From: Candidatus Colenecus caballi
Lineage (GTDB): Bacteria; Bacteroidota; Bacteroidia; Bacteroidales; Bacteroidaceae
Assembly (NCBI GenBank): GCA_018065615.1
Contig: JAGHSY010000068.1
Span: forward strand, 1 to 64,000
DNA: 64,000 nt
Direction: 5' to 3'
Part shown: piece by piece, positions 1 to 64,000 of the stretch
How positions within the stretch are numbered: the first letter of the stretch is position 1
How the letters are laid out: each line of letters opens with the position of its first letter
The notes under the pieces: generated by a model
Database searches by the model: none
The model's input: the letters and a program-made list of their open reading frames with translations, nothing else
Told to the model about the DNA's origin: nothing
Made by a program: the position numbers and the translations under genes

Positions 1-1
1 G

Positions 2-64
2 GCCGACAACCTGTTGCCTAACCCCTCCATTAAAAGACTCAATCTGCTCAAAAAAGTGAGCTAA
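2..64 (+). CDS. 3' end of an unidentified CDS (partial)
   Basis: An open frame enters from the left edge and runs 20 codons to a TAA at 62-64. Its last residues are basic and leucine-rich (ending LNLLKKVS). The frame ends 42 bp before the convergent stop of the acidic-protein gene, which suits a real gene end. So short a piece could also be chance, and no family can be assigned. Confidence 0.4.
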   Translation, partial: ADNLLPNPSIKRLNLLKKVS

Positions 65-106
65 AAAGAAAATGTTAACTTAACACCCTAGGACAGTCCC
101 CATTGA

Positions 107-550
107 TCAGTCAGCAAGCAGATCCTTGAGGAACTGGTCCAAATCCTCATCCAGTCCCTGCATCAGTCCCTGGCTGAGCAGGGTGTTGTCCTCATCGAAC
201 AGCATGAGTTCCGAAATGGTCTCCATGTCATCATCGACAAGCACGAAAGAGAACGGCTTCCAGATAGCCAGCTGCTCAAGCGGCTGGCTCTGGTCAATCT
301 GCTGAAGCAGACGGCGCAGTTCCTTTTCCATCACTTCATAAAAGTTCTCTTCAGGAATGTCCTGCAGATCGGACAAAGTGGCTGTGCCCAAGTCGCGGTC
401 ATCATCGGAAACGGTAACCTGACCAGTCTCACGGACCGGCTGGATATGGATGTCTGTTACGACAGACTGGTCATCGGACTTGCGGAAAGCCTTCAGGGCA
501 TTCTCAATGAGTTCCTTCAATTCCTGGAATGATGATTCGCTCAGTTTCAT
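107..550 (-). CDS. small acidic hypothetical protein downstream of secA
   Basis: This 147-residue protein is rich in Asp, Glu, Gln and Leu and has no signal peptide, membrane segment or cysteine, so it is probably cytoplasmic. I do not recognise the family. The N-terminal third is predicted helical; the C-terminal half carries runs of acidic residues and ends DLLAD. It lies on the same strand as secA and follows it after a 185-bp gap filled by a long palindrome, so it may be transcribed from the secA promoter through that structure. The ATG at 548-550 is the only good start. No function is proposed. Confidence 0.75.
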   Translation of the reverse strand: MKLSESSFQELKELIENALKAFRKSDDQSVVTDIHIQPVRETGQVTVSDDDRDLGTATLSDLQDIPEENFYEVMEKELRRLLQQIDQSQPLEQLAIWKPFSFVLVDDDMETISELMLFDEDNTLLSQGLMQGLDEDLDQFLKDLLAD

Positions 551-563
551 ATTGTCTTGTTTT

Positions 564-729
564 AGAATCTGTTTTGAAATGTTTGATTAAAAATTTTATG
601 AAAGATTTTCGAGATGAAAATCCGATTATTTGAAGGAGCAATGGAGGTCCATTGTGACTGAAAAGAAACGGATTTTTCAGCCGGAAAGATTTTATAAAAG
701 ATTAATTGGAACATTTCAAAACAAATTCT
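564..729. repeat. 166-bp imperfect palindrome between secA and the acidic-protein gene
   Basis: The outer arms 564-583 and 710-729 are reverse complements at 19 of 20 positions. The centre is a 7-bp perfect inverted repeat (CAATGGA 639-645, TCCATTG 648-654) around GG. Outer and inner arms share the same centre, 646.5. The intervening arms remain partly complementary, including a TTTTAT block and a TCCG block. On the minus strand this lies directly after the secA stop codon and would fold as one long hairpin in the mRNA. It could be a processing or attenuation hairpin or a MITE-like remnant. I see no transposase and no clear target-site duplication. Confidence 0.75.
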
Positions 730-735
730 GATGAC

Positions 736-3700
736 TTACATCATTTTGCCGTGGCAGTTCTTGAACTTCAGTCCGCTGCCGCACGGGCACGGGTCATTGC
801 GTCCCGGAGTCTTGTCCACCTTAATGGGTTCGCGCACCTGCTGGCGTGTGTCGCGGCCTGCGGCTGCACGCTGGTTCTGGTCATTCAGGTCAACCTTGGT
901 CTCATTGTACTGACGGCGCTGGGCACGGTTCTGTGCGGGGGCTTCACGTACGCGTTCAGGATCGGGTTCCGGAATCTGGCCGCGCATGAGTATGGTCACG
1001 GTCTGGTCATTCATCTTGTTGACCATGTTGTCGAACAGGGTCACTGACTCAAGCTTGAAGATGAGCAGCGGGTCTTTCTGTTCATAGCTTGCATTCTGGA
1101 CTGAATGCTTCAGTTCGTCAAGTTCACGCAGGTTCTCCTTCCAGCATTCGTCAATTGTATGCAGCAGTATTGCCTTCTGGAACGATGTGACAACGCTCCT
1201 GCTCTCCGATTCGTATGCCTCCTTCAGGTTGCACGGAATCTGATATACCCTGCGGCCGTCTGTGATTGGAATCAGAATGTTCTCGTAGTGGTCACCCTGC
1301 TCTTCGTACACTTTCCTTATAACCGGATTGACAATCTGGGCCATGCGTTCGCACTTGCGCTTGAAATTGTCCATGGCCGATGCAAAGATACGGTCTCCGA
1401 CCTCATCGGTCTTCATCTTTTCAAATTCGGACTCAGTGAACGGCAGTTCTATTGCAAGCACGCGGAACACCTCCATCTGAAGGCTCTCATAGTCCGCACA
1501 GTTTTCAGCAGCACCGGCGGAACGGTCATAGATCATGTTGGCAATATCCATGCCTATGCGCTCACCTATCAGGGCGTGACGGCGTTTCTCATAGACAACG
1601 GTACGCTGCTTGTTCATTACGTCATCGTACTCAAGCAGGCGCTTACGGGTGCCGAAGTGGTTCTCCTCAACCTTCTTCTGGGCCTGTTCAATACGTTTTG
1701 TAATGAAGCTGTTCTCAATCATCTCATCCTCCTGCAGTCCAAGCTTGTCCATAAGCGGTGCTATGCGCTCGGAACCGAACAGACGCATCAGATTGTCTTC
1801 AAGAGATATGAAGAAGACCGATGAACCCGGGTCACCCTGACGTCCGGAACGTCCGCGCAGCTGGCGGTCAACACGGCGGCTCTCATGACGTTCCGTGCCA
1901 ATGATGGCAAGACCGCCGGCAGCCTTGACTTCAGGTGAAAGCTTGATGTCCGTACCACGTCCTGCCATATTGGTGGCAATGGTCACAATGCTCTTCTGAC
2001 CGGCTTTGGCAACAATGTCGGCCTCCTTCTGGTGCAGTTTGGCATTCAGCACGTTATGCTCAATCTTGCGCATTGTAAGCATACGGCTCAGCTGTTCACT
2101 TATTTCGACCGATGTCGTACCGACAAGTACAGGACGTCCGGCCTTGACAAGGCTTTCTATCTCTTCGATTACAGCCTTGTACTTTTCACGCTTGGTCTTG
2201 TATATGCGGTCGTTCTGGTCAATGCGGGCAATTGGCCTGTTTGTGGGAATGACAACCACGTCAAGCTTGTAGATGTCCCAGAATTCTCCTGCTTCAGTTT
2301 CGGCCGTACCGGTCATGCCGGCCAGCTTGTGGTACATGCGGAAATAGTTCTGCAGCGTGATTGTTGCAAAAGTCTGGGTGGCAGCTTCAATGTTCACGCG
2401 CTCCTTGGCCTCGACAGCCTGATGCAGTCCGTCAGACCAGCGGCGGCCCTCCATGATACGGCCGGTCTGTTCATCGACAATCTTGACCTTGCCGTCTTCT
2501 GTCACAATGTAGTCAACGTCCTTCTCAAACATGCAGTATGCCTTGAGAAGCTGGTTGATTGTATGTATGCGGTCACTCTTTATGGCATAGTTGGTCATGA
2601 GTTCGTCCTTCTTTGCAAGACGGTCCTCATTTGACATGTCTGTCCTGGCCTCAAGTTCTGAAAGCTGTGATGCAATATCGGGCAGGACAAAGAATTCAGG
2701 ATCCTTATTGGTGCCGCTCAGCAGTTCCACGCCCCTGTCAGTCAGATCAACGCTGTTAAGTTTTTCATCAATTACGAAATACAGGGGTTCCACAGCTTCG
2801 GGCATACGCTTGTTCTGGGCCTCCATGTAAATCTCTTCGGTCTTCTGCATTCCCACCTTCATGCCCGGTTCACTCAGGAACTTGATTAAGGCCTTGTTCT
2901 TGGGCAGGGCCTTGAAGCTGCGGAACAGCGACAGGAATCCTTCTGCAACCTCATCCTGATTCTCGGAAACGACCTTCTTGCGGGCTTCGGCCAGGAACTG
3001 TGTAGCCAGACGCTTCTGGGCTTCATACAGTTGTTCGACCTGCGGACGCAGTTCTTCAAACATCTGGTCCTCACCCTTTGGAACAGGACCTGATATGATA
3101 AGAGGTGTACGGGCGTCATCTATCAGGACAGAGTCAACCTCATCCACAATTGCATAATTATGACCGCGCTGGACCAGTTCATTGGGGTGACCGGCCATAT
3201 TGTCACGCAGATAGTCAAAGCCGAATTCGTTGTTCGTACCGAAAGTGATGTCTGCACGGTATGCGTTGCGGCGCGCCTCTGAGTTTGGCTGGTGCTTGTC
3301 AATGCAGTCCACAGACAGGCCGTGGAACATATACAGCGGGCCCATCCATTCTGCATCACGCTTGGCCAGATAGTCGTTGACCGTAACTACGTGAACTCCG
3401 TTTCCGGTCAGTGCATTCAGGAACACAGGCAGGGTGGCCACCAGGGTCTTGCCTTCACCGGTTGCCATTTCGGCAATCTTGCCCTTGTGCAGAACGACAC
3501 CGCCGAACAGCTGCACATCATAATGGATCATGTTCCAGATTGTGTCATTGCCGCCGGCCACCCAGTGCTGCTGCCAAAGGGCCTTGTCGCCGTCAATGAT
3601 GACGAAATCATGCCTTGCAGCCAGATCACGGTCAAAGTCCGTGGCTGTCACTTCAACCTGGGCATTCTCCGTAAAACGGCGTGCGGTTTCCTTGATTATG

Positions 3701-4035
3701 GCGAACACATCAGGAAGGACCTCATCAAGAACCACCTCATAGCGGTCCAGGACCTCTTTTTCCAGTTTGTCTATCTGATTGAACAAAGGCTCGCGCTCTT
3801 CGACCTCGGTCTGTTCGACCTTTGCCTTGAGTTCATCAATCTTCTGTCTTTCAGGAATAGTGAAATCCTTTACCTTCTTTCTGATTGTCTGTGTAGCCTC
3901 ACGCAGTTCGTCATTTGAAAGTTTTTCGTACTTGGGGTAAACTGCCTTGATCTTCTCAACCCATGGCTGTATTTCCTTGATGTCACGGGTCTGTTTGTTG
4001 CCGAACAGCTTGCCTATAAATTCATTGAAACCCAT
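736..4035 (-). CDS. secA: SecA preprotein translocase ATPase
   Basis: ATP-driven motor of the Sec translocon, pushing unfolded preproteins through SecYEG. The protein has 1,099 residues, within the usual Bacteroidetes range, which exceeds E. coli SecA because of insertions. Visible motifs are the Walker A loop ATGEGKT at about residue 191, the DEVD Walker B box near 300, the [10 protein letters not shown] helicase motif, and a C-terminal zinc-binding SEC-C tail with CPCGSG followed by a Cys-His pair. The open frame extends 27 codons further upstream, but that part crosses the promoter. The ATG at 4033-4035, giving [10 protein letters not shown], matches family starts. It is divergent from ilvD. 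Confidence 0.97.
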
Positions 4036-4095
4036 TATGCGGAATTTGTTATATGTTACTACTTGCCTGGTACATGCAAAATCCGTACCAAAATG

Positions 4096-4103
4096 CAAAG
4101 ATA
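4096..4103 (-). promoter_or_regulatory. Bacteroidetes -7 box for secA
   Basis: The minus strand reads TATCTTTG, a match to TAnnTTTG, 60 bp upstream of the chosen secA start. No good TTTG -33 element is seen at the usual spacing. Its position inside the extended open frame is the reason for rejecting the longer SecA start. Confidence 0.6.
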
Positions 4104-4173
4104 CTCTTTTTTTCAATCTTTCATGTCATATTTGTCAGTCTTTGGTCCGATGTACATTTTGCATAATTTTTTG

Positions 4174-4204
4174 TTTGAAGAATGAATCAGTTCGTATATC
4201 TTTG
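4174..4204 (+). promoter_or_regulatory. promoter of the ilvDBNC operon
   Basis: A TTTG at 4174-4177 is followed after 19 bp by TATCTTTG at 4197-4204, a full Bacteroidetes-type promoter. Predicted transcription starts near 4210, leaving a leader of about 35-40 nt before ilvD. That is too short for a peptide-coding attenuator, and no leader hairpin or T-box is visible. Confidence 0.75.
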
Positions 4205-4249
4205 CACCTTGATTATAATAGTTCGTATATATATACAATATTCATGAAT

Positions 4250-6052
4250 ATGAAGATACCTTTGAGAAGTGACCAGTGTACTACAGGCCGTAGAATGGCT
4301 GCAGCACGAGCCCTTTGGGTAGCAAACGGAATGAAGAAGGAACAGTTCGGCAAGCCTATAATTGCCATTGCAAATTCCTTCACGCAGTTCGTACCTGGAC
4401 ACACGCACCTTCATGAAGCGGCACAGATTGTCAAGGCCGAAATAGAGCGTCTTGGCTGTTACGCCGCCGAATTCGACACCATAGCCATTGATGACGGCAT
4501 AGCAATGGGACATGACGGCATGCTTTACTCGCTGCCCTCACGCGACATCATTGCTGACAGCGTGGAATACATGGTCAATGCCCACAAGGCCGATGCCCTG
4601 GTATGCATAAGCAACTGTGACAAGATAACCCCCGGCATGCTCATGGCCACCATGCGCCTGAACATACCCACCGTATTCGTGAGCGGCGGTCCTATGGAGG
4701 CCGGAGAATGGAAAGGACAGCACGTTGACCTTATTGACGCAATGATCAAGGCCGCCGATGACAGTTACTCGGACAATGACATAAGGACTCTTGAAGACAG
4801 CGCATGTCCCGGCTGCGGATGCTGTTCGGGCATGTTCACGGCAAACTCCATGAACTGTCTGACAGAGGCTCTGGGATTCGCACTTCCCGGAAACGGCACC
4901 ATTCTGGCAACCCACGCAAACCGTGTGCAGCTCATGAAGGATGCTGCAAAGCTCATTGTCAGGAACGCATTGGCATACTATGAGGACGGAGACGACAGTC
5001 TGCTTCCGTTGAACATAGCAAAGAAACAGGCTTTTGAAAACGCCATGACGCTTGACATTGCCATGGGCGGTTCGACCAACACCGTACTGCACCTGCTGGC
5101 TGTTGCAACAGAAGCCGGCGTGGATTTCAGCATGGATGACATTGACCGTCTGTCACGCAAGGTCCCATGCCTTTGCAAGGTAGCCCCGAACACCCAGAAG
5201 TACCACGTTCAGGAAGTGGGACGTGCCGGCGGTGTGCTGGGCATCATGCAGCAGCTGAAAAAGGGCGGTCTGCTGAACGTTCAGGCCATGAACGTGACCG
5301 GCTCAAACTACGGACAGCTGACCGATGAATACGATCTTGAAAAGCCACAGCCGTCAGCTGAGGCAGAACGCATATACGCATCGGCTCCGGGTGGCAGGTT
5401 CTGCAACACGCTGGGCGCACAGAACTGCATGTATGACAGCTTTGACACGGACCGTACGGAAGGCTGCATACGCGACCTTCAGCACGCATACTCCAAAGAC
5501 GGCGGTCTGGCTATCCTGAAAGGCAACATTGCCGTTGACGGCTGCGTTGTCAAGACTGCCGGCGTTGATGAAAAGATCTGGAAGTTCTCCGGCCCGGCAA
5601 AGGTGTTCGACTCACAGGAAGACGCCGTTGACGGCATCCTTGGCGGAAAGGTCGTATCAGGAGACGTGGTCGTCATTACACATGAAGGTCCCAAGGGAGG
5701 TCCGGGCATGCAGGAAATGCTCTATCCCACATCATACATCAAGTCAAAGCACCTTGGCAAGGAATGCGCGCTGATTACCGACGGCCGTTTCAGCGGCGGA
5801 ACATCGGGCTTGAGCATAGGCCACATATCACCGGAAGCGGCAAGCGGCGGTGCTGTAGGCAAGATTGTTGACGGAGACATCATTGACATTGACATACCCG
5901 CACGCAGCATAAACGTACGTCTCAGCGACAGTGAACTGGCGTCAAGACCAATGCGTCCCATGACCCGCAAGCGTGCAGTCCCCAAGAGCCTCAAGGCCTA
6001 TGCCAACATGGTAAGTTCGGCCGACAAGGGTGGAACCAGAATTATAGAGTAA
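4250..6052 (+). CDS. ilvD: dihydroxy-acid dehydratase
   Basis: Third step of valine/isoleucine synthesis: dehydrates 2,3-dihydroxy acids to 2-oxo acids using an iron-sulfur cluster in the cytoplasm. About 600 residues, normal for the family. Cluster ligands are visible in CISNCDK and CPGCGCCSG. Also present are the family signatures [10 protein letters not shown] and GGRF-like [10 protein letters not shown]. The frame is open back to 3947 but this crosses the promoter; ATGs at 4244 and 4250 are both possible, and 4250 (MKIPLRSD) fits homologues best. It is the first gene of the ilv operon, with 4 bp to ilvB. Confidence 0.96.
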
Positions 6053-6056
6053 GCAC

Positions 6057-7766
6057 ATGGCTAACATTATGACTGGCGCCGAAGCGCTAATACAATCACT
6101 GCTTGATCAGGGTGTGGACACCACGTTCGTTTACCCCGGCGGTACCATTATCAGGGTGTTCGACGCCCTGTTCTCACACCGTCCCGAACTGAGGCAGATT
6201 CTGGTCCGCCATGAGCAGGGCGCCACACATGCAGCACAGGGTTACGCACGCATATCGGGCAAGACCGGCGTGGCCATTGTCACCAGCGGTCCCGGCGCGA
6301 CCAACACCCTGACCGGCATCAGTGACGCCATGCTTGACAGCACTCCTATTGTAGTCATTGCAGGACAGGTCGGAACCGATGCCCTTGGAACGGACGCTTT
6401 CCAGGAAATAGACCTGGTGGGCGTGACCCAGCCAATAACAAAATGGAGTTACCAGATACGCCGTGCCCAGGACATTCCATGGGCCGTCGCACGCGCATTC
6501 TACATTGCACAGTCTGGCCGCCCGGGTCCCGTAGTGCTGGACTTCTCCAAGACCGCACAGAACGAGACCATAGACTACAGGCCTGAAAAGATTGACTTCA
6601 TACGCAGCTACGTCCCGTCACCGGAACCTGACATGGAGCAGATTGAAGCTGCCGTATCTCTCATAAACAGCAGCAGCAAACCCCTTGTCCTGGTAGGCCA
6701 CGGAGTGGAGCTTGGTGGTGCGGAACAGGAACTGAAGGCGTTCATCGAAAAGGCCGATGCCCCTGCCGCCCGCACCCTGCTTGGTCTGTCCGCCCTTCCA
6801 TCGGACCACAGGCTGAACATGGGCATGCTTGGCATGCACGGCAACCTTGCCCCCAATGTCATGACCAACAGGTGCGATGTCCTGATTGCCGTTGGCATGC
6901 GCTTTGATGACCGCGTGACCAGTGACGTGAACTTCTACGCCCGCCAGGCAAAGATTATTCACCTTGACATAGACAAGTCCGAATTCGGCAAGAACGTAAA
7001 GCCCGATGTAGCCGTCCTGGGTGACTGCCGCAGGACTCTGGCGCTCATCACCGAACGCATTGACAAGGCCTGCCACAAGGAGTGGATTGACAGTTTCAAG
7101 CCACTTGAGCAGGAAGAGCATGAGAAAGTGATTGAAGGCGCCATACACCCCAAAAACGGTCCCCTGCTTATGGGCGAGGTCGTAAACGCCGTTGCGCAGC
7201 AGGCTCCTGCTAACGCGGCTCTTGTCACAGACGTGGGCCTGAACCAGATGTTCGCCGCCCGTTACTTCAAATACAACGTTCCCAGAAGCATAATCACTTC
7301 GGGCGGCCTTGGCACCATGGGCTTCTCACTGCCCGCAGCCATAGGCGCAACTTTCGGAACAGACAGCCGCATGGTATTCTCATTCCAGGGAGACGGCGGT
7401 TTCCAGATGAACATACAGGAACTGGGCACCATCATGGAGACAGGCGCTCCGGTCAAGATAATTGTCATGAACAACAGTTATCTTGGCAATGTAAGGCAGT
7501 GGCAGCAGATGATGTTTGACAGCCGATATTCTTGCACGCCGATGAAGAGCCCCGATTTCGGCCAGATTGCATCGGCCTACTCCATTCCCTACAGGAAGGT
7601 CACTGACCGCAGCCAGCTGGCAGATGCTGTCAGTGAAATGATTGCGGCTCCGGGAGCGTACATACTTGAGACAACGGTCATGTCCGAAGAAAACGTCATG
7701 CCAATGATTCCCGGACACAAGCCTGTTGACAAGATGATATTCACCATTGATGAAGATTGGAAATGA
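6057..7766 (+). CDS. ilvB: acetolactate synthase large (catalytic) subunit
   Basis: Thiamine-diphosphate enzyme that condenses two pyruvates, or pyruvate with 2-oxobutyrate, at the start of branched-chain amino acid synthesis. 569 residues with three domains: an N-terminal Pyr domain with the activating Glu in RHEQGATHAAQGYA, a central domain, and a C-terminal PP domain with GDGGFQMN followed by an Asn-Asn pair, the ThDP-Mg signature. The start ATG lies 4 bp after the ilvD stop. The stop overlaps the ilvN start, so the two subunits are translationally coupled. Confidence 0.96.
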   Translation: MANIMTGAEALIQSLLDQGVDTTFVYPGGTIIRVFDALFSHRPELRQILVRHEQGATHAAQGYARISGKTGVAIVTSGPGATNTLTGISDAMLDSTPIVVIAGQVGTDALGTDAFQEIDLVGVTQPITKWSYQIRRAQDIPWAVARAFYIAQSGRPGPVVLDFSKTAQNETIDYRPEKIDFIRSYVPSPEPDMEQIEAAVSLINSSSKPLVLVGHGVELGGAEQELKAFIEKADAPAARTLLGLSALPSDHRLNMGMLGMHGNLAPNVMTNRCDVLIAVGMRFDDRVTSDVNFYARQAKIIHLDIDKSEFGKNVKPDVAVLGDCRRTLALITERIDKACHKEWIDSFKPLEQEEHEKVIEGAIHPKNGPLLMGEVVNAVAQQAPANAALVTDVGLNQMFAARYFKYNVPRSIITSGGLGTMGFSLPAAIGATFGTDSRMVFSFQGDGGFQMNIQELGTIMETGAPVKIIVMNNSYLGNVRQWQQMMFDSRYSCTPMKSPDFGQIASAYSIPYRKVTDRSQLADAVSEMIAAPGAYILETTVMSEENVMPMIPGHKPVDKMIFTIDEDWK

Positions 7767-8317
7767 TGGAAAAGACACTATACACTCTGATTGTCCACTC
7801 TGAAAACATTGCCGGTGTCCTTAACCAGATCACCGCGGTTTTCACACGGCGTCAGGTCAACATTGAAAGCCTGAACGTATCGGCATCATCAATAAAGGGC
7901 ATCCACCGCTACACCATCACAGCATGGAGCGACAGGGAGACCATTGAAAAGATTGTCAACCAGATTGAAAAGAAGGTCGATGTCCTGCAGTGCCGCTATT
8001 TTACCGATGACGAGATTTTCATGCAGGAGGTCGCATTATATAAGGTGGTGACATCGGTCCTGATTGAAAAGCCCGCAATGAATGAAATAATAAGGAAGTA
8101 CGATGCCAAACTCATTGAGGTGAACCAGACATTCTCAGTAATAGAGAAGACCGGCAACACCCATGACATCATGGCCCTGAATGAGGAACTCACCGCCCAG
8201 GGCGGAATGCTGCAGTTTGTCAGTTCGGGACGTGTGGCAATTACCAGGGCACGCATTGAACATGTAAGCGAATACCTGGAAAAGGTAGGAAAGCAGTATG
8301 GAATAAAGAATTTATAA
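7763..8317 (+). CDS. ilvN: acetolactate synthase small (regulatory) subunit
   Basis: Regulatory partner of IlvB. It carries an N-terminal ACT domain (about residues 4-80, opening TLYTLIVHSENIAGVLNQI) that binds valine for feedback control, and a C-terminal ALS small-subunit domain. About 184 residues. The frame opens with a TTG at 7757, but the ATG at 7763, overlapping the ilvB stop in an ATGA junction, is the likely start. A second ATG follows directly at 7766. It lies 17 bp before ilvC. Confidence 0.94.
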   Translation: MMEKTLYTLIVHSENIAGVLNQITAVFTRRQVNIESLNVSASSIKGIHRYTITAWSDRETIEKIVNQIEKKVDVLQCRYFTDDEIFMQEVALYKVVTSVLIEKPAMNEIIRKYDAKLIEVNQTFSVIEKTGNTHDIMALNEELTAQGGMLQFVSSGRVAITRARIEHVSEYLEKVGKQYGIKNL

Positions 8318-8334
8318 CCCAAATAACTTTTATT

Positions 8335-9378
8335 ATGGCAAAAATGAATTTTGGCGGTGTCATTGAAGAGGTGATGACACGTGAAGAATTCCCTCTGGTA
8401 AAGGCAAGGGGAGTGTTGAAGAACGTAACAATCGCAGTCATAGGCTACGGTGTCCAGGGTCCCGGTCAGGCCTGCAACCTGCGTGACAACGGTTTCAACG
8501 TAATCGTCGGCCAGCGTCAGGGCAAGACATATGAAAAGGCTGTTGCCGACGGTTGGGTACCCGGCAAGACCCTTTTCTCAATCGAGGAAGCCGCACAGAA
8601 GGGCACAATCATCTGCATGCTTCTGTCCGATGCCGCCCAGATGCAGCAGTGGCCTGTCATCAAGCCCTATCTGACAGCCGGCAAGACCCTGTACTTCTCA
8701 CACGGCTTTGCAATCACCTGGAACGACCGCACCGGCGTTGTTCCTCCAAAGGATATCGATGTAATCATGGTCGCTCCCAAGGGTTCAGGCACATCACTCC
8801 GTACCATGTTCCTTGAAGGCCGCGGTCTGAACAGTTCATACGCAATCTATCAGGATGCATCAGGCAAGGCACTTGAAAAGGTTCTCGCCTTCGGTATCGG
8901 CATCGGTTCAGGTTACATGTTCGAAACCACATTCATCCGCGAGGCCACCAGTGACCTTACCGGTGAGCGCGGTTCACTGATGGGTGCAATCCAGGGTCTG
9001 CTCCTTGCACAGTACGAGGTTCTGCGTGAGAACGGCCACACTCCTTCAGAAGCATTCAATGAGACTGTCGAGGAACTGACACAGTCACTCATGCCGCTGT
9101 TCGCAGCAAAGGGTATGGACTGGATGTATGCAAACTGCTCGACTACAGCACAGCGCGGTGCTCTGGACTGGATGGTTCCTTTCCACGATGCCATCAAGCC
9201 TGTTGTTGAAAAGCTGTACGCAAGCGTACGTTGCGGTAACGAAGCCCAGATTTCCATTGACGCCAACTCAAAGCCCGACTACCGTGACGGACTTGAGAAG
9301 GAGCTCAAGGCACTGCGCGAAAGCGAAATGTGGCAGACCGGTGCAGTTGTACGCAAACTGCGTCCTGAAAACAACTGA
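8335..9378 (+). CDS. ilvC: ketol-acid reductoisomerase, class I
   Basis: Second step of the branched-chain pathway: isomerises and reduces acetolactate with NAD(P)H and Mg2+. 347 residues. The Rossmann motif is GYGVQGPGQA rather than the commoner GYGSQGHA form, a variant I associate with Bacteroidetes. The cofactor loop reads VGQRQGKTYEKA. Metal-binding acidic residues lie in the C-terminal knotted domain (for example EEATQ-like stretches around ETVEELTQ). Last gene of the operon; tandem terminators follow. The acyl-ACP thioesterase gene that I recall before ilvC in Bacteroides is absent. Confidence 0.95.
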   Translation: MAKMNFGGVIEEVMTREEFPLVKARGVLKNVTIAVIGYGVQGPGQACNLRDNGFNVIVGQRQGKTYEKAVADGWVPGKTLFSIEEAAQKGTIICMLLSDAAQMQQWPVIKPYLTAGKTLYFSHGFAITWNDRTGVVPPKDIDVIMVAPKGSGTSLRTMFLEGRGLNSSYAIYQDASGKALEKVLAFGIGIGSGYMFETTFIREATSDLTGERGSLMGAIQGLLLAQYEVLRENGHTPSEAFNETVEELTQSLMPLFAAKGMDWMYANCSTTAQRGALDWMVPFHDAIKPVVEKLYASVRCGNEAQISIDANSKPDYRDGLEKELKALRESEMWQTGAVVRKLRPENN

Positions 9379-9395
9379 TTTCTGTAACGGCATTC

Positions 9396-9429
9396 AAAAA
9401 AAAAGAGGGTGTTCATCCTCTTTTTTTTT
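9396..9429. terminator. first intrinsic terminator after ilvC
   Basis: Perfect 13-bp inverted repeat of nine A plus GAGG (9396-9408) and CCTC plus nine T (9417-9429), with an 8-nt loop. The A and T runs give U tails in both directions, so it can also stop transcription of the convergent ppiD-like gene. Confidence 0.85.
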
Positions 9430-9440
9430 GCTACAGACAT

Positions 9441-9478
9441 AAAGAAAGAGGATGGCCAAATGGTCATCCTCTTTCTTT
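9441..9478. terminator. second, bidirectional terminator between ilvC and ppiD
   Basis: A perfect 14-bp arm AAAGAAAGAGGATG (9441-9454) pairs with 9465-9478. The inner GCC/GGT adds three pairs, one a wobble. It lies 11 bp after the first hairpin and only 14 bp before the stop of the convergent gene. Both hairpins contain GAGG/CCTC and a similar top. Confidence 0.85.
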
Positions 9479-9492
9479 TATCAGAATTCCGA

Positions 9493-11634
9493 TCAGAAAA
9501 TCTTGTAGCGGTTGTCTTCAATATCGGCCTTGATTACAAGCTCATTGAAGATCTGCTGTGAGCTGGTGAGCTGGCGTGAATCAAGAGTCTGAATACGAAG
9601 CTTCTCAGCTGCCTCATCATAAGCAGTTGTATTGTTCTCTACAGAAATCTTCTTGGCTACGAATGCACAGCCTGTTCCCTGCATAGGAAGTGAAAGTTCA
9701 TCAACTGCAAGATTGCTTACGCTTGGTCCGACAGCAATTTCATTGGCCCTTGATGATGCAACGTATGCATAGTTCGTAAAGTTCAGATACTTGATGGTGT
9801 CAAAAGCAATGCCTTCAACAGACTTCAGTTCATCAATTGTCTTGCCGGCAAGCTTATCCTTGAGGACATCGAACTTCTTGCCGTTCAGGGCATCCAGATA
9901 CAGCATGGAATTTGCGGCATCCATTGAAAGGTAGCCTTTCGGATGGATCTTGTCAACTGCAACAACCAGCAGACGGTCGTTTGCATTACCGGCCTCATAG
10001 ATATTTGAAACTTCACCTTCCTGAGCGCCGAAAGCCCAACGCAGTGCATCATGAGACTTGGCAACGCCAGCCACATTGTTGCTGAAGCTTTCAAAACGTG
10101 GAAGATAGAGCAGATGGAAATCGGAATCATCGGCATTTGCCTTGAGATCATCAAGAGTCGTGTTCTGAGCTATGAAAAGGCTCAGCTTGTTGTATGCCGC
10201 ATTGCTGGTTTCGGAACTGAACTCGACCGGACGCTTAACGATTGCCACGTTGTACTTCTTGACCGGAGTCTTTACATCGGTAACCTTGAGAATAAGGTTG
10301 GCACCGGTAACCTTCAGGTTGGCAACCTCACCCTTCTTCATGCTGTTGAGCTTGTTAAGGTAAAGGGCATTGTCACCGCTGATTGATGCAGGTTCATATG
10401 CGTCAGCACCCAGCCACTGGGCCTCACCGCTCTGGCCGTACTTTTCAGCAATGGCATTGAAGTCTGCTCCCTTGCTGACAGCAGTGTAAATGCTGTCTGA
10501 AAGTCTTGTCATTTCAGCTTCATCTTCAGCTACAACCTGAATCAGAGCAAACTGGATTGAATCATAACCGTTTGCGGTACCAAGGACCTTGAATGTGGTA
10601 TATGAATCCTCGAATTCGTTATAGTAGGGACCGAAAACGCCGTTTGCGTTGACTGAATCAAGTCTGGCAGCGACATCTTCAGGAAGATTCTTCGTTGAAC
10701 GTGCAACTTCACTGAATGTCTCTACAGAACCTGAACGGCGCATGAATGCTGCATAGTCATCAGTCTGTTCCTCCAGCTGTGTAGTGATTTCATTGATTTC
10801 TGCAAGAAGAGCCTGACGGTCTGCATCACTGGGTTCGATTGCATAGTCAATGTAGTAGATGTCACGGCTTTCAGAATAAGTGCGAAGAGATTCCTTGTTC
10901 TTCTCATAAGCCTTGGTGAGATCTGAATTTGTCAGAGTCACGTCATCATCGGAAATAGAAGAATAAGGAAGTGAAGCCATAAGCACGTCATATCTTTCAA
11001 GACGGTTCTTGAATGATTCTTTGGCTGCAATTGAATTCGGTACGATGGCTGCATTGATCAGAGAGACATACTTGCTGTAAAGAAGGCCGCTACGGATGTC
11101 ATTCTCAATGAAGAGCCAGTACTTGTACATGCTGTCATAATATGCCAGTTCGTCCGGAGACACCATTGAACGGTCAAGTGAGGAATAACCTGCGATGAAT
11201 GCCCTCAGATTGTCTGCATCGAACTGACCGTCTGCATTACTGAAAGGAGTGTTTGCCAGAACGGGATCCTGACCGAGTTCGATGACTGAACGTACTTCTG
11301 CATCTGTAACGGTAATGCCAAGAGCGCCGCAAGCCTTTTCAAGAAGGTTGTTGCGGACCATCATGCTCCAGGTCTGGTCCTTGATGCTGTTGTTCATGTC
11401 TTCTGTCAGTTCCTGACCCTGCATTGTGAACTTTACGACTTCAGTATAGTTCTCCAGTTCGCTCTGGAAATCCATTGCTGAAATTTTCTTGCCGTCAATA
11501 GTTCCGACATACTGAACTCCCTGGTTAGGACGGATAATCTTCCAAGCGTCACCAAGGATAAAGGCCAGCATAGCAAGGCCGATCACGATAAGAAGCAGTG
11601 GACCTTTGCTTCTGATTTTCTGTAATGTTGCCAT
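9493..11634 (-). CDS. PpiD/SurA-type peptidyl-prolyl isomerase, membrane anchored
   Basis: Periplasmic folding factor for exported and outer-membrane proteins, anchored by one N-terminal transmembrane helix (about residues 12-32, GPLLLIVIGLAMLAFILGDA). 713 residues. A SurA_N-like chaperone region lies behind the helix, and a parvulin-like domain is likely around 340-450 (region with YGQSGEAQWLGADAYEPASI); the rest is chaperone-like. The frame opens 15 codons earlier, but the ATG at 11634 directly precedes the basic residues and the helix. In this envelope block it follows the CBS/DUF21 gene after 102 bp and has its own -7 box. The catalytic residues of the parvulin domain look weakly conserved, so isomerase activity is uncertain. 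Confidence 0.88.
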   Translation of the reverse strand: MATLQKIRSKGPLLLIVIGLAMLAFILGDAWKIIRPNQGVQYVGTIDGKKISAMDFQSELENYTEVVKFTMQGQELTEDMNNSIKDQTWSMMVRNNLLEKACGALGITVTDAEVRSVIELGQDPVLANTPFSNADGQFDADNLRAFIAGYSSLDRSMVSPDELAYYDSMYKYWLFIENDIRSGLLYSKYVSLINAAIVPNSIAAKESFKNRLERYDVLMASLPYSSISDDDVTLTNSDLTKAYEKNKESLRTYSESRDIYYIDYAIEPSDADRQALLAEINEITTQLEEQTDDYAAFMRRSGSVETFSEVARSTKNLPEDVAARLDSVNANGVFGPYYNEFEDSYTTFKVLGTANGYDSIQFALIQVVAEDEAEMTRLSDSIYTAVSKGADFNAIAEKYGQSGEAQWLGADAYEPASISGDNALYLNKLNSMKKGEVANLKVTGANLILKVTDVKTPVKKYNVAIVKRPVEFSSETSNAAYNKLSLFIAQNTTLDDLKANADDSDFHLLYLPRFESFSNNVAGVAKSHDALRWAFGAQEGEVSNIYEAGNANDRLLVVAVDKIHPKGYLSMDAANSMLYLDALNGKKFDVLKDKLAGKTIDELKSVEGIAFDTIKYLNFTNYAYVASSRANEIAVGPSVSNLAVDELSLPMQGTGCAFVAKKISVENNTTAYDEAAEKLRIQTLDSRQLTSSQQIFNELVIKADIEDNRYKIF

Positions 11635-11695
11635 TTTATTGTTGTTTTTATTTGTTTTTTGCCTGTAATGGTCCGCCAAAGCGGGTAAAAGCGCA

Positions 11696-11703
11696 CAAAA
11701 TTA
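11696..11703 (-). promoter_or_regulatory. -7 box of the PpiD-like gene
   Basis: The minus strand reads TAATTTTG, 62 bp upstream of the start. No clear -33 TTTG. It suggests the folding factor can be expressed separately from the upstream coaX block. Confidence 0.45.
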
Positions 11704-11736
11704 CTAAAATTTGTTTACTTCACACCATTTTCCACC

Positions 11737-12993
11737 TTATTTATTACATAACTCGACCAGTTCAATCTTCGTTTCGCCAAGTTTGAGAATGCGCAGGGTA
11801 TAATCGCCGACCTGAAGCTTTTCATTGACTTTAGGGAATCCTTTAACCTTACTCAATATCAGTCCGCCAATAGTCATGTACTCATCGGACTCAGGAATAT
11901 TCAGGCTGAACATTGTATTGATTCTGGATATCTCCATGCGGCCGGACAGGAGATATCCGTCATCGGTCTTCTTTGCAATAAGCTGGCTGACATCGTGTTC
12001 GTCCTCAATATCTCCAAGTATTTCCTCTATGATGTCTTCAAGGGATACTATCCCCGACGTTCCGCCAAATTCGTCAACGACAACGGCAAGGCTCTTCTTA
12101 CGGGCCATAAGCTGTTTCATAAGCTTCTGAGCCATAAGAGTTTCAGGCACGAACGGCACCTGCTGGATATGCTGCAGCCAGTCATCGGAATGACGGAACA
12201 GTTCAGAAGAGTGGATATACCCTATGATATGGTCCATATCTCCGTCATATACCAGAATCTTGGAATAGCCGGTCTCAATGAAACGCTCACGCAGTTCCTT
12301 TGCCGTCACATCCTTTCCAACTGCACAAATTTCATTGCGCGGAACCATGCAGTCACGGGTCTTCACATTCGAGAAGTCAAGCACGTTCTGGAATATGCGG
12401 ACTTCCGATTCCGGTTCCTTGTCATCATTGCCGGACGTCAGACCGGACTGTATGAAATAGTCCAGATCCACTTTTGTGAAAGCCTTTTCAGTATTCTCCC
12501 TGTCAATCCTTACACCGAACAGTCTCAAAAGGGCACGTGAAAGCCAGGTCGTGAAGGCCGATATGGGATACAGTATGATGTAGATCAGATATAGCGGAAC
12601 TGCCAGAATATTCAGCTTCCCGTTTGGATTGTTGCGGAACACTGTTTTGGGAACATATTCTCCAATGACAATGACAATGGCCGTCGATACGAATGTCTCC
12701 AGCACGACAAGCACGAATTCATTGGAAAACAGGTCAGGTGGCAGCAGCAGTTCAATCAGCCTGGCCATCATGGTGCTGTATATGACCAGAGCAATGTTGT
12801 TTCCGACCAGCATGGTCGAAATGTAAAGGTTCGGATTATGGAAGAAGCGGCCCAGAATTCTTGAACTGAACGTATTGCGTTCACAGTCCATCTCAAACCT
12901 TAAACGGTCCGATGACACAAACGCTATCTCCAGCCCGGAAAACAGAGCTGAAAAGAACAGGGCAATAAGGAGTATGGTCAGTGTATGGCTCAT
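11737..12993 (-). CDS. DUF21/CBS/CorC_HlyC membrane protein (GldE/CNNM-like)
   Basis: Inner-membrane protein of the CNNM/CorC family. The N-terminal DUF21 domain has three to four membrane helices (first one TILLIALFFSALFSGLEIAF). A pair of CBS domains follows (about residues 205-330, with VPRNEICAV and VVDEFGGTSGIVSLEDIIEEI), then a C-terminal CorC_HlyC domain. 418 residues. Related proteins are magnesium/cobalt efflux factors or the gliding accessory protein GldE; here no other gliding gene is present, so a transport or envelope role is more likely. Its ATG overlaps the lptC stop (ATGA), coupling the two. Confidence 0.88.
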   Translation of the reverse strand: MSHTLTILLIALFFSALFSGLEIAFVSSDRLRFEMDCERNTFSSRILGRFFHNPNLYISTMLVGNNIALVIYSTMMARLIELLLPPDLFSNEFVLVVLETFVSTAIVIVIGEYVPKTVFRNNPNGKLNILAVPLYLIYIILYPISAFTTWLSRALLRLFGVRIDRENTEKAFTKVDLDYFIQSGLTSGNDDKEPESEVRIFQNVLDFSNVKTRDCMVPRNEICAVGKDVTAKELRERFIETGYSKILVYDGDMDHIIGYIHSSELFRHSDDWLQHIQQVPFVPETLMAQKLMKQLMARKKSLAVVVDEFGGTSGIVSLEDIIEEILGDIEDEHDVSQLIAKKTDDGYLLSGRMEISRINTMFSLNIPESDEYMTIGGLILSKVKGFPKVNEKLQVGDYTLRILKLGETKIELVELCNK

Positions 12994-13580
12994 TCTTCAT
13001 CACTTACCGGGAACACGCCTTCAGTCTGCCGTATTGTATATTCCGTCAGATTATTGTTTGATTCAAAGCCGCGTCCTATTATGGTCTGGTTCTCCTGATC
13101 AATTCTGATGAGACTGTCCGAATACATTCTGTTTGTCCTGTTGTTCACAAACAGCAGATGGGTGTCGAACTTCTCATTTCTGACATTCTCGGCATGAACA
13201 TTACGTCTGAGTTCCCAAAGCTCTTCATTCATGTAATAGTAGGCAGTATCGGCTATGATTGAAGACTCAACCTGCATGGCAGAATCCAGAATTTCAAGCA
13301 GAATGCCTTCTTCCATGCTGTAGAAGGGACGTTTCATCTTGTCATATATGTCCCATGATTCAGCTATCACATGATATCTTACTATTCCGTTTTCTGAAAT
13401 GAGCATGTCAACGCCACGGGTACTCATGACCGATACCGAGTCACGGTTTGTAACAGCCTTGCCAAGCTGCTTGCCGTTCCGGTTGCAAGACGTACACAAA
13501 AACGACGAGACAACCGTCGCTATGACGGTTGCCGCGTACAGTAAATATTTCCTCGGTTTCGAACCGGCGGGATCTGTCAT
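12990..13580 (-). CDS. lptC: LPS export protein LptC
   Basis: 196-residue periplasmic component of the LPS transport bridge, carrying lipopolysaccharide from the LptBFG transporter toward LptA/LptD. A basic N-terminus and one hydrophobic segment end near Cys-Thr-Ser-Cys, which may be an imperfect lipobox. The rest is a beta-jellyroll-type domain with the family pattern YHVIAE and the closing strand of repeated beta turns. It starts directly after the TPR gene stop with no gap and overlaps the DUF21 gene by 4 bp. lptD lies 20 kb away in the same window. Confidence 0.85.
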   Translation of the reverse strand: MTDPAGSKPRKYLLYAATVIATVVSSFLCTSCNRNGKQLGKAVTNRDSVSVMSTRGVDMLISENGIVRYHVIAESWDIYDKMKRPFYSMEEGILLEILDSAMQVESSIIADTAYYYMNEELWELRRNVHAENVRNEKFDTHLLFVNNRTNRMYSDSLIRIDQENQTIIGRGFESNNNLTEYTIRQTEGVFPVSDEE

Positions 13581-14960
13581 TTATCTGATTGTGGTAGTCT
13601 CGTTGATCCAGCCGCCGATTTCAACCTTGTCGCCGGCCTTGAGTGACAGCATGAAAAGATCTTCCGATGCGGGGCAGTGCTTTGAATATTCCTTTATCAG
13701 GCTGTTTGCCTTTTCTGCAACAGACGGATCAACTCTCTTTGCCTGCTCCAGTTTGTCAAGAACTGCAAAATATGCACATGCGTCCAGATTGGGATCCTTG
13801 TCAGTCCAATGGTGCTTTACGCCATAGAGCTGTGCAAGTGTTATATAGGGATTGCCGTTGTTGGGATTGGCGGCAATGGCCTTGTTTGCGAATGAACGGG
13901 CGCGGTCATAATTGTCCTTTGACAGCCAGAGTGTTGCCATTGTCTGGTATGTCTCGGACTGGCCCTGCTTGTCTTCATCAAGGTCTGCAGCCTGCTGGTA
14001 GTATTCCAGAGCCTTGTCAATGTCATCACGCTGCTTGAGATACAGATATCCAAGACTCTTGGCGGTCTTGACCGACGGAGAAATGTTGTGGGCATATTCT
14101 GCGGCTGTGAAATATGCGTCCGATGACTTGCAGTCAAAGATTGACATCAAAGTGACCACCTTGTTGAGATAATCAAGATTATCCTTGTTCTCTTCAATCT
14201 TGGGACCGTAAATGTTCTGAAGGGTCTCACAGTCAGCGGCACCGCTCTTTACAAAGTAGCCGTCAATGTTCTCCTTGGTCTTGGCAGCCTGCTCCAGTGC
14301 CTGTTCGTTGGTCTGTGTAGCCAGATATACGTCGATGTATTCTGCGCAGTCAAGATAGTCTTGAAGGATAGCCTCCCTGTATTCCTCATTGTCGGGTTTT
14401 GACTTGTATCTCTGTGAAGAGAACTTCATCAGGTCATCAAGAACATAGTATGCGGTCTTATCCTTACCCATGTCAACAGCCTTGCGCAGTTTCTCATAGA
14501 CGGCGTTCAGCGCGGGTTTGGGATTGTAAGCGACAAAGTCATGAGCCATCTGACCGTAGATGTCATATTCCTGAGCCTGGTTCTTTGACTGGGCGTTAAG
14601 CTTGTCAAGGTACTGCAGACGCTGTTCGTAAACCTTCTGGAGTTCCTGGGAATACTGGAGCTTCTTTTCTGCGTCAGTTTCATTCTTGTACATCCAGCGC
14701 AGAATCTTCACACCGTTCGTATAAGTATTGACCGATGCCAGAGGAGCCTCTTCAAAAACCAGTTTCCAGCCCTGTTCGTATGCATCCTTATAATTGCCAG
14801 TCTTGACATACTCTGAATAGATGCTGATATTTCTGAGAGTATTGATGCTGTCCTGTCCATGTCCATAGCGAGAACCGTCTTCAACGCCCTTCTGTGCATA
14901 AGCGCCCGTTGTTGCTGTAATCAGCGCAAGGGCAATCATTCCAATTTTTTTCATATTCAT
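13581..14960 (-). CDS. secreted tetratricopeptide-repeat protein
   Basis: Exported protein of about 459 residues. A signal peptide (MKKIGMIALALITATTGAYAQ after two extra residues) is followed by helical repeats. Clear TPR-like repeats occur at about 300-400 (YLKQRDDIDKALEYYQQAADLD, then a unit ending RARSFANKAIAANPNN). The function is unknown; such proteins scaffold partners in the periplasm. It sits in the conserved block coaX, outer-membrane protein, TPR, lptC, which suggests envelope assembly. ATGs at 14960 and 14954 are both possible; the longer frame from 14984 adds residues before the signal peptide. Confidence 0.82.
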   Translation of the reverse strand: MNMKKIGMIALALITATTGAYAQKGVEDGSRYGHGQDSINTLRNISIYSEYVKTGNYKDAYEQGWKLVFEEAPLASVNTYTNGVKILRWMYKNETDAEKKLQYSQELQKVYEQRLQYLDKLNAQSKNQAQEYDIYGQMAHDFVAYNPKPALNAVYEKLRKAVDMGKDKTAYYVLDDLMKFSSQRYKSKPDNEEYREAILQDYLDCAEYIDVYLATQTNEQALEQAAKTKENIDGYFVKSGAADCETLQNIYGPKIEENKDNLDYLNKVVTLMSIFDCKSSDAYFTAAEYAHNISPSVKTAKSLGYLYLKQRDDIDKALEYYQQAADLDEDKQGQSETYQTMATLWLSKDNYDRARSFANKAIAANPNNGNPYITLAQLYGVKHHWTDKDPNLDACAYFAVLDKLEQAKRVDPSVAEKANSLIKEYSKHCPASEDLFMLSLKAGDKVEIGGWINETTTIR

Positions 14961-15017
14961 AATGACTTTTCCGTTAATTCTCATAATTAAGATATATGCT
15001 ATACCTTGTTGGTTAAA

Positions 15018-16265
15018 TCAGTCAACCATCCATTTCATGAACCACCGTTCAAGGAATGTGACACCTATGTTGATCCTGAAGTAATTTTCCACAATCATGC
15101 CTTTTGCCATTGGCTGGACCCTGACATATTCTCCTGACACATGCAGGTAAGCCATGCTGTTGTACGATGAATTGACCGGCATTGACATGCCTGCCGTAAC
15201 ACCGAATTCCCACGGTCCCTTACTGTCACCGACCATGACATAAGGCTGGGCGAACCTTGCGCCAACCTGATAGGATGCACGCTTGAACATGTTCTTGCTG
15301 TACTCATCGGGCTGGATCATATAACCGGCCGATGCAGTCAGGCGGTCCAGGCCGTACTGTTCTCCAAAGAACCTTGCCTTTGACCAGGTCTGATATGACA
15401 CGTCGGCACCTATCATGCCCCTGTTCCACCTGTATGTGAATCCGGCGGTCATAAGTTCCGGCATGGAGAAAGCGTCTGAAACCGATACGGTGTCTGTGGC
15501 AATCTTTGTCGCCTCACTTTCCATATCCAGTGCCGGGGTATATGTGGCGCCAAGCACAAGTGTGCTGCCTGAAACGTTCAGAGTGCTCTGAATGCCGAAA
15601 TCCAGTTTCAGCGCAGCCATATCGGCCGTTTTGCTGATATTGGTGGACGCTATTCCTGTTGAAGAGAATGTTGTCGGTGATGAAAGTGTCATGTCACCGG
15701 TAAGATATGATGCATTCACACCAACTGAAAGCCATCCTGACGGTCTCCAGCCCAGTCCGGCCATGAACTGTCTCAAGGCTCCTGTTCCCGAATTGGCCGA
15801 TGTCGATGTCACAACGCCGTCCTCATCGCGGCGGATGACCTGGCTGGAAGAGAATTCATATCCGATTTTTGAAAACGGCATGAAACCCAACGTCATTCCC
15901 ACCTTGGGAAGTATCCTGAACTGCATGGCCATGTGGTCGATGCCGGCATTTGTCGCGTTGACCCTTACGCCGTTCTCCTGAAAACTGGCAAAACTCAGGG
16001 ACAGTCCCATATCGGCAATGAATGTCAGGGTATCGACGGAAGAATATGATGCAGGGTTCTTGACATTTATTCTGTTCGGCATTCTGAAACCTGCACCTAT
16101 GCCGCCCATTGACTTGGCAATGCCTATTGAGTTGTCTGACAGCAAGCCATATCCGAAGCGGGAATACGGAGAATTGATTCCGGTTTGTGCTGAAACGGAT
16201 ACTGACACCAGCAGAGCCAGAATCAGAGTGATGGTTGGAAACAGATTGCCAGTTCTATTCTTCAT
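15018..16265 (-). CDS. outer-membrane beta-barrel protein (FadL/OmpP1-like)
   Basis: About 415 residues with a signal peptide ending VSVSAQ. The mature part begins INSPYSRFGYG, a start I associate with Bacteroidetes outer-membrane transport proteins. It contains NPASYSSVDTLTF and many alternating amphipathic strands rich in Gly, Ser, Tyr and Phe. Probably a barrel related to FadL/OmpP1; the substrate is unknown. The ATG at 16265 lies inside the last codons of coaX (10-bp overlap), showing coupling. The frame extends to 16316 but only as out-of-frame coaX sequence. The chain ends with two Trp-rich strands rather than a terminal Phe. Confidence 0.82.
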   Translation of the reverse strand: MKNRTGNLFPTITLILALLVSVSVSAQTGINSPYSRFGYGLLSDNSIGIAKSMGGIGAGFRMPNRINVKNPASYSSVDTLTFIADMGLSLSFASFQENGVRVNATNAGIDHMAMQFRILPKVGMTLGFMPFSKIGYEFSSSQVIRRDEDGVVTSTSANSGTGALRQFMAGLGWRPSGWLSVGVNASYLTGDMTLSSPTTFSSTGIASTNISKTADMAALKLDFGIQSTLNVSGSTLVLGATYTPALDMESEATKIATDTVSVSDAFSMPELMTAGFTYRWNRGMIGADVSYQTWSKARFFGEQYGLDRLTASAGYMIQPDEYSKNMFKRASYQVGARFAQPYVMVGDSKGPWEFGVTAGMSMPVNSSYNSMAYLHVSGEYVRVQPMAKGMIVENYFRINIGVTFLERWFMKWMVD

Positions 16266-16971
16266 TGTAGCTGAGTATGCAGGCCATGCCCCTGAAGACA
16301 AGGTTATGCACTGCAAAAATAGGTGTTTTCCCCTTTAAAACAAAGTGTTCCGAGCCACCTCCGGTTAAAAAAACCAAAAGTGAAGGACTTTGTGCTTCCA
16401 AATGTGAAATATATCCTGCTATCTCATTGGCAATTCCGGTCACCACGCCGCTGCGTATTGCGGTTTGAGTATCATATCCGAACTGCGGACAGTCACCATC
16501 GGACCCTACCAGCGGCAATACTCCGGTATGCTCATGCAAAGCCTTGAATCTCAATCCGATGCCGGGTGCAATATTGCCGCCACGGAATTCGGCATCGGAA
16601 GAAACGAAGTCAAATGTGACGGCTGTGCCCGCATCGATTACAAGCTTGTCTCCATCCGGATGCATGGCCCATGCTCCGACAGCTGCAGCAAGCCGGTCCA
16701 TACCAAGAGTTTCAGGAGTCCGATATGAGTTCTTGATCGGAATGGGAGTCTCATGAGTCAGCCGGACAAGTCCGATTTCCTGCATCCACTCTGACACACT
16801 GGCCGGGACAGGACGGACAGAGCACCACATTCCGCCGTCAATCCTGATGCCGGACAGGCTGTCCTGCAGTCTTTCCAAAACTGCGGGACCGCAGTACACG
16901 TCACGTATCAGGTCGCCGTCACTGACAGCAGCCTTCACGCATGTGTTCCCAAAATCAAGCAGCAATTTCAT
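16255..16971 (-). CDS. coaX: type III pantothenate kinase
   Basis: Phosphorylates pantothenate in the first step of coenzyme A synthesis. 238 residues, normal for CoaX. ASKHA-fold signatures are visible: LLLDFGNTCVKAAV near the N-terminus (phosphate 1), GMDRLAAAVGAW, and IDAGTAVTFDFV (phosphate 2). The ATG at 16969-16971 is preferred over an upstream TTG. It is the first gene of the minus-strand envelope block and divergent from the DUF4105 fusion gene. Confidence 0.93.
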   Translation of the reverse strand: MKLLLDFGNTCVKAAVSDGDLIRDVYCGPAVLERLQDSLSGIRIDGGMWCSVRPVPASVSEWMQEIGLVRLTHETPIPIKNSYRTPETLGMDRLAAAVGAWAMHPDGDKLVIDAGTAVTFDFVSSDAEFRGGNIAPGIGLRFKALHEHTGVLPLVGSDGDCPQFGYDTQTAIRSGVVTGIANEIAGYISHLEAQSPSLLVFLTGGGSEHFVLKGKTPIFAVHNLVFRGMACILSYNEE

Positions 16972-16990
16972 AAGCGCCCGCAAAAATAAT

Positions 16991-16998
16991 TAACTTTG
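16991..16998 (+). promoter_or_regulatory. -7 box of the DUF4105 fusion gene
   Basis: TAACTTTG, 24 bp before the ATG at 17023. An imperfect -33 (TTTC at 16966-16969) lies 21 bp upstream, overlapping the coaX start. Confidence 0.5.
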
Positions 16999-17022
16999 CA
17001 GAACAACACAAGACAAATTCAA

Positions 17023-19779
17023 ATGAAGAAGTTTCTGAGTCTGCTGACACTATGCCTTACAGTACTTATTCCCAACGTGAAGGCTGGTGACAGCATCAGC
17101 GTAAGTCTGCTTACATGCCAGCCGGGCAAAATCATATATGAACTGTACGGCCACACGGCTGTACTGGTCACTGATTACGGACGCCAGACCCAGGTTGTCT
17201 ATAACTACGGCATGTTTGACTTTTCCGCCCCGCACTTCATCTGGCGGTTCACAATGGGACAGACAGACTATGTCCTGGGCTCAACTTCTCTGCGCCATTT
17301 CATAAGGGAATATGCGGACCGCGGGTCAAAAGTTTACTGTCAGACGCTGAACATATCACAGAAGGAGGCAGGCCTGCTGCGTGATCTGCTTGAAGACAAC
17401 TGCCTGCCGCAGAACCGCGTTTACCGTTACAATTTCCTGTACAACAACTGCGCGACAATGGCGCTGGACAAGATCTTGGAAAGCATTGACGGAACGGTAA
17501 CTTTCCCTGAAACCGACACTACACTGTCTTTCAGGACCGTACTCACAGAACACACATGTGTACAGCCATGGAGCGAATTCGGCGTTGACCTGATTGTCGG
17601 CGCCAGTGCCGACCTGCCGCTCAAAGACAGACAGGAGGCGTTCGCACCCCTTTATCTCATGGAGATGGTAAGCAAAGCAACAATCACTGCCACTGACTCA
17701 CTTGAAACGGTGCGCCCAATGGCCATGCCGGCCTATGAACTTGTCAGTCCGGATCATGAAGTCGATTTCGGACAGCCGCTGCTGACTCCAATCCAGGTCA
17801 TGTGGCTGTTCCTCATGTTTACGCTCATTGTATGTCTGCTCGGATGGTACAGGGAAAGACAGTTCAGGCTGTTTGACGCCTGCCTTTTCGGATTCCAGGG
17901 CCTTGTCGGCATTGTAATAGGACTCCTTTACTTCTTTTCCGAACACCCGACCATGGATTCAAACTGGCTTGTCATTGTTCTGAATCCCATTCCGCTGATC
18001 TGTCTGCCATTCATGTTGCGCAACATGAGAAGAGGCGCGACCGACTGGTTCCTGATTGGAGAGTTCGCAATCTGCGCAGCATTCGTTCTCTGCAGCGGAT
18101 TCATTCCTCAGGACATTGAACCGGCGGTTCTTGTGTTCGTTGCCACTCTTGCTCTGCGCGCGCTGAATTCACTGGCCTTTATGCTTTTCAGGAAAATGCG
18201 TTCCCAGTCCGGAGCTCGCCGCAGCAGTTCACGGATTCCGGTAATACTTTTACTGCTGTCTCTGATTCCGGCTTCCATGCAGGCAAAAACAGAAAAAAGG
18301 CCAAAACTGGTTGTAGGCATTGTCATCGACCAGCTGGACGGTGAAAATCTTGAAAGGATGCTGCCAGTTCTTGGTGATGACGGTTTCAAGAAACTGTGGA
18401 CTCTCGGATACAACAGGACTGAAGCCACCTTTGATTTTGAAGGACCGGACAGGGCTTCGGCCGTGGCATCGGTCCACACAGGCGCATCACCATTCCAGCA
18501 CGGCATTGTGGCCGGACGGTGGATGAATCCGAGAACCCTGAATGCGTCTTCGCCCATTGACGACAGCAACTACGCCGGAATAAATACGATTGAACATTCG
18601 TCACCATGCAGGCTGCTGGCAACCAATCTGGCTGACGAAATGAAACTGGGTTCTGCCGGACGTGCCAAAGTCTGTTCCATTGCAATTGAACGTGACGCCG
18701 CCATTCTTGCCGCAGGACATGAGGCCGATGTTGCCGTCTGGATGAACAGCGATGACTGCCGCTGGTGCTCATCGGACTATTACGGAATACTTCCCGCATG
18801 GATTGATGAAAGGAATGACGTTGAATGGACCAACATTGAATGGAAACCGGTATTCCCGACCGGCGCTTATGTCCAGCTGTCGGAAAGCGAGCGGTACCGC
18901 CCGTTCAGCTACACCTTCAGAAAGAACGATGCATGGGATTTCAGAACTTCACCGTTTGCAAACGACAAGGTGACTGAACTGGCTCTTGCAGCCGTTGACG
19001 GCATGGGACTTGGGCGTGATGACGTGCCTGACCTCCTGACCCTGACACTTTATGCCGGCAATTTCAAGCACACCCCCACTTCTCTGTGGTCTCTGGAACA
19101 GCAGGACATTTATGTACGTCTGGATCAGAACATTGCAGACCTGGTGCGCAAGATAGGAGACAGGATAGGACTTGATGACGTGCTGTTCTTTCTGACCTCA
19201 ACAGGCTATTCCGATTCCGGTACACCGGATCTTGAAGGCACCAGAATCCCAACCGGCACAGTAAGCATGGAAAGGACAGCCGCCCTGCTCAACCTGTACC
19301 TGGGTGCAAAATTCGGCAGCGGCAAATATGTCGAGACATACCACCGCAACCAGTTCTATCTGAACCATGACCTTATTGAAGACAACGGCCTGGCCATGCA
19401 TACAGTTCTGGAAAGCTGCGTTGACCTTCTGGTTCAGGTAAGCGGAATAAGAAACGTCCTTCTGTTAAGGGATCTGATGTCAATGATTCCGGACATGGAG
19501 TCGGCCAGAAAGCGCAATGCCGTCAACAACAGCTGTTCAGGAGACATAATCATTGATGCCATTCCGGGCTGGGGCATTCAGGATGAGAAGGATGGTACGA
19601 CCATTTACCGCAAAAGGACAGACCGCCCCTTCCCTGTCATTCTGTACGGCAACGGAATACGTTCCGAAATCAATCATGATCCTATTTCCATCAGCGTGCT
19701 GGCTCCAACCATTGCGGCACTGACCGGGAATGACTCTCCGAATGCCTGTGTGGCCGGAGCCTTGAAAAACCTGAAATAA
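17023..19779 (+). CDS. fusion of DUF4105 membrane protein and alkaline-phosphatase-like domain
   Basis: 918-residue protein in one uninterrupted frame. Part 1: signal peptide MKKFLSLLTLCLTVLIPNVKA, then a DUF4105 domain (about 25-180, with ELYGHTAVLV and LYNNCAT). Part 2: about five membrane helices (about 250-395). Part 3: an internal hydrophobic segment RIPVILLLLSLIPASMQA that looks like a retained signal peptide, then a PafA-type phosphatase fold from KLVVGIVIDQLDG to the end. The metal site looks degenerate: the usual Asp-His pair after the beta strand reads TSTGYSDS, and the nucleophile loop is PDRASAVASVHTG with no Thr-x-Pro-Gly-His. In Bacteroides the two parts are, to my knowledge, adjacent separate genes. 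The role is unknown, probably in the envelope. Confidence 0.85.
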   Translation: MKKFLSLLTLCLTVLIPNVKAGDSISVSLLTCQPGKIIYELYGHTAVLVTDYGRQTQVVYNYGMFDFSAPHFIWRFTMGQTDYVLGSTSLRHFIREYADRGSKVYCQTLNISQKEAGLLRDLLEDNCLPQNRVYRYNFLYNNCATMALDKILESIDGTVTFPETDTTLSFRTVLTEHTCVQPWSEFGVDLIVGASADLPLKDRQEAFAPLYLMEMVSKATITATDSLETVRPMAMPAYELVSPDHEVDFGQPLLTPIQVMWLFLMFTLIVCLLGWYRERQFRLFDACLFGFQGLVGIVIGLLYFFSEHPTMDSNWLVIVLNPIPLICLPFMLRNMRRGATDWFLIGEFAICAAFVLCSGFIPQDIEPAVLVFVATLALRALNSLAFMLFRKMRSQSGARRSSSRIPVILLLLSLIPASMQAKTEKRPKLVVGIVIDQLDGENLERMLPVLGDDGFKKLWTLGYNRTEATFDFEGPDRASAVASVHTGASPFQHGIVAGRWMNPRTLNASSPIDDSNYAGINTIEHSSPCRLLATNLADEMKLGSAGRAKVCSIAIERDAAILAAGHEADVAVWMNSDDCRWCSSDYYGILPAWIDERNDVEWTNIEWKPVFPTGAYVQLSESERYRPFSYTFRKNDAWDFRTSPFANDKVTELALAAVDGMGLGRDDVPDLLTLTLYAGNFKHTPTSLWSLEQQDIYVRLDQNIADLVRKIGDRIGLDDVLFFLTSTGYSDSGTPDLEGTRIPTGTVSMERTAALLNLYLGAKFGSGKYVETYHRNQFYLNHDLIEDNGLAMHTVLESCVDLLVQVSGIRNVLLLRDLMSMIPDMESARKRNAVNNSCSGDIIIDAIPGWGIQDEKDGTTIYRKRTDRPFPVILYGNGIRSEINHDPISISVLAPTIAALTGNDSPNACVAGALKNLK

Positions 19780-19793
19780 AATGACTAACTTTG
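19761..19793 (+). promoter_or_regulatory. promoter of slyD-aroC
   Basis: CTTG at 19761-19764, 21 bp, then TAACTTTG at 19786-19793, overlapping the end of the preceding gene. The slyD ATG is 30 bp downstream. Confidence 0.55.
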
Positions 19794-19822
19794 CATTCAG
19801 AAACTAAAGACAAAAGAAATAT

Positions 19823-20374
19823 ATGGAAAAGAAATTCATCAGCCTTTCATACGACCTCATGCTCAAGGACGGTGACGGCAAACTTTACAAATACGAAAGT
19901 GCACCCAAAGAACGTCCTTTCAGGTTCATTACCGGAATCGGTTACGCTCTTGACCTGTTTGAAAGCAATGTGGCCGCATTGAAACCAGGTGAGAAATTCG
20001 AATTCCAGATTCCCTGCGCACAGGCATACGGCGAATATGACAAGGAGAACGTGCTGGAACTAGACAAAGGCATATTCCTGCGTGACGGAAAGTTCGATGA
20101 CGAACATGTCAAGCTTGGAGCCATAATCCCTTTGAGTGACGGCGAGCATACCTTCAACGCCACCGTGACCGACATCAGTGCAGACAAGGTCACCGTGGAC
20201 CTGAACCACCCTCTGGCCGGTGAGGACCTGACATTCAAGGGCATGATTCTGGAATCACGTCCGGCCACACAGCAGGAGATTGATGACATTCTCCACCCCA
20301 AGTGCCACGGATGCGGCGGCCATTGCGGTGAAGGCGACTGCAACTGCCAGGGTGACTGCAACGACTGCAAATAA
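19823..20374 (+). CDS. slyD: FKBP-type peptidyl-prolyl isomerase, SlyD-like with Cys/His tail
   Basis: Cytoplasmic prolyl isomerase and chaperone of 183 residues. The FKBP half-domain (PFRFITGIGYALDLFE and KPGEKFEFQIPCAQAYGEYD) is split by the insert-in-flap domain typical of SlyD. The C-terminus is a metal-binding tail of about 25 residues with repeated Cys, Gly and His (CHGCGGHCGEGDCNC, then CQ, CNDCK), suited to nickel or zinc binding. It has no signal peptide. Its TAA is followed with no gap by the aroC ATG. The specific partner, such as a metalloenzyme, is not visible nearby. Confidence 0.9.
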   Translation: MEKKFISLSYDLMLKDGDGKLYKYESAPKERPFRFITGIGYALDLFESNVAALKPGEKFEFQIPCAQAYGEYDKENVLELDKGIFLRDGKFDDEHVKLGAIIPLSDGEHTFNATVTDISADKVTVDLNHPLAGEDLTFKGMILESRPATQQEIDDILHPKCHGCGGHCGEGDCNCQGDCNDCK

Positions 20375-21391
20375 ATGAACACCATAGGACGGCTGCTTAC
20401 ACTTACCACCTTTGGCGAATCACACGGTCCGGCCATTGGAGGCGTGCTTGACGGGATTCCGGCAGGCATATCCATTGATACGTCTCTTGTAGAAAAGCAG
20501 ATGGAACGCCGCCGTCCGGGACAGAACAGACTGGTAAGCGCCCGCCGGGAACCTGATCAGGTGGAGTTCCTGTCCGGAATCTTTGAAGGCAGGTCAACCG
20601 GAGCCCCCATTGCCTTCATTATCAGAAACACTGACGCACGCAGTCAGGACTATGAACAACTGAAAGACGTTTTCCGTCCGTCACATGCCGACTACACCTG
20701 GCAGGAACGCTACGGCATACGTGACTGGCGTGGAGGCGGACGTGCATCGGCCCGAGTTACAGCCCCCATCTGTGTGGCTGGTGCGCTGGCAATGACAGCC
20801 TTGAAAAGCATCATGCCACAGCTGTCAATTGAAGCCGCCATTTCACAAGTGGGCCCCATAACCGTAAATGGCACAGAGTCCGATGCAAAGGTTGAAGCCC
20901 TGCTTGACAGACTCAGGAAGGAGGCCGATTCCACCGGAGGCGTGATAACATGCACCATTGACGGACTGCCGGCCGGCATTGGCAACCCGGTCTTTGACAA
21001 GCTTCAGGCGGGACTTGCCGCAGCCATGATGGGCATCAATGCCGCTAAGGGCTTTGAGTACGGAGACGGATTCCAGGCCGCATCACAACTGGGTTCTCAG
21101 CACAATGACGCATTCCTTATGAAAGACGGGAAGGTTGTGACAGCCACTAACCACAGCGGCGGAATACAGGGAGGCATAAGCAACGGACAGCCCGTCACGT
21201 TCCGTGTGGCGTTCAAGCCCACACCCACTATAGGCAAGCCGCAGCAGACCGTAACATCGGACGGAAAGGAAACGGTTCTGGAAGCGGAAGGACGTCATGA
21301 CCCGTGCGTCGTACTCAGGGCTGTTCCCATAGTGGAATCACTTGCCGCGCTGGTAATCCTTGACCAGTGGCTGTGCGGATCAAGAAAGTAA
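20375..21391 (+). CDS. aroC: chorismate synthase
   Basis: Last step of the shikimate pathway: removes phosphate from EPSP using reduced FMN. 338 residues, slightly shorter than the 350-360 of E. coli because the C-terminal tail ends soon after the last signature. Visible signatures are GESHGPAIGGVLDGIPAG near the N-terminus, RPSHADYTW, RGGGRASARVT and DPCVVLRAVPIVE. It starts directly after slyD. Its last 12 bp overlap the convergent HAD gene. Confidence 0.95.
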   Translation: MNTIGRLLTLTTFGESHGPAIGGVLDGIPAGISIDTSLVEKQMERRRPGQNRLVSARREPDQVEFLSGIFEGRSTGAPIAFIIRNTDARSQDYEQLKDVFRPSHADYTWQERYGIRDWRGGGRASARVTAPICVAGALAMTALKSIMPQLSIEAAISQVGPITVNGTESDAKVEALLDRLRKEADSTGGVITCTIDGLPAGIGNPVFDKLQAGLAAAMMGINAAKGFEYGDGFQAASQLGSQHNDAFLMKDGKVVTATNHSGGIQGGISNGQPVTFRVAFKPTPTIGKPQQTVTSDGKETVLEAEGRHDPCVVLRAVPIVESLAALVILDQWLCGSRK

Positions 21392-22063
21392 ACTGTCAAT
21401 GGAATCTGCAAGTTCCTGCATGGAATGAAGCAGAAACGACGGCTTTTCAGCCAGCAGTATGTCATCGGACAAGGGACCGGTATTGACTGCAATGGTCTCT
21501 ATTCCGGCAGCCACTCCGGCACGTATGCCAAGCGGGGCGTTTTCAACCACAACAGCCTTGGACGCAGGAACGCCTGCAATTGAAAGGCCTTTCAGATAAG
21601 GATCAGGATAGGGCTTGCCGCGCTTCACGTCAAAAGAGGTCACCATGCGGTCACGGGTAATGAAACCTTCAAAGTCACGCTGGACACGTTCTATCAGATT
21701 CTTCTGGCCTGAACCCGTGACAATGAGTATCTGCAGGCCGGCCTGTCTGACCTTGCGGAACACCTCCATGGCGCCCGGCATGACCGGAGCGGCCGGCATG
21801 GCACGGAACAGTCCGGCCTTGTAGTCGTAAATGTCCTGTTCCTCTGTTTCAGTAGTCTCATGCCCCCGTTCACGCAAACTTATTCTGGCAACGGTGGCGC
21901 GACCGGTACAGCCCTCATGCAGATACACGTCTTCTGGGGTCATTTTCATTCCGAAATGGGCCATTGCCTGTGTCCACGCTTTGGAATGGTTGGGCATGGA
22001 ATCATACAAAACGCCATCCATGTCAAACAGGACGGCGCTTTTTCCCTTAAGTGAAAACGGCAT
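21380..22063 (-). CDS. HAD-superfamily hydrolase (beta-phosphoglucomutase-like)
   Basis: 227-residue haloacid dehalogenase fold enzyme. The catalytic motif I is LFDMDGVLYDS, motif II is IVTGSG, and motif III contains KRGKPYPDPYLKG and the acidic VVENAPLGIRAG. The helical cap between motif I and II is that of subfamily I (phosphoglucomutase/phosphatase). The substrate cannot be told. The gene follows pgi by 2 bp at the end of the lysS-gpsA-pgi operon, which hints at a sugar phosphate. It converges on aroC with a 12-bp overlap. Confidence 0.88.
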   Translation of the reverse strand: MPFSLKGKSAVLFDMDGVLYDSMPNHSKAWTQAMAHFGMKMTPEDVYLHEGCTGRATVARISLRERGHETTETEEQDIYDYKAGLFRAMPAAPVMPGAMEVFRKVRQAGLQILIVTGSGQKNLIERVQRDFEGFITRDRMVTSFDVKRGKPYPDPYLKGLSIAGVPASKAVVVENAPLGIRAGVAAGIETIAVNTGPLSDDILLAEKPSFLLHSMQELADSIDSLLS

Positions 22064-22065
22064 GA

Positions 22066-23409
22066 TTACTTTTTCAGACGGGCGGCCAGAGCCTTTGACT
22101 GCTCCTCATAACCCGGTTTGTCCAACAATGCGAACATGTTCTTCTTGTACGCCTCAACGCCCGGCTGGTTGAACGGGTTGATGCCAAGCAGATAGCCGCT
22201 TATGCCGCAGGCCTTCTCAAAGAAATAGATGAGCTGGCCAATCCAGTATTCCTTGAGTTCGGGAACGGTGATTCTTATGTTGGGAACACCGCCGTCAACA
22301 TGTGCCAGCCTTGTTCCAAGTTCAGCCATCTTGTTGACCTCATCGACATGCTTGCCGGCAAGGTAGTTCAGTCCGTCAAGATTCTCATCATCGGCCGGCA
22401 CAAGTACGCTGTGCTGCACCTTGTCAACTGAAATGACCGTCTCGAAAATGATTCTCTCACCCTCCTGAATCCACTGTCCCATGGAATGCAGGTCAGTTGA
22501 GAAATCGACCGATGACGGATATATGCCCTTGTTCTCCTTGCCTTCGGACTCACCGTACAGCTGTTTCCACCATTCCGAGAAGAAATGAAGCTTGGGCTGG
22601 AAGTTCACAAGTATCTCAATCTTCTTGCCGCTGCGGTACAGGGCGTTGCGCGCCGCTGCATAAATGGCAGAGATATTGTCCCTGAAAGCGACCTTACCTG
22701 AAGTCATGCTTTCCATGTCCGATGCACCCCTGACAAGAGCCTCAATGTCATATCCGGCAACGGCTATTGGCAGAAGTCCTACAGGTGACAGCACCGAGTA
22801 GCGGCCGCCCACATTGTCAGGAATTACAAAGGTTGCATATCCTTCTCTGTCAGCGCATACGCGTGCGGCGCCGCGCTCTGCATCGGTTATTGCAACTATG
22901 ACCTTGCGGGCCATATCCTTGCCGCGCTGGTCCTCACACTGCTTCTTGAGCATGCGGAAAGCCAGTGCCGTCTCTGTGGTCGTGCCAGACTTGGATATAT
23001 TGATTACGCCGAACTTCTTTCCTTTAAGATACTGTGCAAGTTCGAACAGATAGTCTTCAGAAATGTTCTGACCGGCAAAAAGGACCGTAGGGTTGCCGTT
23101 GTCCTGAGACGGCTGCGGAAAACTTGATGAAAAGGCTTCAATAACCGCACGTGCTCCAAGATAGCTGCCGCCAATGCCGGCTACGACCACCACTTCACAG
23201 TTCTCACGCAGAACAGAAGCCGTTTCCTTGATGGAATCAATCAGGGACTGGGGCATCCCGGAAGCCAGGTTCAGCCATCCAATAAAGTCATTGCCTTTGC
23301 CTGTTCCCTTTTCAAGCATGTCAATGGCAGCCTTTACATCGGGCTCAAGGGCCATTACATCCTTTTCAGGAACAAAGCCCAGAATCTCAGAAATGTCAAC
23401 CTTAATCAT
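22066..23409 (-). CDS. pgi: glucose-6-phosphate isomerase
   Basis: Interconverts glucose-6-phosphate and fructose-6-phosphate in glycolysis and gluconeogenesis. About 447 residues, the short bacterial form. Visible are [11 protein letters not shown] (sugar phosphate loop), [15 protein letters not shown] (phosphate binding), and the signature with the catalytic His in [15 protein letters not shown]. The ATG at 23409 (MIKVDISE) fits the family; the longer frame from 23451 runs into gpsA. Only 7 bp separate it from gpsA. Confidence 0.95.
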
Positions 23410-23416
23410 ATAGTCC

Positions 23417-24418
23417 TTATTTGAAAGTATCAGTAAGCAGTTTGATTTCAATTACGGGCGAAATATGCTCGTAGAGTATATTGTAAACGGCATCAAGGAT
23501 TGGCATGTTGACACGGTAATGCTCATTGATCTCCTTCATGCACTTGGTGCCGTAATAGCCATCTGCTATCATCTCCATCTCCAGCTGGGCGGCCTTGACG
23601 GAATAGCCCTTGCCTATCATTGTGCCGAACACGCGGTTGCGGCTGAAATTTGAATAGCCGGTCACCAGCAGGTCACCCAGATAAACGGAATCATTCACGG
23701 CGCGGTTAGGCATGGGTCTTGCCGTTGCCAGGAAACTGTTCATTTCCTGAATGGCGTTGGACATGAGCACAGCCTGGAAATTGTCACCGTACTTGAGACC
23801 GTTGCATATTCCTGCCGCAATGGCGTACACGTTCTTGAGCACAGAACTGAATTCTATGCCCGCAACATCCTGTGAGACCGATGTCTTGACGTATGAATTG
23901 TTCAGCTTGGAAGCAATCATCTGCGCATTTTCCAGTTCCGGACAGCCCACGGTCAGATATGAGAGTCTTTCAAGCGCCACTTCCTCGGCATGGCAGGGAC
24001 CGGCCACCACGGCAATGTTCTCAGTTGGAACGCCGTAGAAACGGTGGAAATAGTCTGACATGAGCAGGTTGTCCTCAGGCACTATGCCCTTGATTGCTGA
24101 CACAATGAACTTGTCGCGCAGCTTGACCTTGAGCTTCTTCATGTGGGCCTTGAAGTACGGTGACGGGGTGACGAACACCAGAACCTCGGACTCATTGACA
24201 ATCTCATTTATGTCCGATGAGAAATTGATCTGCTTCATGTCAAACTGCACGCTTGACAGGTAAGCGGGATTGTGCCCAAGACGCTTGAAGTCCGCAATGC
24301 GGTCATCACGGCGTATGTACCAGTTGATGGAGTCTTCTGTCGAGAGCAGGATTTTGGCAATGGCCGTAGCCCAGCTGCCTCCACCCATTATTGCAAGTTT
24401 TCCTTGTGGGATTGCCAT
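23417..24418 (-). CDS. gpsA: glycerol-3-phosphate dehydrogenase (NAD(P)+)
   Basis: Makes sn-glycerol-3-phosphate from dihydroxyacetone phosphate for phospholipid synthesis. 333 residues. The N-terminal nucleotide-binding loop is [11 protein letters not shown], with Ala in place of the third Gly of GxGxx[12 protein letters not shown] and the catalytic Lys in [13 protein letters not shown] are present. It sits between lysS (8 bp) and pgi (7 bp) on one transcript. Confidence 0.94.
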
Positions 24419-24426
24419 ATCTGGGG

Positions 24427-25938
24427 TCAGTCTTTGCTTTCAGGTTTCATCTGCGGGAAGAACAGGACCTCCTGGATGGTGGTCTGGCCTGTCATGAGCA
24501 TTACAAGACGGTCAATTCCTATTCCTATGCCGCTTGTGGGAGGCATACCGTATTCCAGTGCGCGTACAAAGTCCTGATCAATGAACATGGCCTCGTCATC
24601 GCCCTTCTGGCTAAGGCGCAGCTGGTCCTGGAAACGCTCGTACTGGTCAATGGGGTCATTGAGCTCACTGTATGCGTTGGCCAGTTCCTTGCCGTTCACC
24701 ATAAGTTCGAAACGCTCTGTCAGACCGGCCTTTGAACGGTGCATCTTGGTAAGCGGAGACATTTCAACGGGATAGTCCGTAATGAATGTGGGCTGTATGA
24801 ATGTGCCTTCACAGGTCTCACCGAATATCTCATCTATCAGCTTGCCCTTGCCCATGGCGGGAGTCACCTCAACGCCGCATTTCCTTGCAACCTCACGCAT
24901 CTCATCCTCGGTCATGCCCTCCAGGTCATATCCGGTCTTTTCCTTAATGGCCTCAAGAATGGGCAGACGGCGGTACGGAGCCTTGAAATCGACCTCATTG
25001 TCACCAATCTTCACCTTGGTGGTTCCGTTGGTCTCAAGGGCAATCTTTTCCAGCAGCGTTTCCGTAAAGTCCATCATCCAGTTGTAGTCCTTGTATGAAA
25101 CGTACAGTTCCATGCAGGTGAATTCCGGATTGTGGTTGCGGTCCATACCCTCGTTGCGGAAGTTCTTGCCTATCTCATAAACGCCCTCAAAGCCGCCCAC
25201 AATAAGGCGCTTCAGGTACAGTTCCGTGGCTATGCGGCAGTACAGGTCAATGTCAAGAGTGTTGTGGTGTGTTATGAACGGACGTGCGCTTGCGCCGCCG
25301 GGAATTGACTGCAGGATAGGTGTCTCAACCTCAGTGTAGCCGTTCTCGTCAAGCACTGAACGCAGGGTCTTGATGACCTTGGTGCGCTTCAGGAAAGTCT
25401 CCTTTATGCCGTCATTGACAACCAGGTCCACGTAACGCTGGCGGTAACGCAGGTCGGGGTCATCGAACTTGTCGTATGCGACACCGTCCTTGTACTTGAC
25501 TATGGGCAGCGGACGCAGTGACTTTGACAGCACGGTAAGCTTCTTGGCGTGGATGGTGATCTCACCCATCTGCGTGCGGAAGACAAAGCCCTCGATTCCG
25601 ATGAAATCACCTATGTCAAGCAGCTTCTTGAAGACAATGTTGTACATGTCCTTGTTTTCCTCATCGGGGCAGATGTCGTCACGTGTAATGTAGACCTGAA
25701 TGCGTCCCGTCGAATCCATAAGTTCGATGAACGATGCCTTGCCCATAATGCGGCGGCTCATCATGCGGCCGGCCACGCAAACCTGGCGCAGGGGCTCAAC
25801 ATCGTCCTTGAAATTGGCCTTTATCTCATCAGAATGAGCGTTTGTTGGATACATTGCTGCGGGATACGGGTCAATGCCCATGGCACGCAACTGCTTCAGA
25901 CTCTCTCTTCTGTACTGTTCCTGATCACTTAATTCCAT
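24427..25938 (-). CDS. lysS: lysyl-tRNA synthetase, class II
   Basis: Charges tRNA-Lys. 503 residues. The N-terminal OB-fold anticodon domain occupies about residues 50-150. The class II catalytic domain follows with motif 1 (FLKRTKVIKTLRSVLDENGYTEVETP without its whole context quoted here as one run), motif 2 (FRNEGMDRNHNPEFTCME region) and motif 3 (GIGIGIDRL). It is the first gene of the lysS-gpsA-pgi-HAD operon. A perfect dyad covers its -7 box. Confidence 0.96.
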   Translation of the reverse strand: MELSDQEQYRRESLKQLRAMGIDPYPAAMYPTNAHSDEIKANFKDDVEPLRQVCVAGRMMSRRIMGKASFIELMDSTGRIQVYITRDDICPDEENKDMYNIVFKKLLDIGDFIGIEGFVFRTQMGEITIHAKKLTVLSKSLRPLPIVKYKDGVAYDKFDDPDLRYRQRYVDLVVNDGIKETFLKRTKVIKTLRSVLDENGYTEVETPILQSIPGGASARPFITHHNTLDIDLYCRIATELYLKRLIVGGFEGVYEIGKNFRNEGMDRNHNPEFTCMELYVSYKDYNWMMDFTETLLEKIALETNGTTKVKIGDNEVDFKAPYRRLPILEAIKEKTGYDLEGMTEDEMREVARKCGVEVTPAMGKGKLIDEIFGETCEGTFIQPTFITDYPVEMSPLTKMHRSKAGLTERFELMVNGKELANAYSELNDPIDQYERFQDQLRLSQKGDDEAMFIDQDFVRALEYGMPPTSGIGIGIDRLVMLMTGQTTIQEVLFFPQMKPESKD

Positions 25939-25950
25939 ATGCTAAAAAAA

Positions 25951-25980
25951 TACCTTTGCGAGTAATAACCCGCAAAGGTA
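25951..25980 (-). promoter_or_regulatory. lysS promoter -7 box inside a perfect 10-10-10 dyad
   Basis: TACCTTTGCG (25951-25960), a 10-nt spacer, then CGCAAAGGTA (25971-25980). Each arm contains a TAnnTTTG box pointing inward. The minus-strand box (25973-25980) fits lysS, with transcription starting in or near the spacer and a leader of about 28 nt. No -33 TTTG is seen. The dyad could be an operator or paired convergent promoters. Confidence 0.6.
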
Positions 25981-26010
25981 CACATTTTTACTGAAATAAG
26001 CAGTTTCTGT

Positions 26011-26568
26011 TTACTGGAACATGCCGAAAATAGTAGCCAGTGAAGACAGGGTGTTTGAAACGCCGGCTGTGGTCTCTGAAATGGCATTCACAGTTGAAGC
26101 GACATTGCCCGCTGCTGTGGTTGCACTCTGCTTGGCCTGCTGCGCCTGCTGGCTCTGAGCTGCGGCGGCAAGACCGGCAGCCGCAATGGCAGAAAGGTCA
26201 GTTCCTGAAACCAGAGAACCAAGGGTATTTGTTACAGGCTTTGAAGTCTGCTGGGTGACCAGATTGTTTGAACCAAGAATAAGTCCGGCAGCGAAATCGG
26301 AATAGAAAGCGCTCTTGTCATCAAGATTCTTCAGGCCCTGGATGCCGTTTACCAACTGGGCCATGCTGATGATGTTGTTCAGATTGGTAAGATCAACCTT
26401 ACCGTCTGTCTTGTACTGTGAATACAGGCTCTTCAGGGCTGCTCCTGAATTCTGTCCGTTTACACTGCCTGAAGCGGCTGTTCCCTGAGCGGTGCCACCA
26501 AGAACGCCGCATGATGCTACAAGTGCGCAAAGTGCCACAAGAGCAACTGATTTCAAAAGTTTCTTCAT
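26011..26568 (-). CDS. lipoprotein of unknown function
   Basis: 185-residue lipoprotein. The signal peptide ends in a good lipobox (LVASC, Cys at about 20). The mature part is low in charge and rich in Ala, Ser, Thr, Gln and Asn, with a Gln/Ala-rich helical stretch at about 130-155 (AAAAQSQQAQQAKQ). I do not recognise the family. It is last in a three-gene minus-strand operon after an outer-membrane barrel and a GH97 enzyme, 22 bp behind the latter, so it may act at the envelope with them. Confidence 0.78.
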   Translation of the reverse strand: MKKLLKSVALVALCALVASCGVLGGTAQGTAASGSVNGQNSGAALKSLYSQYKTDGKVDLTNLNNIISMAQLVNGIQGLKNLDDKSAFYSDFAAGLILGSNNLVTQQTSKPVTNTLGSLVSGTDLSAIAAAGLAAAAQSQQAQQAKQSATTAAGNVASTVNAISETTAGVSNTLSSLATIFGMFQ

Positions 26569-26590
26569 AATTAAAAAAGGTTTATAAATA

Positions 26591-28597
26591 TCATTTCATA
26601 ATCATAGTTGCGCCACTGGGCTGGATCTCGAACTGATAAGGCTTTTTGGTCTTGAGTTTGAGAGTGCTCAGAACGGGGTCCATTGTCTTTTTGTCATCGG
26701 TATAAAGACTGACCTCACCGTCACCAAGGAATGACAGGTCAATTTTGGCCTTGATCGGTTCCTTGGTAGCATTCATGCCGGCCACGAACCAGCGGCCGTC
26801 AGTGGACTTGCGGGCCAGGATGACATACTTGCCGGGATAGCCGTCAAGAAAACGGGTCTCGGTCCAGGTTGTGGGAGAATCCTTGAGCCAGTCCATGCAT
26901 ATTTCCGGTGCGTCCTCCAGGTTGTTGGGGCATACAGCCACCATCTGTATGGGATTCTGGTAGATGATCTGGGTTGCAATCTGGAAAATCGGAGTGGTCT
27001 TGAGCTGTGATCCGCGGCCGCTGTTGGTCTTGTTGAGAATGCGGTTCATGAAGCAGCCGCCAAATTCCATGCAGCCGGCAGCGTTGCGTATGAACGGATG
27101 CAGGGTGGCCTTGAAAGCCTCCTCATCACATGAACCCTGACCGAAATACATGTTTTCCGATGCAAGAACGGCCTCGGACCCCACATAGTTGGGATACATG
27201 CGTTCCCAGCCGCGCGGCATGGTGCAGCCGTGGAATATGCACATTATGCCATGGTCGTTGGCGTCACTCAGGACCTCTTCATAAAGACGGATTGTCTCCT
27301 GCTTGTCACCGCCCCAGAAATCGACCTTTATGCCCTTTACGCCAACTTTTTCAAGCCATGCGAATTCCTTCTTGCGTATTATGCTGTTGTCCATCTTGCA
27401 GATAGGGCTCTGGACAATGTCATTCCAGTATCCGCTTGACGAATACCACAGGAACACATCGACATTCTTGGAATTGGCGTACTTTATGAGCTGTTCCATA
27501 CGGTCATATCCGATGTTCTCGTCCCAGCCGGCATCAATCAGAATGTATTCGAAATCCATTGCGCTGGCCAGGTCGATGAACTTGACCTGATCGTCATAGT
27601 TGCATGATGCGTCCTGCCATACAATCCAGCTCCATGTGCCGCGGCCGTACTTGTACTCACGTGAGGGTTCATACAGGGGCTCCACATAGTCCCACATGAC
27701 AGTGGTCTCGACAATTGGCTTCAGGTCGGCGCCGACAGTGATGGTGCGCCACGGGGTTGAGAACGGAAGACGGAATGCGGGGCATACCGTACCTATGCCG
27801 TTGTTCTCATCGGGCATGGGGAATTCAATCTTGTAGGTGTTGTCCTTGCAGTCTCCTATGCGTGAGCCGCAGTACTCGCTGCTGACACCGCTCTCGGAAA
27901 GCAGCACCCAGCCGTTGTCACCCACATGGAACAGACACGGGAATGTGTAGCCGTGACCGTACTGTGAACGGACATTCATGGGGCCGTCATTGGAATAGCC
28001 TTCCTCATAGCTGGGCTTTGAACGCTGCCAGCCAATCATGGCGTCACTCTGCGGAGTCAGGAATGTGGTCGTGCCGTCAGGGAAACGGAAACCGGTGTTC
28101 TCAAACAGGACACGGGTGCTGGCGCGCTGGCGGGGTTTGGGAATGTTGTATCGGACTGCAATGTCATTGTCACTTATGCGGAATTCGAACTCTATGTCCT
28201 GCTTTGCGGCGTTCTGCAGTGACAGGATGACGGCATTGTACTTGTGGCTGACGTTTGCGGTCTTGATGCGGTCAATGGAATAGTTCACTTCCGATGTCTC
28301 CACCTTGCCCTTTACCAGAGTCAGGTTCTTTGTAAAGTCACCGTTACCGGCTTCACGACCGGTCGGAAGGCCTTCAAGCGTGGGTTTGGAACCCATGTCA
28401 AGCATGATTCCTATGGGCGATTTCTCAAGCATCACCTTGCCGTCATATGTCACGGTATAGGTGGGATTTTCAACGCCGGCAATGTCAAAAGACACGACAA
28501 GACGGCCGTCCGGGCTTGCCACGTCAGCAATTTCATTCTGGGCATGCAGCAAGGCAAACGGTGCAAGAGCCAGAGCGAACAGTAAAGTTTTCTTCAT
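26591..28597 (-). CDS. glycoside hydrolase family 97 (alpha-glucosidase/alpha-galactosidase)
   Basis: Periplasmic exo-glycosidase of the SusB family, 668 residues with signal peptide ending LLHAQ. An N-terminal beta-sandwich (about 25-270) is followed by a (beta/alpha)8 barrel with WSWIVWQD, LIDAGWDEN and GIKVDFWGGDKQE, and a C-terminal beta domain. GH97 contains calcium-dependent inverting alpha-glucosidases and retaining alpha-galactosidases. The Asp in KVDFWGGD would fit the retaining type, but I cannot settle this without alignment. No SusC/SusD pair is nearby. It is preceded by an outer-membrane protein and followed by a lipoprotein. Confidence 0.92.
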   Translation of the reverse strand: MKKTLLFALALAPFALLHAQNEIADVASPDGRLVVSFDIAGVENPTYTVTYDGKVMLEKSPIGIMLDMGSKPTLEGLPTGREAGNGDFTKNLTLVKGKVETSEVNYSIDRIKTANVSHKYNAVILSLQNAAKQDIEFEFRISDNDIAVRYNIPKPRQRASTRVLFENTGFRFPDGTTTFLTPQSDAMIGWQRSKPSYEEGYSNDGPMNVRSQYGHGYTFPCLFHVGDNGWVLLSESGVSSEYCGSRIGDCKDNTYKIEFPMPDENNGIGTVCPAFRLPFSTPWRTITVGADLKPIVETTVMWDYVEPLYEPSREYKYGRGTWSWIVWQDASCNYDDQVKFIDLASAMDFEYILIDAGWDENIGYDRMEQLIKYANSKNVDVFLWYSSSGYWNDIVQSPICKMDNSIIRKKEFAWLEKVGVKGIKVDFWGGDKQETIRLYEEVLSDANDHGIMCIFHGCTMPRGWERMYPNYVGSEAVLASENMYFGQGSCDEEAFKATLHPFIRNAAGCMEFGGCFMNRILNKTNSGRGSQLKTTPIFQIATQIIYQNPIQMVAVCPNNLEDAPEICMDWLKDSPTTWTETRFLDGYPGKYVILARKSTDGRWFVAGMNATKEPIKAKIDLSFLGDGEVSLYTDDKKTMDPVLSTLKLKTKKPYQFEIQPSGATMIMK

Positions 28598-28621
28598 AGT
28601 TGGTCAGGTTATATGTGAAAA

Positions 28622-29479
28622 TTAAAACAGGCGGAATGAAAGGCGCAGTGTAAGCTGCGGGTAAATTGGATATTTGTCCACGTATTCTACAATTTCCTTG
28701 GCGTCACTGCTCAGTGAACCTTCAAGAGCGTCACCTATCGATTCAACGGTCTGGCCCTGACATGTCAGGACAGCGTTGTGATAGATCAGGGCACCGACCT
28801 CGAACTGGAGTCCCATGAACCTGTTGGGAACGCAACGGCCAAGACCTATGCCAAGATAATACTTCAACGGGTCAATCTTGAAACCGGCCTCCATATAGCC
28901 GCAGCCGTCCTTTTCTGAAATGGCGTATTTCTGACTGCCGAATTCAACTTCCATGTCATATTTCTTCCCACCGGGAAGTTCTTCTGCCTTGTCATTCAAT
29001 TCATTCAGTGCAGCCCAGTCATTCTGTGTGGTCTGACCGCTCAGTTCCAGCATATTCTCATCCTTTGTGGAATAGTATGCACCGCCGGCAACGTAAAGAC
29101 GGCCGTTTGTAAACGGGTACCAGTTCAGCATTACCTTATAATTATGTATTCCCATCCTTACTCCGGCATTGACGGTTGACTCATCCTGGAAGCGGTTGGT
29201 GAAACTGACACCGGGCAGCTGCTCCAGTTCTTCCTGAGCTGATTTCAGGCCCGATGTGTTTATGTTGATGTCCGTATTGAACAGGTCACCTCCAGGAGCC
29301 CAGTTGTAACCGGCCTTAAGCACGAAATGCTTCTGTACCGGAACTGCAACTTCAACGCCGAATCCGTGCAGACCGGCTTCTGCTCCTACAGACAGATGCC
29401 TGAAGGCCTCCATATTGTCCTGGGCCGATACCATTGTAAACGAACACAATGAGATAAGGAAAAGAAAATACTTTTTCAT
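28622..29479 (-). CDS. outer-membrane beta-barrel protein
   Basis: About 285 residues with a signal peptide (MKKYFLFLISLCSFTMVSAQ). The mature part alternates amphipathic strands (for example GAEAGLHGFGVEVAVPVQ, MLNWYPFTNGRLYVAGGAYY) and ends LRLSFRLF with a terminal Phe, the usual barrel insertion signal. The precise family is not recognised. It heads the operon with GH97 and the lipoprotein, 24 bp upstream of GH97. The ATG at 29479 is chosen over one eight codons upstream because of the signal peptide. Confidence 0.8.
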   Translation of the reverse strand: MKKYFLFLISLCSFTMVSAQDNMEAFRHLSVGAEAGLHGFGVEVAVPVQKHFVLKAGYNWAPGGDLFNTDININTSGLKSAQEELEQLPGVSFTNRFQDESTVNAGVRMGIHNYKVMLNWYPFTNGRLYVAGGAYYSTKDENMLELSGQTTQNDWAALNELNDKAEELPGGKKYDMEVEFGSQKYAISEKDGCGYMEAGFKIDPLKYYLGIGLGRCVPNRFMGLQFEVGALIYHNAVLTCQGQTVESIGDALEGSLSSDAKEIVEYVDKYPIYPQLTLRLSFRLF

Positions 29480-29500
29480 AAGAATTGAATTATTGTCCCA

Positions 29501-29532
29501 CAAAGGTAATGCAAGTTCGAATAAATGGCAAA
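29501..29532 (-). promoter_or_regulatory. promoter of the outer-membrane protein/GH97 operon
   Basis: On the minus strand TTTG (29532-29529), 20 bp, then TACCTTTG (29508-29501). A textbook Bacteroidetes promoter, 22 bp before the start codon, so the leader is very short. It overlaps the divergent tRNA promoter region. Confidence 0.75.
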
Positions 29533-29548
29533 AAAATAGTTACCTTTG
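29516..29548 (+). promoter_or_regulatory. promoter of tRNA-Arg
   Basis: TTCG at 29516-29519, 21 bp, then TACCTTTG at 29541-29548, 16 bp before the tRNA 5' end. Divergent from the outer-membrane protein promoter, with interleaved elements. Confidence 0.6.
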
Positions 29549-29564
29549 ACACCGCTTGTGCAAT

Positions 29565-29638
29565 GGCCCCGTAGCTCAGTTGAATAGAGCGTCAGATTCC
29601 GGTTCTGCAGGTCGTGGGTTTGAGTCCCACCGGGGTCA
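29565..29638 (+). tRNA. tRNA-Arg (anticodon CCG)
   Basis: 74-nt cloverleaf. The acceptor stem GGCCCCG pairs with CGGGGTC (one G-U). The D arm has GCTC/GAGC. The anticodon stem TCAGA has a seven-base loop TTCCGGT, anticodon CCG at 29599-29601, with a mismatch at the top pair 27-43. The T arm is GTGGG/CCCAC. Discriminator A; CCA is not encoded. It reads Arg codon CGG. Confidence 0.95.
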
Positions 29639-29641
29639 CAG

Positions 29642-29669
29642 AAAGAGGAAGTTCCGGCTTCCTCTTTTT
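29642..29669 (+). terminator. intrinsic terminator of tRNA-Arg
   Basis: Perfect 10-bp stem AAAGAGGAAG (29642-29651) with CTTCCTCTTT (29658-29667), six-base loop TTCCGG, and a T-rich tail. It begins 4 bp after the tRNA. Confidence 0.88.
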
Positions 29670-29750
29670 ATTTGTATTTGTGCAGTCAAAGCAACTGGTT
29701 CTGACACAAGTACGGAGGTATTCCCTTTCCTTGCTGCCTTGCCAATGTTT

Positions 29751-29851
29751 GGTACCACAAAACCCAGCCACAGCCAATCCGGTGGTACCAACGCCCCTGA
29801 TTTGGCATGGTCGGTACCACGGGAAGCCGCACAACCGCGATTCGTGGTACC
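29751..29851. repeat. two tandem GGTACC-ended inverted repeats after tRNA-Arg
   Basis: Four GGTACC hexamers at 29751, 29784, 29813 and 29846. They form two 39-bp units: GGTACCAC with GTGGTACC (29751-29789), and GGTACCACG with CGTGGTACC (29813-29851). The units start 62 bp apart and their 23-bp interiors share an AGCC-CA-CC pattern. No protein-coding frame here looks real. The rest of the 331-bp gap (29639-29969) holds the tRNA terminator and the M48 promoter. Confidence 0.7.
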
Positions 29852-29938
29852 GGGAAATGGCGGAAAACAATCTCCTGCACCCAGCTTAACATTCACTTAC
29901 CGGCAGCAGGCACGCATCGTTTTTCATTTCCATGTTGT

Positions 29939-29946
29939 TATCTTTG
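29939..29946 (+). promoter_or_regulatory. -7 box of the M48 peptidase gene
   Basis: TATCTTTG, 23 bp before the ATG at 29970. The -33 region is not convincing. Confidence 0.5.
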
Positions 29947-29969
29947 GGCAAAGACATTACATTTGCAGT

Positions 29970-31181
29970 ATGAGACATTTCAATCCCACAATTGCTTTGG
30001 AGCAGACAATCCGCTCAAGCATATATGACGCCCTTCAGGGGGAGACAGTTGAAGAACTGTTCAACATAGCAAGTGACGGAGAGAGCCACAACTATTTCCG
30101 CAGTGTAATGGAAGGCCACAGCCTGAAGGTCGAAAAGCCGCTGCTCAGCCACCTTTACAACCTGTTTGAGGAAGTGAAGGAAGCCCTGGACTTCAAGGAC
30201 CCCATTGACTTCTACGTGACAGGCAACAGTGACATCAACGCATTCTCGGTCTCAATAGAGAATGTTGACTGCCCAAGCATAGTGAATGTGAATTCGGCCC
30301 TGCTCACGCTCATGACTGATCAGGAAATAAAGTTCGTGCTGGGTCATGAACTTGGTCACCTCATTGACCATGACTCAAAGATGAACAGTCTGATAAGTTT
30401 CGTGTTCCCGGTTGAAGACAGCATTCCCATCGGACTGCAGCACAAGATACGCCTGTGGAGCCAGCTGGCCGAACTTGAGGCCGACCGCTACGGTTATCTT
30501 GCATGCAAGGACCTTGACGCGTGCGTGAGCGCATTCTACAAGATGTCATCGGGACTGGACATCACCCGCATGAATGTTCAGCTTGACGTCCTTCTTGAAG
30601 AGAACCGCCGCCATCTGGACTTCTTCCTGAGCGACAAGGGCATCAGCCTTGACACACATCCGGTCAACCCCATACGTGTGGAAAGCCTTAACCTGTATGC
30701 CACCTGCAAGACCGAATCCGCCCTGACAAAGGGCATGGAGCAGCTTACGGGCATTCTTCTCAAGGTTGGCTGTTCTGCCATTGACGAACCCATGTCACAG
30801 TTCATTGCAAGCGCCGGCCTGATAGCCGCCAGCATTGACGGAGACGTCACGGTCGATGAACAGAACGCCATACTGGAGCAGCTCTCAACCCAGCAGATGT
30901 TCGCTATGGACTACCTGCAGCAGATTTCAGAGTCCGATGTGGCCGACGTGTTCTACAAGTCCATTGCAAAGATTCTGGAAATAGAACCCGGCATGCGTGA
31001 AGCCATGTTCCGCTATGTGATAGGCATAATCATTGTTGACAACAAACTGTCAAAGGCTGAAATGGAATTCATATTCAACATGGGTGAAAGCGCATTCGGC
31101 TACAGCAGGAAAGAATGCGCGGTCATGACTGCCCAGCAGATCCAGCTGGACTTCACGCCCGATATGAGCAAGCTGAACTGA
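29970..31181 (+). CDS. M48-type zinc metallopeptidase with TerB-like C-terminal domain
   Basis: 403-residue protein with no signal peptide or membrane helix, so apparently cytoplasmic. The peptidase part (about 60-265) has the zinc motif LGHELGHLIDH, the third-ligand helix ELEADRYGY, and THPVNPIRVESL, all typical of M48. The C-terminal part (about 280-400; ASAGLIAASIDGDVTVDEQ and GIIIVDNKLSKAEMEFI) is a helical, acidic, TerB-like module. The frame is open through the tRNA, but the ATG at 29970 behind the promoter is the real start. Its stop abuts the convergent ung stop with no gap. Substrate unknown. Confidence 0.85.
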   Translation: MRHFNPTIALEQTIRSSIYDALQGETVEELFNIASDGESHNYFRSVMEGHSLKVEKPLLSHLYNLFEEVKEALDFKDPIDFYVTGNSDINAFSVSIENVDCPSIVNVNSALLTLMTDQEIKFVLGHELGHLIDHDSKMNSLISFVFPVEDSIPIGLQHKIRLWSQLAELEADRYGYLACKDLDACVSAFYKMSSGLDITRMNVQLDVLLEENRRHLDFFLSDKGISLDTHPVNPIRVESLNLYATCKTESALTKGMEQLTGILLKVGCSAIDEPMSQFIASAGLIAASIDGDVTVDEQNAILEQLSTQQMFAMDYLQQISESDVADVFYKSIAKILEIEPGMREAMFRYVIGIIIVDNKLSKAEMEFIFNMGESAFGYSRKECAVMTAQQIQLDFTPDMSKLN

Positions 31182-31844
31182 TCACCAGATTACCGGTGTC
31201 CGGCCGTGCTCTTCAAGCCACCTGTTGGCCTGACTGAAATGATGGTTGCCAAAGAATCCGCTGTATGCCGACAGCGGTGACGGGTGTGCCGAACAGAGCA
31301 CCAGATTGCGGCTGCGGTCAATGAATTCACATTTCCTGCGCGCATACGCACCCCACAGAATGTAAACCAGTCCTTCACGTTCTGTCCCCAGTTTGCGAAT
31401 AACCGCATCAGTGAAAGTCTCCCACCCCCTGCCCTGATGGGAACCGGCCTGACCGGCACGTACCGTCAGGGTGGCGTTCAGAAGCAGTACGCCCTGGCTG
31501 GCCCAGCGTGTAAGATTGCCGGAAGCGGGAACCGGAACGCCCAGATCATCACTGATTTCCTTGAATATGTTTCTCAGTGACGGCGGGAACTGCACCCCGT
31601 CATTGACAGAAAAGCAAAGACCGTGCGCCTGTCCCGGCTCATGATACGGGTCCTGTCCGATGATCACGACCTTGACCTTGTCAAAAGGACACAGGTCAAA
31701 AGCGTTGAAGATAAATCGGGCTGGAGGATAGACTGTCGTTCTGGAATATTCGTCACGCACAAAGTCCGTCAGAGTCTTGAAATAAGGCTTGTCAAACTCA
31801 TCCTGCAGACAGGCCTTCCAGCTTTGTTCTATCCTGACATCCAT
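31182..31844 (-). CDS. ung: uracil-DNA glycosylase
   Basis: Removes uracil from DNA to start base-excision repair. 220 residues, family 1. The catalytic water-activating Asp is in GQDPYHEPGQAHGLCFSV, and the second motif with catalytic His is CSAHPSPLSAY. It lies 5 bp behind asnA and is the last gene of the lptD-asnA-ung run. Confidence 0.96.
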   Translation of the reverse strand: MDVRIEQSWKACLQDEFDKPYFKTLTDFVRDEYSRTTVYPPARFIFNAFDLCPFDKVKVVIIGQDPYHEPGQAHGLCFSVNDGVQFPPSLRNIFKEISDDLGVPVPASGNLTRWASQGVLLLNATLTVRAGQAGSHQGRGWETFTDAVIRKLGTEREGLVYILWGAYARRKCEFIDRSRNLVLCSAHPSPLSAYSGFFGNHHFSQANRWLEEHGRTPVIW

Positions 31845-31849
31845 AACCG

Positions 31850-32887
31850 TCAGATCAGTTGTATTCCAGCATTAAGACAGGTCTTGCGCATGTCATCGGG
31901 CCAGATGCTGGCCTGAATCTCACCGATATGGGCCTTCTGCAGGAACAGCATGCAAAGGCGTGACTGCCCTATGCCGCCGCCTATGCACAGAGGCAGTTCG
32001 CCGGCAAGCAGTTTCTTGTGGAAATACAGTTCCCTGCGTTCCATCCTGTCACAAAGTTCAAGCTGACGCAACATGGACTCACGGTCAACGCGGATACCCA
32101 TTGAAGACAGTTCCATGGAGCGGTTCAGAATGGGGTTCCAGACCAGAAGGTCACCGTTCAGACCTTCAAAGCCGTCTTCATTGGGAGTGCTCCAGTCATC
32201 ATAGTCCGGAGCACGCAGGTCATGAGGTTCACCGTCACCCAGCTTGCCGCCAATGCCCATTATGAAAACAGTCCCATGCTCACGTGTAATGGCATCCTCA
32301 CGCTCCTTGGCGGTCATGTCCGGGTACATGCGTCTCAGTTCCTCGGAATGGATGAAGAACACTTCACGCGCCAGGAACGGCTCAAGCTGGGGGTAAGTTT
32401 CATTTATCAGATATTCAGTCCGAAGCATTGCGGAATATATCCTGCGGACAATTCTCTTGAGGAAAGCTATATTGCGGTCCTGAGCTGTAATGGTGCGTTC
32501 CCAGTCCCACTGGTCCACATACAGCGAATGCAGGTTGCCCAGGCTTTCATCGGCCCTGATGGCATTCATGTCAGTATATATTCCATAGCCGGGCTTCACT
32601 TCATATTCAGCCAAAGTCAGGCGTTTCCACTTGGCAAGCGAATGTACCACTTCGGCCTTGGCGTCATTCAGATCCTTGATGGGAAAAGTGACTGCACGCT
32701 CAACGCCGCTGAGGTCATCATTGATACCCATGCCCTTGAGCACGAAAAGCGGTGCCGTGACACGTCTCAGCTGAAGACCGGTTGAAAGGTTCTGCTGGAA
32801 GAACTCCTTGATGAGCTTAATGCCCTGCTCGGTCTGTCTCATGGTCATGAGAGGCTTGTAACTTTCAGGAATAATCAGGTAACTCAT
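31850..32887 (-). CDS. asnA: aspartate-ammonia ligase (asparagine synthetase A)
   Basis: ATP-dependent synthesis of asparagine from aspartate and ammonia. 345 residues, close to the 330 of E. coli AsnA. The fold is like a class II tRNA synthetase catalytic core. Characteristic parts are the N-terminal YIQTQ-like start (YLIIPESYKPLMTMRQTE), VDQWDWERTI, and the C-terminal CIGGGIGQSRLCMLFL. It follows lptD by 23 bp and precedes ung by 5 bp, suggesting one transcript. Confidence 0.95.
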   Translation of the reverse strand: MSYLIIPESYKPLMTMRQTEQGIKLIKEFFQQNLSTGLQLRRVTAPLFVLKGMGINDDLSGVERAVTFPIKDLNDAKAEVVHSLAKWKRLTLAEYEVKPGYGIYTDMNAIRADESLGNLHSLYVDQWDWERTITAQDRNIAFLKRIVRRIYSAMLRTEYLINETYPQLEPFLAREVFFIHSEELRRMYPDMTAKEREDAITREHGTVFIMGIGGKLGDGEPHDLRAPDYDDWSTPNEDGFEGLNGDLLVWNPILNRSMELSSMGIRVDRESMLRQLELCDRMERRELYFHKKLLAGELPLCIGGGIGQSRLCMLFLQKAHIGEIQASIWPDDMRKTCLNAGIQLI

Positions 32888-32910
32888 AGTATTTTGTCTG
32901 TGTCTGTTTG

Positions 32911-35691
32911 TTATTCATACCAGTTCACATAGCTGCTGGAACTTGAACGCTTCTTCACCTTGAGAAGGTCTGACAGCATGCTTGAATTGGCTTTTACGGT
33001 AAAGTTATATGATGTATATGGTTTGAGCACCACGCTGCACGACATGTTGAAGCAGTGCAGGTCGCGGTTCACGCTCATTGTAGTGGTGGTGAAATCATGA
33101 TAGGCAAAATCCCAGCCCGATGAGAAATTGATGTTCCACTTGTTGGTAAGTTTCAGATTGCCGGACATGTTCATGCTGTGGGTGAACTTCCACGGGTAAC
33201 GCATACGCTCCACCTTGATCTGCGCCTGAGTGTCTTCCCTCATGCTGATGCCGTATGAGACCGAGAATGACCACGGCAGACTGTACTCCACGTATCCGTC
33301 CTCATCGACCTTGGCCTTGCCGCCACCGCCGGCCCTGTCGCTCCTGCTGCGGGTGATTTCCGGAACGGCGCTGTCATCAATGGTCTCAATGTCCGGTTCG
33401 GAAACATCGGACTTGCCGCCTATGGATGACACGGCACGGGTCAGTTTGTTCCATCTGTTCCTCAAATCATTCAGCGTATTGTTGTTGAACGTGTAGGAAA
33501 AGTTCTGGCTCATTCCCTGAAAACGGCCGAAACGTCCGTATGACCATTCTGTCCTGTCACCTACAACCACCCTGCCGTTCTTGTCAAATTCATAGGCGTA
33601 TGTGGCCCATGTGGCATTCAGGCTGAATGTATAGTTGGTATTCGGGAATTTCAGGCGCAGTCTTGTGTTCAGGTTGCTCCAGGGCCTGGTCTTTGCGGCC
33701 AGATTGTATGACAGCGAAGCTCCCAGCTGGTCAATTATGCTGACTTTACGGTCAACCGTATCCCTTTCTCCGTGCACCTTCATTTCTATGTTGTTGTCAA
33801 CGCTCAACGACAGGTTTCCGGACTTGCCCTTACCCGGCACGCCGTACATGGAGCCGGCATAAGGGGAATACTCAACAGTACGGACCTCGCCGTTCCGGTC
33901 AGTATAGACATACGTTTCATAATACCCGTACCGGGCCGCGCCGAAGTCAGGAGCCATGCTGTAGCTGAGTGTAGGCGTGAACACGTGACGGACCGCCTTC
34001 AGCTTGTCGCCGAACAGTCTGATCCACAGCTGTGATGGCTGGTACATGCCGTACAGCTTGGTGTTCATGCTCACGCTGAAGTTGTAGTTATACACACGGT
34101 TGAAGCCCCAGACCGTATCACGCACGGCCTTGTTCTGAGCCTCATCCCAGGACTGCATGATCTTGTGCGTGTACCAGCGTGAAGTGTAATTGAATGAAGG
34201 CGTCACATTGATGCTCTTGAGAATCTGGAATGAGGCGCTGACAGGTATGTTGTGGCGCATGGCGTTGCTCCAGTCCTTTATTATGTTCTTTTCCAGAAAC
34301 TCGCTCTCCTTGGTGGATATGCTGTTGCTCAATGAGCCCGAATATGTGAACGAAATCTTCTCATACCATTTCTCCTTGCCTGCAACCTTCTTCTTCTTGA
34401 ACGGATAGACACGCTGCAGGGACAGGTTCAAAGACGGGAAACTTACCGATATGGTCGAATCACGCATGTTCTGCGACAGGTTCAGCGAACTGGACAGCGA
34501 CAGGCCTATTGAAGGGAAGTTGCGTGAGTAGCTGACACTTGAAGTCCTTGTGCTCTGTGATGTGAGTGACGGATTGTACAGGCTGCTCAAGTTCGATGTC
34601 TCATAGCTCTGGGTCGCAAAATTCACACTTGCCGAAAAGTTCTGGTACGGATTGGCCTTGGCATCCTGACGGTGTGTCCATCGGACTTTGAAGTCCTTGG
34701 TGACAGTATAGTCCGGCATACCCTTGTCACCAAGTTTTGTTGTCAGTGAACTTACATAAACGTTGCCGGTGTACTTGTAGCGTTTCTTGTATTTGCTTTC
34801 TGCAGACACGCCCCACGAGCCTTTTGTGAAAATTTCACCCAGGACTTTAAGGTCGAAATAGTCCGACAGGGCAAAGTAGTAGCCGCCGTCCTTCAGGTAG
34901 AATCCACGTGACATTTCATCACCGTAAGTTGGGAATATTATGCCCGATGAATAGTCACTTTCCGTGAACGGGAAGAATCCGAAGGGCACAAACAGAGGCA
35001 GAGGTACGCCAAGCACTTCAAGATAAGCGGGGCCGAACACCACATCACGGCCCGGACGCACCTTGGCACGGGTTATGCGCAGATTGAAATGCGGGTCGTC
35101 ATGCTGGTCACAGGTGGTATATACACCGTCCTGAATGAAATATTCGCCATCAGGTCCCTTCTTGGCCTCATAACTGGTCATGTAACCTTCACCCTGCTGG
35201 GTTATGATTTCATTGATGTAACCCTTCTGGGTCTTGAAATTGTAACTGATGTGATTGGATTCGTATGGGGTCGAACCGTCCTTGAAAACAGGTGTTCCTC
35301 CATATACGCCGGTTGAATCCGGTATTCCGTCCGCATAGACAAGGCTGCTGTCAACCTGCATCTTGATAAGGGCAGCCGTCAGTTCTATATTCTGGTAGTT
35401 CACCTTGCCGTTTCCGTACAGCGACGCATATCCGCCGTTGTTCCAGACCATAGAGTCTTCGGACTCATACATGACCGGATCATCAAGAGCGTTGTTTTTC
35501 TTCTTGACAGGAGGTACGGAATCAGGTCGGGCATCGGATACCAGGGTGTCTGAAGGAACGGGCACCGGCGCAACTGCAGCTGTATCTGCAGCAGCAATGG
35601 AATCGACAGCGGTCTGAGCCACTGCCATGCATGGTAAAAGCAGCAGTGCAGACAAAGCCGTCACCAGTATTCCGAATATCCTACGCGTCAC
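32911..35691 (-). CDS. lptD: LptD-like LPS-assembly outer-membrane protein
   Basis: Outer-membrane barrel that inserts lipopolysaccharide into the outer leaflet. About 926 residues. A signal segment (RRIFGILVTALSALLLLP then MAVAQ) precedes a Pro/Val/Ser-rich linker, an OstA-type jellyroll region (about 70-220) and a long barrel with many Tyr/Ser/Asn-rich strands, ending SYVNWYE. Start choice: the open frame begins at a TTG (35724) that lies inside the -7 box, so it cannot be translated from that promoter. A GTG at 35689-35691 just before Thr-Arg-Arg is the best start; no upstream ATG exists in frame. It pairs functionally with lptC at 13 kb. Confidence 0.88.
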   Translation of the reverse strand: MTRRIFGILVTALSALLLLPCMAVAQTAVDSIAAADTAAVAPVPVPSDTLVSDARPDSVPPVKKKNNALDDPVMYESEDSMVWNNGGYASLYGNGKVNYQNIELTAALIKMQVDSSLVYADGIPDSTGVYGGTPVFKDGSTPYESNHISYNFKTQKGYINEIITQQGEGYMTSYEAKKGPDGEYFIQDGVYTTCDQHDDPHFNLRITRAKVRPGRDVVFGPAYLEVLGVPLPLFVPFGFFPFTESDYSSGIIFPTYGDEMSRGFYLKDGGYYFALSDYFDLKVLGEIFTKGSWGVSAESKYKKRYKYTGNVYVSSLTTKLGDKGMPDYTVTKDFKVRWTHRQDAKANPYQNFSASVNFATQSYETSNLSSLYNPSLTSQSTRTSSVSYSRNFPSIGLSLSSSLNLSQNMRDSTISVSFPSLNLSLQRVYPFKKKKVAGKEKWYEKISFTYSGSLSNSISTKESEFLEKNIIKDWSNAMRHNIPVSASFQILKSINVTPSFNYTSRWYTHKIMQSWDEAQNKAVRDTVWGFNRVYNYNFSVSMNTKLYGMYQPSQLWIRLFGDKLKAVRHVFTPTLSYSMAPDFGAARYGYYETYVYTDRNGEVRTVEYSPYAGSMYGVPGKGKSGNLSLSVDNNIEMKVHGERDTVDRKVSIIDQLGASLSYNLAAKTRPWSNLNTRLRLKFPNTNYTFSLNATWATYAYEFDKNGRVVVGDRTEWSYGRFGRFQGMSQNFSYTFNNNTLNDLRNRWNKLTRAVSSIGGKSDVSEPDIETIDDSAVPEITRSRSDRAGGGGKAKVDEDGYVEYSLPWSFSVSYGISMREDTQAQIKVERMRYPWKFTHSMNMSGNLKLTNKWNINFSSGWDFAYHDFTTTTMSVNRDLHCFNMSCSVVLKPYTSYNFTVKANSSMLSDLLKVKKRSSSSSYVNWYE

Positions 35692-35701
35692 GCCCGTTAT
35701 T

Positions 35702-35731
35702 TCTAATTTTGTAACAAACTGCAAAATTAGA
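35702..35731 (-). promoter_or_regulatory. lptD -7 box inside a perfect 10-10-10 dyad
   Basis: TCTAATTTTG (35702-35711), a 10-nt spacer, then CAAAATTAGA (35722-35731). Both arms carry TAATTTTG boxes pointing inward. The minus-strand box 35722-35729 fits lptD. The arm length and spacer equal those of the lysS dyad at 25951-25980. Confidence 0.6.
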
Positions 35732-35736
35732 TATTT

Positions 35737-36279
35737 TCATAGAAATTCAGCACACCAGCCACGGAAAATGCGAATTCCTTCCTGTCCGAACTTCTCCAGA
35801 CTGTGCTCTGCCTGCGCAACTGTCTTTTCTTCAGTCGGATGCGTTTTCGAATAGAATTTGTCAGCAAAACAAATGACTTTCTCTTCTGTGCTTACCGGAA
35901 CCATGTCACGGTGCGGAACCGGAAGATCCCTTTCAACAATCTGCTTCAGAGTCAGCCCGGTGCCCGTATGGCGTTCCGCAACAAGGGCATGACGTTCAAG
36001 TCCATGACGGCGAAGCAGTTCGGCGCCAAGATATCCGTGACAGATGTAATGGTTATTTCCGAAGCAGTGGATTGGCGCAGCATCTGTAAGGAAAATTCCT
36101 ACATCATGAAGCATGGCGGCCTCTTCCAGGAATTCCGTGTCAAGCCCCAGTTCAGGATGGGCGGCGGCTATTGCCAGAGCCTTGTCCGCCACAAGACGGC
36201 TGTGCACCGTCAGGAGTTCCCTGAGCGGTGCATTGTCGCTGTAATATTTGGCGTATAATGATTCCCAGACTGAAGACAT
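35737..36279 (-). CDS. HD-domain phosphohydrolase family protein
   Basis: 180-residue cytoplasmic HD-superfamily metal-dependent hydrolase. Metal ligands are visible as the first His in VHSRLVADKAL, the His-Asp pair in AAMLHDVGIF, His residues in CHGYLGAELL and ERHTGTGL, and the late Asp in CFADKFYSK. The substrate is unknown; relatives hydrolyse nucleotides or nucleotide second messengers. Its ATG shares one base with the TAA of the upstream beta-galactosidase gene (TAATG), so the two are coupled. The longer frame to 36372 lies within the galactosidase gene and is rejected. Confidence 0.85.
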   Translation of the reverse strand: MSSVWESLYAKYYSDNAPLRELLTVHSRLVADKALAIAAAHPELGLDTEFLEEAAMLHDVGIFLTDAAPIHCFGNNHYICHGYLGAELLRRHGLERHALVAERHTGTGLTLKQIVERDLPVPHRDMVPVSTEEKVICFADKFYSKTHPTEEKTVAQAEHSLEKFGQEGIRIFRGWCAEFL

Positions 36280-39200
36280 TATCTGACAGGTCTGATTACG
36301 TAAGAATAGGTCCACTCTCCAAAGTGAAGCTTGTACTGGTCCAATGGAGTCGCACCCCAGCTGTTCACGCACGCCAGACCGTACTGGGCCTTGTCAATAT
36401 GGACCACCGTGAATTTGCGCGGAGTCAGGTCACCGGAATGCAGGTTGTGCTTGGCGGGACTCTCGTCAATGTCCTCGGTAAGATAATTCAGGGATGACAT
36501 GTTCAGAGGTGCGTCACTGAAGAACTCAAGGCCCCTGCCCTGTGCATCCAGAACCTTCCACCAGCGGACATCGGTCTTGTTGCCCGATTCCTGCGGACGG
36601 ATATAGGGGAAGTACTGGTCCGATACCTTCTGGCTGAATACGCCCAGCCACTGCGAGCTGTTGCGGTCGCTGTAGTTCTCAATGGGACCGCGGCCGTAGA
36701 ATTCAATGTCATCATATCCGGCGGCCATGACCATGGTCATTCCAAAGCGGAACATGTCAGGCACACGCTGGGCGCCCTCCTTGGGCGTCATGGTCTGTGT
36801 CACATGCAGTTCGCCTTCCTGAGTCAGGACATATTCCAGTTCCAGGACAGCACTGACTGATTCCATATCGTAGCGTGCTTTCACGCGGCCCAGGCCGTTC
36901 TCATCGACCTTGCATTCGAATGCCGGCCTGCGCATCTGCGGGTTCTTCCACACTGCCATGTTGCGCTGAAGGCTGGCCCCGAAGTCATTGTCTGTACATG
37001 CGCGCCAGAAATCGGACTTGAGCTGGTATCCGCTCTGTGTGACCTGCTTTCCGTCAATGTCAATGTAGTCAATCCAACCTGTACCTTTGTTGAATGTGAC
37101 CTTCACGCCACCGGCCTCAAGGCTGACCCACGCCACGGCCTCGTCCATCTTTACGGCCCCTTCTGTTGCATTTGGAGCCACACTTGGGAACATGTAGTCC
37201 GATACAGGAATCTGGTTCCGGGCAATGATGAAACCGCTGTCAAGCAGAGGCTCGCTGTCAATGAGACGGAACTCAAACCCTATAAGCAGTTCCAATCCCT
37301 TGTCTGCCTTGGCAATGGCTTTTGACAGGTCCGATATTGTAACTGATTTGCGCTGCTGTGCTGATACTGCAGGCATTTTGGCATCGCCCTGTGCAAGCAG
37401 GCTGCCGTTGCCGGTCAGCTGCCAGTGCAGGCTGTAATTTGACAGGTCCCGGAAGAAATATTCATTATAAATCTCAAACTGCCCCTTGGCAATGCTGAGC
37501 GGTGTAATCCAGACATCCTGATACTGGAATGCCACCTCATATGCATGCGGGTTCCAGCGGCGGTCCGGTGCAATCAGACCGTTGCAGTTGAAATTCTGGT
37601 CCGATGTTGGATATCGGCCTTCATCACCGCCGTACTGGAAAATGGTCTTTCCATCGGCGTTCTTGCCATACACGGCCTGATCCACGAAATCCCAGATGAA
37701 ACCGCCCTGGACAGACGGGTTGGCGCGGATTATGTCCCAGTATTCCTTGAAGCCGCCTTCAGAATTGCCCATGGCGTGCGCGTACTCACATTCAATGAAA
37801 GGACGCGGGTCCAGACCGCCGCGGCCGCCCTTCTCATGACGCTCCATTGCGCCGTAGTCAGCATACATGGGGCATGCAATGTCACAATGCTCACGGTCGT
37901 TCGTCATGCCCTCATACTGCACGGGACGGGTCTTGTCATAGCTCTTTATCCAGTCGTAGCAGGTAATGAAATTCTGGCCGTCACCGTCCTCATTGCCCAT
38001 TGACCACACTATGATTGACGGGTGGTTGCGGTAAGTTATGACATTGGCCTGATTGCGTTCCAGGTGCGCCTGCTTATAGTCCGGATCCTTTGCCAGCTGG
38101 CTGTTTCCATACATCATCCCGTGGCCCTCGACATTGGCCTCGGCCACCAGATATATGCCGTATTCGTCACACAGGTCATACCAGCGCGGATCATCGGGAT
38201 AGTGGCTGGTGCGGACTGCATTGATGTGCATCTCCTTCATAATCCTTATATCCTCCACCATACGGCTCACGGGAACCACATAACCGCCGTCCGGGTCCAT
38301 CTCGTGACGGTCAGCACCCTTTATCAGGATGGGCTGTCCGTTCACCAGCAACTGGCGGTTCCTTATCTCGACCTTGCGGAAACCGACCTTCTGCGGAATG
38401 GTTTCAATGACAGTTCCATCCATATTGACAAGAGACAGGCACAAGGTGTAGAGATACGGGGTCTCGGCAGTCCATTTGTAAGGTTTCTTTATCGGCAGAA
38501 CAAGCCTTGCCTTACCGTCTGCAACCTTAACTGAATTCTCAAAAACCTGTCTGCCGTCCGCATCAGTCATCTTCATTGCCAGCAGTTTGCCATCGGACTT
38601 TACAAGTGACGCGTCAACCGTCAGAGTGGCGTTCTGATACTTGGCATCAAGGTCAGTCAGAACGGTAAAGTCCCGAATCTGAGACTCTTCACGGGCATAC
38701 AGATAACATTCGCGGGCAATGCCGGTGAAACGCCAGAAATCCTGGTCCTCAATGTAGCTTCCGTCACACCAGCGCATAATCTGCATGGCAAACAGATTGT
38801 CCCGGCCACATTCCACAAAATCAGTGATGTCAAATTCGGCCTCCATCTTGCTGTCCTCACTGTAGCCTACGTACTTTCCGTTTATCCATACCCTGAGGTT
38901 CGATGTGGCAGACCCTATGTGCATGTATATTCTCTTACCCTTCCAGTCCGATGGAATGCCGAACGACTGGCGGTATGAACCCACGTAGTTCTCACGCTCG
39001 CCTATGTAGGGCGGGTTGACCGGATGCTCGTTGTTCCAGGGATATGTCACATTGGTGTAGATGCGGTCTCCGTGGCCAAGCATTTCAAACAGTCCCGGCA
39101 CCGGGAAGTTCTCCCATTTGCTGTCATCATAGTCCGCGGCTTCAAAACCCTGCGGACGGTCATAATAGTTTTTCACGAAATTGAAACGCCAGCCGCCCTC

Positions 39201-39386
39201 AATGGACATGAAGCGGGGATCGGCGCTCTTGTCACCTGCAAGAGCCTTCTCTGCAGACGAATAGGCAAAATAATCGGCCACAGGAGCCTGTCTGTTCACG
39301 CCATTGACTTTCGGGTCAAGCCACTCCTGGGAACTGCACAGCAGCGGGGCAGCCAGGAACGCAGCAAGAAGAACTGATTTTTTCAT
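36279..39386 (-). CDS. beta-galactosidase, glycoside hydrolase family 2 (LacZ-type), secreted
   Basis: 1,035-residue GH2 enzyme with a signal peptide (AAFLAAPLLCSSQ), so periplasmic or surface. Domain order follows LacZ: sugar-binding jellyroll (about 60-230), two immunoglobulin-like domains, the central barrel, and a C-terminal beta-sandwich (GRGPIENYSDR). The acid/base Glu lies in VWSMGNEDGDGQNF and the nucleophile Glu in IECEYAHAMGNS. It is the sole polysaccharide enzyme here without a SusCD pair. A promoter lies 30 bp upstream. The HD-domain gene is coupled at its 3' end. Confidence 0.94.
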   Translation of the reverse strand: MKKSVLLAAFLAAPLLCSSQEWLDPKVNGVNRQAPVADYFAYSSAEKALAGDKSADPRFMSIEGGWRFNFVKNYYDRPQGFEAADYDDSKWENFPVPGLFEMLGHGDRIYTNVTYPWNNEHPVNPPYIGERENYVGSYRQSFGIPSDWKGKRIYMHIGSATSNLRVWINGKYVGYSEDSKMEAEFDITDFVECGRDNLFAMQIMRWCDGSYIEDQDFWRFTGIARECYLYAREESQIRDFTVLTDLDAKYQNATLTVDASLVKSDGKLLAMKMTDADGRQVFENSVKVADGKARLVLPIKKPYKWTAETPYLYTLCLSLVNMDGTVIETIPQKVGFRKVEIRNRQLLVNGQPILIKGADRHEMDPDGGYVVPVSRMVEDIRIMKEMHINAVRTSHYPDDPRWYDLCDEYGIYLVAEANVEGHGMMYGNSQLAKDPDYKQAHLERNQANVITYRNHPSIIVWSMGNEDGDGQNFITCYDWIKSYDKTRPVQYEGMTNDREHCDIACPMYADYGAMERHEKGGRGGLDPRPFIECEYAHAMGNSEGGFKEYWDIIRANPSVQGGFIWDFVDQAVYGKNADGKTIFQYGGDEGRYPTSDQNFNCNGLIAPDRRWNPHAYEVAFQYQDVWITPLSIAKGQFEIYNEYFFRDLSNYSLHWQLTGNGSLLAQGDAKMPAVSAQQRKSVTISDLSKAIAKADKGLELLIGFEFRLIDSEPLLDSGFIIARNQIPVSDYMFPSVAPNATEGAVKMDEAVAWVSLEAGGVKVTFNKGTGWIDYIDIDGKQVTQSGYQLKSDFWRACTDNDFGASLQRNMAVWKNPQMRRPAFECKVDENGLGRVKARYDMESVSAVLELEYVLTQEGELHVTQTMTPKEGAQRVPDMFRFGMTMVMAAGYDDIEFYGRGPIENYSDRNSSQWLGVFSQKVSDQYFPYIRPQESGNKTDVRWWKVLDAQGRGLEFFSDAPLNMSSLNYLTEDIDESPAKHNLHSGDLTPRKFTVVHIDKAQYGLACVNSWGATPLDQYKLHFGEWTYSYVIRPVR

Positions 39387-39415
39387 ACCGGTAGTGATTG
39401 AGTTGGATTATTCGG

Positions 39416-39447
39416 CGAAAGTAGCCGAAAATAAGCAAGGATACAAA
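39416..39447 (-). promoter_or_regulatory. promoter of the beta-galactosidase gene
   Basis: Minus strand TTTG (39447-39444), 20 bp, then TACTTTCG (39423-39416), one mismatch to TAnnTTTG. The -7 box lies within a small hairpin, TTCGGC (39411-39416) with GCCGAA (39424-39429). Confidence 0.6.
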
Positions 39448-39449
39448 CA

Positions 39450-39481
39450 TTTGCCCATTTTTCAGATTTTTGCTAATTTTA
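39450..39481 (+). promoter_or_regulatory. promoter of the DUF6057-like/lipoprotein/amidase run
   Basis: TTTG at 39450-39453, 20 bp, then TAATTTTA at 39474-39481, one mismatch at the last base. It is divergent from the galactosidase promoter; their -33 elements are only 2 bp apart. Confidence 0.55.
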
Positions 39482-39506
39482 CGGGTCAAAATACATTATT
39501 TATAAT

Positions 39507-41435
39507 ATGTCATCAACTATAAGGAAAACCATGCCGGTCATTACTGCGACAGCAGTTCTCTGGATTGTTCTGGTTTTCACTCAAAAGACGTTTCTTTTCA
39601 AGAACGCGGACCTTTCGCTGTTTCTTTTCGACTGGAATTTCCTCAAGGAATCATTTCTGGTTCCAGGCGGCTTCCTTGGATGGGCCGGTTCATTCTTCAC
39701 CCAGTTCCTGTACATTCCATGGCTGGGTGCGCTGCTTTGGACAATACTGCTGATGACAGCCGGCATACTGACAGTGCGCATCCTGAAAATTCCGGAAAGC
39801 CTGTCCCTGCTGGCCATCCTTCCAATTGCCCTGCTGGTAATTGCCAACATGTCCCTGGGTTACGGAATCTTCATCCAAAGAGTCCAGGACTATTTCTTTG
39901 CCCCCACTTTGGGGTATCTGCTCATGCTTGCCGTAATGGCAGCCGCATGGAATGCTCAAAAAGGTTGGCACACAGCCGTCATCCTTACAGTGTCAGCATT
40001 TGCCGGATATGTTCTGGCCGGCATCTTCGCCCTGGCCGGAGTCTTCGCCGCCGGAATCGGACTTGCATCGGACTGCGGGCGGAAAAACCGTGACAGAATC
40101 ATTGCTCCTGTTCTTTCTGCAGCGTTGTGCATCATTGCCCCACTGCTTCTATACGGGCTATATACACGTTACCGCATTGCTGACAGTTGGACAATGGGGT
40201 TGCCCACCGTGTCGGACGACCAGTGGACAGCCGCTGTCCGTCTGCCATACCATATCCTGATTGTCATCACATCGGCCTTCGCTTTGGCAAAAGGATTTTT
40301 CGCCAGGACCGGTTCAGACAAAAGGCACAGACTCCCGCTCCAGGCAGGAATTGCAGCCGTTGCCATAGGATCCGTCGTGCTGTTCTGGTATAAGGATGAA
40401 AATTTCAGGACAGAGCTGGAAATGTCAGTCGCCGCAGACAATTTTGACTGGGAAAAGGTAACAGACATTTACCGGAATGCATCTGAACGTCATCTGAATA
40501 AAGAAAAGAAAGCATACGGAAAACGCCAGACTGAATTGAAGGCTGTTCAGGATGCATCAGTTTACAATGATATCCTGAAAGAGTACGAAGACCGGTTCTT
40601 TGAGCCCACAAGACTTATGGTCATGTTGCGGGACCTGGCACTTCTCAAGCAGGACAAGGCACTAGACATGGCATTCCGCCTTAGAGACGGTGGCCGCAGC
40701 CAGAAATCCAGAACTCAGATACCTATGGCATTTCAGGCAGCACGTCAGCTGTACCTCAATTACGGTCTGATAAATATGGAGTACCGCTGGTGTCTTGAAG
40801 ACCAGGTTGAACATGGCTGGTGTTACGGCACCCTGAAGTACATGGCCATGCATGCCATACTCATGAACGAAACCGAATTTGCCGCAAAATACCTTGACAA
40901 GCTGGACAAGACATTGTTCTACCGCAAATGGAGCCGTTCCCAGCGCCCCTTGTCAGCAGACTCACTGGCCATGTCCAAGGCACTGCCATACCGCGAGATT
41001 ATTCCATACATGAGTTTTGATGACCGTATGTCAAACGACCGTGTCAAAGTTGAAACGTACATCATGAAACATTTTCTCGAAGAACGTGACAAACAGGCCA
41101 CACACCAGTTCGACTGCGCGGCACTGCTGTGGGCAATGCGTTCCCAAAACATACCCATGTTCTGGAAAGCCCTGTCCCAGTACATTGACACTGCAACGGA
41201 AATCAGCCTGCCGCAAAGTGTTCAGGAAGCCATTATCCTGTACAGCAGCCTTGAAAACACCGATATGGGTATTGAAGTCAGCAAGAAAGTGACAGACAGC
41301 TATGCGGCATTCCAGAAATACATACAACGGTCCGGATTCAGAAGCGAGAAAGAAGCCTCATTCCCAATGTATCTGAGATTCGGAAACACATTCTTTTATT
41401 ATTATTATTTTGTCCGCGGTCTGCAGACCTTCTGA
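39507..41435 (+). CDS. polytopic membrane protein, DUF6057-like
   Basis: 642 residues. The N-terminal half (about 1-310) has eight to ten hydrophobic helices; the C-terminal half is soluble and helical, with TPR-like spacing (RDLALLKQDKALDMAF, AARQLYLNYG) and ends in a Tyr/Phe-rich stretch (TFFYYYYFVRGLQTF). It resembles the DUF6057 family of Bacteroidetes as I recall it; function unknown. It is 9 bp before a lipoprotein gene, so the two probably act together in the envelope. Confidence 0.78.
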   Translation: MSSTIRKTMPVITATAVLWIVLVFTQKTFLFKNADLSLFLFDWNFLKESFLVPGGFLGWAGSFFTQFLYIPWLGALLWTILLMTAGILTVRILKIPESLSLLAILPIALLVIANMSLGYGIFIQRVQDYFFAPTLGYLLMLAVMAAAWNAQKGWHTAVILTVSAFAGYVLAGIFALAGVFAAGIGLASDCGRKNRDRIIAPVLSAALCIIAPLLLYGLYTRYRIADSWTMGLPTVSDDQWTAAVRLPYHILIVITSAFALAKGFFARTGSDKRHRLPLQAGIAAVAIGSVVLFWYKDENFRTELEMSVAADNFDWEKVTDIYRNASERHLNKEKKAYGKRQTELKAVQDASVYNDILKEYEDRFFEPTRLMVMLRDLALLKQDKALDMAFRLRDGGRSQKSRTQIPMAFQAARQLYLNYGLINMEYRWCLEDQVEHGWCYGTLKYMAMHAILMNETEFAAKYLDKLDKTLFYRKWSRSQRPLSADSLAMSKALPYREIIPYMSFDDRMSNDRVKVETYIMKHFLEERDKQATHQFDCAALLWAMRSQNIPMFWKALSQYIDTATEISLPQSVQEAIILYSSLENTDMGIEVSKKVTDSYAAFQKYIQRSGFRSEKEASFPMYLRFGNTFFYYYYFVRGLQTF

Positions 41436-41444
41436 TTTCACATT

Positions 41445-43034
41445 ATGAAAAGAACAGCTTTATATATAGCAGCACTCCTTCTGACCGCCTGTTCCGGCAA
41501 GCCCGATGAGAATGCAGTGAAGAGCAATGAAAACATCCGCATATTCCCTGACTACACGGACGTTGTCCTGCCACGCAACATCGCTCCCGCCAACTTCATG
41601 ATAGACAATGAGGCCGATGCCTACTTCACCATTATTTCCAATGGCGACATTAAAGTTGAAAAGAAAGGCAGAAAAGTCTGTTTCAGCAAGAGTGAATGGA
41701 ACAGTCTGACAGACTGCTGCGGCAGTTCAATTCAAATTCAGGTCTATACGGAAACGGACGGGCAGTGGACCTCTCTTGCCCCATTCTCAATATCACTCAG
41801 TGATGACCTCATAGACCGATACATCACATACCGCCGCATTCCTGTTGCAGTTGAAGCCTATGAAGTCCTTGACCTCTGCCAGCGTGACATCACGAACTTC
41901 AAGGAAAAGATTTTCTTCTCCAACACCATGGTGCAGGACAACAGCAACGGCACATGCGTCAACTGTCACCACACAGGCAACTACAGCGCCGGAAAAATGC
42001 AGTTCCATGTACGTCAGTTCAAAGGAGGCACAGTGCTGTACTTTGACGGTGCTCTGCACAAGGTCAACATGAAGACTGACTCCACCATGTCTGCCGGCGT
42101 ATATCCTTCATGGCACCCCACCCATGACTACATTGCCTACTCCAACAACAAGACACACCAGTCAGTGCACGCAATGAGCCATGACAAGCTTGAAGTCATT
42201 GATGAAGAGAATGACATAATTCTGTACAACATACGCGAAAATGCCGTAAGTCCGATTGAAACCGATTCCGCCGAACTTGAATGTTTTCCCGGATGGTCCG
42301 CGGACGGACGGACGCTGTATTACGTTTCGGCCCACTACGATGCCCCATTCGGGCCAGACCGCAAGAACCGCATATTCATTGACCGCGAACAGCTGCACTT
42401 CAACCTGTATGCCAAGCCTTTTGACCCTGACACGCGCACATGGGGTCCGCATTACCTTGTTTACGATGCCGCGGCTGCTGACAGCAGCATGACATGGCCG
42501 CGTCTTTCTCCAGACGGCAGGTATCTGATGAGCGTCATAAGCACACACGGAGTATTCCCACTTGACCAGATTGCATCGGACCTGTTCCTGTTCGATTTCA
42601 AAAAAGGTACAGCAAGAAGGATTGATGAGATCAACAGCCCCTACGCAGAAAGCTACCACGTCTGGTCCAGCAACAGCAGATGGGTCATGTGGAGCACCCG
42701 CCGTGAAGACGGAGTTCACACCCGCCTTTATTTCAGCCATATTGATGACGATGGCCATTTTTCAAAGCCGTTCGCCCTTCCGCAAAAGGACCCCGAATTC
42801 AACCGCAGTTTCCTTTATGCGTTCAACATTCCCGAGTTCATGATTGAACCCATAACCGTAAGTGCCAGAGAATTTGCCGCATTCATTGCAAATACCGATG
42901 CCGTTCCTGCAGCCTTTGAATCAAAGCGTGAAACCAATGAGAAGGGAGAACTGATAACTACAGACTACCGTGTGGACGGCAGGACCGGCGCATCCCAACT
43001 TGAATATAACGACGGAGAAATGTACCTTCATTGA
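41445..43034 (+). CDS. beta-propeller lipoprotein with a single c-type haem motif
   Basis: 529-residue lipoprotein with lipobox LLTAC (Cys at 16). An N-terminal domain (about 25-130) is followed by a CxxCH haem-attachment motif in GTCVNCHHTG (about residue 175) and then a TolB/WD40-like propeller with repeated blades such as YPSWHPTHDYIAYS, FPGWSADGRTLYYVS and WPRLSPDGRYLMSV. The role is unknown; a periplasmic redox or sensing protein is plausible. It lies between the DUF6057-like gene and the amidase gene, 9 and 8 bp from them. Confidence 0.82.
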   Translation: MKRTALYIAALLLTACSGKPDENAVKSNENIRIFPDYTDVVLPRNIAPANFMIDNEADAYFTIISNGDIKVEKKGRKVCFSKSEWNSLTDCCGSSIQIQVYTETDGQWTSLAPFSISLSDDLIDRYITYRRIPVAVEAYEVLDLCQRDITNFKEKIFFSNTMVQDNSNGTCVNCHHTGNYSAGKMQFHVRQFKGGTVLYFDGALHKVNMKTDSTMSAGVYPSWHPTHDYIAYSNNKTHQSVHAMSHDKLEVIDEENDIILYNIRENAVSPIETDSAELECFPGWSADGRTLYYVSAHYDAPFGPDRKNRIFIDREQLHFNLYAKPFDPDTRTWGPHYLVYDAAAADSSMTWPRLSPDGRYLMSVISTHGVFPLDQIASDLFLFDFKKGTARRIDEINSPYAESYHVWSSNSRWVMWSTRREDGVHTRLYFSHIDDDGHFSKPFALPQKDPEFNRSFLYAFNIPEFMIEPITVSAREFAAFIANTDAVPAAFESKRETNEKGELITTDYRVDGRTGASQLEYNDGEMYLH

Positions 43035-43042
43035 CCAGCGGC

Positions 43043-44146
43043 ATGAAAAGGATTCTGACAATATCACTGTTATTACTGACATTATCACCGTTCTCTGCCG
43101 CCCAGAGTTTGGACAAGCCGTTTGTACTTGTTATAGATGCCGGCCACGGAGGCAAGGACCCCGGCGCCGTCAACGGCAAGTGCCAGGAAAAGACCATCAA
43201 CCTGAACACAGCTCTCAAATTCGGCAAGCTCATTGAAGAGAACTGCAAGGACGTCAAAGTAATCTACACGCGCAAGACCGATGTCTTTGTCGAACTTTAC
43301 AAGCGTGCCGACATAGCGAACAAGGCGGGGGCGGACATGTTCATATCAATCCATACCAATTCCGCAAAGAACAAAGCGGCCAACGGTGCTGAAACATACC
43401 TGCTGGGAGTTGAGGAAAACCGCACCAGCGCCAATCTGAACGTGGCTCTTGAGGAGAACCGCGCCATCATGCTGGAAAACGATTATGAAGCCCACTATGA
43501 AGGTTATGACCCCAACAGCCCTGAAAGCATGATCATATTCGAATTCATGCAGAATGAGTTTCAGAAGGAAAGCCTTAAAATGGCAACTCTCACACAGGAA
43601 CGCATGACCGGATACGCAAAAAGACCGGACCGCGGCGTACATCAGGCCGGATACCTTGTTTTATGGAAAAGCGCCATGCCCAGCATACTCGTAGAACTTG
43701 GCTTCATTTCAAATACTGACGAATGCAGATACCTTACGTCACAGAAAGGAACCGATGAAATGAGCCGGAGCCTGTATCAGGCATTCCTGTCATACCTGAA
43801 AGACTACAGGGCCCAGCTGGACAAAGCTGTCCCAACTGCACAGGCCATAGGCAACAGACAGTCCGATGTAAAGAATGACCTGCCTGTATTCAAAGTCCAG
43901 TTCATGTCTGTCAAAACCAAGGTCAAAGAAAATGACAAGCGCATCAAGGACCTGCCTTCAGTTTCCTGCTACAAGGAAAAGGACATGTACAAATACACCT
44001 GCGGTGACACATCGGACTACAGTGAGATCCTGAAGACGAAGGATGCGGTCAGAAAAAAATACAAGGACGCATTCGTCATAGCCTTCCACGAAGGCAGGAA
44101 AATAAGTGTTCAGGAAGCTTTGGAAATTTGCAGAAAAGCAGAATGA
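43043..44146 (+). CDS. N-acetylmuramoyl-L-alanine amidase (Amidase_3)
   Basis: Cleaves peptide from glycan in peptidoglycan, for example at division. 367 residues with a signal peptide (LTISLLLLTLSPFSAAQ). Zinc ligands are the His in VIDAGHGGKDPG, the Glu in the following turn, SIHTNSA, and the Glu in LVELGFISN, as in AmiC. The C-terminal part (about 270-365) looks like a SPOR-like domain (VFKVQFMSVKTKV, then DYSEILKTKDAVRKKY). The ATG at 43043 is preferred over a TTG at 43031. It is the last gene before the dnaA/oriC region. Confidence 0.92.
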   Translation: MKRILTISLLLLTLSPFSAAQSLDKPFVLVIDAGHGGKDPGAVNGKCQEKTINLNTALKFGKLIEENCKDVKVIYTRKTDVFVELYKRADIANKAGADMFISIHTNSAKNKAANGAETYLLGVEENRTSANLNVALEENRAIMLENDYEAHYEGYDPNSPESMIIFEFMQNEFQKESLKMATLTQERMTGYAKRPDRGVHQAGYLVLWKSAMPSILVELGFISNTDECRYLTSQKGTDEMSRSLYQAFLSYLKDYRAQLDKAVPTAQAIGNRQSDVKNDLPVFKVQFMSVKTKVKENDKRIKDLPSVSCYKEKDMYKYTCGDTSDYSEILKTKDAVRKKYKDAFVIAFHEGRKISVQEALEICRKAE

Positions 44147-44291
44147 AAACGCCTCCGCCCTTCTTGCCTGTTTTTTAGATTTAGTCTAAATAAAGTCAGA
44201 TAAGGCAAAATAAAACCGTTATCTTGGAAACTCGTTTTCAGGGTATTTCCAATAGGGTTGCAATAAGGTTTCACCAAGCGGCAGAAAGAAG

Positions 44292-44389
44292 TTATCAACA
44301 GGTTATTGCATTTATTATCAGATAGTTGATAAAAATCAATAGCTTGTTATCAACTGAATTTCGGGCATAACACAAATGACTTATACACA
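44292..44389 (+). other. DnaA-box cluster, candidate oriC
   Basis: Four 9-mers resemble DnaA boxes: TTATCAACA at 44292-44300, TTATCAACT on the minus strand at 44324-44332, TTATCAACT at 44347-44355, and TTATACACA at 44381-44389. The second and third form a perfect 9-bp inverted repeat. The surrounding 44147-44508 gap (362 bp) holds no gene and is AT-rich, and ends in the dnaA promoter. A second AT-rich gap lies after dnaA. Confidence 0.6.
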
Positions 44390-44429
44390 ACCATTTACAA
44401 TTACCCCGAAAACCACATGTTTTTTCCGG

Positions 44430-44461
44430 TTTGGTGGATTGAAATAAGATTGTCAAATTTG
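44430..44461 (+). promoter_or_regulatory. dnaA promoter
   Basis: TTTG at 44430-44433, 20 bp, then CAAATTTG at 44454-44461, one mismatch to TAnnTTTG. The -7 box is itself palindromic. Start near 44468, about 40 nt before the dnaA ATG. Confidence 0.6.
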
Positions 44462-44508
44462 CGATTGCAATTGAGAACGAACAACTAGAAAGATTCCAAT
44501 TCCAATTA

Positions 44509-45909
44509 ATGATGAAGGGAGCTGAACTGACAAACCAATGGAGCCTGTGTCTGGATTTCATCCGTGACAACGTCTCGAAGTCCGTCTTCGATGCGTGGTT
44601 TTCCGTCATCAGTCCTGTGTCATTGGAAAACGGCGAACTTCTCATCCAGGTTCCAAGTTACTTCGTATATGAATACCTTGAGCAGAACTGTCTTGAAGTC
44701 ATCAAGGCTGCTGTCACCAAGATATTCGGAAAAGGGACAAGACTTATGTACAACATCCTTACAGACAAGGACAACAACATAAGTCAGGATATAAGTTCCA
44801 CCGGTTCGGTATCACCGGTAAAAGGCGCCGCTTTGATCGGCAACAAGGCTCCGGCTCCATCGGACGCACCGCTGGTTCAGGATCTCAATCCGCAGCTTGA
44901 CCCCAACTACAATTTTGACAACTTTGTTGAGGGCACAAGCAACAAGCTTGCCAGAACAGCAGGTGAAACCATTGCCCTCAATCCGGCCAACACCGCATTC
45001 AATCCTCTGTTCATTTACGGTTCGTCAGGTGTAGGCAAGACCCATCTTGTCAACGCCATAGGTATGAGAATCAAGGAACTGCATCCGGAAAAGAGAGTCC
45101 TGTACATATCAGCACATCTGTTCATGGTACAGTATGTTGACTCCGTCAGGAAGAACTCCACAAATGACTTCATCCACTTTTACCAGTCAATTGACGTGCT
45201 GATAATAGATGACATGCAGGAAATGGCAGGACAGCCAAAGACTCAGAATACATTCTTCCACATATTCAACCATCTGCATCTGAACCACAAGCAGATCATA
45301 ATGACCAGTGACCGTCCTCCAAAAGACATGAAGGACCTTGAAGAAAGACTGATTACGCGCTTCAAGTGGGGACTGGTTGCAGAGCTTGAAAGGCCGGACC
45401 TGAATTTGAGAAAGGACATTCTCAGAGAAAAGACCAGACGTGACGGCCTCAAGTTCCCGGAACCGGTAATTGAATACATTGCCAAGAATGTTACGGACAA
45501 TGTCAGAGACCTTGAAGGCGTGATTGTGTCACTTATGGCACACTCCACAATATACGGAAAGGAAATAGACCTTGGCCTTACACAGGACGTAATAGAAAAG
45601 ACCAGCAGGCACAAGCAGAAGCCTATCACAATTGACAGTATTATCAGCAAAGTCTGTGAATACTACAACGTTGAAACTGATTCCATTCAGTCAAAGTCAA
45701 GAAAGCACGAAATTGTCCAGGTAAGACAGATCAGCATGTATCTTGCAAAAAAATATCTCGACTATTCGACTTCAAAGATTGGAGCGTTCATTGGAAAGAG
45801 AGACCATGCCACTGTCCTGCATGCATGCAACATGGTACGTGACCAGATTCAGGTAGATAAGAATTTCAAACTGGATCTTGAAAATATTGAAAGCGGATTA
45901 CGCTGCTGA
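44509..45909 (+). CDS. dnaA: chromosomal replication initiator protein DnaA
   Basis: Opens the replication origin. 466 residues with all four domains: N-terminal helper-binding domain (about 1-80), a variable linker (about 80-125), the AAA+ core with Walker A GSSGVGKTHL and Walker B LIIDDMQE, and the C-terminal box-binding domain with RQISMYLAKKY and the GKRDHATVLHA signature. Two successive ATGs exist at the start. The DnaA-box cluster lies directly upstream, consistent with autoregulation. A terminator follows. Confidence 0.97.
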   Translation: MMKGAELTNQWSLCLDFIRDNVSKSVFDAWFSVISPVSLENGELLIQVPSYFVYEYLEQNCLEVIKAAVTKIFGKGTRLMYNILTDKDNNISQDISSTGSVSPVKGAALIGNKAPAPSDAPLVQDLNPQLDPNYNFDNFVEGTSNKLARTAGETIALNPANTAFNPLFIYGSSGVGKTHLVNAIGMRIKELHPEKRVLYISAHLFMVQYVDSVRKNSTNDFIHFYQSIDVLIIDDMQEMAGQPKTQNTFFHIFNHLHLNHKQIIMTSDRPPKDMKDLEERLITRFKWGLVAELERPDLNLRKDILREKTRRDGLKFPEPVIEYIAKNVTDNVRDLEGVIVSLMAHSTIYGKEIDLGLTQDVIEKTSRHKQKPITIDSIISKVCEYYNVETDSIQSKSRKHEIVQVRQISMYLAKKYLDYSTSKIGAFIGKRDHATVLHACNMVRDQIQVDKNFKLDLENIESGLRC

Positions 45910-45931
45910 CCGCATTAATCCACAATCATTG

Positions 45932-45959
45932 AAAAGCGGTGAAGACACACCGCTTTTTT
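45932..45959 (+). terminator. intrinsic terminator of dnaA
   Basis: AAAGCGGTG (45933-45941) pairs with CACCGCTTT (45948-45956), six-base loop AAGACA, then a T run. It lies 23 bp behind the dnaA stop. The remaining gap to nrdJ (45960-46229) is AT-rich, holds no gene, and contains the nrdJ promoter and leader hairpin. Confidence 0.88.
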
Positions 45960-46156
45960 CATGTCCTGATTCACCATTATAATCCATCCCCAAAAGCGCT
46001 GTTCATAACAGACTTTATCCGTTTTGGGAAACTTTTACATGTAAGACATTTTTTATTTAGCTGATTACAAGCATTATAATTTGTTAAAATGGAAAACTTA
46101 CAAATCTGTTGAAAACTTTAATTTAAAAATTTGTTTTCATTTTCAAAGTCTATTTT

Positions 46157-46164
46157 TACATTTG
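46157..46164 (+). promoter_or_regulatory. -7 box of nrdJ-folB
   Basis: TACATTTG. A TTTG lies 23 bp upstream, slightly wider than usual. Transcription would start near 46170 and give a leader of about 60 nt. Confidence 0.55.
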
Positions 46165-46175
46165 TAGTGTCGAAC

Positions 46176-46202
46176 GGCTCCTGCCATCAGGAGTTGTTTT
46201 TT
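46176..46202 (+). promoter_or_regulatory. leader hairpin with U-run before nrdJ (attenuator-like)
   Basis: CTCCTG (46178-46183) pairs with CAGGAG (46188-46193) around CCAT; two G-T pairs extend it to 46176-46195. TTG-free T run follows at 46197-46202. It has the form of an intrinsic terminator, placed between the promoter and the ATG at 46230. No cobalamin riboswitch fits in so short a leader. Confidence 0.55.
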
Positions 46203-46229
46203 GTGTGATCAAACTAACTACTGACAATA

Positions 46230-48806
46230 ATGACCGACAAAAAACAGACCTACACATTTGACGAAGCGTTCAAGGCTTCTGTCGAATACTTTGGCGGAGA
46301 CGAACTTGCCGCAAAGGTATGGGTGAACAAGTATGCCGTAAAGGATTCATTCGGCAACATCTATGAGAAGACTCCTGATGACATGCACTGGAGAATTGCA
46401 AATGAGATTGCGCGTGTTGAACAGAAATACGCCAACCCCATCAGCGCCCAGCAGCTGCACGACCTGCTGGCCGGCTTCAAGCACATTGTTCCGCAGGGCA
46501 GTCCTATGACAGGTATTGGAAACAACTACCAGATTGCATCACTTTCAAACTGTTTTGTCATCGGAAATGAAGGCAATGCTGACTCTTACGGTGCCATCAT
46601 GAAGGTCGATGAAGAACAGGTCCAGCTCATGAAGCGCCGCGGAGGCGTAGGTCATGACCTTTCACATATACGCCCTAAAGGTTCTCCGGTAAAGAATTCG
46701 GCTCTGACATCGACAGGTCTGGTTCCCTTCATGGAACGTTTCTCGAACTCTACCCGTGAAGTGGCACAGGACGGACGTCGCGGGGCACTCATGCTCAGCG
46801 TGTCAATCAAGCATCCTGACTCGGAATCATTCATTGACGCAAAGATGACCAGCGGAAAGGTTACTGGCGCCAACGTATCGGTCAAGATAGATGACGATTT
46901 CATGAAGGCTGCCATTGAAGGCCGCAAATACATGCAGCAGTATCCTATTGTTCCAGACAGTCCGTTATATACAAAGGAGGTCGATGCTTCTGAACTGTGG
47001 AAGAAGATTGTCCACAACGCATGGAAATCGGCTGAACCCGGCGTCCTTTTCTGGGATACCATTACCCGTGAATCAGTGCCCGACTGCTATGCAGACCTTG
47101 GTTTCCGCACCGTGAGCACCAACCCCTGCGGCGAAATTCCGCTCTGTCCGTATGACAGCTGCCGTCTGCTTGCCATCAACCTGTTCTCATACGTGGTGAA
47201 TCCGTTCACTGACAAGGCATACTTTGACTTTGACCTGTTCAAGAGCCACGTTGCAGTTGCACAGCGCATCATGGATGACATCATCGACCTGGAAATAGAA
47301 AAGATCGATGCCATTCAGGCCAAGATTGCAAGTGACCCTGAAGATGAGGAGACAAAGCACACCGAAATCCGACTGTGGGAAAAGATCATGCGCAAGAGCA
47401 CCATGGGCCGCCGTACAGGCGTTGGCATTACCGCCGAAGGTGACATGATTGCCGCCATGGGCCTGCGTTACGGAACAGAAGAGGCCACTGAATTTGCAGA
47501 AAAAGTACAGCGCACGCTTGCTCTGGAAGCTTACCGTTCATCGGTCAACATGGCAAAGGAACGCGGTGCATTTGAAGTCTTCGACTGGAAACGTGAGCAG
47601 AACAACCCGTTCATTCTGCGTATCAAGGAGGCCGATCCCCAGCTCTACGCAGACATGAAGAAGTACGGACGCCGCAACATTGCATGTCTTACCATTGCCC
47701 CCACCGGTACTGTCAGCCTTCTGACCCAGACAACATCAGGCCTGGAGCCGGTATTCATGCCGGTTTACAAGCGCCGCCGCAAGGTCAACCGTGAAGATGA
47801 GAACGCCAAGGTTTCATTCGTTGACGAATCAGGTGACGCCTTTGAAGAATATGTGGTCTATCACCACAAGTTCGTTGACTGGATGAAGACGAACGGCATA
47901 GACACGAACAAGGAATATACGCAGGAGGAACTTGACGAACTGGTTGCAAAGTCACCGTACTACAAGGCTACCGCCCAGGATGTTGACTGGCTCAATAAAG
48001 TCCGCATGCAGGGACGTCTGCAGAAATGGGTTGACCACTCAATCAGCGTAACCATCAACCTGCCGGCTGACGTAACTGAAGAACTTGTCAACGACCTGTA
48101 TGTCGAGGCATGGAAGAGCGGCTGCAAGGGCTGTACCGTATATCGCGAAGGCTCACGTGACGGTGTTCTGATTGATGTCAAGGGTGAAAAGGGCAAGGAC
48201 AAGAAGGATGGCAAGGAACCCACACTGGCACCATGTGACTGCAAGCCCCGTGAAGTTGTCGAGACCCGTCCGCGCATTCTTGAGGCCGATGTGGTCCGTT
48301 TCCAGAACAACAAGGAGAAGTGGGTTGCATTTGTCGGTATCCTTGACGGACGTCCATACGAAATCTTTACCGGTCTTCAGGATGACGATGAAGGCATCAT
48401 GCTGCCCAAGAACGTTGACAAGGGCTGGATCATAAAGAACATCGATGAGGAGACAGGCGCCAAGCGCTATGACTTCCAGTTCACCAACAAGCGCGGCTAC
48501 AAGGTAACCATTGAAGGTCTGTCTGAAAAGTTCGACAAGGAATACTGGAACTATGCCAAGCTCATTTCAGGTGTGCTGCGCTACCAGATGCCGGTTGACC
48601 TGTGCATGAAGCTTATCGGTTCTCTTGACCTTGGCTCAGAGAACATCAACAACTGGAAGAACGGTGTTGAACGCGCCCTGAAGAAATACGTCCAGGACGG
48701 CACTGTAGTAAAGGGCGAAAAGTGTTCCGTATGCGGCAGTGAGTCACTGGTCTATCAGGAAGGATGCCTTATCTGCCAGAACTGCGGATCATCACGTTGC
48801 GGATAA
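46230..48806 (+). CDS. nrdJ: ribonucleotide reductase, class II (adenosylcobalamin-dependent)
   Basis: Makes deoxyribonucleotides using adenosylcobalamin, without oxygen. 858 residues. Signatures: the substrate-site Cys in LSNCFVIGN, NPCGEIPLCPYDSC in the catalytic barrel, TIAPTGTVSLLTQ, and a C-terminal Cys pair region. A zinc-ribbon-like tail (CSVCGSESLV then CLICQNCGSSRCG) supplies redox cysteines. A Lys/Gly/Asp-rich linker (around 650) precedes a Cys-rich joint. folB starts directly after its TAA. B12 must be taken up or made by genes outside the window. Confidence 0.94.
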   Translation: MTDKKQTYTFDEAFKASVEYFGGDELAAKVWVNKYAVKDSFGNIYEKTPDDMHWRIANEIARVEQKYANPISAQQLHDLLAGFKHIVPQGSPMTGIGNNYQIASLSNCFVIGNEGNADSYGAIMKVDEEQVQLMKRRGGVGHDLSHIRPKGSPVKNSALTSTGLVPFMERFSNSTREVAQDGRRGALMLSVSIKHPDSESFIDAKMTSGKVTGANVSVKIDDDFMKAAIEGRKYMQQYPIVPDSPLYTKEVDASELWKKIVHNAWKSAEPGVLFWDTITRESVPDCYADLGFRTVSTNPCGEIPLCPYDSCRLLAINLFSYVVNPFTDKAYFDFDLFKSHVAVAQRIMDDIIDLEIEKIDAIQAKIASDPEDEETKHTEIRLWEKIMRKSTMGRRTGVGITAEGDMIAAMGLRYGTEEATEFAEKVQRTLALEAYRSSVNMAKERGAFEVFDWKREQNNPFILRIKEADPQLYADMKKYGRRNIACLTIAPTGTVSLLTQTTSGLEPVFMPVYKRRRKVNREDENAKVSFVDESGDAFEEYVVYHHKFVDWMKTNGIDTNKEYTQEELDELVAKSPYYKATAQDVDWLNKVRMQGRLQKWVDHSISVTINLPADVTEELVNDLYVEAWKSGCKGCTVYREGSRDGVLIDVKGEKGKDKKDGKEPTLAPCDCKPREVVETRPRILEADVVRFQNNKEKWVAFVGILDGRPYEIFTGLQDDDEGIMLPKNVDKGWIIKNIDEETGAKRYDFQFTNKRGYKVTIEGLSEKFDKEYWNYAKLISGVLRYQMPVDLCMKLIGSLDLGSENINNWKNGVERALKKYVQDGTVVKGEKCSVCGSESLVYQEGCLICQNCGSSRCG

Positions 48807-49175
48807 ATGAGAATAACAGAACAGAGCATAACTGTGAACGGCCTGCGCTTCTACGCCTTCCATGGCGTGGATCCGCAGGAACGCATAGTCGGTGCCTGGT
48901 TCACTGTAGATCTGTACTTTGAACTGAATGCCGTTCCGGCCATAGAGTCCGATGACCTGTCAGGCACGGCCAGCTATGCCGATGCCGCAGAAATTGTCAA
49001 GAGGGAGATGGCTGTTCCATCGGACCTGCTGGAACATGTGGCTGGCAGGATTGCCAAGTCACTTCTTGCAGAAATGCCACTTGTTCAGACAGTCACGGTT
49101 GCCGTCAGCAAGGAAAACCCGCCGGTATGCGCACCATGTGAAAGTTCAACGTTCACACTCACAGCAGAAAGATAG
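48807..49175 (+). CDS. folB: dihydroneopterin aldolase
   Basis: Folate pathway enzyme that cleaves dihydroneopterin to 6-hydroxymethyl-dihydropterin. 122 residues, normal length. Family marks are the N-terminal ITVNGLRFYAFHGVDPQER with the substrate-binding Glu, the YADAAEIVKR helix and the closing strand VTVAVSKENPPV. Its ATG follows the nrdJ TAA directly. A strong terminator follows. Confidence 0.9.
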   Translation: MRITEQSITVNGLRFYAFHGVDPQERIVGAWFTVDLYFELNAVPAIESDDLSGTASYADAAEIVKREMAVPSDLLEHVAGRIAKSLLAEMPLVQTVTVAVSKENPPVCAPCESSTFTLTAER

Positions 49176-49194
49176 TCGTTTTTTATATAGTTCG

Positions 49195-49233
49195 GGACCC
49201 CGTCCACGTGGTGTGGGCGGGGTCCTATTTTTT
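49195..49233 (+). terminator. intrinsic terminator of nrdJ-folB
   Basis: 13-bp GC-rich stem, GGACCCCGTCCAC (49195-49207) with 49213-49225 (one G-T), five-base loop, then a T run. It separates folB from the convergent MFS gene. A 10-bp palindrome TCCTATAGGA lies just behind at 49242-49251. Confidence 0.9.
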
Positions 49234-49259
49234 GCCGATGCTCCTATAGGAACCGGATA

Positions 49260-50678
49260 TCAGTCAACCACAATAGGCTTGTACTTTGGGACCAGAGTCT
49301 TCATGACAATCCAGCCGATCAGATATGCCACTGCGCAGATGCAGAAGACTATCATGTAACCGGCCTCCTTGCCTTCAAAGCCAAGGAAAGTGAAACTTGC
49401 ACCCATGGCTGCGCTCTTGGTGAACAGCATGCCGGCACCCTTGTTGATCATGAATGATGCCAGACCGCCCATGGTAGTGCCCACGCCCGTAATTGTTCCA
49501 ATGGTTGACTTGGGGAACATGTCACCTATGGTAGAATACAGGTTGGCGGACCAGGCCTGATGTCCGGCTCCGGCCAGTCCGATGATGATGGCGGGATACC
49601 ATGCGCTGAAACGTCCCAGCGGCTGTGCGAACAGGGCAAGAAGCGGGAAGAAGGCAAAAATGAGCATGGCCTTCATGCGGCCGGGATATGGCTCCATTCC
49701 TTTCTTCTCAACAAAGTACTTGGGCAGGTATCCGCCGCCGATGCTGACGACAGTCACAATCAGATAAAGCACGAAAATAAGCATGATGGCCTCCTTGGAG
49801 TCCGAACGGTAACCGTACTGGTCCGAAAAATATGCGGGAGCCCAGAACAGGAAGAACCACCATACACCGTCAGTGAAGAACTTGCCGCAGATGAAAGCCC
49901 ATGTCTGACGGAAAGTGAAGCACTTCAGGAAAGGAATGCTCTTTTCCTTCTTTTCAGTCTCAACCGGCGCAGCCGTCTCAGCATCGTCCTGATGGATATA
50001 TGCACGTTCGGCATCATTCACATACTTTGATTTCTCAGGGCTCTGATACAGTCCGAACCAGAAGAACATCCATACAAAGCCAAGAGCACCGATAATGATG
50101 AAGGCCATCTCCCAGCCCCACTTGGCGGCCAGCAGCGGAATTGTTGCAGGAGCCACCAGGGCGCCGACCGATGCGCCGGCGTTGAAAATCGATGTGGCGA
50201 ATGCGCGGTCCTTCTTGGGGAAATATTCTGCGGTCACCTTGATGGCAGCCGGGAAGTTGCCCGATTCTCCAAGCGCCAGCACCATACGGCAGAATATGAA
50301 CAGATAGACCGATGCAGTGGTCACAATCAGTCCGAAAGCGCTGCCCAGCTTCAGGGCGGCCCAACCGCAGGCGGCATGGAGACATGCGCCTATTGACCAG
50401 ATGAATATGGCCCACAGGTAACCTTTTCTGGTACCCAGCCAGTCAATGAACTTGCCGGCAAACAGACATGCCACAGCATAGAAAATCGAAAAGAATCCGG
50501 TAATTGTACCATACTGGCTGTCAGTCCACTGGAAATCCTGGGAAATGAAATCCTTCCAGGTCAGTGAAAGTACTTGACGGTCCATGTAATTGACAGTCGT
50601 AGCAAAGAAAAGCAGCGCCACCATGACCCAACGGAAATTGGTCATCCTTGCGCTTGAAGAATTGGAACTGTTACTCAT
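49260..50678 (-). CDS. MFS transporter, ACS/ExuT-like (hexuronate family)
   Basis: 472-residue inner-membrane transporter with 12 predicted helices in two halves joined by a charged loop at about 215-245 (VETEKKEKS). The N-terminal region NYMDRQVLSLTWKDF and MVLALGESGNFPAAIKV resembles the anion:cation symporters for hexuronates. The true substrate is unknown; no uronate catabolic gene is nearby. It follows murF-alr by 21 bp. Confidence 0.88.
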   Translation of the reverse strand: MSNSSNSSSARMTNFRWVMVALLFFATTVNYMDRQVLSLTWKDFISQDFQWTDSQYGTITGFFSIFYAVACLFAGKFIDWLGTRKGYLWAIFIWSIGACLHAACGWAALKLGSAFGLIVTTASVYLFIFCRMVLALGESGNFPAAIKVTAEYFPKKDRAFATSIFNAGASVGALVAPATIPLLAAKWGWEMAFIIIGALGFVWMFFWFGLYQSPEKSKYVNDAERAYIHQDDAETAAPVETEKKEKSIPFLKCFTFRQTWAFICGKFFTDGVWWFFLFWAPAYFSDQYGYRSDSKEAIMLIFVLYLIVTVVSIGGGYLPKYFVEKKGMEPYPGRMKAMLIFAFFPLLALFAQPLGRFSAWYPAIIIGLAGAGHQAWSANLYSTIGDMFPKSTIGTITGVGTTMGGLASFMINKGAGMLFTKSAAMGASFTFLGFEGKEAGYMIVFCICAVAYLIGWIVMKTLVPKYKPIVVD

Positions 50679-50699
50679 AAGTTATTGGTTAGTTGTTAT

Positions 50700-53168
50700 T
50701 CATTCAGTATAATACACACGCTTCACACGTGTTGAAACGGTAGAAATGATTTCATACGGAATAGTGTCCAGAATGTCTGAAAGGACGTGCACCGGCAGCT
50801 GTGCGCCGAAAATCTCAACGGTGTCACCCTCCTGACAGTCAATGTCCGTGACGTCAATCATACATACATCCATGCATATATTACCGACATAATATGCCTT
50901 ACGGCCATTGACAAGGCAGTATGCGTGTCCGTTGCCCAGATGACGGTCCAGTCCGTCAGCATATCCTATAGGTATGGCGGCAATGCGTGACGGACGGGTA
51001 ATCTGTCCCTTGCGGCTGTAGCCCACAGTCTCGCCCGGTTCCAGATTACGTATCTGAAGAATTGTGGTTTTCAGTGTGCAGACTGTCTCAAGAGGCTGGT
51101 TGTCAAGCGGGTTTATGCCGTACAGACCCAGGCCGAGACGCACCATGTCATTCTGCTGGCCTGTAAAGCGTTCTATGCCGGCCGAATTGCAGATATGGCG
51201 TAATATGTGATGCTTGAATGCAGCCTGAAGTGTATCCGCAGCCTGATTGAAACGCTCTATCTGCAATTGTGTAAAGTCATCGAACCGTTCACTGTCACTG
51301 CCCACAAAATGGGAGAATATCGAACAAGGAATGACTGCAGTCTGACGTTGCAGACGACGTACAAGTTCAGGCATATCCTGCGGGGCAAAGCCCAGACGGT
51401 GCATGCCCGTATCAATCTTAATGTGTATCGGGAAATTGGTTATGCCGTTATGCTCAGCAGCCCTTACAATCGAATCAAGCAGCTGGAAACTGTAAACCTC
51501 AGGTTCAAGTTTCTGGTCAAACAGAGTGTTGAACGACGTGCGTTCCGGATTCATGACCATAATACTGGTGGTTATGCCGGCCTTGCGCAGTTCCCAGCCC
51601 TCATCGGCCACGGCAACAGCCAGATAGTCCACCTGACGGTCCTGCAGTGTCTTTGCCACCTCTATTGCGCCTGAACCGTAGGCCGATGCCTTGACCATGC
51701 ACACAATCTTTGTCTCCGGCTTGAGCATGCTGCGGTAACGCTCCAGATTGTCGGCAATAGCCTGGAGGTTGACTTCCAGAATGGTCTCATGCACCTTCAG
51801 TTCCAGACGTTCGGCAATCTTGTCAAACTGGAACATGCGCGCGCCCTTTATCAGCACCAGTTCGCCGCGCAGGTCATTGACCACATCGGACTTGAGGAAT
51901 TCATCGGTCGTCTCAAAGAAATATGAAACGGGTATTTCAAAGCGTCTGGCCTGGGACGAAATGTCCTTGCCAATGCCTATCAGCTTGCTTATGCCGCGGC
52001 TTTCAGCCAGCTGGGCCACCTTTCTGTATATGTCAGGCACGTTCCAGCCGGACTGCAGGATATCGGACAGGATCAGCGTGCGTGGTCTTACCTTGTCATC
52101 ACGGCGGCGTGCCATGAAATCAAGCGCAATACCTAAAGATGACAGGTCCGAATTGTAGCTGTCATTTATCAGGACGCATCCCTGCTTGCCTTCCTTCACC
52201 TCAAGCCGCATGGCAATGGGTTCCAGATGCGCCATTCTATCAGAAATCTTTTCAGGAGCCACCATCAGGTAAATGCAGACCGCAAGACAGTGGAGCGCAT
52301 TCTCAATTGAGGCGTCATCAATGAAGGGAATGGTGAAACTGTTTTCAAGTCCGATGTAGCGGTATCTGATCTCAGTTGAAGTCTCACCCTTGGTCACAGA
52401 CTGTATGAACAGCGGCTTTTCCTGATTTGTCCTGGACCAGGCTATCTCACGCGCAGTCATGACAGATTTGTCAACGCATGTCTTGACCAGGACATTGTCA
52501 TCGTCATATATGATCACGTCACAGTCCTGGAACAGCTTGAGTTTTTCAATACACTTGTCCTGCATGGACTGGAAATTCTCCTGATGTGCCAGTCCGATGT
52601 TGGATATGATGCCAATGGTCGGTTTGATTATCTTCCACAGCTGGCGCATTTCATCCTTTTTGGATATGCCGGCTTCAAAAATGCCCAGTTCGGTCTGTCT
52701 GTTCAGCAGCCATACAGACAGCGGCACACCAATCTGGGAATTGTAGCTTTTAGGTGAACGGGTAATGGCATAGTCCGGTTCCAGAAGCTGGTACAGCCAT
52801 TCCTTGATGACCGTCTTGCCGTTGCTGCCAGTCACACCTATGACCGGAATGTCAAAATTCTTCCTGTGTTCAGAGGCCAGATGCTGAAGGGCGGCCAGAG
52901 TGTCCCTGACAAGAAGGAAGTTTGACTCCTCATAGTCTTCCATACGGTCTGGCAGACGGCTTACCACAAAGTTTCTTACGCCGCGGTTATACAGGTCACG
53001 GATATAATTGTGACCGTCATTCCTTTTTCCCGTCAACGCAAAGAAAAGTGTTTCGGAAGGGAAGCACAATGAGCGGCTGTCAGTCAGAAGCCATGATATC
53101 TTTGCCGGACAGAAGCCATGTCTCTCAGCCCCTGTCATCACGGTTATTTCATCTATGGAATAAGTCAT
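50700..53168 (-). CDS. murF-alr: bifunctional MurF ligase / alanine racemase
   Basis: 822-residue fusion. The MurF half (about 1-455) adds D-Ala-D-Ala to the muropeptide: ATP loop GVTGSNGKT, MurF start DSRSLCFPSETLFFAL, and NDSYNSDLSSL in the C-terminal ligase domain. The Alr half (about 456-822) makes D-alanine with PLP: the PLP Lys in MVKASAYGSGA, and the racemase Tyr region IPIGYADGLDR. Both enzymes serve one substrate chain, so the fusion links supply with use. Such a fusion is known in Bacteroidetes. It is divergent from dxs. Confidence 0.95.
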   Translation of the reverse strand: MTYSIDEITVMTGAERHGFCPAKISWLLTDSRSLCFPSETLFFALTGKRNDGHNYIRDLYNRGVRNFVVSRLPDRMEDYEESNFLLVRDTLAALQHLASEHRKNFDIPVIGVTGSNGKTVIKEWLYQLLEPDYAITRSPKSYNSQIGVPLSVWLLNRQTELGIFEAGISKKDEMRQLWKIIKPTIGIISNIGLAHQENFQSMQDKCIEKLKLFQDCDVIIYDDDNVLVKTCVDKSVMTAREIAWSRTNQEKPLFIQSVTKGETSTEIRYRYIGLENSFTIPFIDDASIENALHCLAVCIYLMVAPEKISDRMAHLEPIAMRLEVKEGKQGCVLINDSYNSDLSSLGIALDFMARRRDDKVRPRTLILSDILQSGWNVPDIYRKVAQLAESRGISKLIGIGKDISSQARRFEIPVSYFFETTDEFLKSDVVNDLRGELVLIKGARMFQFDKIAERLELKVHETILEVNLQAIADNLERYRSMLKPETKIVCMVKASAYGSGAIEVAKTLQDRQVDYLAVAVADEGWELRKAGITTSIMVMNPERTSFNTLFDQKLEPEVYSFQLLDSIVRAAEHNGITNFPIHIKIDTGMHRLGFAPQDMPELVRRLQRQTAVIPCSIFSHFVGSDSERFDDFTQLQIERFNQAADTLQAAFKHHILRHICNSAGIERFTGQQNDMVRLGLGLYGINPLDNQPLETVCTLKTTILQIRNLEPGETVGYSRKGQITRPSRIAAIPIGYADGLDRHLGNGHAYCLVNGRKAYYVGNICMDVCMIDVTDIDCQEGDTVEIFGAQLPVHVLSDILDTIPYEIISTVSTRVKRVYYTE

Positions 53169-53193
53169 TTTCTCAAGTTTGAGTATATCATGT

Positions 53194-53201
53194 CAAAGAT
53201 A
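53194..53201 (-). promoter_or_regulatory. -7 box of murF-alr
   Basis: Minus strand TATCTTTG, 26 bp before the murF-alr ATG. No convincing -33. Confidence 0.5.
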
Positions 53202-53235
53202 AGCAATAAATAGTACGCAATTGCAGTAAAAATGG

Positions 53236-53243
53236 TATTTTTG
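53236..53243 (+). promoter_or_regulatory. -7 box of dxs
   Basis: TATTTTTG, 25 bp before the dxs ATG at 53268. It lies inside the longer open frame and therefore supports the shorter start. Confidence 0.5.
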
Positions 53244-53267
53244 CCTTTTAAAGAAGTGAATCAGGCA

Positions 53268-55181
53268 ATGTCAGACACTCTTCTCAAACATATTGACTCA
53301 CCCGCAGACCTCAAGAAGCTGTCAGTGGAACAGCTGCCGCAACTGTGCAGCGAACTGAGACAGATGATTATTGACGAACTGTCCCAGAACCCCGGCCATT
53401 TCGGCTCCAGTCTGGGTACAGTTGAACTGACCGTTGCCTTGCACTACGTGTTCAACACCCCATACGACAGGATTGTCTGGGACGTAGGACATCAGGCTTA
53501 CGGGCACAAGATACTGACCGGACGCCGCGACATGTTCTGCACCAACCGCAAGTTCAAGGGTCTCAAGCCTTTCCCTTCACCGGAAGAAAGCGAATATGAC
53601 ACTTTCACCTGCGGACATGCATCGAACTCCATATCGGCCGCACTCGGTATGGCTGTGGCTGACAAGCTTGAAGGGGACAAATCCAGACGCACGGTTGCGG
53701 TCATAGGAGACGGAGCCATGAGCGGCGGCCTGGCATTTGAAGGCATCAACAACGCATCAAGCACTGACAATGACCTGCTCATCATTCTCAATGACAACAA
53801 CATGAGCATTTCACAGAGTGTCGGAGGCATGCGCAGCTACCTTACACACCTGCAGACTTCACGTCCGTACAACACATTCCGATACTATGTTGCCCGGATA
53901 CTGGACAGACTGGGACTGCTGACAGAACAGCGCCGCAGGAACATTATCAGACGCAACAACCGCATCAAGATAAAGCTCACCCACCAGAACAACCTGTTCG
54001 AGGGTATGGACATACGCTATTTCGGACCTGTTGACGGACATAACGTACAGACTCTGGTGCGCATCCTTTCCAACATAAAGAACATGCACGGCCCCAAGCT
54101 GCTGCACATACAGACCGTCAAGGGCAAAGGATACGAACCTGCAGAAAAGGATTCGGCCATCTGGCATGCACCCGGTCTGTTTGACAAGGAGACAGGCGAA
54201 CGCATTGTCAAGAACGGCGAAGGCCAGCCACCGCTGTTTCAGGACGTGTTCGGAGAGACCCTTCTCGAACTCATGAAAGAGAACCGCCACATTGTGGGAA
54301 TAACCCCGGCTATGCCAATAGGATGCAGTCTTGACATACCCATGAAAGCATATCCGGACCGTTGCTTTGACGTAGGAATTGCTGAAGGACATGCCGTAAC
54401 ATTCTCCGGCGGACTTGCCAAAGAAGGAATGGTTCCGTTCTGCAACATCTATTCGTCATTCATGCAGCGTGCCTATGACAATGTGATTCATGATGTCGCC
54501 ATACAGAAACTCAACGTCATACTGTGCCTTGACCGCGCCGGACTTGTCGGCGAGGACGGCCCCACACATCATGGAAGCTTTGACCTGGCATTCCTCAGGC
54601 CAATTCCAAACCTTACCATCTGCTCGCCCTATGATGAAACTGAACTGCGCAACCTCATGTACACGGCACAGCTTCCGGACCAGGGTCCTTTCGTAATCCG
54701 ATATCCCCGCGGACGCGGTCTTCAGACTGACTGGAAAAAGCCGATGGAACCCGTTGTCGTAGGTACCGGACGCTGTCTCAAGAACGGAACTGACGTTGCG
54801 GTGCTGTCCATCGGCCCCATTGGCAACATTGCCATGCAGGCCATCGGACTTTGGGAAAAGGAGAGCGGAATGACCGCCGCGCTGTATGACATGCGTTTCC
54901 TCAAACCTATAGATACCGGCATCCTTCAGGAAGTCGGAAAGAAATTCAGCCGTATCATCACCATTGAAAACGGTACCGTAACAGGCGGACTCGGTACCGC
55001 AGTGATGGAATACATGATGGAAAACGGCTTCCAGCCTGCCATCAGGCGTCTTGGCCTGCCCGACAGTTTCATCGAGCACGGTTCCACGCCACAGCTTCTG
55101 CATCTGTGTCACATTGATGAAGATGCGGTAATCAGCGCCCTTGACGGCCTTACAGACAGAACGAAAACAACGGAACAATGA
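53268..55181 (+). CDS. dxs: 1-deoxy-D-xylulose-5-phosphate synthase
   Basis: First step of the MEP isoprenoid pathway: condenses pyruvate and glyceraldehyde-3-phosphate with thiamine diphosphate. 637 residues. Marks: the N-terminal catalytic His region [10 protein letters not shown], ThDP-Mg motif GDGAMSGG with LNDNNMS, the central VDGHN, and the C-terminal [10 protein letters not shown] and EDGPTHHG region. First gene of dxs-trkA-trkH; its stop overlaps the trkA start by 4 bp (ATGA). Confidence 0.96.
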
Positions 55182-56515
55182 GAATAGTAATTGCAGGCGC
55201 CGGCAACGTCGGCACACATCTGGCAAAACTGCTTTCAGGTGAGAATCAGGACATAATACTTCTTGACGAAAGTGAAGAGAAGCTGAACAGCATGGATTCC
55301 AGTTTCGACCTTCTGACCATTCAGGAATCACCGGTCTCCCTTAAAGGGCTCAGGGAAGCCGGAGCCGGGAACGCAGACCTTTTCGTTGCAGTGACCCCCG
55401 ATGAAAGCCGCAACCTCATATCATGCCAGCTGGCCCATTTTCTGGGTGCAAAGAAGACCGTAGCGCGTATTGACAATTACGAATACCTGTTCCCCAAAAA
55501 CAAGGAATATTTCCAGAGCATAGGCGTTGACTCCCTCATCTACCCCGAAATGCTTGCCGCAAAGGAAATCGTTGACGGCATGAAACTGAGCTGGATACGC
55601 CAGTGGTGGGAATTTGCAGGCGGAGCCCTTGTCATGATGGGAATCAAACTGCGTGACAACGCAGAGATACTCAACAGGCCCCTGTATGAACTTGGCAGCG
55701 AACTTCCGTACCATATTGTGGCCATTCTGCGTGAAGGCGAGACCATCATTCCAAGCGGCAGCGACACCATGCATGCCGGAGACCTGGTGTATTTCATGAC
55801 AATGAAGAAGCACATCCCGCACATCCGCAAGATTGCAGGCAAGGAGGAACTGCCCGATGTGCGTGACGTAATCATCATGGGCGGAAGCCGCATTGCCGTG
55901 CGCGCATCGATGCTCATGCCGGACTACATGAACCTCAAAATCATTGAAAGCGACATGGCCCGATGCAACCGCCTTACAGAAGTTGTCGATGACAAGGTCA
56001 TGATAATCAACGGTGACGGCCGTGACCCCAGTCTGCTCATATCGGAAGGCATAAGCCACACCGAGGCCTTTGTAGCACTGTCAGACAATTCTGAAACCAA
56101 CATACTTGCATGCCTTGCCGCCAAGCGTTTCGGCGTAACCAAGACCATTGCCGAGGTTGAGAACATCGACTACATAAACATGGCCGAAAAACTGGATATA
56201 GGCACCGTCATCAACAAGAAGAAGATTGCGGCCAGCCACATATACCAGATGATGCTTGATGCCGATGTCACCAACGTCAAATGCTTGACCTTTGCCAATG
56301 CCGATGTCGCCGAATTCAACGTGAAGGAAGGCGCAAGAATAACAAAATATCCTGTCAAGGACATTTCCATGCCGCGCGGTGTCACCATTGGCGGCCTGAT
56401 ACGTGACAGGGAGGCCATCCTTGTGACCGGCAACACACAGATCAAGGCCGGAGACCATGTGGTCGTGTTCTGCCTTGAAGGAATGATCAAATCAATAGAA
56501 AAGTACTTCAATTGA
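55178..56515 (+). CDS. trkA: Trk system K+ uptake protein TrkA
   Basis: Cytoplasmic regulatory subunit of the Trk potassium uptake system. 445 residues with two tandem units, each an RCK_N nucleotide-binding domain and a RCK_C domain. NAD loops are visible as [12 protein letters not shown] (about residue 5) and [11 protein letters not shown] (about 230). The C-terminal RCK_C has [16 protein letters not shown]. It couples to dxs by ATGA and to trkH by a stop-start overlap. Confidence 0.94.
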
Positions 56516-57975
56516 TACATCTCAAAATCATACACAGAATATTGGGAGTCCTGCTTCTCATTGAGGCCGGCATACTTCTGCTGTGCTCGTTCTTCCCTGT
56601 CTTCTACCATGAGGATGACCTGTTCGGATTCATCATGACCTCAGCCATAACGGCCTGCTGCGGCATTACATTCATGCTCATTGGCAAGAGCACCAGACAC
56701 AAGGAGGACTCCATGACACGACGTGACGGCTACATTGTCGTGGCAATAAGCTGGGTCATATTCTCCATATTCGGGTCGATGCCGTATTTCGTGAGCGGAT
56801 ACATACCTTCATTCACCGATGCCTATTTCGAGACTATGTCCGGTTTCACCACGACAGGAGCCACCATCATGACCGATATAGAGGTCATGCCGCACGGACT
56901 GCTGTTCTGGCGCAGTCTGACACAGTGGATTGGCGGTCTGGGCATAGTCTTCTTCACCGTGGCCGTTCTGCCTATCTTCGGCGTAGGTGAAGTCCAGCTT
57001 TTCGCGGCCGAGGCCACCGGCCCCACCCACGGCAAGCTGCACCCGCGCATAAGCGTCAGCGGCCGATGGATTCTGACCGTCTATCTTCTCATTACTGTAT
57101 GCTGCGCTGTCGCACTGAGACTTTGCGGCATGGGCATATTCGACAGTGTGAACCATGCGCTCTGCACAGCAGCAACCGGAGGCTTCTCGACAAAGAACGC
57201 AAGCATTGCATTCTTCCAGTCACACAGCATTGAATATGTGATCACGTTCTTCATGTTCCTGTCAGGCGTCAATTACGGACTGCTGTTCTTTGTCGCGTTC
57301 CGCGGCAAGATACGCAAGCTGGCTGAAGACACTGAATTCAAATGGTATCTGGGCATTGTACTGGCTTTCACACTTGCAGTCGGAATCAGCCTTTTCATAG
57401 CCACACCGTATGATGCCGCAGCATCATTCAGGAATGCACTGTTCCATGTTGTCGCAATAGTCACCACGACCGGATTCACTACAACGGACTACACGCTGTG
57501 GCCTCCGTTCATCTGGATGCTGCTGGGTCTGTGCATGTACCTTGGCGCCAGCGCAGGTTCCACATCGGGCGGCATGAAATCAATCCGCATTGCCATCCTG
57601 TTCAAGTCCATGCGCAACGAATTCAACCGCATACTTCACCCCAACGCCGTGCTTCCAGTACGCATAAGCGGCAAGGTCATACCACAATCCACAAAGCAGA
57701 GCGTGCTGACGTTCAGCGTGTTCTTCCTTGCGCTGGTGTTCTTAGGCTGGTTCTTCTACATGGCCATAGGAATTGATCTGGCCGATGCATACGGACTGTC
57801 ACTGTCCTGCCTGAGCAACATCGGACTGACCATAGGAGATCACGGATGCAACATTCCGTGGAATGACATGCCCTCCATTGGCAAGTGGTTCTCAACCCTG
57901 CTCATGCTTGTCGGACGACTTGAGGTCTTCAGTGTCCTGCTGCTCCTGACCCCCTCGTTCTGGAAGCACAGATAA
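56512..57975 (+). CDS. trkH: Trk system K+ uptake transporter TrkH
   Basis: Inner-membrane K+ channel-like subunit of 487 residues with about ten to twelve helices and four pore loops; selectivity-filter-like patterns appear at TMSGFTTTGATI, TAATGGFST, VTTTGFTTTD and LSNIGLTIGD. The start is a TTG at 56512 overlapping the trkA stop (TTGA). The translation [19 protein letters not shown] matches the expected TrkH N-terminus, and no in-frame ATG exists for about 40 codons. Its last 84 bp overlap the convergent DUF4435 gene. Confidence 0.93.
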   Translation: MIHLKIIHRILGVLLLIEAGILLLCSFFPVFYHEDDLFGFIMTSAITACCGITFMLIGKSTRHKEDSMTRRDGYIVVAISWVIFSIFGSMPYFVSGYIPSFTDAYFETMSGFTTTGATIMTDIEVMPHGLLFWRSLTQWIGGLGIVFFTVAVLPIFGVGEVQLFAAEATGPTHGKLHPRISVSGRWILTVYLLITVCCAVALRLCGMGIFDSVNHALCTAATGGFSTKNASIAFFQSHSIEYVITFFMFLSGVNYGLLFFVAFRGKIRKLAEDTEFKWYLGIVLAFTLAVGISLFIATPYDAAASFRNALFHVVAIVTTTGFTTTDYTLWPPFIWMLLGLCMYLGASAGSTSGGMKSIRIAILFKSMRNEFNRILHPNAVLPVRISGKVIPQSTKQSVLTFSVFFLALVFLGWFFYMAIGIDLADAYGLSLSCLSNIGLTIGDHGCNIPWNDMPSIGKWFSTLLMLVGRLEVFSVLLLLTPSFWKHR

Positions 57976-58956
57976 CAGGTTCCGCATCTGCTCACGCATT
58001 TTCTCATACAGGCCGCAGTCGCGGTAATGCGTGTTCTTTCGCAGTGCTTCCTCGACCGTCATCTGGCTGTGCTGATATGCGCTTATCTCATTCTGATACT
58101 GACGGTCATGCATGGCATAGCGGCGAATTTCCGCTTCACGCTCCTGACGCAACTGCGTGCATATGGGGTTCAGCAGCTTCATTATGACATTCTCAATAAG
58201 GTGGTGCCCCTGCAGGAACAGATAGGTCCTGCTCTCATTGACACCCATGAATGTCAGTTCCTTGCTAAGCTCTTCAACCTGAGGCACAGCACTCTCATAA
58301 TTGGCCGCCAGCCATCGGACTTTTCTGTCAACCTTGTCCTTCAGGCCGATGAGCGCACCCAGCGGCTTCTGCGGATCGACGCTCTTAAGGCGTATCTCCA
58401 TATTCAGGTCCTGCATGCTGAATTCGTTGTGCTTCTTGTTGCGGTAGAACCACACGTTCCAGACAAACAGCGGATACACCACCTTTGAATACATTTCCAT
58501 GAATTCACGGTAGTCAATGAAACGGCGGTCATTCAGTGTGCACTGCACGCATATCTGATGCAGGCTTCCGGCCCAACACTGGTAGTTCTCAATTGCGTAC
58601 GCGTATGTCTGTATGACAAACGGGTTCTCATTGATTTCCTTCGATGTGTATGTAGTTCCCTGGAGCAGCCAGTCATAGTCACTGTCAACGCAGGCTATCA
58701 TGTATTTTCCTAGCTGATGGTTCTCCATGCATGAGCGCAGGGCCGATTTCTTTCCCTTGGTCAGACCGTCATGGTTTGGCAGCATGATCTGGAAATAGTA
58801 TTCATCGTTCTCAAACTCATCAAGCAGCAGGCGCCAGAACGACACGTCATCATAGCTTTCAACAAACGCAATTATGCGGCCGCGACGCTTGCCCGGAAGC
58901 AGCCGGTTGGCCGCCTCCATGTACTTTGACGTTACGTTGTCAATGAGTTTCTTCAT
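57892..58956 (-). CDS. DUF4435 protein with TOPRIM-like motifs (AriB-like)
   Basis: 354-residue soluble protein. A TOPRIM-like acidic site is visible: the Glu in IAFVESYDDVSFW (about 31-43) and the Asp-x-Asp in ACVDSDYDW (about 90). A central region with helices and a Glu/Gln/Asp-rich, probably disordered, tail (last about 25 residues) follow. DUF4435 proteins are the effector nuclease (AriB) of the PARIS anti-phage system. Its ATG overlaps the upstream ATPase stop (ATGA). It converges on trkH with an 84-bp overlap, so the tail is encoded antisense to the TrkH C-terminus. Confidence 0.8.
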   Translation of the reverse strand: MKKLIDNVTSKYMEAANRLLPGKRRGRIIAFVESYDDVSFWRLLLDEFENDEYYFQIMLPNHDGLTKGKKSALRSCMENHQLGKYMIACVDSDYDWLLQGTTYTSKEINENPFVIQTYAYAIENYQCWAGSLHQICVQCTLNDRRFIDYREFMEMYSKVVYPLFVWNVWFYRNKKHNEFSMQDLNMEIRLKSVDPQKPLGALIGLKDKVDRKVRWLAANYESAVPQVEELSKELTFMGVNESRTYLFLQGHHLIENVIMKLLNPICTQLRQEREAEIRRYAMHDRQYQNEISAYQHSQMTVEEALRKNTHYRDCGLYEKMREQMRNLLSVLPERGGQEQQDTEDLKSSDKHEQG

Positions 58957-59777
58957 TTCACAGTAATGTCATCGACATCGGACACATTGTCCATCCAACC
59001 GTCCATGATAAGGGCCGGAGAATGCGTTGTCATGATAATCTGAACATTCGGATTGAGTGAGCGCACGCGTGAAATGAGCTGCTGCTGCCACTCGATGTGA
59101 AGTGAAATTTCCGGTTCGTCCATAAGCAGGACACATGGTGCCGAATCCTGGACAAGTGTGGTCAGCATAACCACCAGGAGCTGTTTTTCGCCCGATGACA
59201 GGCTGTAAGGAAGCAGCTTGTTGCCGAACTGGTCAAACTGTATTTCATTGCTGGAACGGTCAATCTTCTTGCCCGTATCAATGAAAAGTTCATCCATGTA
59301 GTCCATGAAACGGATCTTTGGAGCGGACAGCTGCTGGGCCTGGGCAAGCTTTGCAGGGTCACCTGATGTCAGCAGCTGTATAGTCTTGTTGCCTATGTTG
59401 ACCTGATAGTCCAGATATCGGCGCTGAAGCTTGTACAGCTGCCAGTCCAGTTCGGACACCACATTGGGGTCTGACATCTTTTCCAGCAGATTGCTGTGAA
59501 TGAGCGGACGGTCAATGCTGCGGATCACGTCATAGCGCAGTTTTGTGGCACCCTTTGGAGCGTATTCAATGGACACTTCCGGGGTCTCATCGGCACCGGC
59601 TTCACCGGCCATATAGTCCAGACGTGCCACAGTCTTGTTCAGAATGGTGCTCTTGCCTGTTCCGTTCACACCGCTGAGAATGTTCACATCGGGCCTGAGT
59701 TCCCAAACAATATGCTTCCTGCCCCACAGGGAATTGATTTCAATGCGGCTTATTCCGCTTGCATAACCGTTGTCCAT
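58953..59777 (-). CDS. AAA/ABC-type ATPase paired with DUF4435 (AriA-like)
   Basis: 274-residue ATPase with the full ABC-like set: Walker A SGVNGTGKSTI, signature YSLSSGEKQLL, Walker B VLLMDEPEISLH and the switch His in TTHSPALI. The insert between the Walker A and signature parts is short, so the protein is much smaller than the 400-500 residues I recall for PARIS AriA, and no long coiled coil is evident. It overlaps the DUF4435 gene by 4 bp. A terminator-ended RNA locus lies immediately upstream. It may be defence, DNA repair or RNA quality control. Confidence 0.82.
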   Translation of the reverse strand: MDNGYASGISRIEINSLWGRKHIVWELRPDVNILSGVNGTGKSTILNKTVARLDYMAGEAGADETPEVSIEYAPKGATKLRYDVIRSIDRPLIHSNLLEKMSDPNVVSELDWQLYKLQRRYLDYQVNIGNKTIQLLTSGDPAKLAQAQQLSAPKIRFMDYMDELFIDTGKKIDRSSNEIQFDQFGNKLLPYSLSSGEKQLLVVMLTTLVQDSAPCVLLMDEPEISLHIEWQQQLISRVRSLNPNVQIIMTTHSPALIMDGWMDNVSDVDDITVK

Positions 59778-59812
59778 ACGTTCCAGTTTTGTTCTTTCTT
59801 GTAAAGGTATAT

Positions 59813-59845
59813 AAAAAAAAGAAGAGTTACCGTAGCATCTCTTCT
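59813..59845 (-). terminator. intrinsic terminator upstream of the ATPase gene
   Basis: On the minus strand AGAAGAG (59845-59839), 12-nt loop, CTCTTCT (59826-59820), then a run of T (59819-59813). It ends 36 bp before the ATPase start codon, so it would stop or attenuate transcripts from the upstream box. Confidence 0.8.
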
Positions 59846-59955
59846 CTTTATTTTGGCACCGCGTGATTCACATCAAACGAAACCCAATGATATTTATAAA
59901 AAGGACTATCTAATCCAGAGCAAAACGTTGAATGGGAACCCCCACTTCCGTTTCG
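59813..59955 (-). ncRNA. candidate small RNA or attenuated leader
   Basis: A -7 box TATCTTTG (minus, 59961-59968) precedes about 143 nt that end at the terminator 59813-59845. No ORF of note lies inside. Near the 5' end a hairpin can form: AACGGAA(G)TGGG, loop GGTT, CCCATTC, then CGTT. Known families such as 6S RNA or a riboswitch are not recognised. The 59778-60055 gap is otherwise empty. Confidence 0.5.
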
Positions 59956-59960
59956 CGCTA

Positions 59961-59968
59961 CAAAGATA
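59961..59968 (-). promoter_or_regulatory. -7 box of the candidate RNA/ATPase operon
   Basis: Minus strand TATCTTTG. No -33 TTTG at standard spacing is visible. Confidence 0.5.
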
Positions 59969-60055
59969 GTATCATTTTTGTAAGTTGTTCATTATTACAC
60001 AACTTTTTTCATCATTTTACGCAATAAATTTCACAGAACAGAATAAATATTCAAT

Positions 60056-61096
60056 TCAAAGTAACAATCCGTCAAGCATGGACACATATAAAGGCACTGC
60101 CTTCTCCAGTTCGTCCAGCATGATGAACTCATTAGCCGTATGTGAACGTGACGATTCACCCGGCCCCATCTTGAAAGACGGACAGTCAAGTATTGCCTGG
60201 TCGGAAAGAGTCGGAGAACCGTAAGGCTCAAGTCCCATGCTGACAGCCTTGCGTATGAGCGGATGGCTGACATCAATCCTTGATGAATTCAGATTGAAGG
60301 AACGGGCCTTGACCTGACACCATTCCGGCAGTGCGGCCTGGACCATATCGAATATCTCACGGTTCGAATAGAGTTCGTTGCTGCGGACATCGGCCGTGAA
60401 TGTGCAGACATCAGGAATCACGTTGTGCTGGGTGCCGGCACTGACCATAGTAACGGTCATCTTTACCGGGCCAAGCAGTCCGGACTGCCTGTCAAACTTG
60501 AAGTCACGCAGCATGGCAATGACATCCATGGCCCTGTACAGGGCATTGATTCCCTCATTCCTTGCGGCATGACCGGACTTGCCGGCTACCGTGAAGTCAA
60601 GAACCATGAGTCCCTTTTCGGCAATTGCGGGCTGCATTCCGGTAGGTTCGCCCACAAGTGCCACGTCAATTTTGGGCAGATGTTGGACGGCCAGTTTCAT
60701 GCCTCCAGCGCCGTTGCATTCCTCTTCAACTGTAGCAAGAAAAAGCAGATTGTAAGGCTGCGGCTTCCTGTCAAGTTCATAAAAGGCATAAAGCAGCGAC
60801 ACCAGACTTGCACCGGCATCATTGCTTCCAAGACCATACAGCCTGCCATCTTCAATGACAGGAGTGAACGGGTCACGCGTCCAGGCCGATACCGGTTTTA
60901 CAGTATCCATATGGCTGTTCAACAGCACTGTAGGCTTTGACGCGTCATACGAATGGCCGTAGCACAGAAGATTCAGTCCTATGCATTCGGGGGTATATCC
61001 GTGCGCCAGCATATCGGACCTGACCAGTTCAGACACCTTGGACTCGTCCCTGCTTGTTGAAGGGACGGCTATCATTTTTTCAAGCAGTTCTAACAT
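60056..61096 (-). CDS. M20 deacylase, acetyl/succinyl-ornithine deacetylase-like
   Basis: 346-residue cytoplasmic zinc peptidase of family M20. Metal ligands: His-x-Asp in NSHMDTVKP, the Asp of GLGSNDAG, the double Glu in TVEEECNGAGG, the Glu in LVGEPTG, and a late His in SRSHTANEF. The dimerisation domain is at about 175-280. The nearest characterised activity is N-acetylornithine deacetylase (ArgE), and Bacteroidetes use N-succinylated ornithine, so either substrate is possible. Its ATG overlaps the end of the MATE gene by 7 bp. Confidence 0.85.
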   Translation of the reverse strand: MLELLEKMIAVPSTSRDESKVSELVRSDMLAHGYTPECIGLNLLCYGHSYDASKPTVLLNSHMDTVKPVSAWTRDPFTPVIEDGRLYGLGSNDAGASLVSLLYAFYELDRKPQPYNLLFLATVEEECNGAGGMKLAVQHLPKIDVALVGEPTGMQPAIAEKGLMVLDFTVAGKSGHAARNEGINALYRAMDVIAMLRDFKFDRQSGLLGPVKMTVTMVSAGTQHNVIPDVCTFTADVRSNELYSNREIFDMVQAALPEWCQVKARSFNLNSSRIDVSHPLIRKAVSMGLEPYGSPTLSDQAILDCPSFKMGPGESSRSHTANEFIMLDELEKAVPLYVSMLDGLLL

Positions 61097-62490
61097 GGCT
61101 CAAAAGTAGAAAGATTCTTCAATTCGCGCAATATGCTTATACAGAACGGCAGCGCAAGCATGAATGTGCATACATCGGCAATGGCCATTGTGGCCTGCAG
61201 GCCATCAAGTCCCCAGAAATGCGGGGCCAGAAAAAGTGCAGGATAAAAGAATATGCCCTGGCGGCTCATGGCCAGCAGTGTTGCACGGCCGGTGCGCCTT
61301 ATGTTCTGCAGCAGCATGTTTGTAGGGGTGGTCACACCCACCAGCGGAAACGCTATGCACTGCCAGCGCAGCACACGCGCACCCACCCTTATAAGCTCCG
61401 GATCCTCATCACGGAAGAATGCAATGACCTGCGGGGCAAAGATGTACCCCAAAGTTGCCAGAACAAGAATTGTGGCCGATGTGACAGCTATGGCGAACAG
61501 GTATGACTGACGCACACGGGCGTACTTTTTCGCGCCCCAGTTGAATCCGCATACCGGCTGGAAACCCTGTCCGAAACCAAGTATGACCGCCATTGCGCAC
61601 TGCATGACACGTGCCACAACGGCAAAGGCCGCAATGGTCGATGCCTCATGCCCCTGCACAGCATAGATGGCGGCAGCCCAGTTCAGGCAAACCGATGATA
61701 TGCTTGAAAGTGACTGGCGCATAAGCGAAGGCAGTCCGCCTGCAGCAACTTCACGGTACCGTTCGCGCGTTGGCGAAAAGTTGCCTATTTTAATGTGCAC
61801 ATTGCCGTCAAACGTTGTAACCCACAACAGCAGCAGCCATGACACGAACTGGCTTATCAGGGTGGCCAGAGAAGCGCCTGACACCCCCATCCCGACCTTG
61901 CAGATGAAAATCCAGTCAAGCAGAATGTTCAGAAGCGCACCGCTTACAAGACCTATCATTGCCAGATTGGCATTGCCCTGAAGCCTCAACTGGTTGTTCA
62001 GGGCCATCTGACTTATTAGGAACGGAGCGGCTATAAGCAGCCATTTCAGGTATGCGTTGGAATATGGAATGACATCGGGTGTGGCACCAAGCAGCCTTGA
62101 AAAGGGTGTCAGGAATGAAAGCCCGATAACCATTATTGCCAGTCCGAAAAGGAATGCGGTAAGGAAACCGGTTGCCGCCATCTTTTCAGCGCCTTCGGTG
62201 TCCTGCGCGCCCAAAGCCCTGGAAATGTAATTGCCTGAACCTGACCCGAAGAAGAATCCTATTGCCTGAATAAGTGCCTGGAAAGCAAACGCCATACCTA
62301 CGGCGGCGGTCGATTCGGTATTTATATGACCCACAAAGAACGAATCGGCCATATTGTACAGCGCTGACACGCACATGCTGATTATGGTAGGCACGGCAAG
62401 AGTGAGCACCAGTCTGTTGATTGGCGTCTCAGTCATGCGCAGGTAGCGTTCCTTCTGCTTGACTATGTCATCATGCGTGTAGATTATCAT
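61090..62490 (-). CDS. MATE-family efflux transporter
   Basis: 466-residue inner-membrane exporter with 12 predicted helices in two related halves. MATE marks: PIGRLV-like start PINRLVLTLAVPTI, SALYNMADSFFVGH, the conserved GSGSGNYISRALG, and later GFGQGFQPVCGFNWGAK. The substrate is unknown; relatives export cationic drugs using Na+ or H+. Its ATG overlaps the acyl-CoA dehydrogenase stop (ATGA). The ArgE-like gene begins before its stop. Confidence 0.92.
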   Translation of the reverse strand: MIIYTHDDIVKQKERYLRMTETPINRLVLTLAVPTIISMCVSALYNMADSFFVGHINTESTAAVGMAFAFQALIQAIGFFFGSGSGNYISRALGAQDTEGAEKMAATGFLTAFLFGLAIMVIGLSFLTPFSRLLGATPDVIPYSNAYLKWLLIAAPFLISQMALNNQLRLQGNANLAMIGLVSGALLNILLDWIFICKVGMGVSGASLATLISQFVSWLLLLWVTTFDGNVHIKIGNFSPTRERYREVAAGGLPSLMRQSLSSISSVCLNWAAAIYAVQGHEASTIAAFAVVARVMQCAMAVILGFGQGFQPVCGFNWGAKKYARVRQSYLFAIAVTSATILVLATLGYIFAPQVIAFFRDEDPELIRVGARVLRWQCIAFPLVGVTTPTNMLLQNIRRTGRATLLAMSRQGIFFYPALFLAPHFWGLDGLQATMAIADVCTFMLALPFCISILRELKNLSTFEPC

Positions 62491-64000
62491 CTGTACATGT
62501 ATATTTTTTCAGGATCAAGAGACATTACGTATGAATAATGTGCATCCGCCTGGGCACGGGCAAAATCTTCAAATACCGCCAGCGGCTTGTCCAGAAGTCC
62601 GTCTGACGTACGTGCATCGGACTTTAGGAGTGAACACATTACGGCATAGGCGGCAGTCTCCACAAGACGGCGGCCGCAGAAATCGGTGAACTCCTGATTC
62701 CTGATTTCATTTACCCTTGCGGTCATGGCCTCAAGTTTTCCGACCAGGTCCGATGAGGGGTCAATGTCACGGACAAACTGCGCGTAAGTGCCGGCCGTCA
62801 CGTAACGCAGCGCGGCAACCACCTGCAGCTGGGTGGTACCTTCATAGATTGACGTAATGCGGCTGTCACGGTAAATGCGCTCACATGCATAGTCGCGCAT
62901 GAATCCCGAACCGCCGTGAATCTGAATGGCGTCATAGGCGCTCTGGTTGGCAAACTCACTGGTCATGCCTTTGGCAAGAGGCGTCAGAGCATCGGCCAGG
63001 CGGCTGTATTTCCTGCTTTCCGCACGTTCTTCCTGAGTCAGTGCACGCGTTTTTGCAATCTGGTCAAGGGACTTGTAAATGTCAACATAACGGGCAGTCT
63101 CATAAAGCAGTGAACGGGAAGCCTCAAGTTTGGCCTTCATAACGGCAAGCATCTGATATACTGCCGGGAATTCAGAGATGGCATGCCCGAACTGGCAGCG
63201 TTCTGCGGCATAAGCCACAGCCTCATGCCAGGCGGCATCCTGCAGTCCGACACTTTGTGTGGCAATACCCAGGCGGGCACCGTTCATGAGTGACATTACG
63301 TATTTTATGAGACCAAGACGGCGGCTTCCGCAAAGTTCAGCCCTGGCATTGTCAAATACCAGTTCACAGGTTGGAGAACCGTGAATTCCCATCTTGTCCT
63401 CAATGCGGCGCACACTTGCGCCACCGTCACGTCTGTCGTAGATGAACAGTGACAGGCCGCGGCCGTCATGCGTCCCCTCCTCACTGCGGGCCAGCACCAG
63501 ATGTATGTCACTGTCACCGTTCGTGATGAAGCGCTTCACGCCGTTCAGACGCCAGCATCCGTTCTCAACATCTTCAGTGGCCTTGAGCATGACGCTCTGA
63601 AGATCACTGCCGGCATCAGGCTCAGTCAGATCCATGGACATTGAAGCGCCCTGACAGACCATTGTCAGGAACTTTTCCTTCTGCTCCTCTGTGCCGTATT
63701 CGCATATTGTATCGGCGCATGACTGCAGGCCCCAGACGTTCTGGAACGATGCGTCAGCGCGTGAAATCATTTCCGATACGGCGCAGAACACCGTGACAGG
63801 CATGTTCAGACCACCATACTGCCGCGGCAGGCCCACACCTGACAGTCCGGCCTGATGCATAACCTTCAGGTTTCGGGCCGTACCTTCCGAATAGCTGACG
63901 CGTCCGTCTGCGCAATGCGACCCTTCGCGGTCAACGGATTCAGCCCCGGGGGCTATCACGTCTTCACAGATGCCTGAGACAAGTTCAAGGACACGGTCAT
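62487..64000 (-). CDS. acyl-CoA dehydrogenase family protein (5' end outside window)
   Basis: FAD-linked acyl-CoA oxidising enzyme, truncated by the window edge; the frame stays open to 64000 (earliest residues DRVLELVSGICED). Marks: VGLPRQYGGLNMPV, MSMDLTEPDAGSDLQ (FAD site), RFITNGDSDIH, and the C-terminal IHGGSGFMRDYACERIYRDSRIT with IYEGTTQLQV. The C-terminus is longer than in classical enzymes (extra helical domain, about 100 residues). The apparent start at 63959 is an internal GTG. It couples to the MATE gene by ATGA. Electron partners (EtfAB) may lie just outside. Confidence 0.9.
   Translation of the reverse strand, partial: DRVLELVSGICEDVIAPGAESVDREGSHCADGRVSYSEGTARNLKVMHQAGLSGVGLPRQYGGLNMPVTVFCAVSEMISRADASFQNVWGLQSCADTICEYGTEEQKEKFLTMVCQGASMSMDLTEPDAGSDLQSVMLKATEDVENGCWRLNGVKRFITNGDSDIHLVLARSEEGTHDGRGLSLFIYDRRDGGASVRRIEDKMGIHGSPTCELVFDNARAELCGSRRLGLIKYVMSLMNGARLGIATQSVGLQDAAWHEAVAYAAERCQFGHAISEFPAVYQMLAVMKAKLEASRSLLYETARYVDIYKSLDQIAKTRALTQEERAESRKYSRLADALTPLAKGMTSEFANQSAYDAIQIHGGSGFMRDYACERIYRDSRITSIYEGTTQLQVVAALRYVTAGTYAQFVRDIDPSSDLVGKLEAMTARVNEIRNQEFTDFCGRRLVETAAYAVMCSLLKSDARTSDGLLDKPLAVFEDFARAQADAHYSYVMSLDPEKIYMYR

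Follow-up and report, generated by a model that had tools for sequence, protein, structure and literature searches.

A non-autonomous MITE behind secA in Candidatus Colenecus caballi, and the strand-specific hairpin module common to it and to differing MITEs of Bacteroidales

Bacterial MITEs are usually viewed as deletion debris held by their ends, and the hairpins of NEMIS-like MITEs are known to be transcribed and cleaved by RNase III within mRNA. In eukaryotes, SINEs combine a conserved structured core with enzymes borrowed from other elements via their ends. As far as the accessible parts of the sources describe them, several repeats of Bacteroidota are close enough to the locus analysed here to be compared with it. 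IS5-ended MITEs are already a known kind of element in Bacteroidales, since BrickBuilt, MITEPgRS and MITE239/293/700 of Porphyromonas gingivalis are IS5-related (PMC4596501). Those elements resemble the present one in belonging to the same order, in their predicted stem loops and probably in having ends common to IS5 elements of the same genome, but their ends are different (GAGACC.. and ACGTCA..), BrickBuilt consists of 23-nt tandem repeats with inconsistent duplications, and the accessible part of that account describes no covarying module (PMC4596501). REP sequences and their TnpA_REP/RAYT genes of subclass 2.6 offer another likeness, being dispersed hairpins of Bacteroidetes of which some form inverted pairs (PMC6006769). 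PINSR, a 188-bp intergenic, dispersed and non-coding repeat of Prevotella intermedia and Prevotella nigrescens, is of similar size and comes from a related genus but, compared by description only, lacks terminal inverted repeats according to its authors (PMC4755523). MITECca01 of Cardinium is likewise a MITE of Bacteroidota, with a parental IS that has been named, but it is IS982-derived, 240 bp long and lineage-specific, with no conserved fold reported in the accessible text (PMC9769881). GUCCY-hairpin and Bacteroides-2, again compared by description only, are candidate hairpins or RNAs of uncertain status from Bacteroidetes and Bacteroides, respectively, without an Rfam number (PMC2864571). 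No earlier description of an order-wide, strand-specific, covarying module in MITEs of different transposition systems was recognised in the freely accessible literature, in which PINSR, GUCCY-hairpin and Bacteroides-2 were known by description and not by sequence. The MITE reported here is ordinary; the module common to differing MITEs is not.

The window, by which the whole analysed stretch of 64,000 nt is meant, contains between secA and a small acidic gene a large palindrome that an earlier note had described as a possible MITE-like element. The features of the locus are listed below.

107-550, minus strand: acidic 147-aa gene downstream of secA, an ORF found in 34/37 genus genomes
562-564, no strand: left flank TTA, presumed target duplication (family flanks of TNA type)
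565-728, plus strand: MITE, whole element, 164 bp, GAA...TTC, delimited by 58 distinct full copies aligned and by the empty site in relatives
565-583, plus strand: left terminal inverted repeat GAATCTGTTTTGAAATGTT, 0 mismatches at C45:565-583
596-700, plus strand, antisense to secA: hairpin module of ~104 nt, common to MITEs with other ends (match of the module model)
632-661, plus strand: tip with two tandem G.A/A.G internal loops 2 bp apart, from the sequence
639-654, plus strand: terminal stem-loop CAATGG-AGGT-CCATTG, from the sequence and RNA fold, the outer pairs covarying in relatives
710-728, minus strand: right terminal inverted repeat, minus-strand reading GAATTTGTTTTGAAATGTT, one mismatch
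729-731, no strand: right flank TGA, presumed target duplication with one base changed (family flanks of TNA type)
736-4116, minus strand: secA, with its 3' end at 736 and the true start codon probably inside the ORF

The description as MITE-like was borne out. The element is short and non-coding (no ORF of >=60 aa was found inside 565-728), has terminal inverted repeats of IS5 type (GAANCTGTTTTGAAATGTT), occurs as dispersed copies with target duplications in the family, shows insertion polymorphism with an empty site in relatives, and has IS5 transposases with same-style ends in its genus. When its own and related genomes were searched, as the earlier note had proposed, multiple dispersed copies were obtained that were not confined to the position behind secA: the genome itself holds 3 full and two split copies along with several fragments, and 14 of 101 genomes (its own included) gave an element match at E<=1e-5. 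A plasmid search with the window element returned no match. The 58 distinct full copies that were aligned have common ends and a length of 156-166 bp; they were selected for having at most 2 mismatches at both ends and at most 3 substitutions from the pattern at the centre, degraded copies being left out. Identical 3-bp flanks, mostly TNA, were seen in 32 of 57 copies, against a mean of 14.2 and a maximum of 25 after shuffling, while the flanks of the window copy are not identical (TTA vs TGA). The 4th base of the ends was complementary between both ends in 56 of the 58 copies (shuffled mean 21.4).

The genus contains IS5-family transposases (NF033580, PF13340+PF01609) whose ends are similar in style. 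The transposase L107 of genome G031, which matches NF033580 with an E-value of 5.5e-65, lies intact between GAAGCTGTTTAAATTT and GAAACTGTTTAAATTT ends and has TAA on both sides. Except for the variable 4th base, the first 16 nt of the left end of the MITE are as in the IS5-type elements of G014 and G017, and in each of these two genomes the IS5-type ends equal those of the same-genome MITEs over 16 nt with the 4th base included (G in G014, C in G017); the IS5-type copies of both are themselves broken. The exact autonomous partner was not found in the genome of the window, where only IS5 remnants with ends GAAGCTGTTTAAATTT or GAAGCTGTTTGAATTT were seen, namely part of an IS5 at the end of a contig and an internally deleted IS5 of ~215 bp, with ends related to those of the MITE but not identical. 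Mobilisation in trans by IS5-type transposases is strongly suggested by these sequence matches, and 565-728 is almost certainly a non-autonomous MITE, the transposase presumably recognising its ends and duplicating a TNA target. The ~215-bp IS5 (L229, G000:C107) retains the first ~50 codons and has the appearance of a MITE in the making.

With an inverted-repeat search, arms of 82 nt each were delimited at 564-645 and 648-729, 72% complementary and separated by a 2-nt spacer; under one set of search settings the 64-kb window yielded six inverted repeats, of which this was the largest, the rest measuring 22-32 nt. The geometry given in the earlier note, with outer 20-nt arms matching at 19/20 (564-583/710-729) and perfect central arms (639-645/648-654, CAATGGA/TCCATTG) about the centre 646.5, was found to be accurate. 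Its statement that the palindrome fills the whole intergenic space was too broad, as the element proper (565-728) occupies only most of the 185-nt gap at 551-735. Folding of 550-740, also proposed there, gave -65.1 kcal/mol for the plus strand, far beyond shuffled sequences (-33.0, sd 3.9; z -8.3), none of which folded as well (0/200). The secA mRNA, in which a very long hairpin had been envisaged, carries the minus strand, which does fold (-46.9 kcal/mol, z -7.9), but more weakly than the plus strand. At the tip, the outer loop is formed by GA 632-633 with GA 660-661 and the inner loop by GA 636-637 with GA 656-657. No intrinsic terminator (a GC-rich stem followed by a T run) was found in 400-900, and the single sigma-70-like promoter of the region, against 0.8 in shuffles, was nothing of note.

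The earlier note had named independent divergence of the two arms, with no paired changes, as the outcome that would speak against a meaningful palindrome; the opposite was observed. In alignment A1, made of the 58 full copies, pairing runs from one end to the other, with two-sided compensatory change in 34 of 59 pairs; 96.8% of cells are paired vs at most 56.2% after sliding of the partner, and 0/500 shuffles reached the observed values, the structures counted being derived from the alignments themselves. The mismatches were strongly polar, as G-T outnumbered A-C by 333 to 53 in a register that gave no credit for G-T, the excess being present in 58/58 copies, and the plus strand was the more stable one in 58/58. 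Copies within one genome are not independent, and a parsimony count gave a smaller excess (55 changes from Watson-Crick to G-T vs 19 to A-C). In the three subfamilies, 6, 8 and 9 of the 59 pairs were G-T by majority, and 0, 0 and 2 were A-C. As a cruciform folds both strands, so that G-T on one is A-C on the other, this polarity favours a process involving one strand, and taken alone it fits RNA and single-stranded DNA alike.

Two models were then used across wider sets of genomes, R1 for the whole element and R2 for the module. Within the family, R1 matched at least 81 of 399 genomes (E<=1e-6), and R2, run on 393 genomes sampled from the whole order, matched at least 18 (E<=1e-4), in at least 10 families with its own included; these genome counts are lower bounds with rough E-values, the best 7 (R1) or 10 (R2) candidates per genome being scored. 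In the window itself, R2 gave the single match at 596-700 (95.9 bits, E 6.7e-23). At the 20 R1 places examined, the hairpin was found inside elements with quite different ends and, in a few cases, without recognisable ends. Another module lacking recognisable ends, L341 (G608), may be a chance match. Alignment A2, in which 38 diverse modules of 47 non-redundant ones were retained, showed two-sided change in 20 of 25 pairs and 95.1% of cells paired vs at most 56.3% when slid. Left out were six near relatives and L029, L040 and L041, in which unrelated sequence stands in place of the 3' arm and pairs poorly, which counts against universal pairing. A set of 87 modules, obtained from 91 rows by removing three self matches on the opposite strand and one weak second match, again showed more G-T than A-C (215 vs 32). 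In this set the tip carries the two tandem G.A loops 2 bp apart, of which the outer one is nearly invariant (G 78/85, A 83/85, G 84/85, A 85/85) and the inner one less strict. An Rfam search of window positions 1-6000 and 9 further loci gave nothing at gathering score.

The carriers of type 2, with ends CCCAAATCGGTCATTAG, had exact 5-bp duplications in 16 of 22 cases, and duplications of 3, 4 and 6 bp in 0, 1 and 0 of the 22, respectively; the 5-bp duplications indicate that these MITEs probably do not share the transposition system of the TNA type. A search of 10 genomes for an autonomous type-2 partner with end AAATCGGTCATTAGCG gave many matches; among the matches listed, none formed a facing pair at IS distance. 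No match came from a phage search with the type-2 element. By pattern, 78 of the 87 modules fell into four end types, 9 being without a type, and at least 9 changes of type were counted on a rough module tree. The module is thus common to elements that would be moved by different transposases. A diverged module in the genome of the window (L360, G000:C10:41554-41656) has different ends, resembling TTAGTAA..AAAAAAATAAGTT.

Given its location, the palindrome could be read as a regulatory or RNase III hairpin belonging to the secA operon, and the earlier note had offered, among other ideas, a device separating secA from its downstream gene. The hairpin does lie in the gap between secA and the acidic gene, and it is stable on the mRNA strand. 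However, when the loci of the genus were compared (the neighbour gene being found in 34/37 genomes, and 30 loci compared with that of the window included), the gap measured 188 nt in the window vs 20-37 nt in 29/29 other loci. The site is empty in all of these, so the insertion is private to the genome of the window within this sample, and by this sequence comparison the element is shown to have inserted behind secA after the split from the sampled relatives. A conserved secA hairpin was rejected on the grounds of the empty sites, further copies stand beside many different genes, and the more stable strand is the one antisense to secA. The separating device did not survive this comparison, a conserved device of the operon is already refuted, and a regulatory or RNase III hairpin belonging to the operon is highly improbable. 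The insertion at secA looks incidental, lengthening the operon gap and placing the weaker hairpin in the secA mRNA, though in this strain it may affect secA or the acidic gene locally. The acidic gene, for which a Pfam search of 107-550 gave no match, follows secA directly in 30/30 genus loci as a conserved neighbour. A different reading would make the element an ordinary palindromic MITE, with arms kept alike by conversion or slippage and a shared centre reflecting common descent rather than function. MITEs of this long-armed kind are common, each arm can serve to correct the other, slippage in the palindrome shows in its deletion derivatives, and the 4th-base pairing of the ends could itself stem from arm correction. 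Correction would, however, be expected to give perfect complements blind to the strand, whereas mismatches persist with G-T on one strand, and the tandem G.A loops, which correction would erase, are among the most conserved positions. The module is moreover present between unrelated ends. This reading is already weakened and was considered unlikely.

It was also possible that the module acts as single-stranded DNA, folding at the replication fork for an enzyme of single strands in the manner of REP hairpins, IS200/IS605 ends or attC. Strand polarity suits single-stranded DNA equally well, inverted pairs of modules as in REP pairs occur in G635 and G775, insertions hit the hairpin tip, and TnpA_REP genes of subclass 2.6 in Bacteroidetes are described, in the accessible part of the source, as flanked by 'atypical' structures copied elsewhere (PMC6006769). 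For a time a REP/RAYT system was the leading idea, but it was left unsupported by a Y1_Tnp search and an R2 scan of 28 loci. R2 found the module at 1 of the 28 Y1_Tnp loci, where it belongs to a MITE with its own ends, and a second match (E 1) was at chance level. Moreover, 12 of 23 module-bearing genomes had no Y1_Tnp match, while 4 of 6 module-less genomes had one. A weak match in the own genome beside a Y1 gene (C75:13471-13496, E 0.68) was also discarded, R2 being blank there (L312). Unlike REP sequences, the module thus has no Y1 neighbours but for one MITE, no GT[AG]G foot was present at the stem (the tip stem being preceded mostly by GGAG, GGAA or GGCG), and its ends and flanking duplications are of DDE type. 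Action as single-stranded DNA was therefore regarded as doubtful. Judging by pairing and strand asymmetry, it is quite likely that the ~104-nt module is retained throughout Bacteroidales in the form of one folded strand whose polarity is fixed. On that reading, the acting form would somewhat more probably be RNA than single-stranded DNA, the chief reason being that each of the three subfamilies has many fixed G-U pairs. The fuller explanation, a non-autonomous transposon whose module is under selection for its single-stranded fold, as RNA and not as single-stranded DNA, and has travelled with more than one transposase system, was the best one available and was given about an even chance of being correct as a whole.

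In that explanation, an IS5-family transposase would recognise the MITE ends, move the element in trans and duplicate TNA. Read-through transcripts of the plus strand would fold into a long hairpin with the conserved tandem G.A tip, and the folded RNA would probably be bound or processed by a putative host factor to the benefit of the element. Only 10 of 58 copies carry the Bacteroides-type promoter consensus TAnnTTTG on their plus strand. Between codirectional genes (n=29), 18 copies were antisense and 11 sense, which by crude ORF calls is no clear bias, a further 15 lay between divergent and 8 between convergent genes, and 6 of the 58 were unclassed. With no clear orientation bias, transcription of the plus strand may never occur in many of the copies. 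A short ORF (GGAG..ATG..TGA) is seen at the tip; Bacteroidota make little use of GGAG-type ribosome sites.

More tentatively, the module may represent a family of mobile structured RNAs in Bacteroidales, which would survive by passing from one transposase partner to another, with a strand-specific tandem-G.A hairpin between varied terminal repeats (3-bp and 5-bp duplications). Such a family would be a counterpart of the SINEs, analogous in its borrowing but, unlike them, with DNA transposase ends and no reverse transcription. The middle of this MITE family, spread through an order of gut bacteria, is better explained by selection on a folded strand than as debris. If the fold matters, one can test whether a bacterial transposon may owe its success to a non-coding passenger, and what host factor reads it. 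The covariance model now allows annotation of these repeats, which Rfam did not match here.

Decay of the element proceeds by deletions inside the palindrome, leaving end-to-end stubs of 45-98 bp, and inserts were found at the hairpin tip, the one in C124 being a 66-bp hairpin and the one in C93 measuring 2.5 kb. The latter (L009, G000:C93:24000-32000, at 2528-5054) holds a BspA-type leucine-rich-repeat gene (PF13306) and two short ORFs, which gave no Pfam match and which we take to resemble remnants of an IS3 transposase. At ~1640-1837 of L013 (G000:C109:8500-10769), a left half-element with a 66-bp insert stands between two pieces of apparently one broken gene, presumably a HicB-type antitoxin from the look of its sequence. 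In G042 (L103, L101 and L102), modules, some of them in tandem, are nested within other hairpins at the tip and in the arms, which suggests that the palindromes grow by layers. Elements of ~380 bp with two inverted modules between IS5-like ends, similar to a REP pair, were seen in G635 and G775 (L363-L367, L378 and L379). End-less modules at the same place in G006 and G026 (L268 and L269), adjoining the 3' end of what we presume to be a triosephosphate isomerase gene, are possibly old copies kept in place.

Follow-up and report, generated by a model that had tools for sequence, protein, structure and literature searches.

A Candidate Trans-Acting Small RNA with a Conserved Putative Seed and Predicted Sites in Surface-Lipoprotein Operons of a Rumen Genus of Bacteroidaceae

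Introduction

Targets are known for few small RNAs (sRNAs) of Bacteroidota, and our literature searches turned up no sRNA with known targets for rumen Bacteroidaceae. Two sRNAs of Bacteroides thetaiotaomicron provide the closest comparisons. FopS is an sRNA with a canonical sigma-ABfr promoter, an unpaired conserved seed, and a terminator; it targets surface operons at the 5' regions of SusC mRNAs, works with and is bound by RbpB, and is said to have been deposited in Rfam (PMC11697453). GibS is a conserved stand-alone sRNA that is largely unstructured and pairs through short seeds with mRNA leaders; it has two seeds, both of which act in translation initiation regions (PMC7366714).

Here, we analyzed a window of 64,000 nucleotides from Candidatus Colenecus caballi, in which positions 59960-59813 (minus strand) appear to encode a stand-alone trans-acting sRNA for surface-lipoprotein operons, a reading to which we assign a probability of roughly three in four. 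The RNA resembles FopS in its TAnnTTTG-type promoter, conserved putative seed that is predicted to be mostly unpaired, terminator, and predicted surface-operon targets. FopS is about 65-70 nt long, has 14 paralogues, and carries its seed at the 5' end, whereas the RNA described here is about 145 nt long and single-copy, with the putative seed between two hairpins; FopS targets the 5' regions of SusC, whereas the sites predicted here lie in an Mfa-like fimbrillin leader and at a SusD/GH43 junction. With GibS, compared by description, the RNA shares conservation, a stand-alone gene, and predicted short-seed pairing with mRNA leaders, but it lacks the mostly unstructured form and the two seeds at translation initiation regions.

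The locus also adjoins a gene pair in the arrangement of PARIS, namely an AriA-type ATPase next to an AriB (DUF4435) protein. To our knowledge, no such RNA has been described as a part of PARIS. The likeness of the pair to that system lies in matches of both proteins to AriA and AriB profiles; unlike PARIS as a mobile defence system, the pair is core to the genus. AriB cleaves tRNA, according to the abstract of PMC12409363.

Results and Discussion

Anatomy of the RNA locus

The original prediction had placed a promoter box, a 5' hairpin, and a terminator before the ATPase gene. All of these were found, on the minus strand, with 35 bp between the terminator end and the ATPase ATG (59777) and no gene between them. 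The features of the locus are as follows.

59813-59960, minus strand: small RNA gene of about 145 nt with an approximate 5' end, delimited by the 21-species alignment and a covariance-model match at 59813-59960 (131.8 bits, the window's own sequence being one row of the model)
59961-59968, minus strand: TATCTTTG, the small RNA's -7 promoter box of Bacteroidetes type (TAnnTTTG), assigned by sequence
59920-59958, minus strand: 5' hairpin (helices 1 and 2), with shape kept and sequence varying; both-side changes in 11 of 13 pairs
59882-59910, minus strand: near-invariant linker and putative seed GATAGTCCTTTTTATAAATATCATTGGGT, almost letter-identical in 21 species
59885-59901, minus strand: putative seed core complementary to the candidate target sites; its complement recurs in trans
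59855-59885, minus strand: second hairpin, capped by a GUGA loop (GNRA-type) and almost unchanged across species; 100% of cells paired
59813-59849, minus strand: intrinsic terminator consisting of a stem-loop and a T run; 16 pairs, 92% of cells paired

Along the minus strand, the elements run from the TATCTTTG box through the 5' hairpin, the AU-rich linker, and the GNRA-capped hairpin to the terminator. The TAnnTTTG consensus (PMC7366714) was present in 21/21 RNA-bearing species at a position matching that of TATCTTTG. The predicted fold energy of the 154-nt strand was -49.8 kcal/mol compared with -32.8 ± 3.8 kcal/mol for shuffled sequences (z = -4.45; none of 200 shuffles as good). A simple pattern-based terminator scan gave no call at 59813-59849; across the 21 species, the terminator arms and T run were nearly invariant and the tip co-varied. 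A tRNA scan found nothing at the RNA locus. In predicted folds, the U/A-rich part of the linker had a mean unpaired probability of 0.51-0.91. A GAUA/UAUC pairing is also possible and would leave the linker looped out; in some species, the linker was predicted to be partly paired in this way.

Conservation, covariation, and distribution of the RNA

BLAST searches found the RNA in 21 of the 37 genomes of the genus. In the RNA-bearing loci that were read, it was flanked by the genes for an M20 peptidase and the ATPase, and the matching named records were mostly rumen and ruminant-gut metagenome-assembled genomes (MAGs) of Bacteroidaceae and Bacteroidales. In the 21-species alignment, changes on both sides that kept pairing occurred at 14 of 39 pairs compared with 6.6 in shuffles (0/500 as high), and standard pairs filled 91% of pair cells compared with 42-58% when the partners were slid. 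The conservation of the hairpins in close relatives, on which the original prediction depended, was borne out in these 21 species, with compensatory changes in the 5' hairpin, which carried 11 of the 14 double-change pairs, and at three tip pairs of the terminator. The GUGA-loop hairpin had no covariation support of its own because it is almost invariant (9 of 10 pairs). The linker at 59882-59910, whose conservation had been overlooked in the prediction, was among the most constrained parts of the RNA and more conserved than the 5' hairpin. Conservation and structure of the locus exceed chance.

The chance that the locus is merely a small-protein gene or a non-functional spacer is negligible. 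Some frames are open for 30-40 codons in a few species, but no frame was open across the 21 species, several of which had no ORF of at least 8 codons, and the compensatory changes and near-invariant linker speak against a spacer. By sequence, the promoter box, the intrinsic terminator, and the lack of a conserved ORF give the anatomy of an sRNA. With promoter box, covarying structure, and terminator conserved in 21 species, the small RNA that had been proposed is upheld, and an sRNA gene with its own promoter and terminator is very likely real.

The covariance model recovered the clade members at 132-168 bits (these being the sequences that built the model), while scores outside the clade in 399 family genomes reached at most 46 bits; this best outsider was an ordinary terminator when read and was ruled out as a homologue, and the model found no homologue outside the genus in these genomes. 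Rfam 15 at the gathering threshold contained no family matching the RNA; permissive thresholds yielded chance matches only, with a mir-6 match falling on the terminator. Exact matches to a 20-mer of the seed in GTDB genomes came from rumen and ruminant Bacteroidales MAGs, apart from single matches in one Flavobacteriales MAG and in Aquimarina, which are probably due to chance. On the AriA tree, the presence of the RNA requires two changes, corresponding roughly to one origin with a possible loss. The RNA very probably represents an sRNA family of a known kind, without an Rfam match and limited to one genus as far as searched.

Relationship to the AriA/AriB-like gene pair

Downstream of the RNA, the following features were recognized.

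59802-59809, minus strand: TACCTTTA, probably the ATPase gene's own -7 box, a TAnnTTTA box kept across species
58953-59777, minus strand: AriA-like ABC ATPase gene (PADLOC AriA 9.1e-55), a neighbour outside the proposed function of the RNA
57892-58956, minus strand: AriB-like DUF4435 gene, a neighbour (Pfam DUF4435 1.5e-46; PADLOC AriB 1.2e-56)

The original prediction had also offered a leader that holds the operon off: transcription would start at TATCTTTG, and a regulated terminator would gate the ATPase and DUF4435 genes. The shared strand, the short distance to the ATG with no intervening gene, and a position kept in 21 species are compatible with this explanation. However, a TAnnTTTA box occurred 21-31 nt 5' of the AriA start, directly after the terminator, in 21/21 RNA-bearing species, and several RNA-less relatives had a similar box before AriA (TACTTTTA, TATTTTTA, TACATTTG, and TACTTTTG). 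In three RNA-less species, the M20 gene nearly ran into AriA and no box was seen. AriA and AriB were also kept in RNA-less relatives that have no such leader, and no conserved antiterminator fold was found in the RNA, the linker being conserved instead. We therefore regard a regulated leader as improbable.

A second proposal made the RNA a trigger, antidote, or regulator of the pair, and it extends to an RNA that acts as antidote, trigger sensor, or guide in a defence or toxin-antitoxin unit. Such a unit would fit the adjacency of RNA and pair in 21/21 RNA-bearing species and the matches of the proteins to PADLOC AriA and AriB, but distribution argues against it. AriA was present in 36 of the 37 genus genomes and the RNA in 21, and the M20-AriA order persisted without the RNA in six genomes (G204, G207, G211, G214, G216, and G189), in some of them with a spacing of <40 nt. 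Moreover, the trigger of PARIS as described is a protein. The putative seed matches host surface-lipoprotein mRNAs at other loci, and viral contigs gave no exact match to its 20-mer. No RNA component of PARIS is named in the abstract of PMC12409363. A role of the RNA within the pair is thus very unlikely.

The RNA and the AriA/AriB-like pair are instead most likely neighbours with separate promoters, since AriA is commoner than the RNA, the gene order is kept without the RNA, and AriA has a box of its own; the link between them appears to be mostly positional.

The pair itself (57892-59777) is core to the genus, with AriB adjoining AriA in the genomes read. Such core presence is unusual for a mobile defence system, and the pair may have a housekeeping role.

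Recurrence of the seed complement in trans

Short trans matches of the RNA found by BLAST concentrated on the linker and occurred in RNA-bearing genomes. With at most one mismatch, the 17-mer CAATGATATTTATAAAA had 15 trans sites in 13 of the 21 RNA-bearing genomes (eight having none) and no trans site in the 16 RNA-less genomes, counts that are not independent among these related species, with co-occurrence and conservation partly reflecting shared descent and most of the strict sites representing one orthologous leader (Mfa-like). The reversed control of the same 17-mer had a single match in total across all 37 genomes. An equally conserved 17-mer of the neighbouring hairpin (GTGATTCACATCAAACG) gave one trans match, so the sites found in trans are not duplicated RNA genes. 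The 5' half of the linker (ATTTATAAAAAGGACTA) recurred more weakly, with five trans sites in RNA-bearing genomes, one in RNA-less genomes, and three in controls.

Untranslated or gene-junction sequence accounted for 14 of the 15 strict sites, on the strand of the flanking mRNA, and most sites lay 40-136 nt 5' of a start codon or after a stop codon, off the ribosome site. Several of the looser seed-like sites may be chance matches. We discounted matches within aldehyde-dehydrogenase genes (L053 and L191) and in further coding frames as probably due to chance.

The recurrent motif might alternatively be a binding site for a DNA- or RNA-binding protein or a dispersed repeat, whose complement the RNA simply happens to carry. 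Copies do occur in varied places, including 3' UTRs by terminators and three in tandem in one leader. Yet the sites match the linker and not the rest of the RNA, nearly every strict site is on the mRNA strand, RNA-less genomes lack the motif, and the RNA surrounding the linker shows covariation, which makes a protein site or repeat an unlikely explanation. Conserved, predicted to be mostly accessible, and with complementary sites in mRNAs from unlinked loci, the linker resembles a seed for base pairing.

Proposed function of the RNA

In the mechanism that we propose, the sRNA would be transcribed from its own TAnnTTTG promoter and end at its own terminator, presenting a largely single-stranded 29-nt linker flanked by the 5' hairpin and the GNRA-capped hairpin. 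The partners of the linker would be surface-lipoprotein operon mRNAs that carry a complementary site (core CCAATGATATTTATAAAA). The proposed sites lie in the Mfa-like fimbrillin leader, at the SusD/GH43 junction, in the leader preceding a 146-aa protein gene, and at some start codons and 3' UTRs. Pairing would most likely lower translation or stability of the downstream cistron. RbpB is an RRM protein, and the window's own genome encodes an RRM_1 protein; a protein of this type may assist the pairing.

The candidate regulon appears unusually clear. The RNA is directly testable, having a covarying structure, a putative seed of 29 nt, and candidate sites across many species. Control of surface glycan-uptake operons by sRNAs is known from B. 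thetaiotaomicron; the proposed function would widen it to include fimbrillin operons as well as a rumen genus represented mainly by metagenomes.

Candidate target sites

The main site lay in the leader of a fimbrillin-like (Mfa_like_1) lipoprotein gene in 12 genomes, comprising ten strict sites, a site in G161 interrupted by a contig end, and a 15-nt match in the window's own genome. Among 11 aligned leaders, which were partly picked for carrying the site, the seed site was the most conserved 17-nt window (0.96), and the duplexes predicted between these leaders and the RNA had energies of -27 to -32 kcal/mol, with z-scores of -5.0 to -7.9 against shuffled seeds. A further site, at the SusD_RagB/GH43 junction, overlapped the SusD stop codon in six genomes. 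In genome G218, three tandem seed-complementary sites (L041 1995-2099; G218:C47 13594-13698) were located 25 nt before the 146-aa ORF, whose product had no Pfam match. Other sites overlapped start codons, including that of a glutathione peroxidase gene. A multicopy gene for a small secreted protein also carried seed-like sites in its 3' UTR in eight RNA-bearing genomes, and none there in the RNA-less genomes read.

The placement of these sites invites a more speculative interpretation, which we consider possible but rather doubtful: a lineage-specific sRNA, whose gene would have originated between two genes on the chromosome of a single rumen genus, may have gathered a surface-lipoprotein regulon. 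Its sites within operons, which fall between fimbrillin cistrons, at the SusD/GH43 junction, and downstream of stop codons, would then tune the ratio of cistrons rather than switch the whole operon.

Several additional features of the target loci were observed. The Mfa-like leaders in L048, L051, L052, L056, L057, L146, L154, and L174 contained a second conserved element 5' of the seed site, TAACTCTTTTCTTTAAATAGGCC-stem-GGTCACAAAG-AGAGCGTGAGCGC, which is a hairpin that keeps its shape while its sequence varies. Contig C53 of the window's own genome carried a 21-nt seed match 214 nt 5' of a radical-SAM gene (L014 3595-3615, G000:C53); a TATATTTG box precedes the match, which spans the beginning of a 20-codon ORF (MIFIMNNTAFIDRLISWLIG) that could be a leader peptide. 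The small secreted protein (KTIIAAVAALFIGFGANAQSVNEN...) in L194-L220 was multicopy and often located at contig ends, and its copies carried differing types of 3' UTR; this multicopy gene seems to break assemblies.
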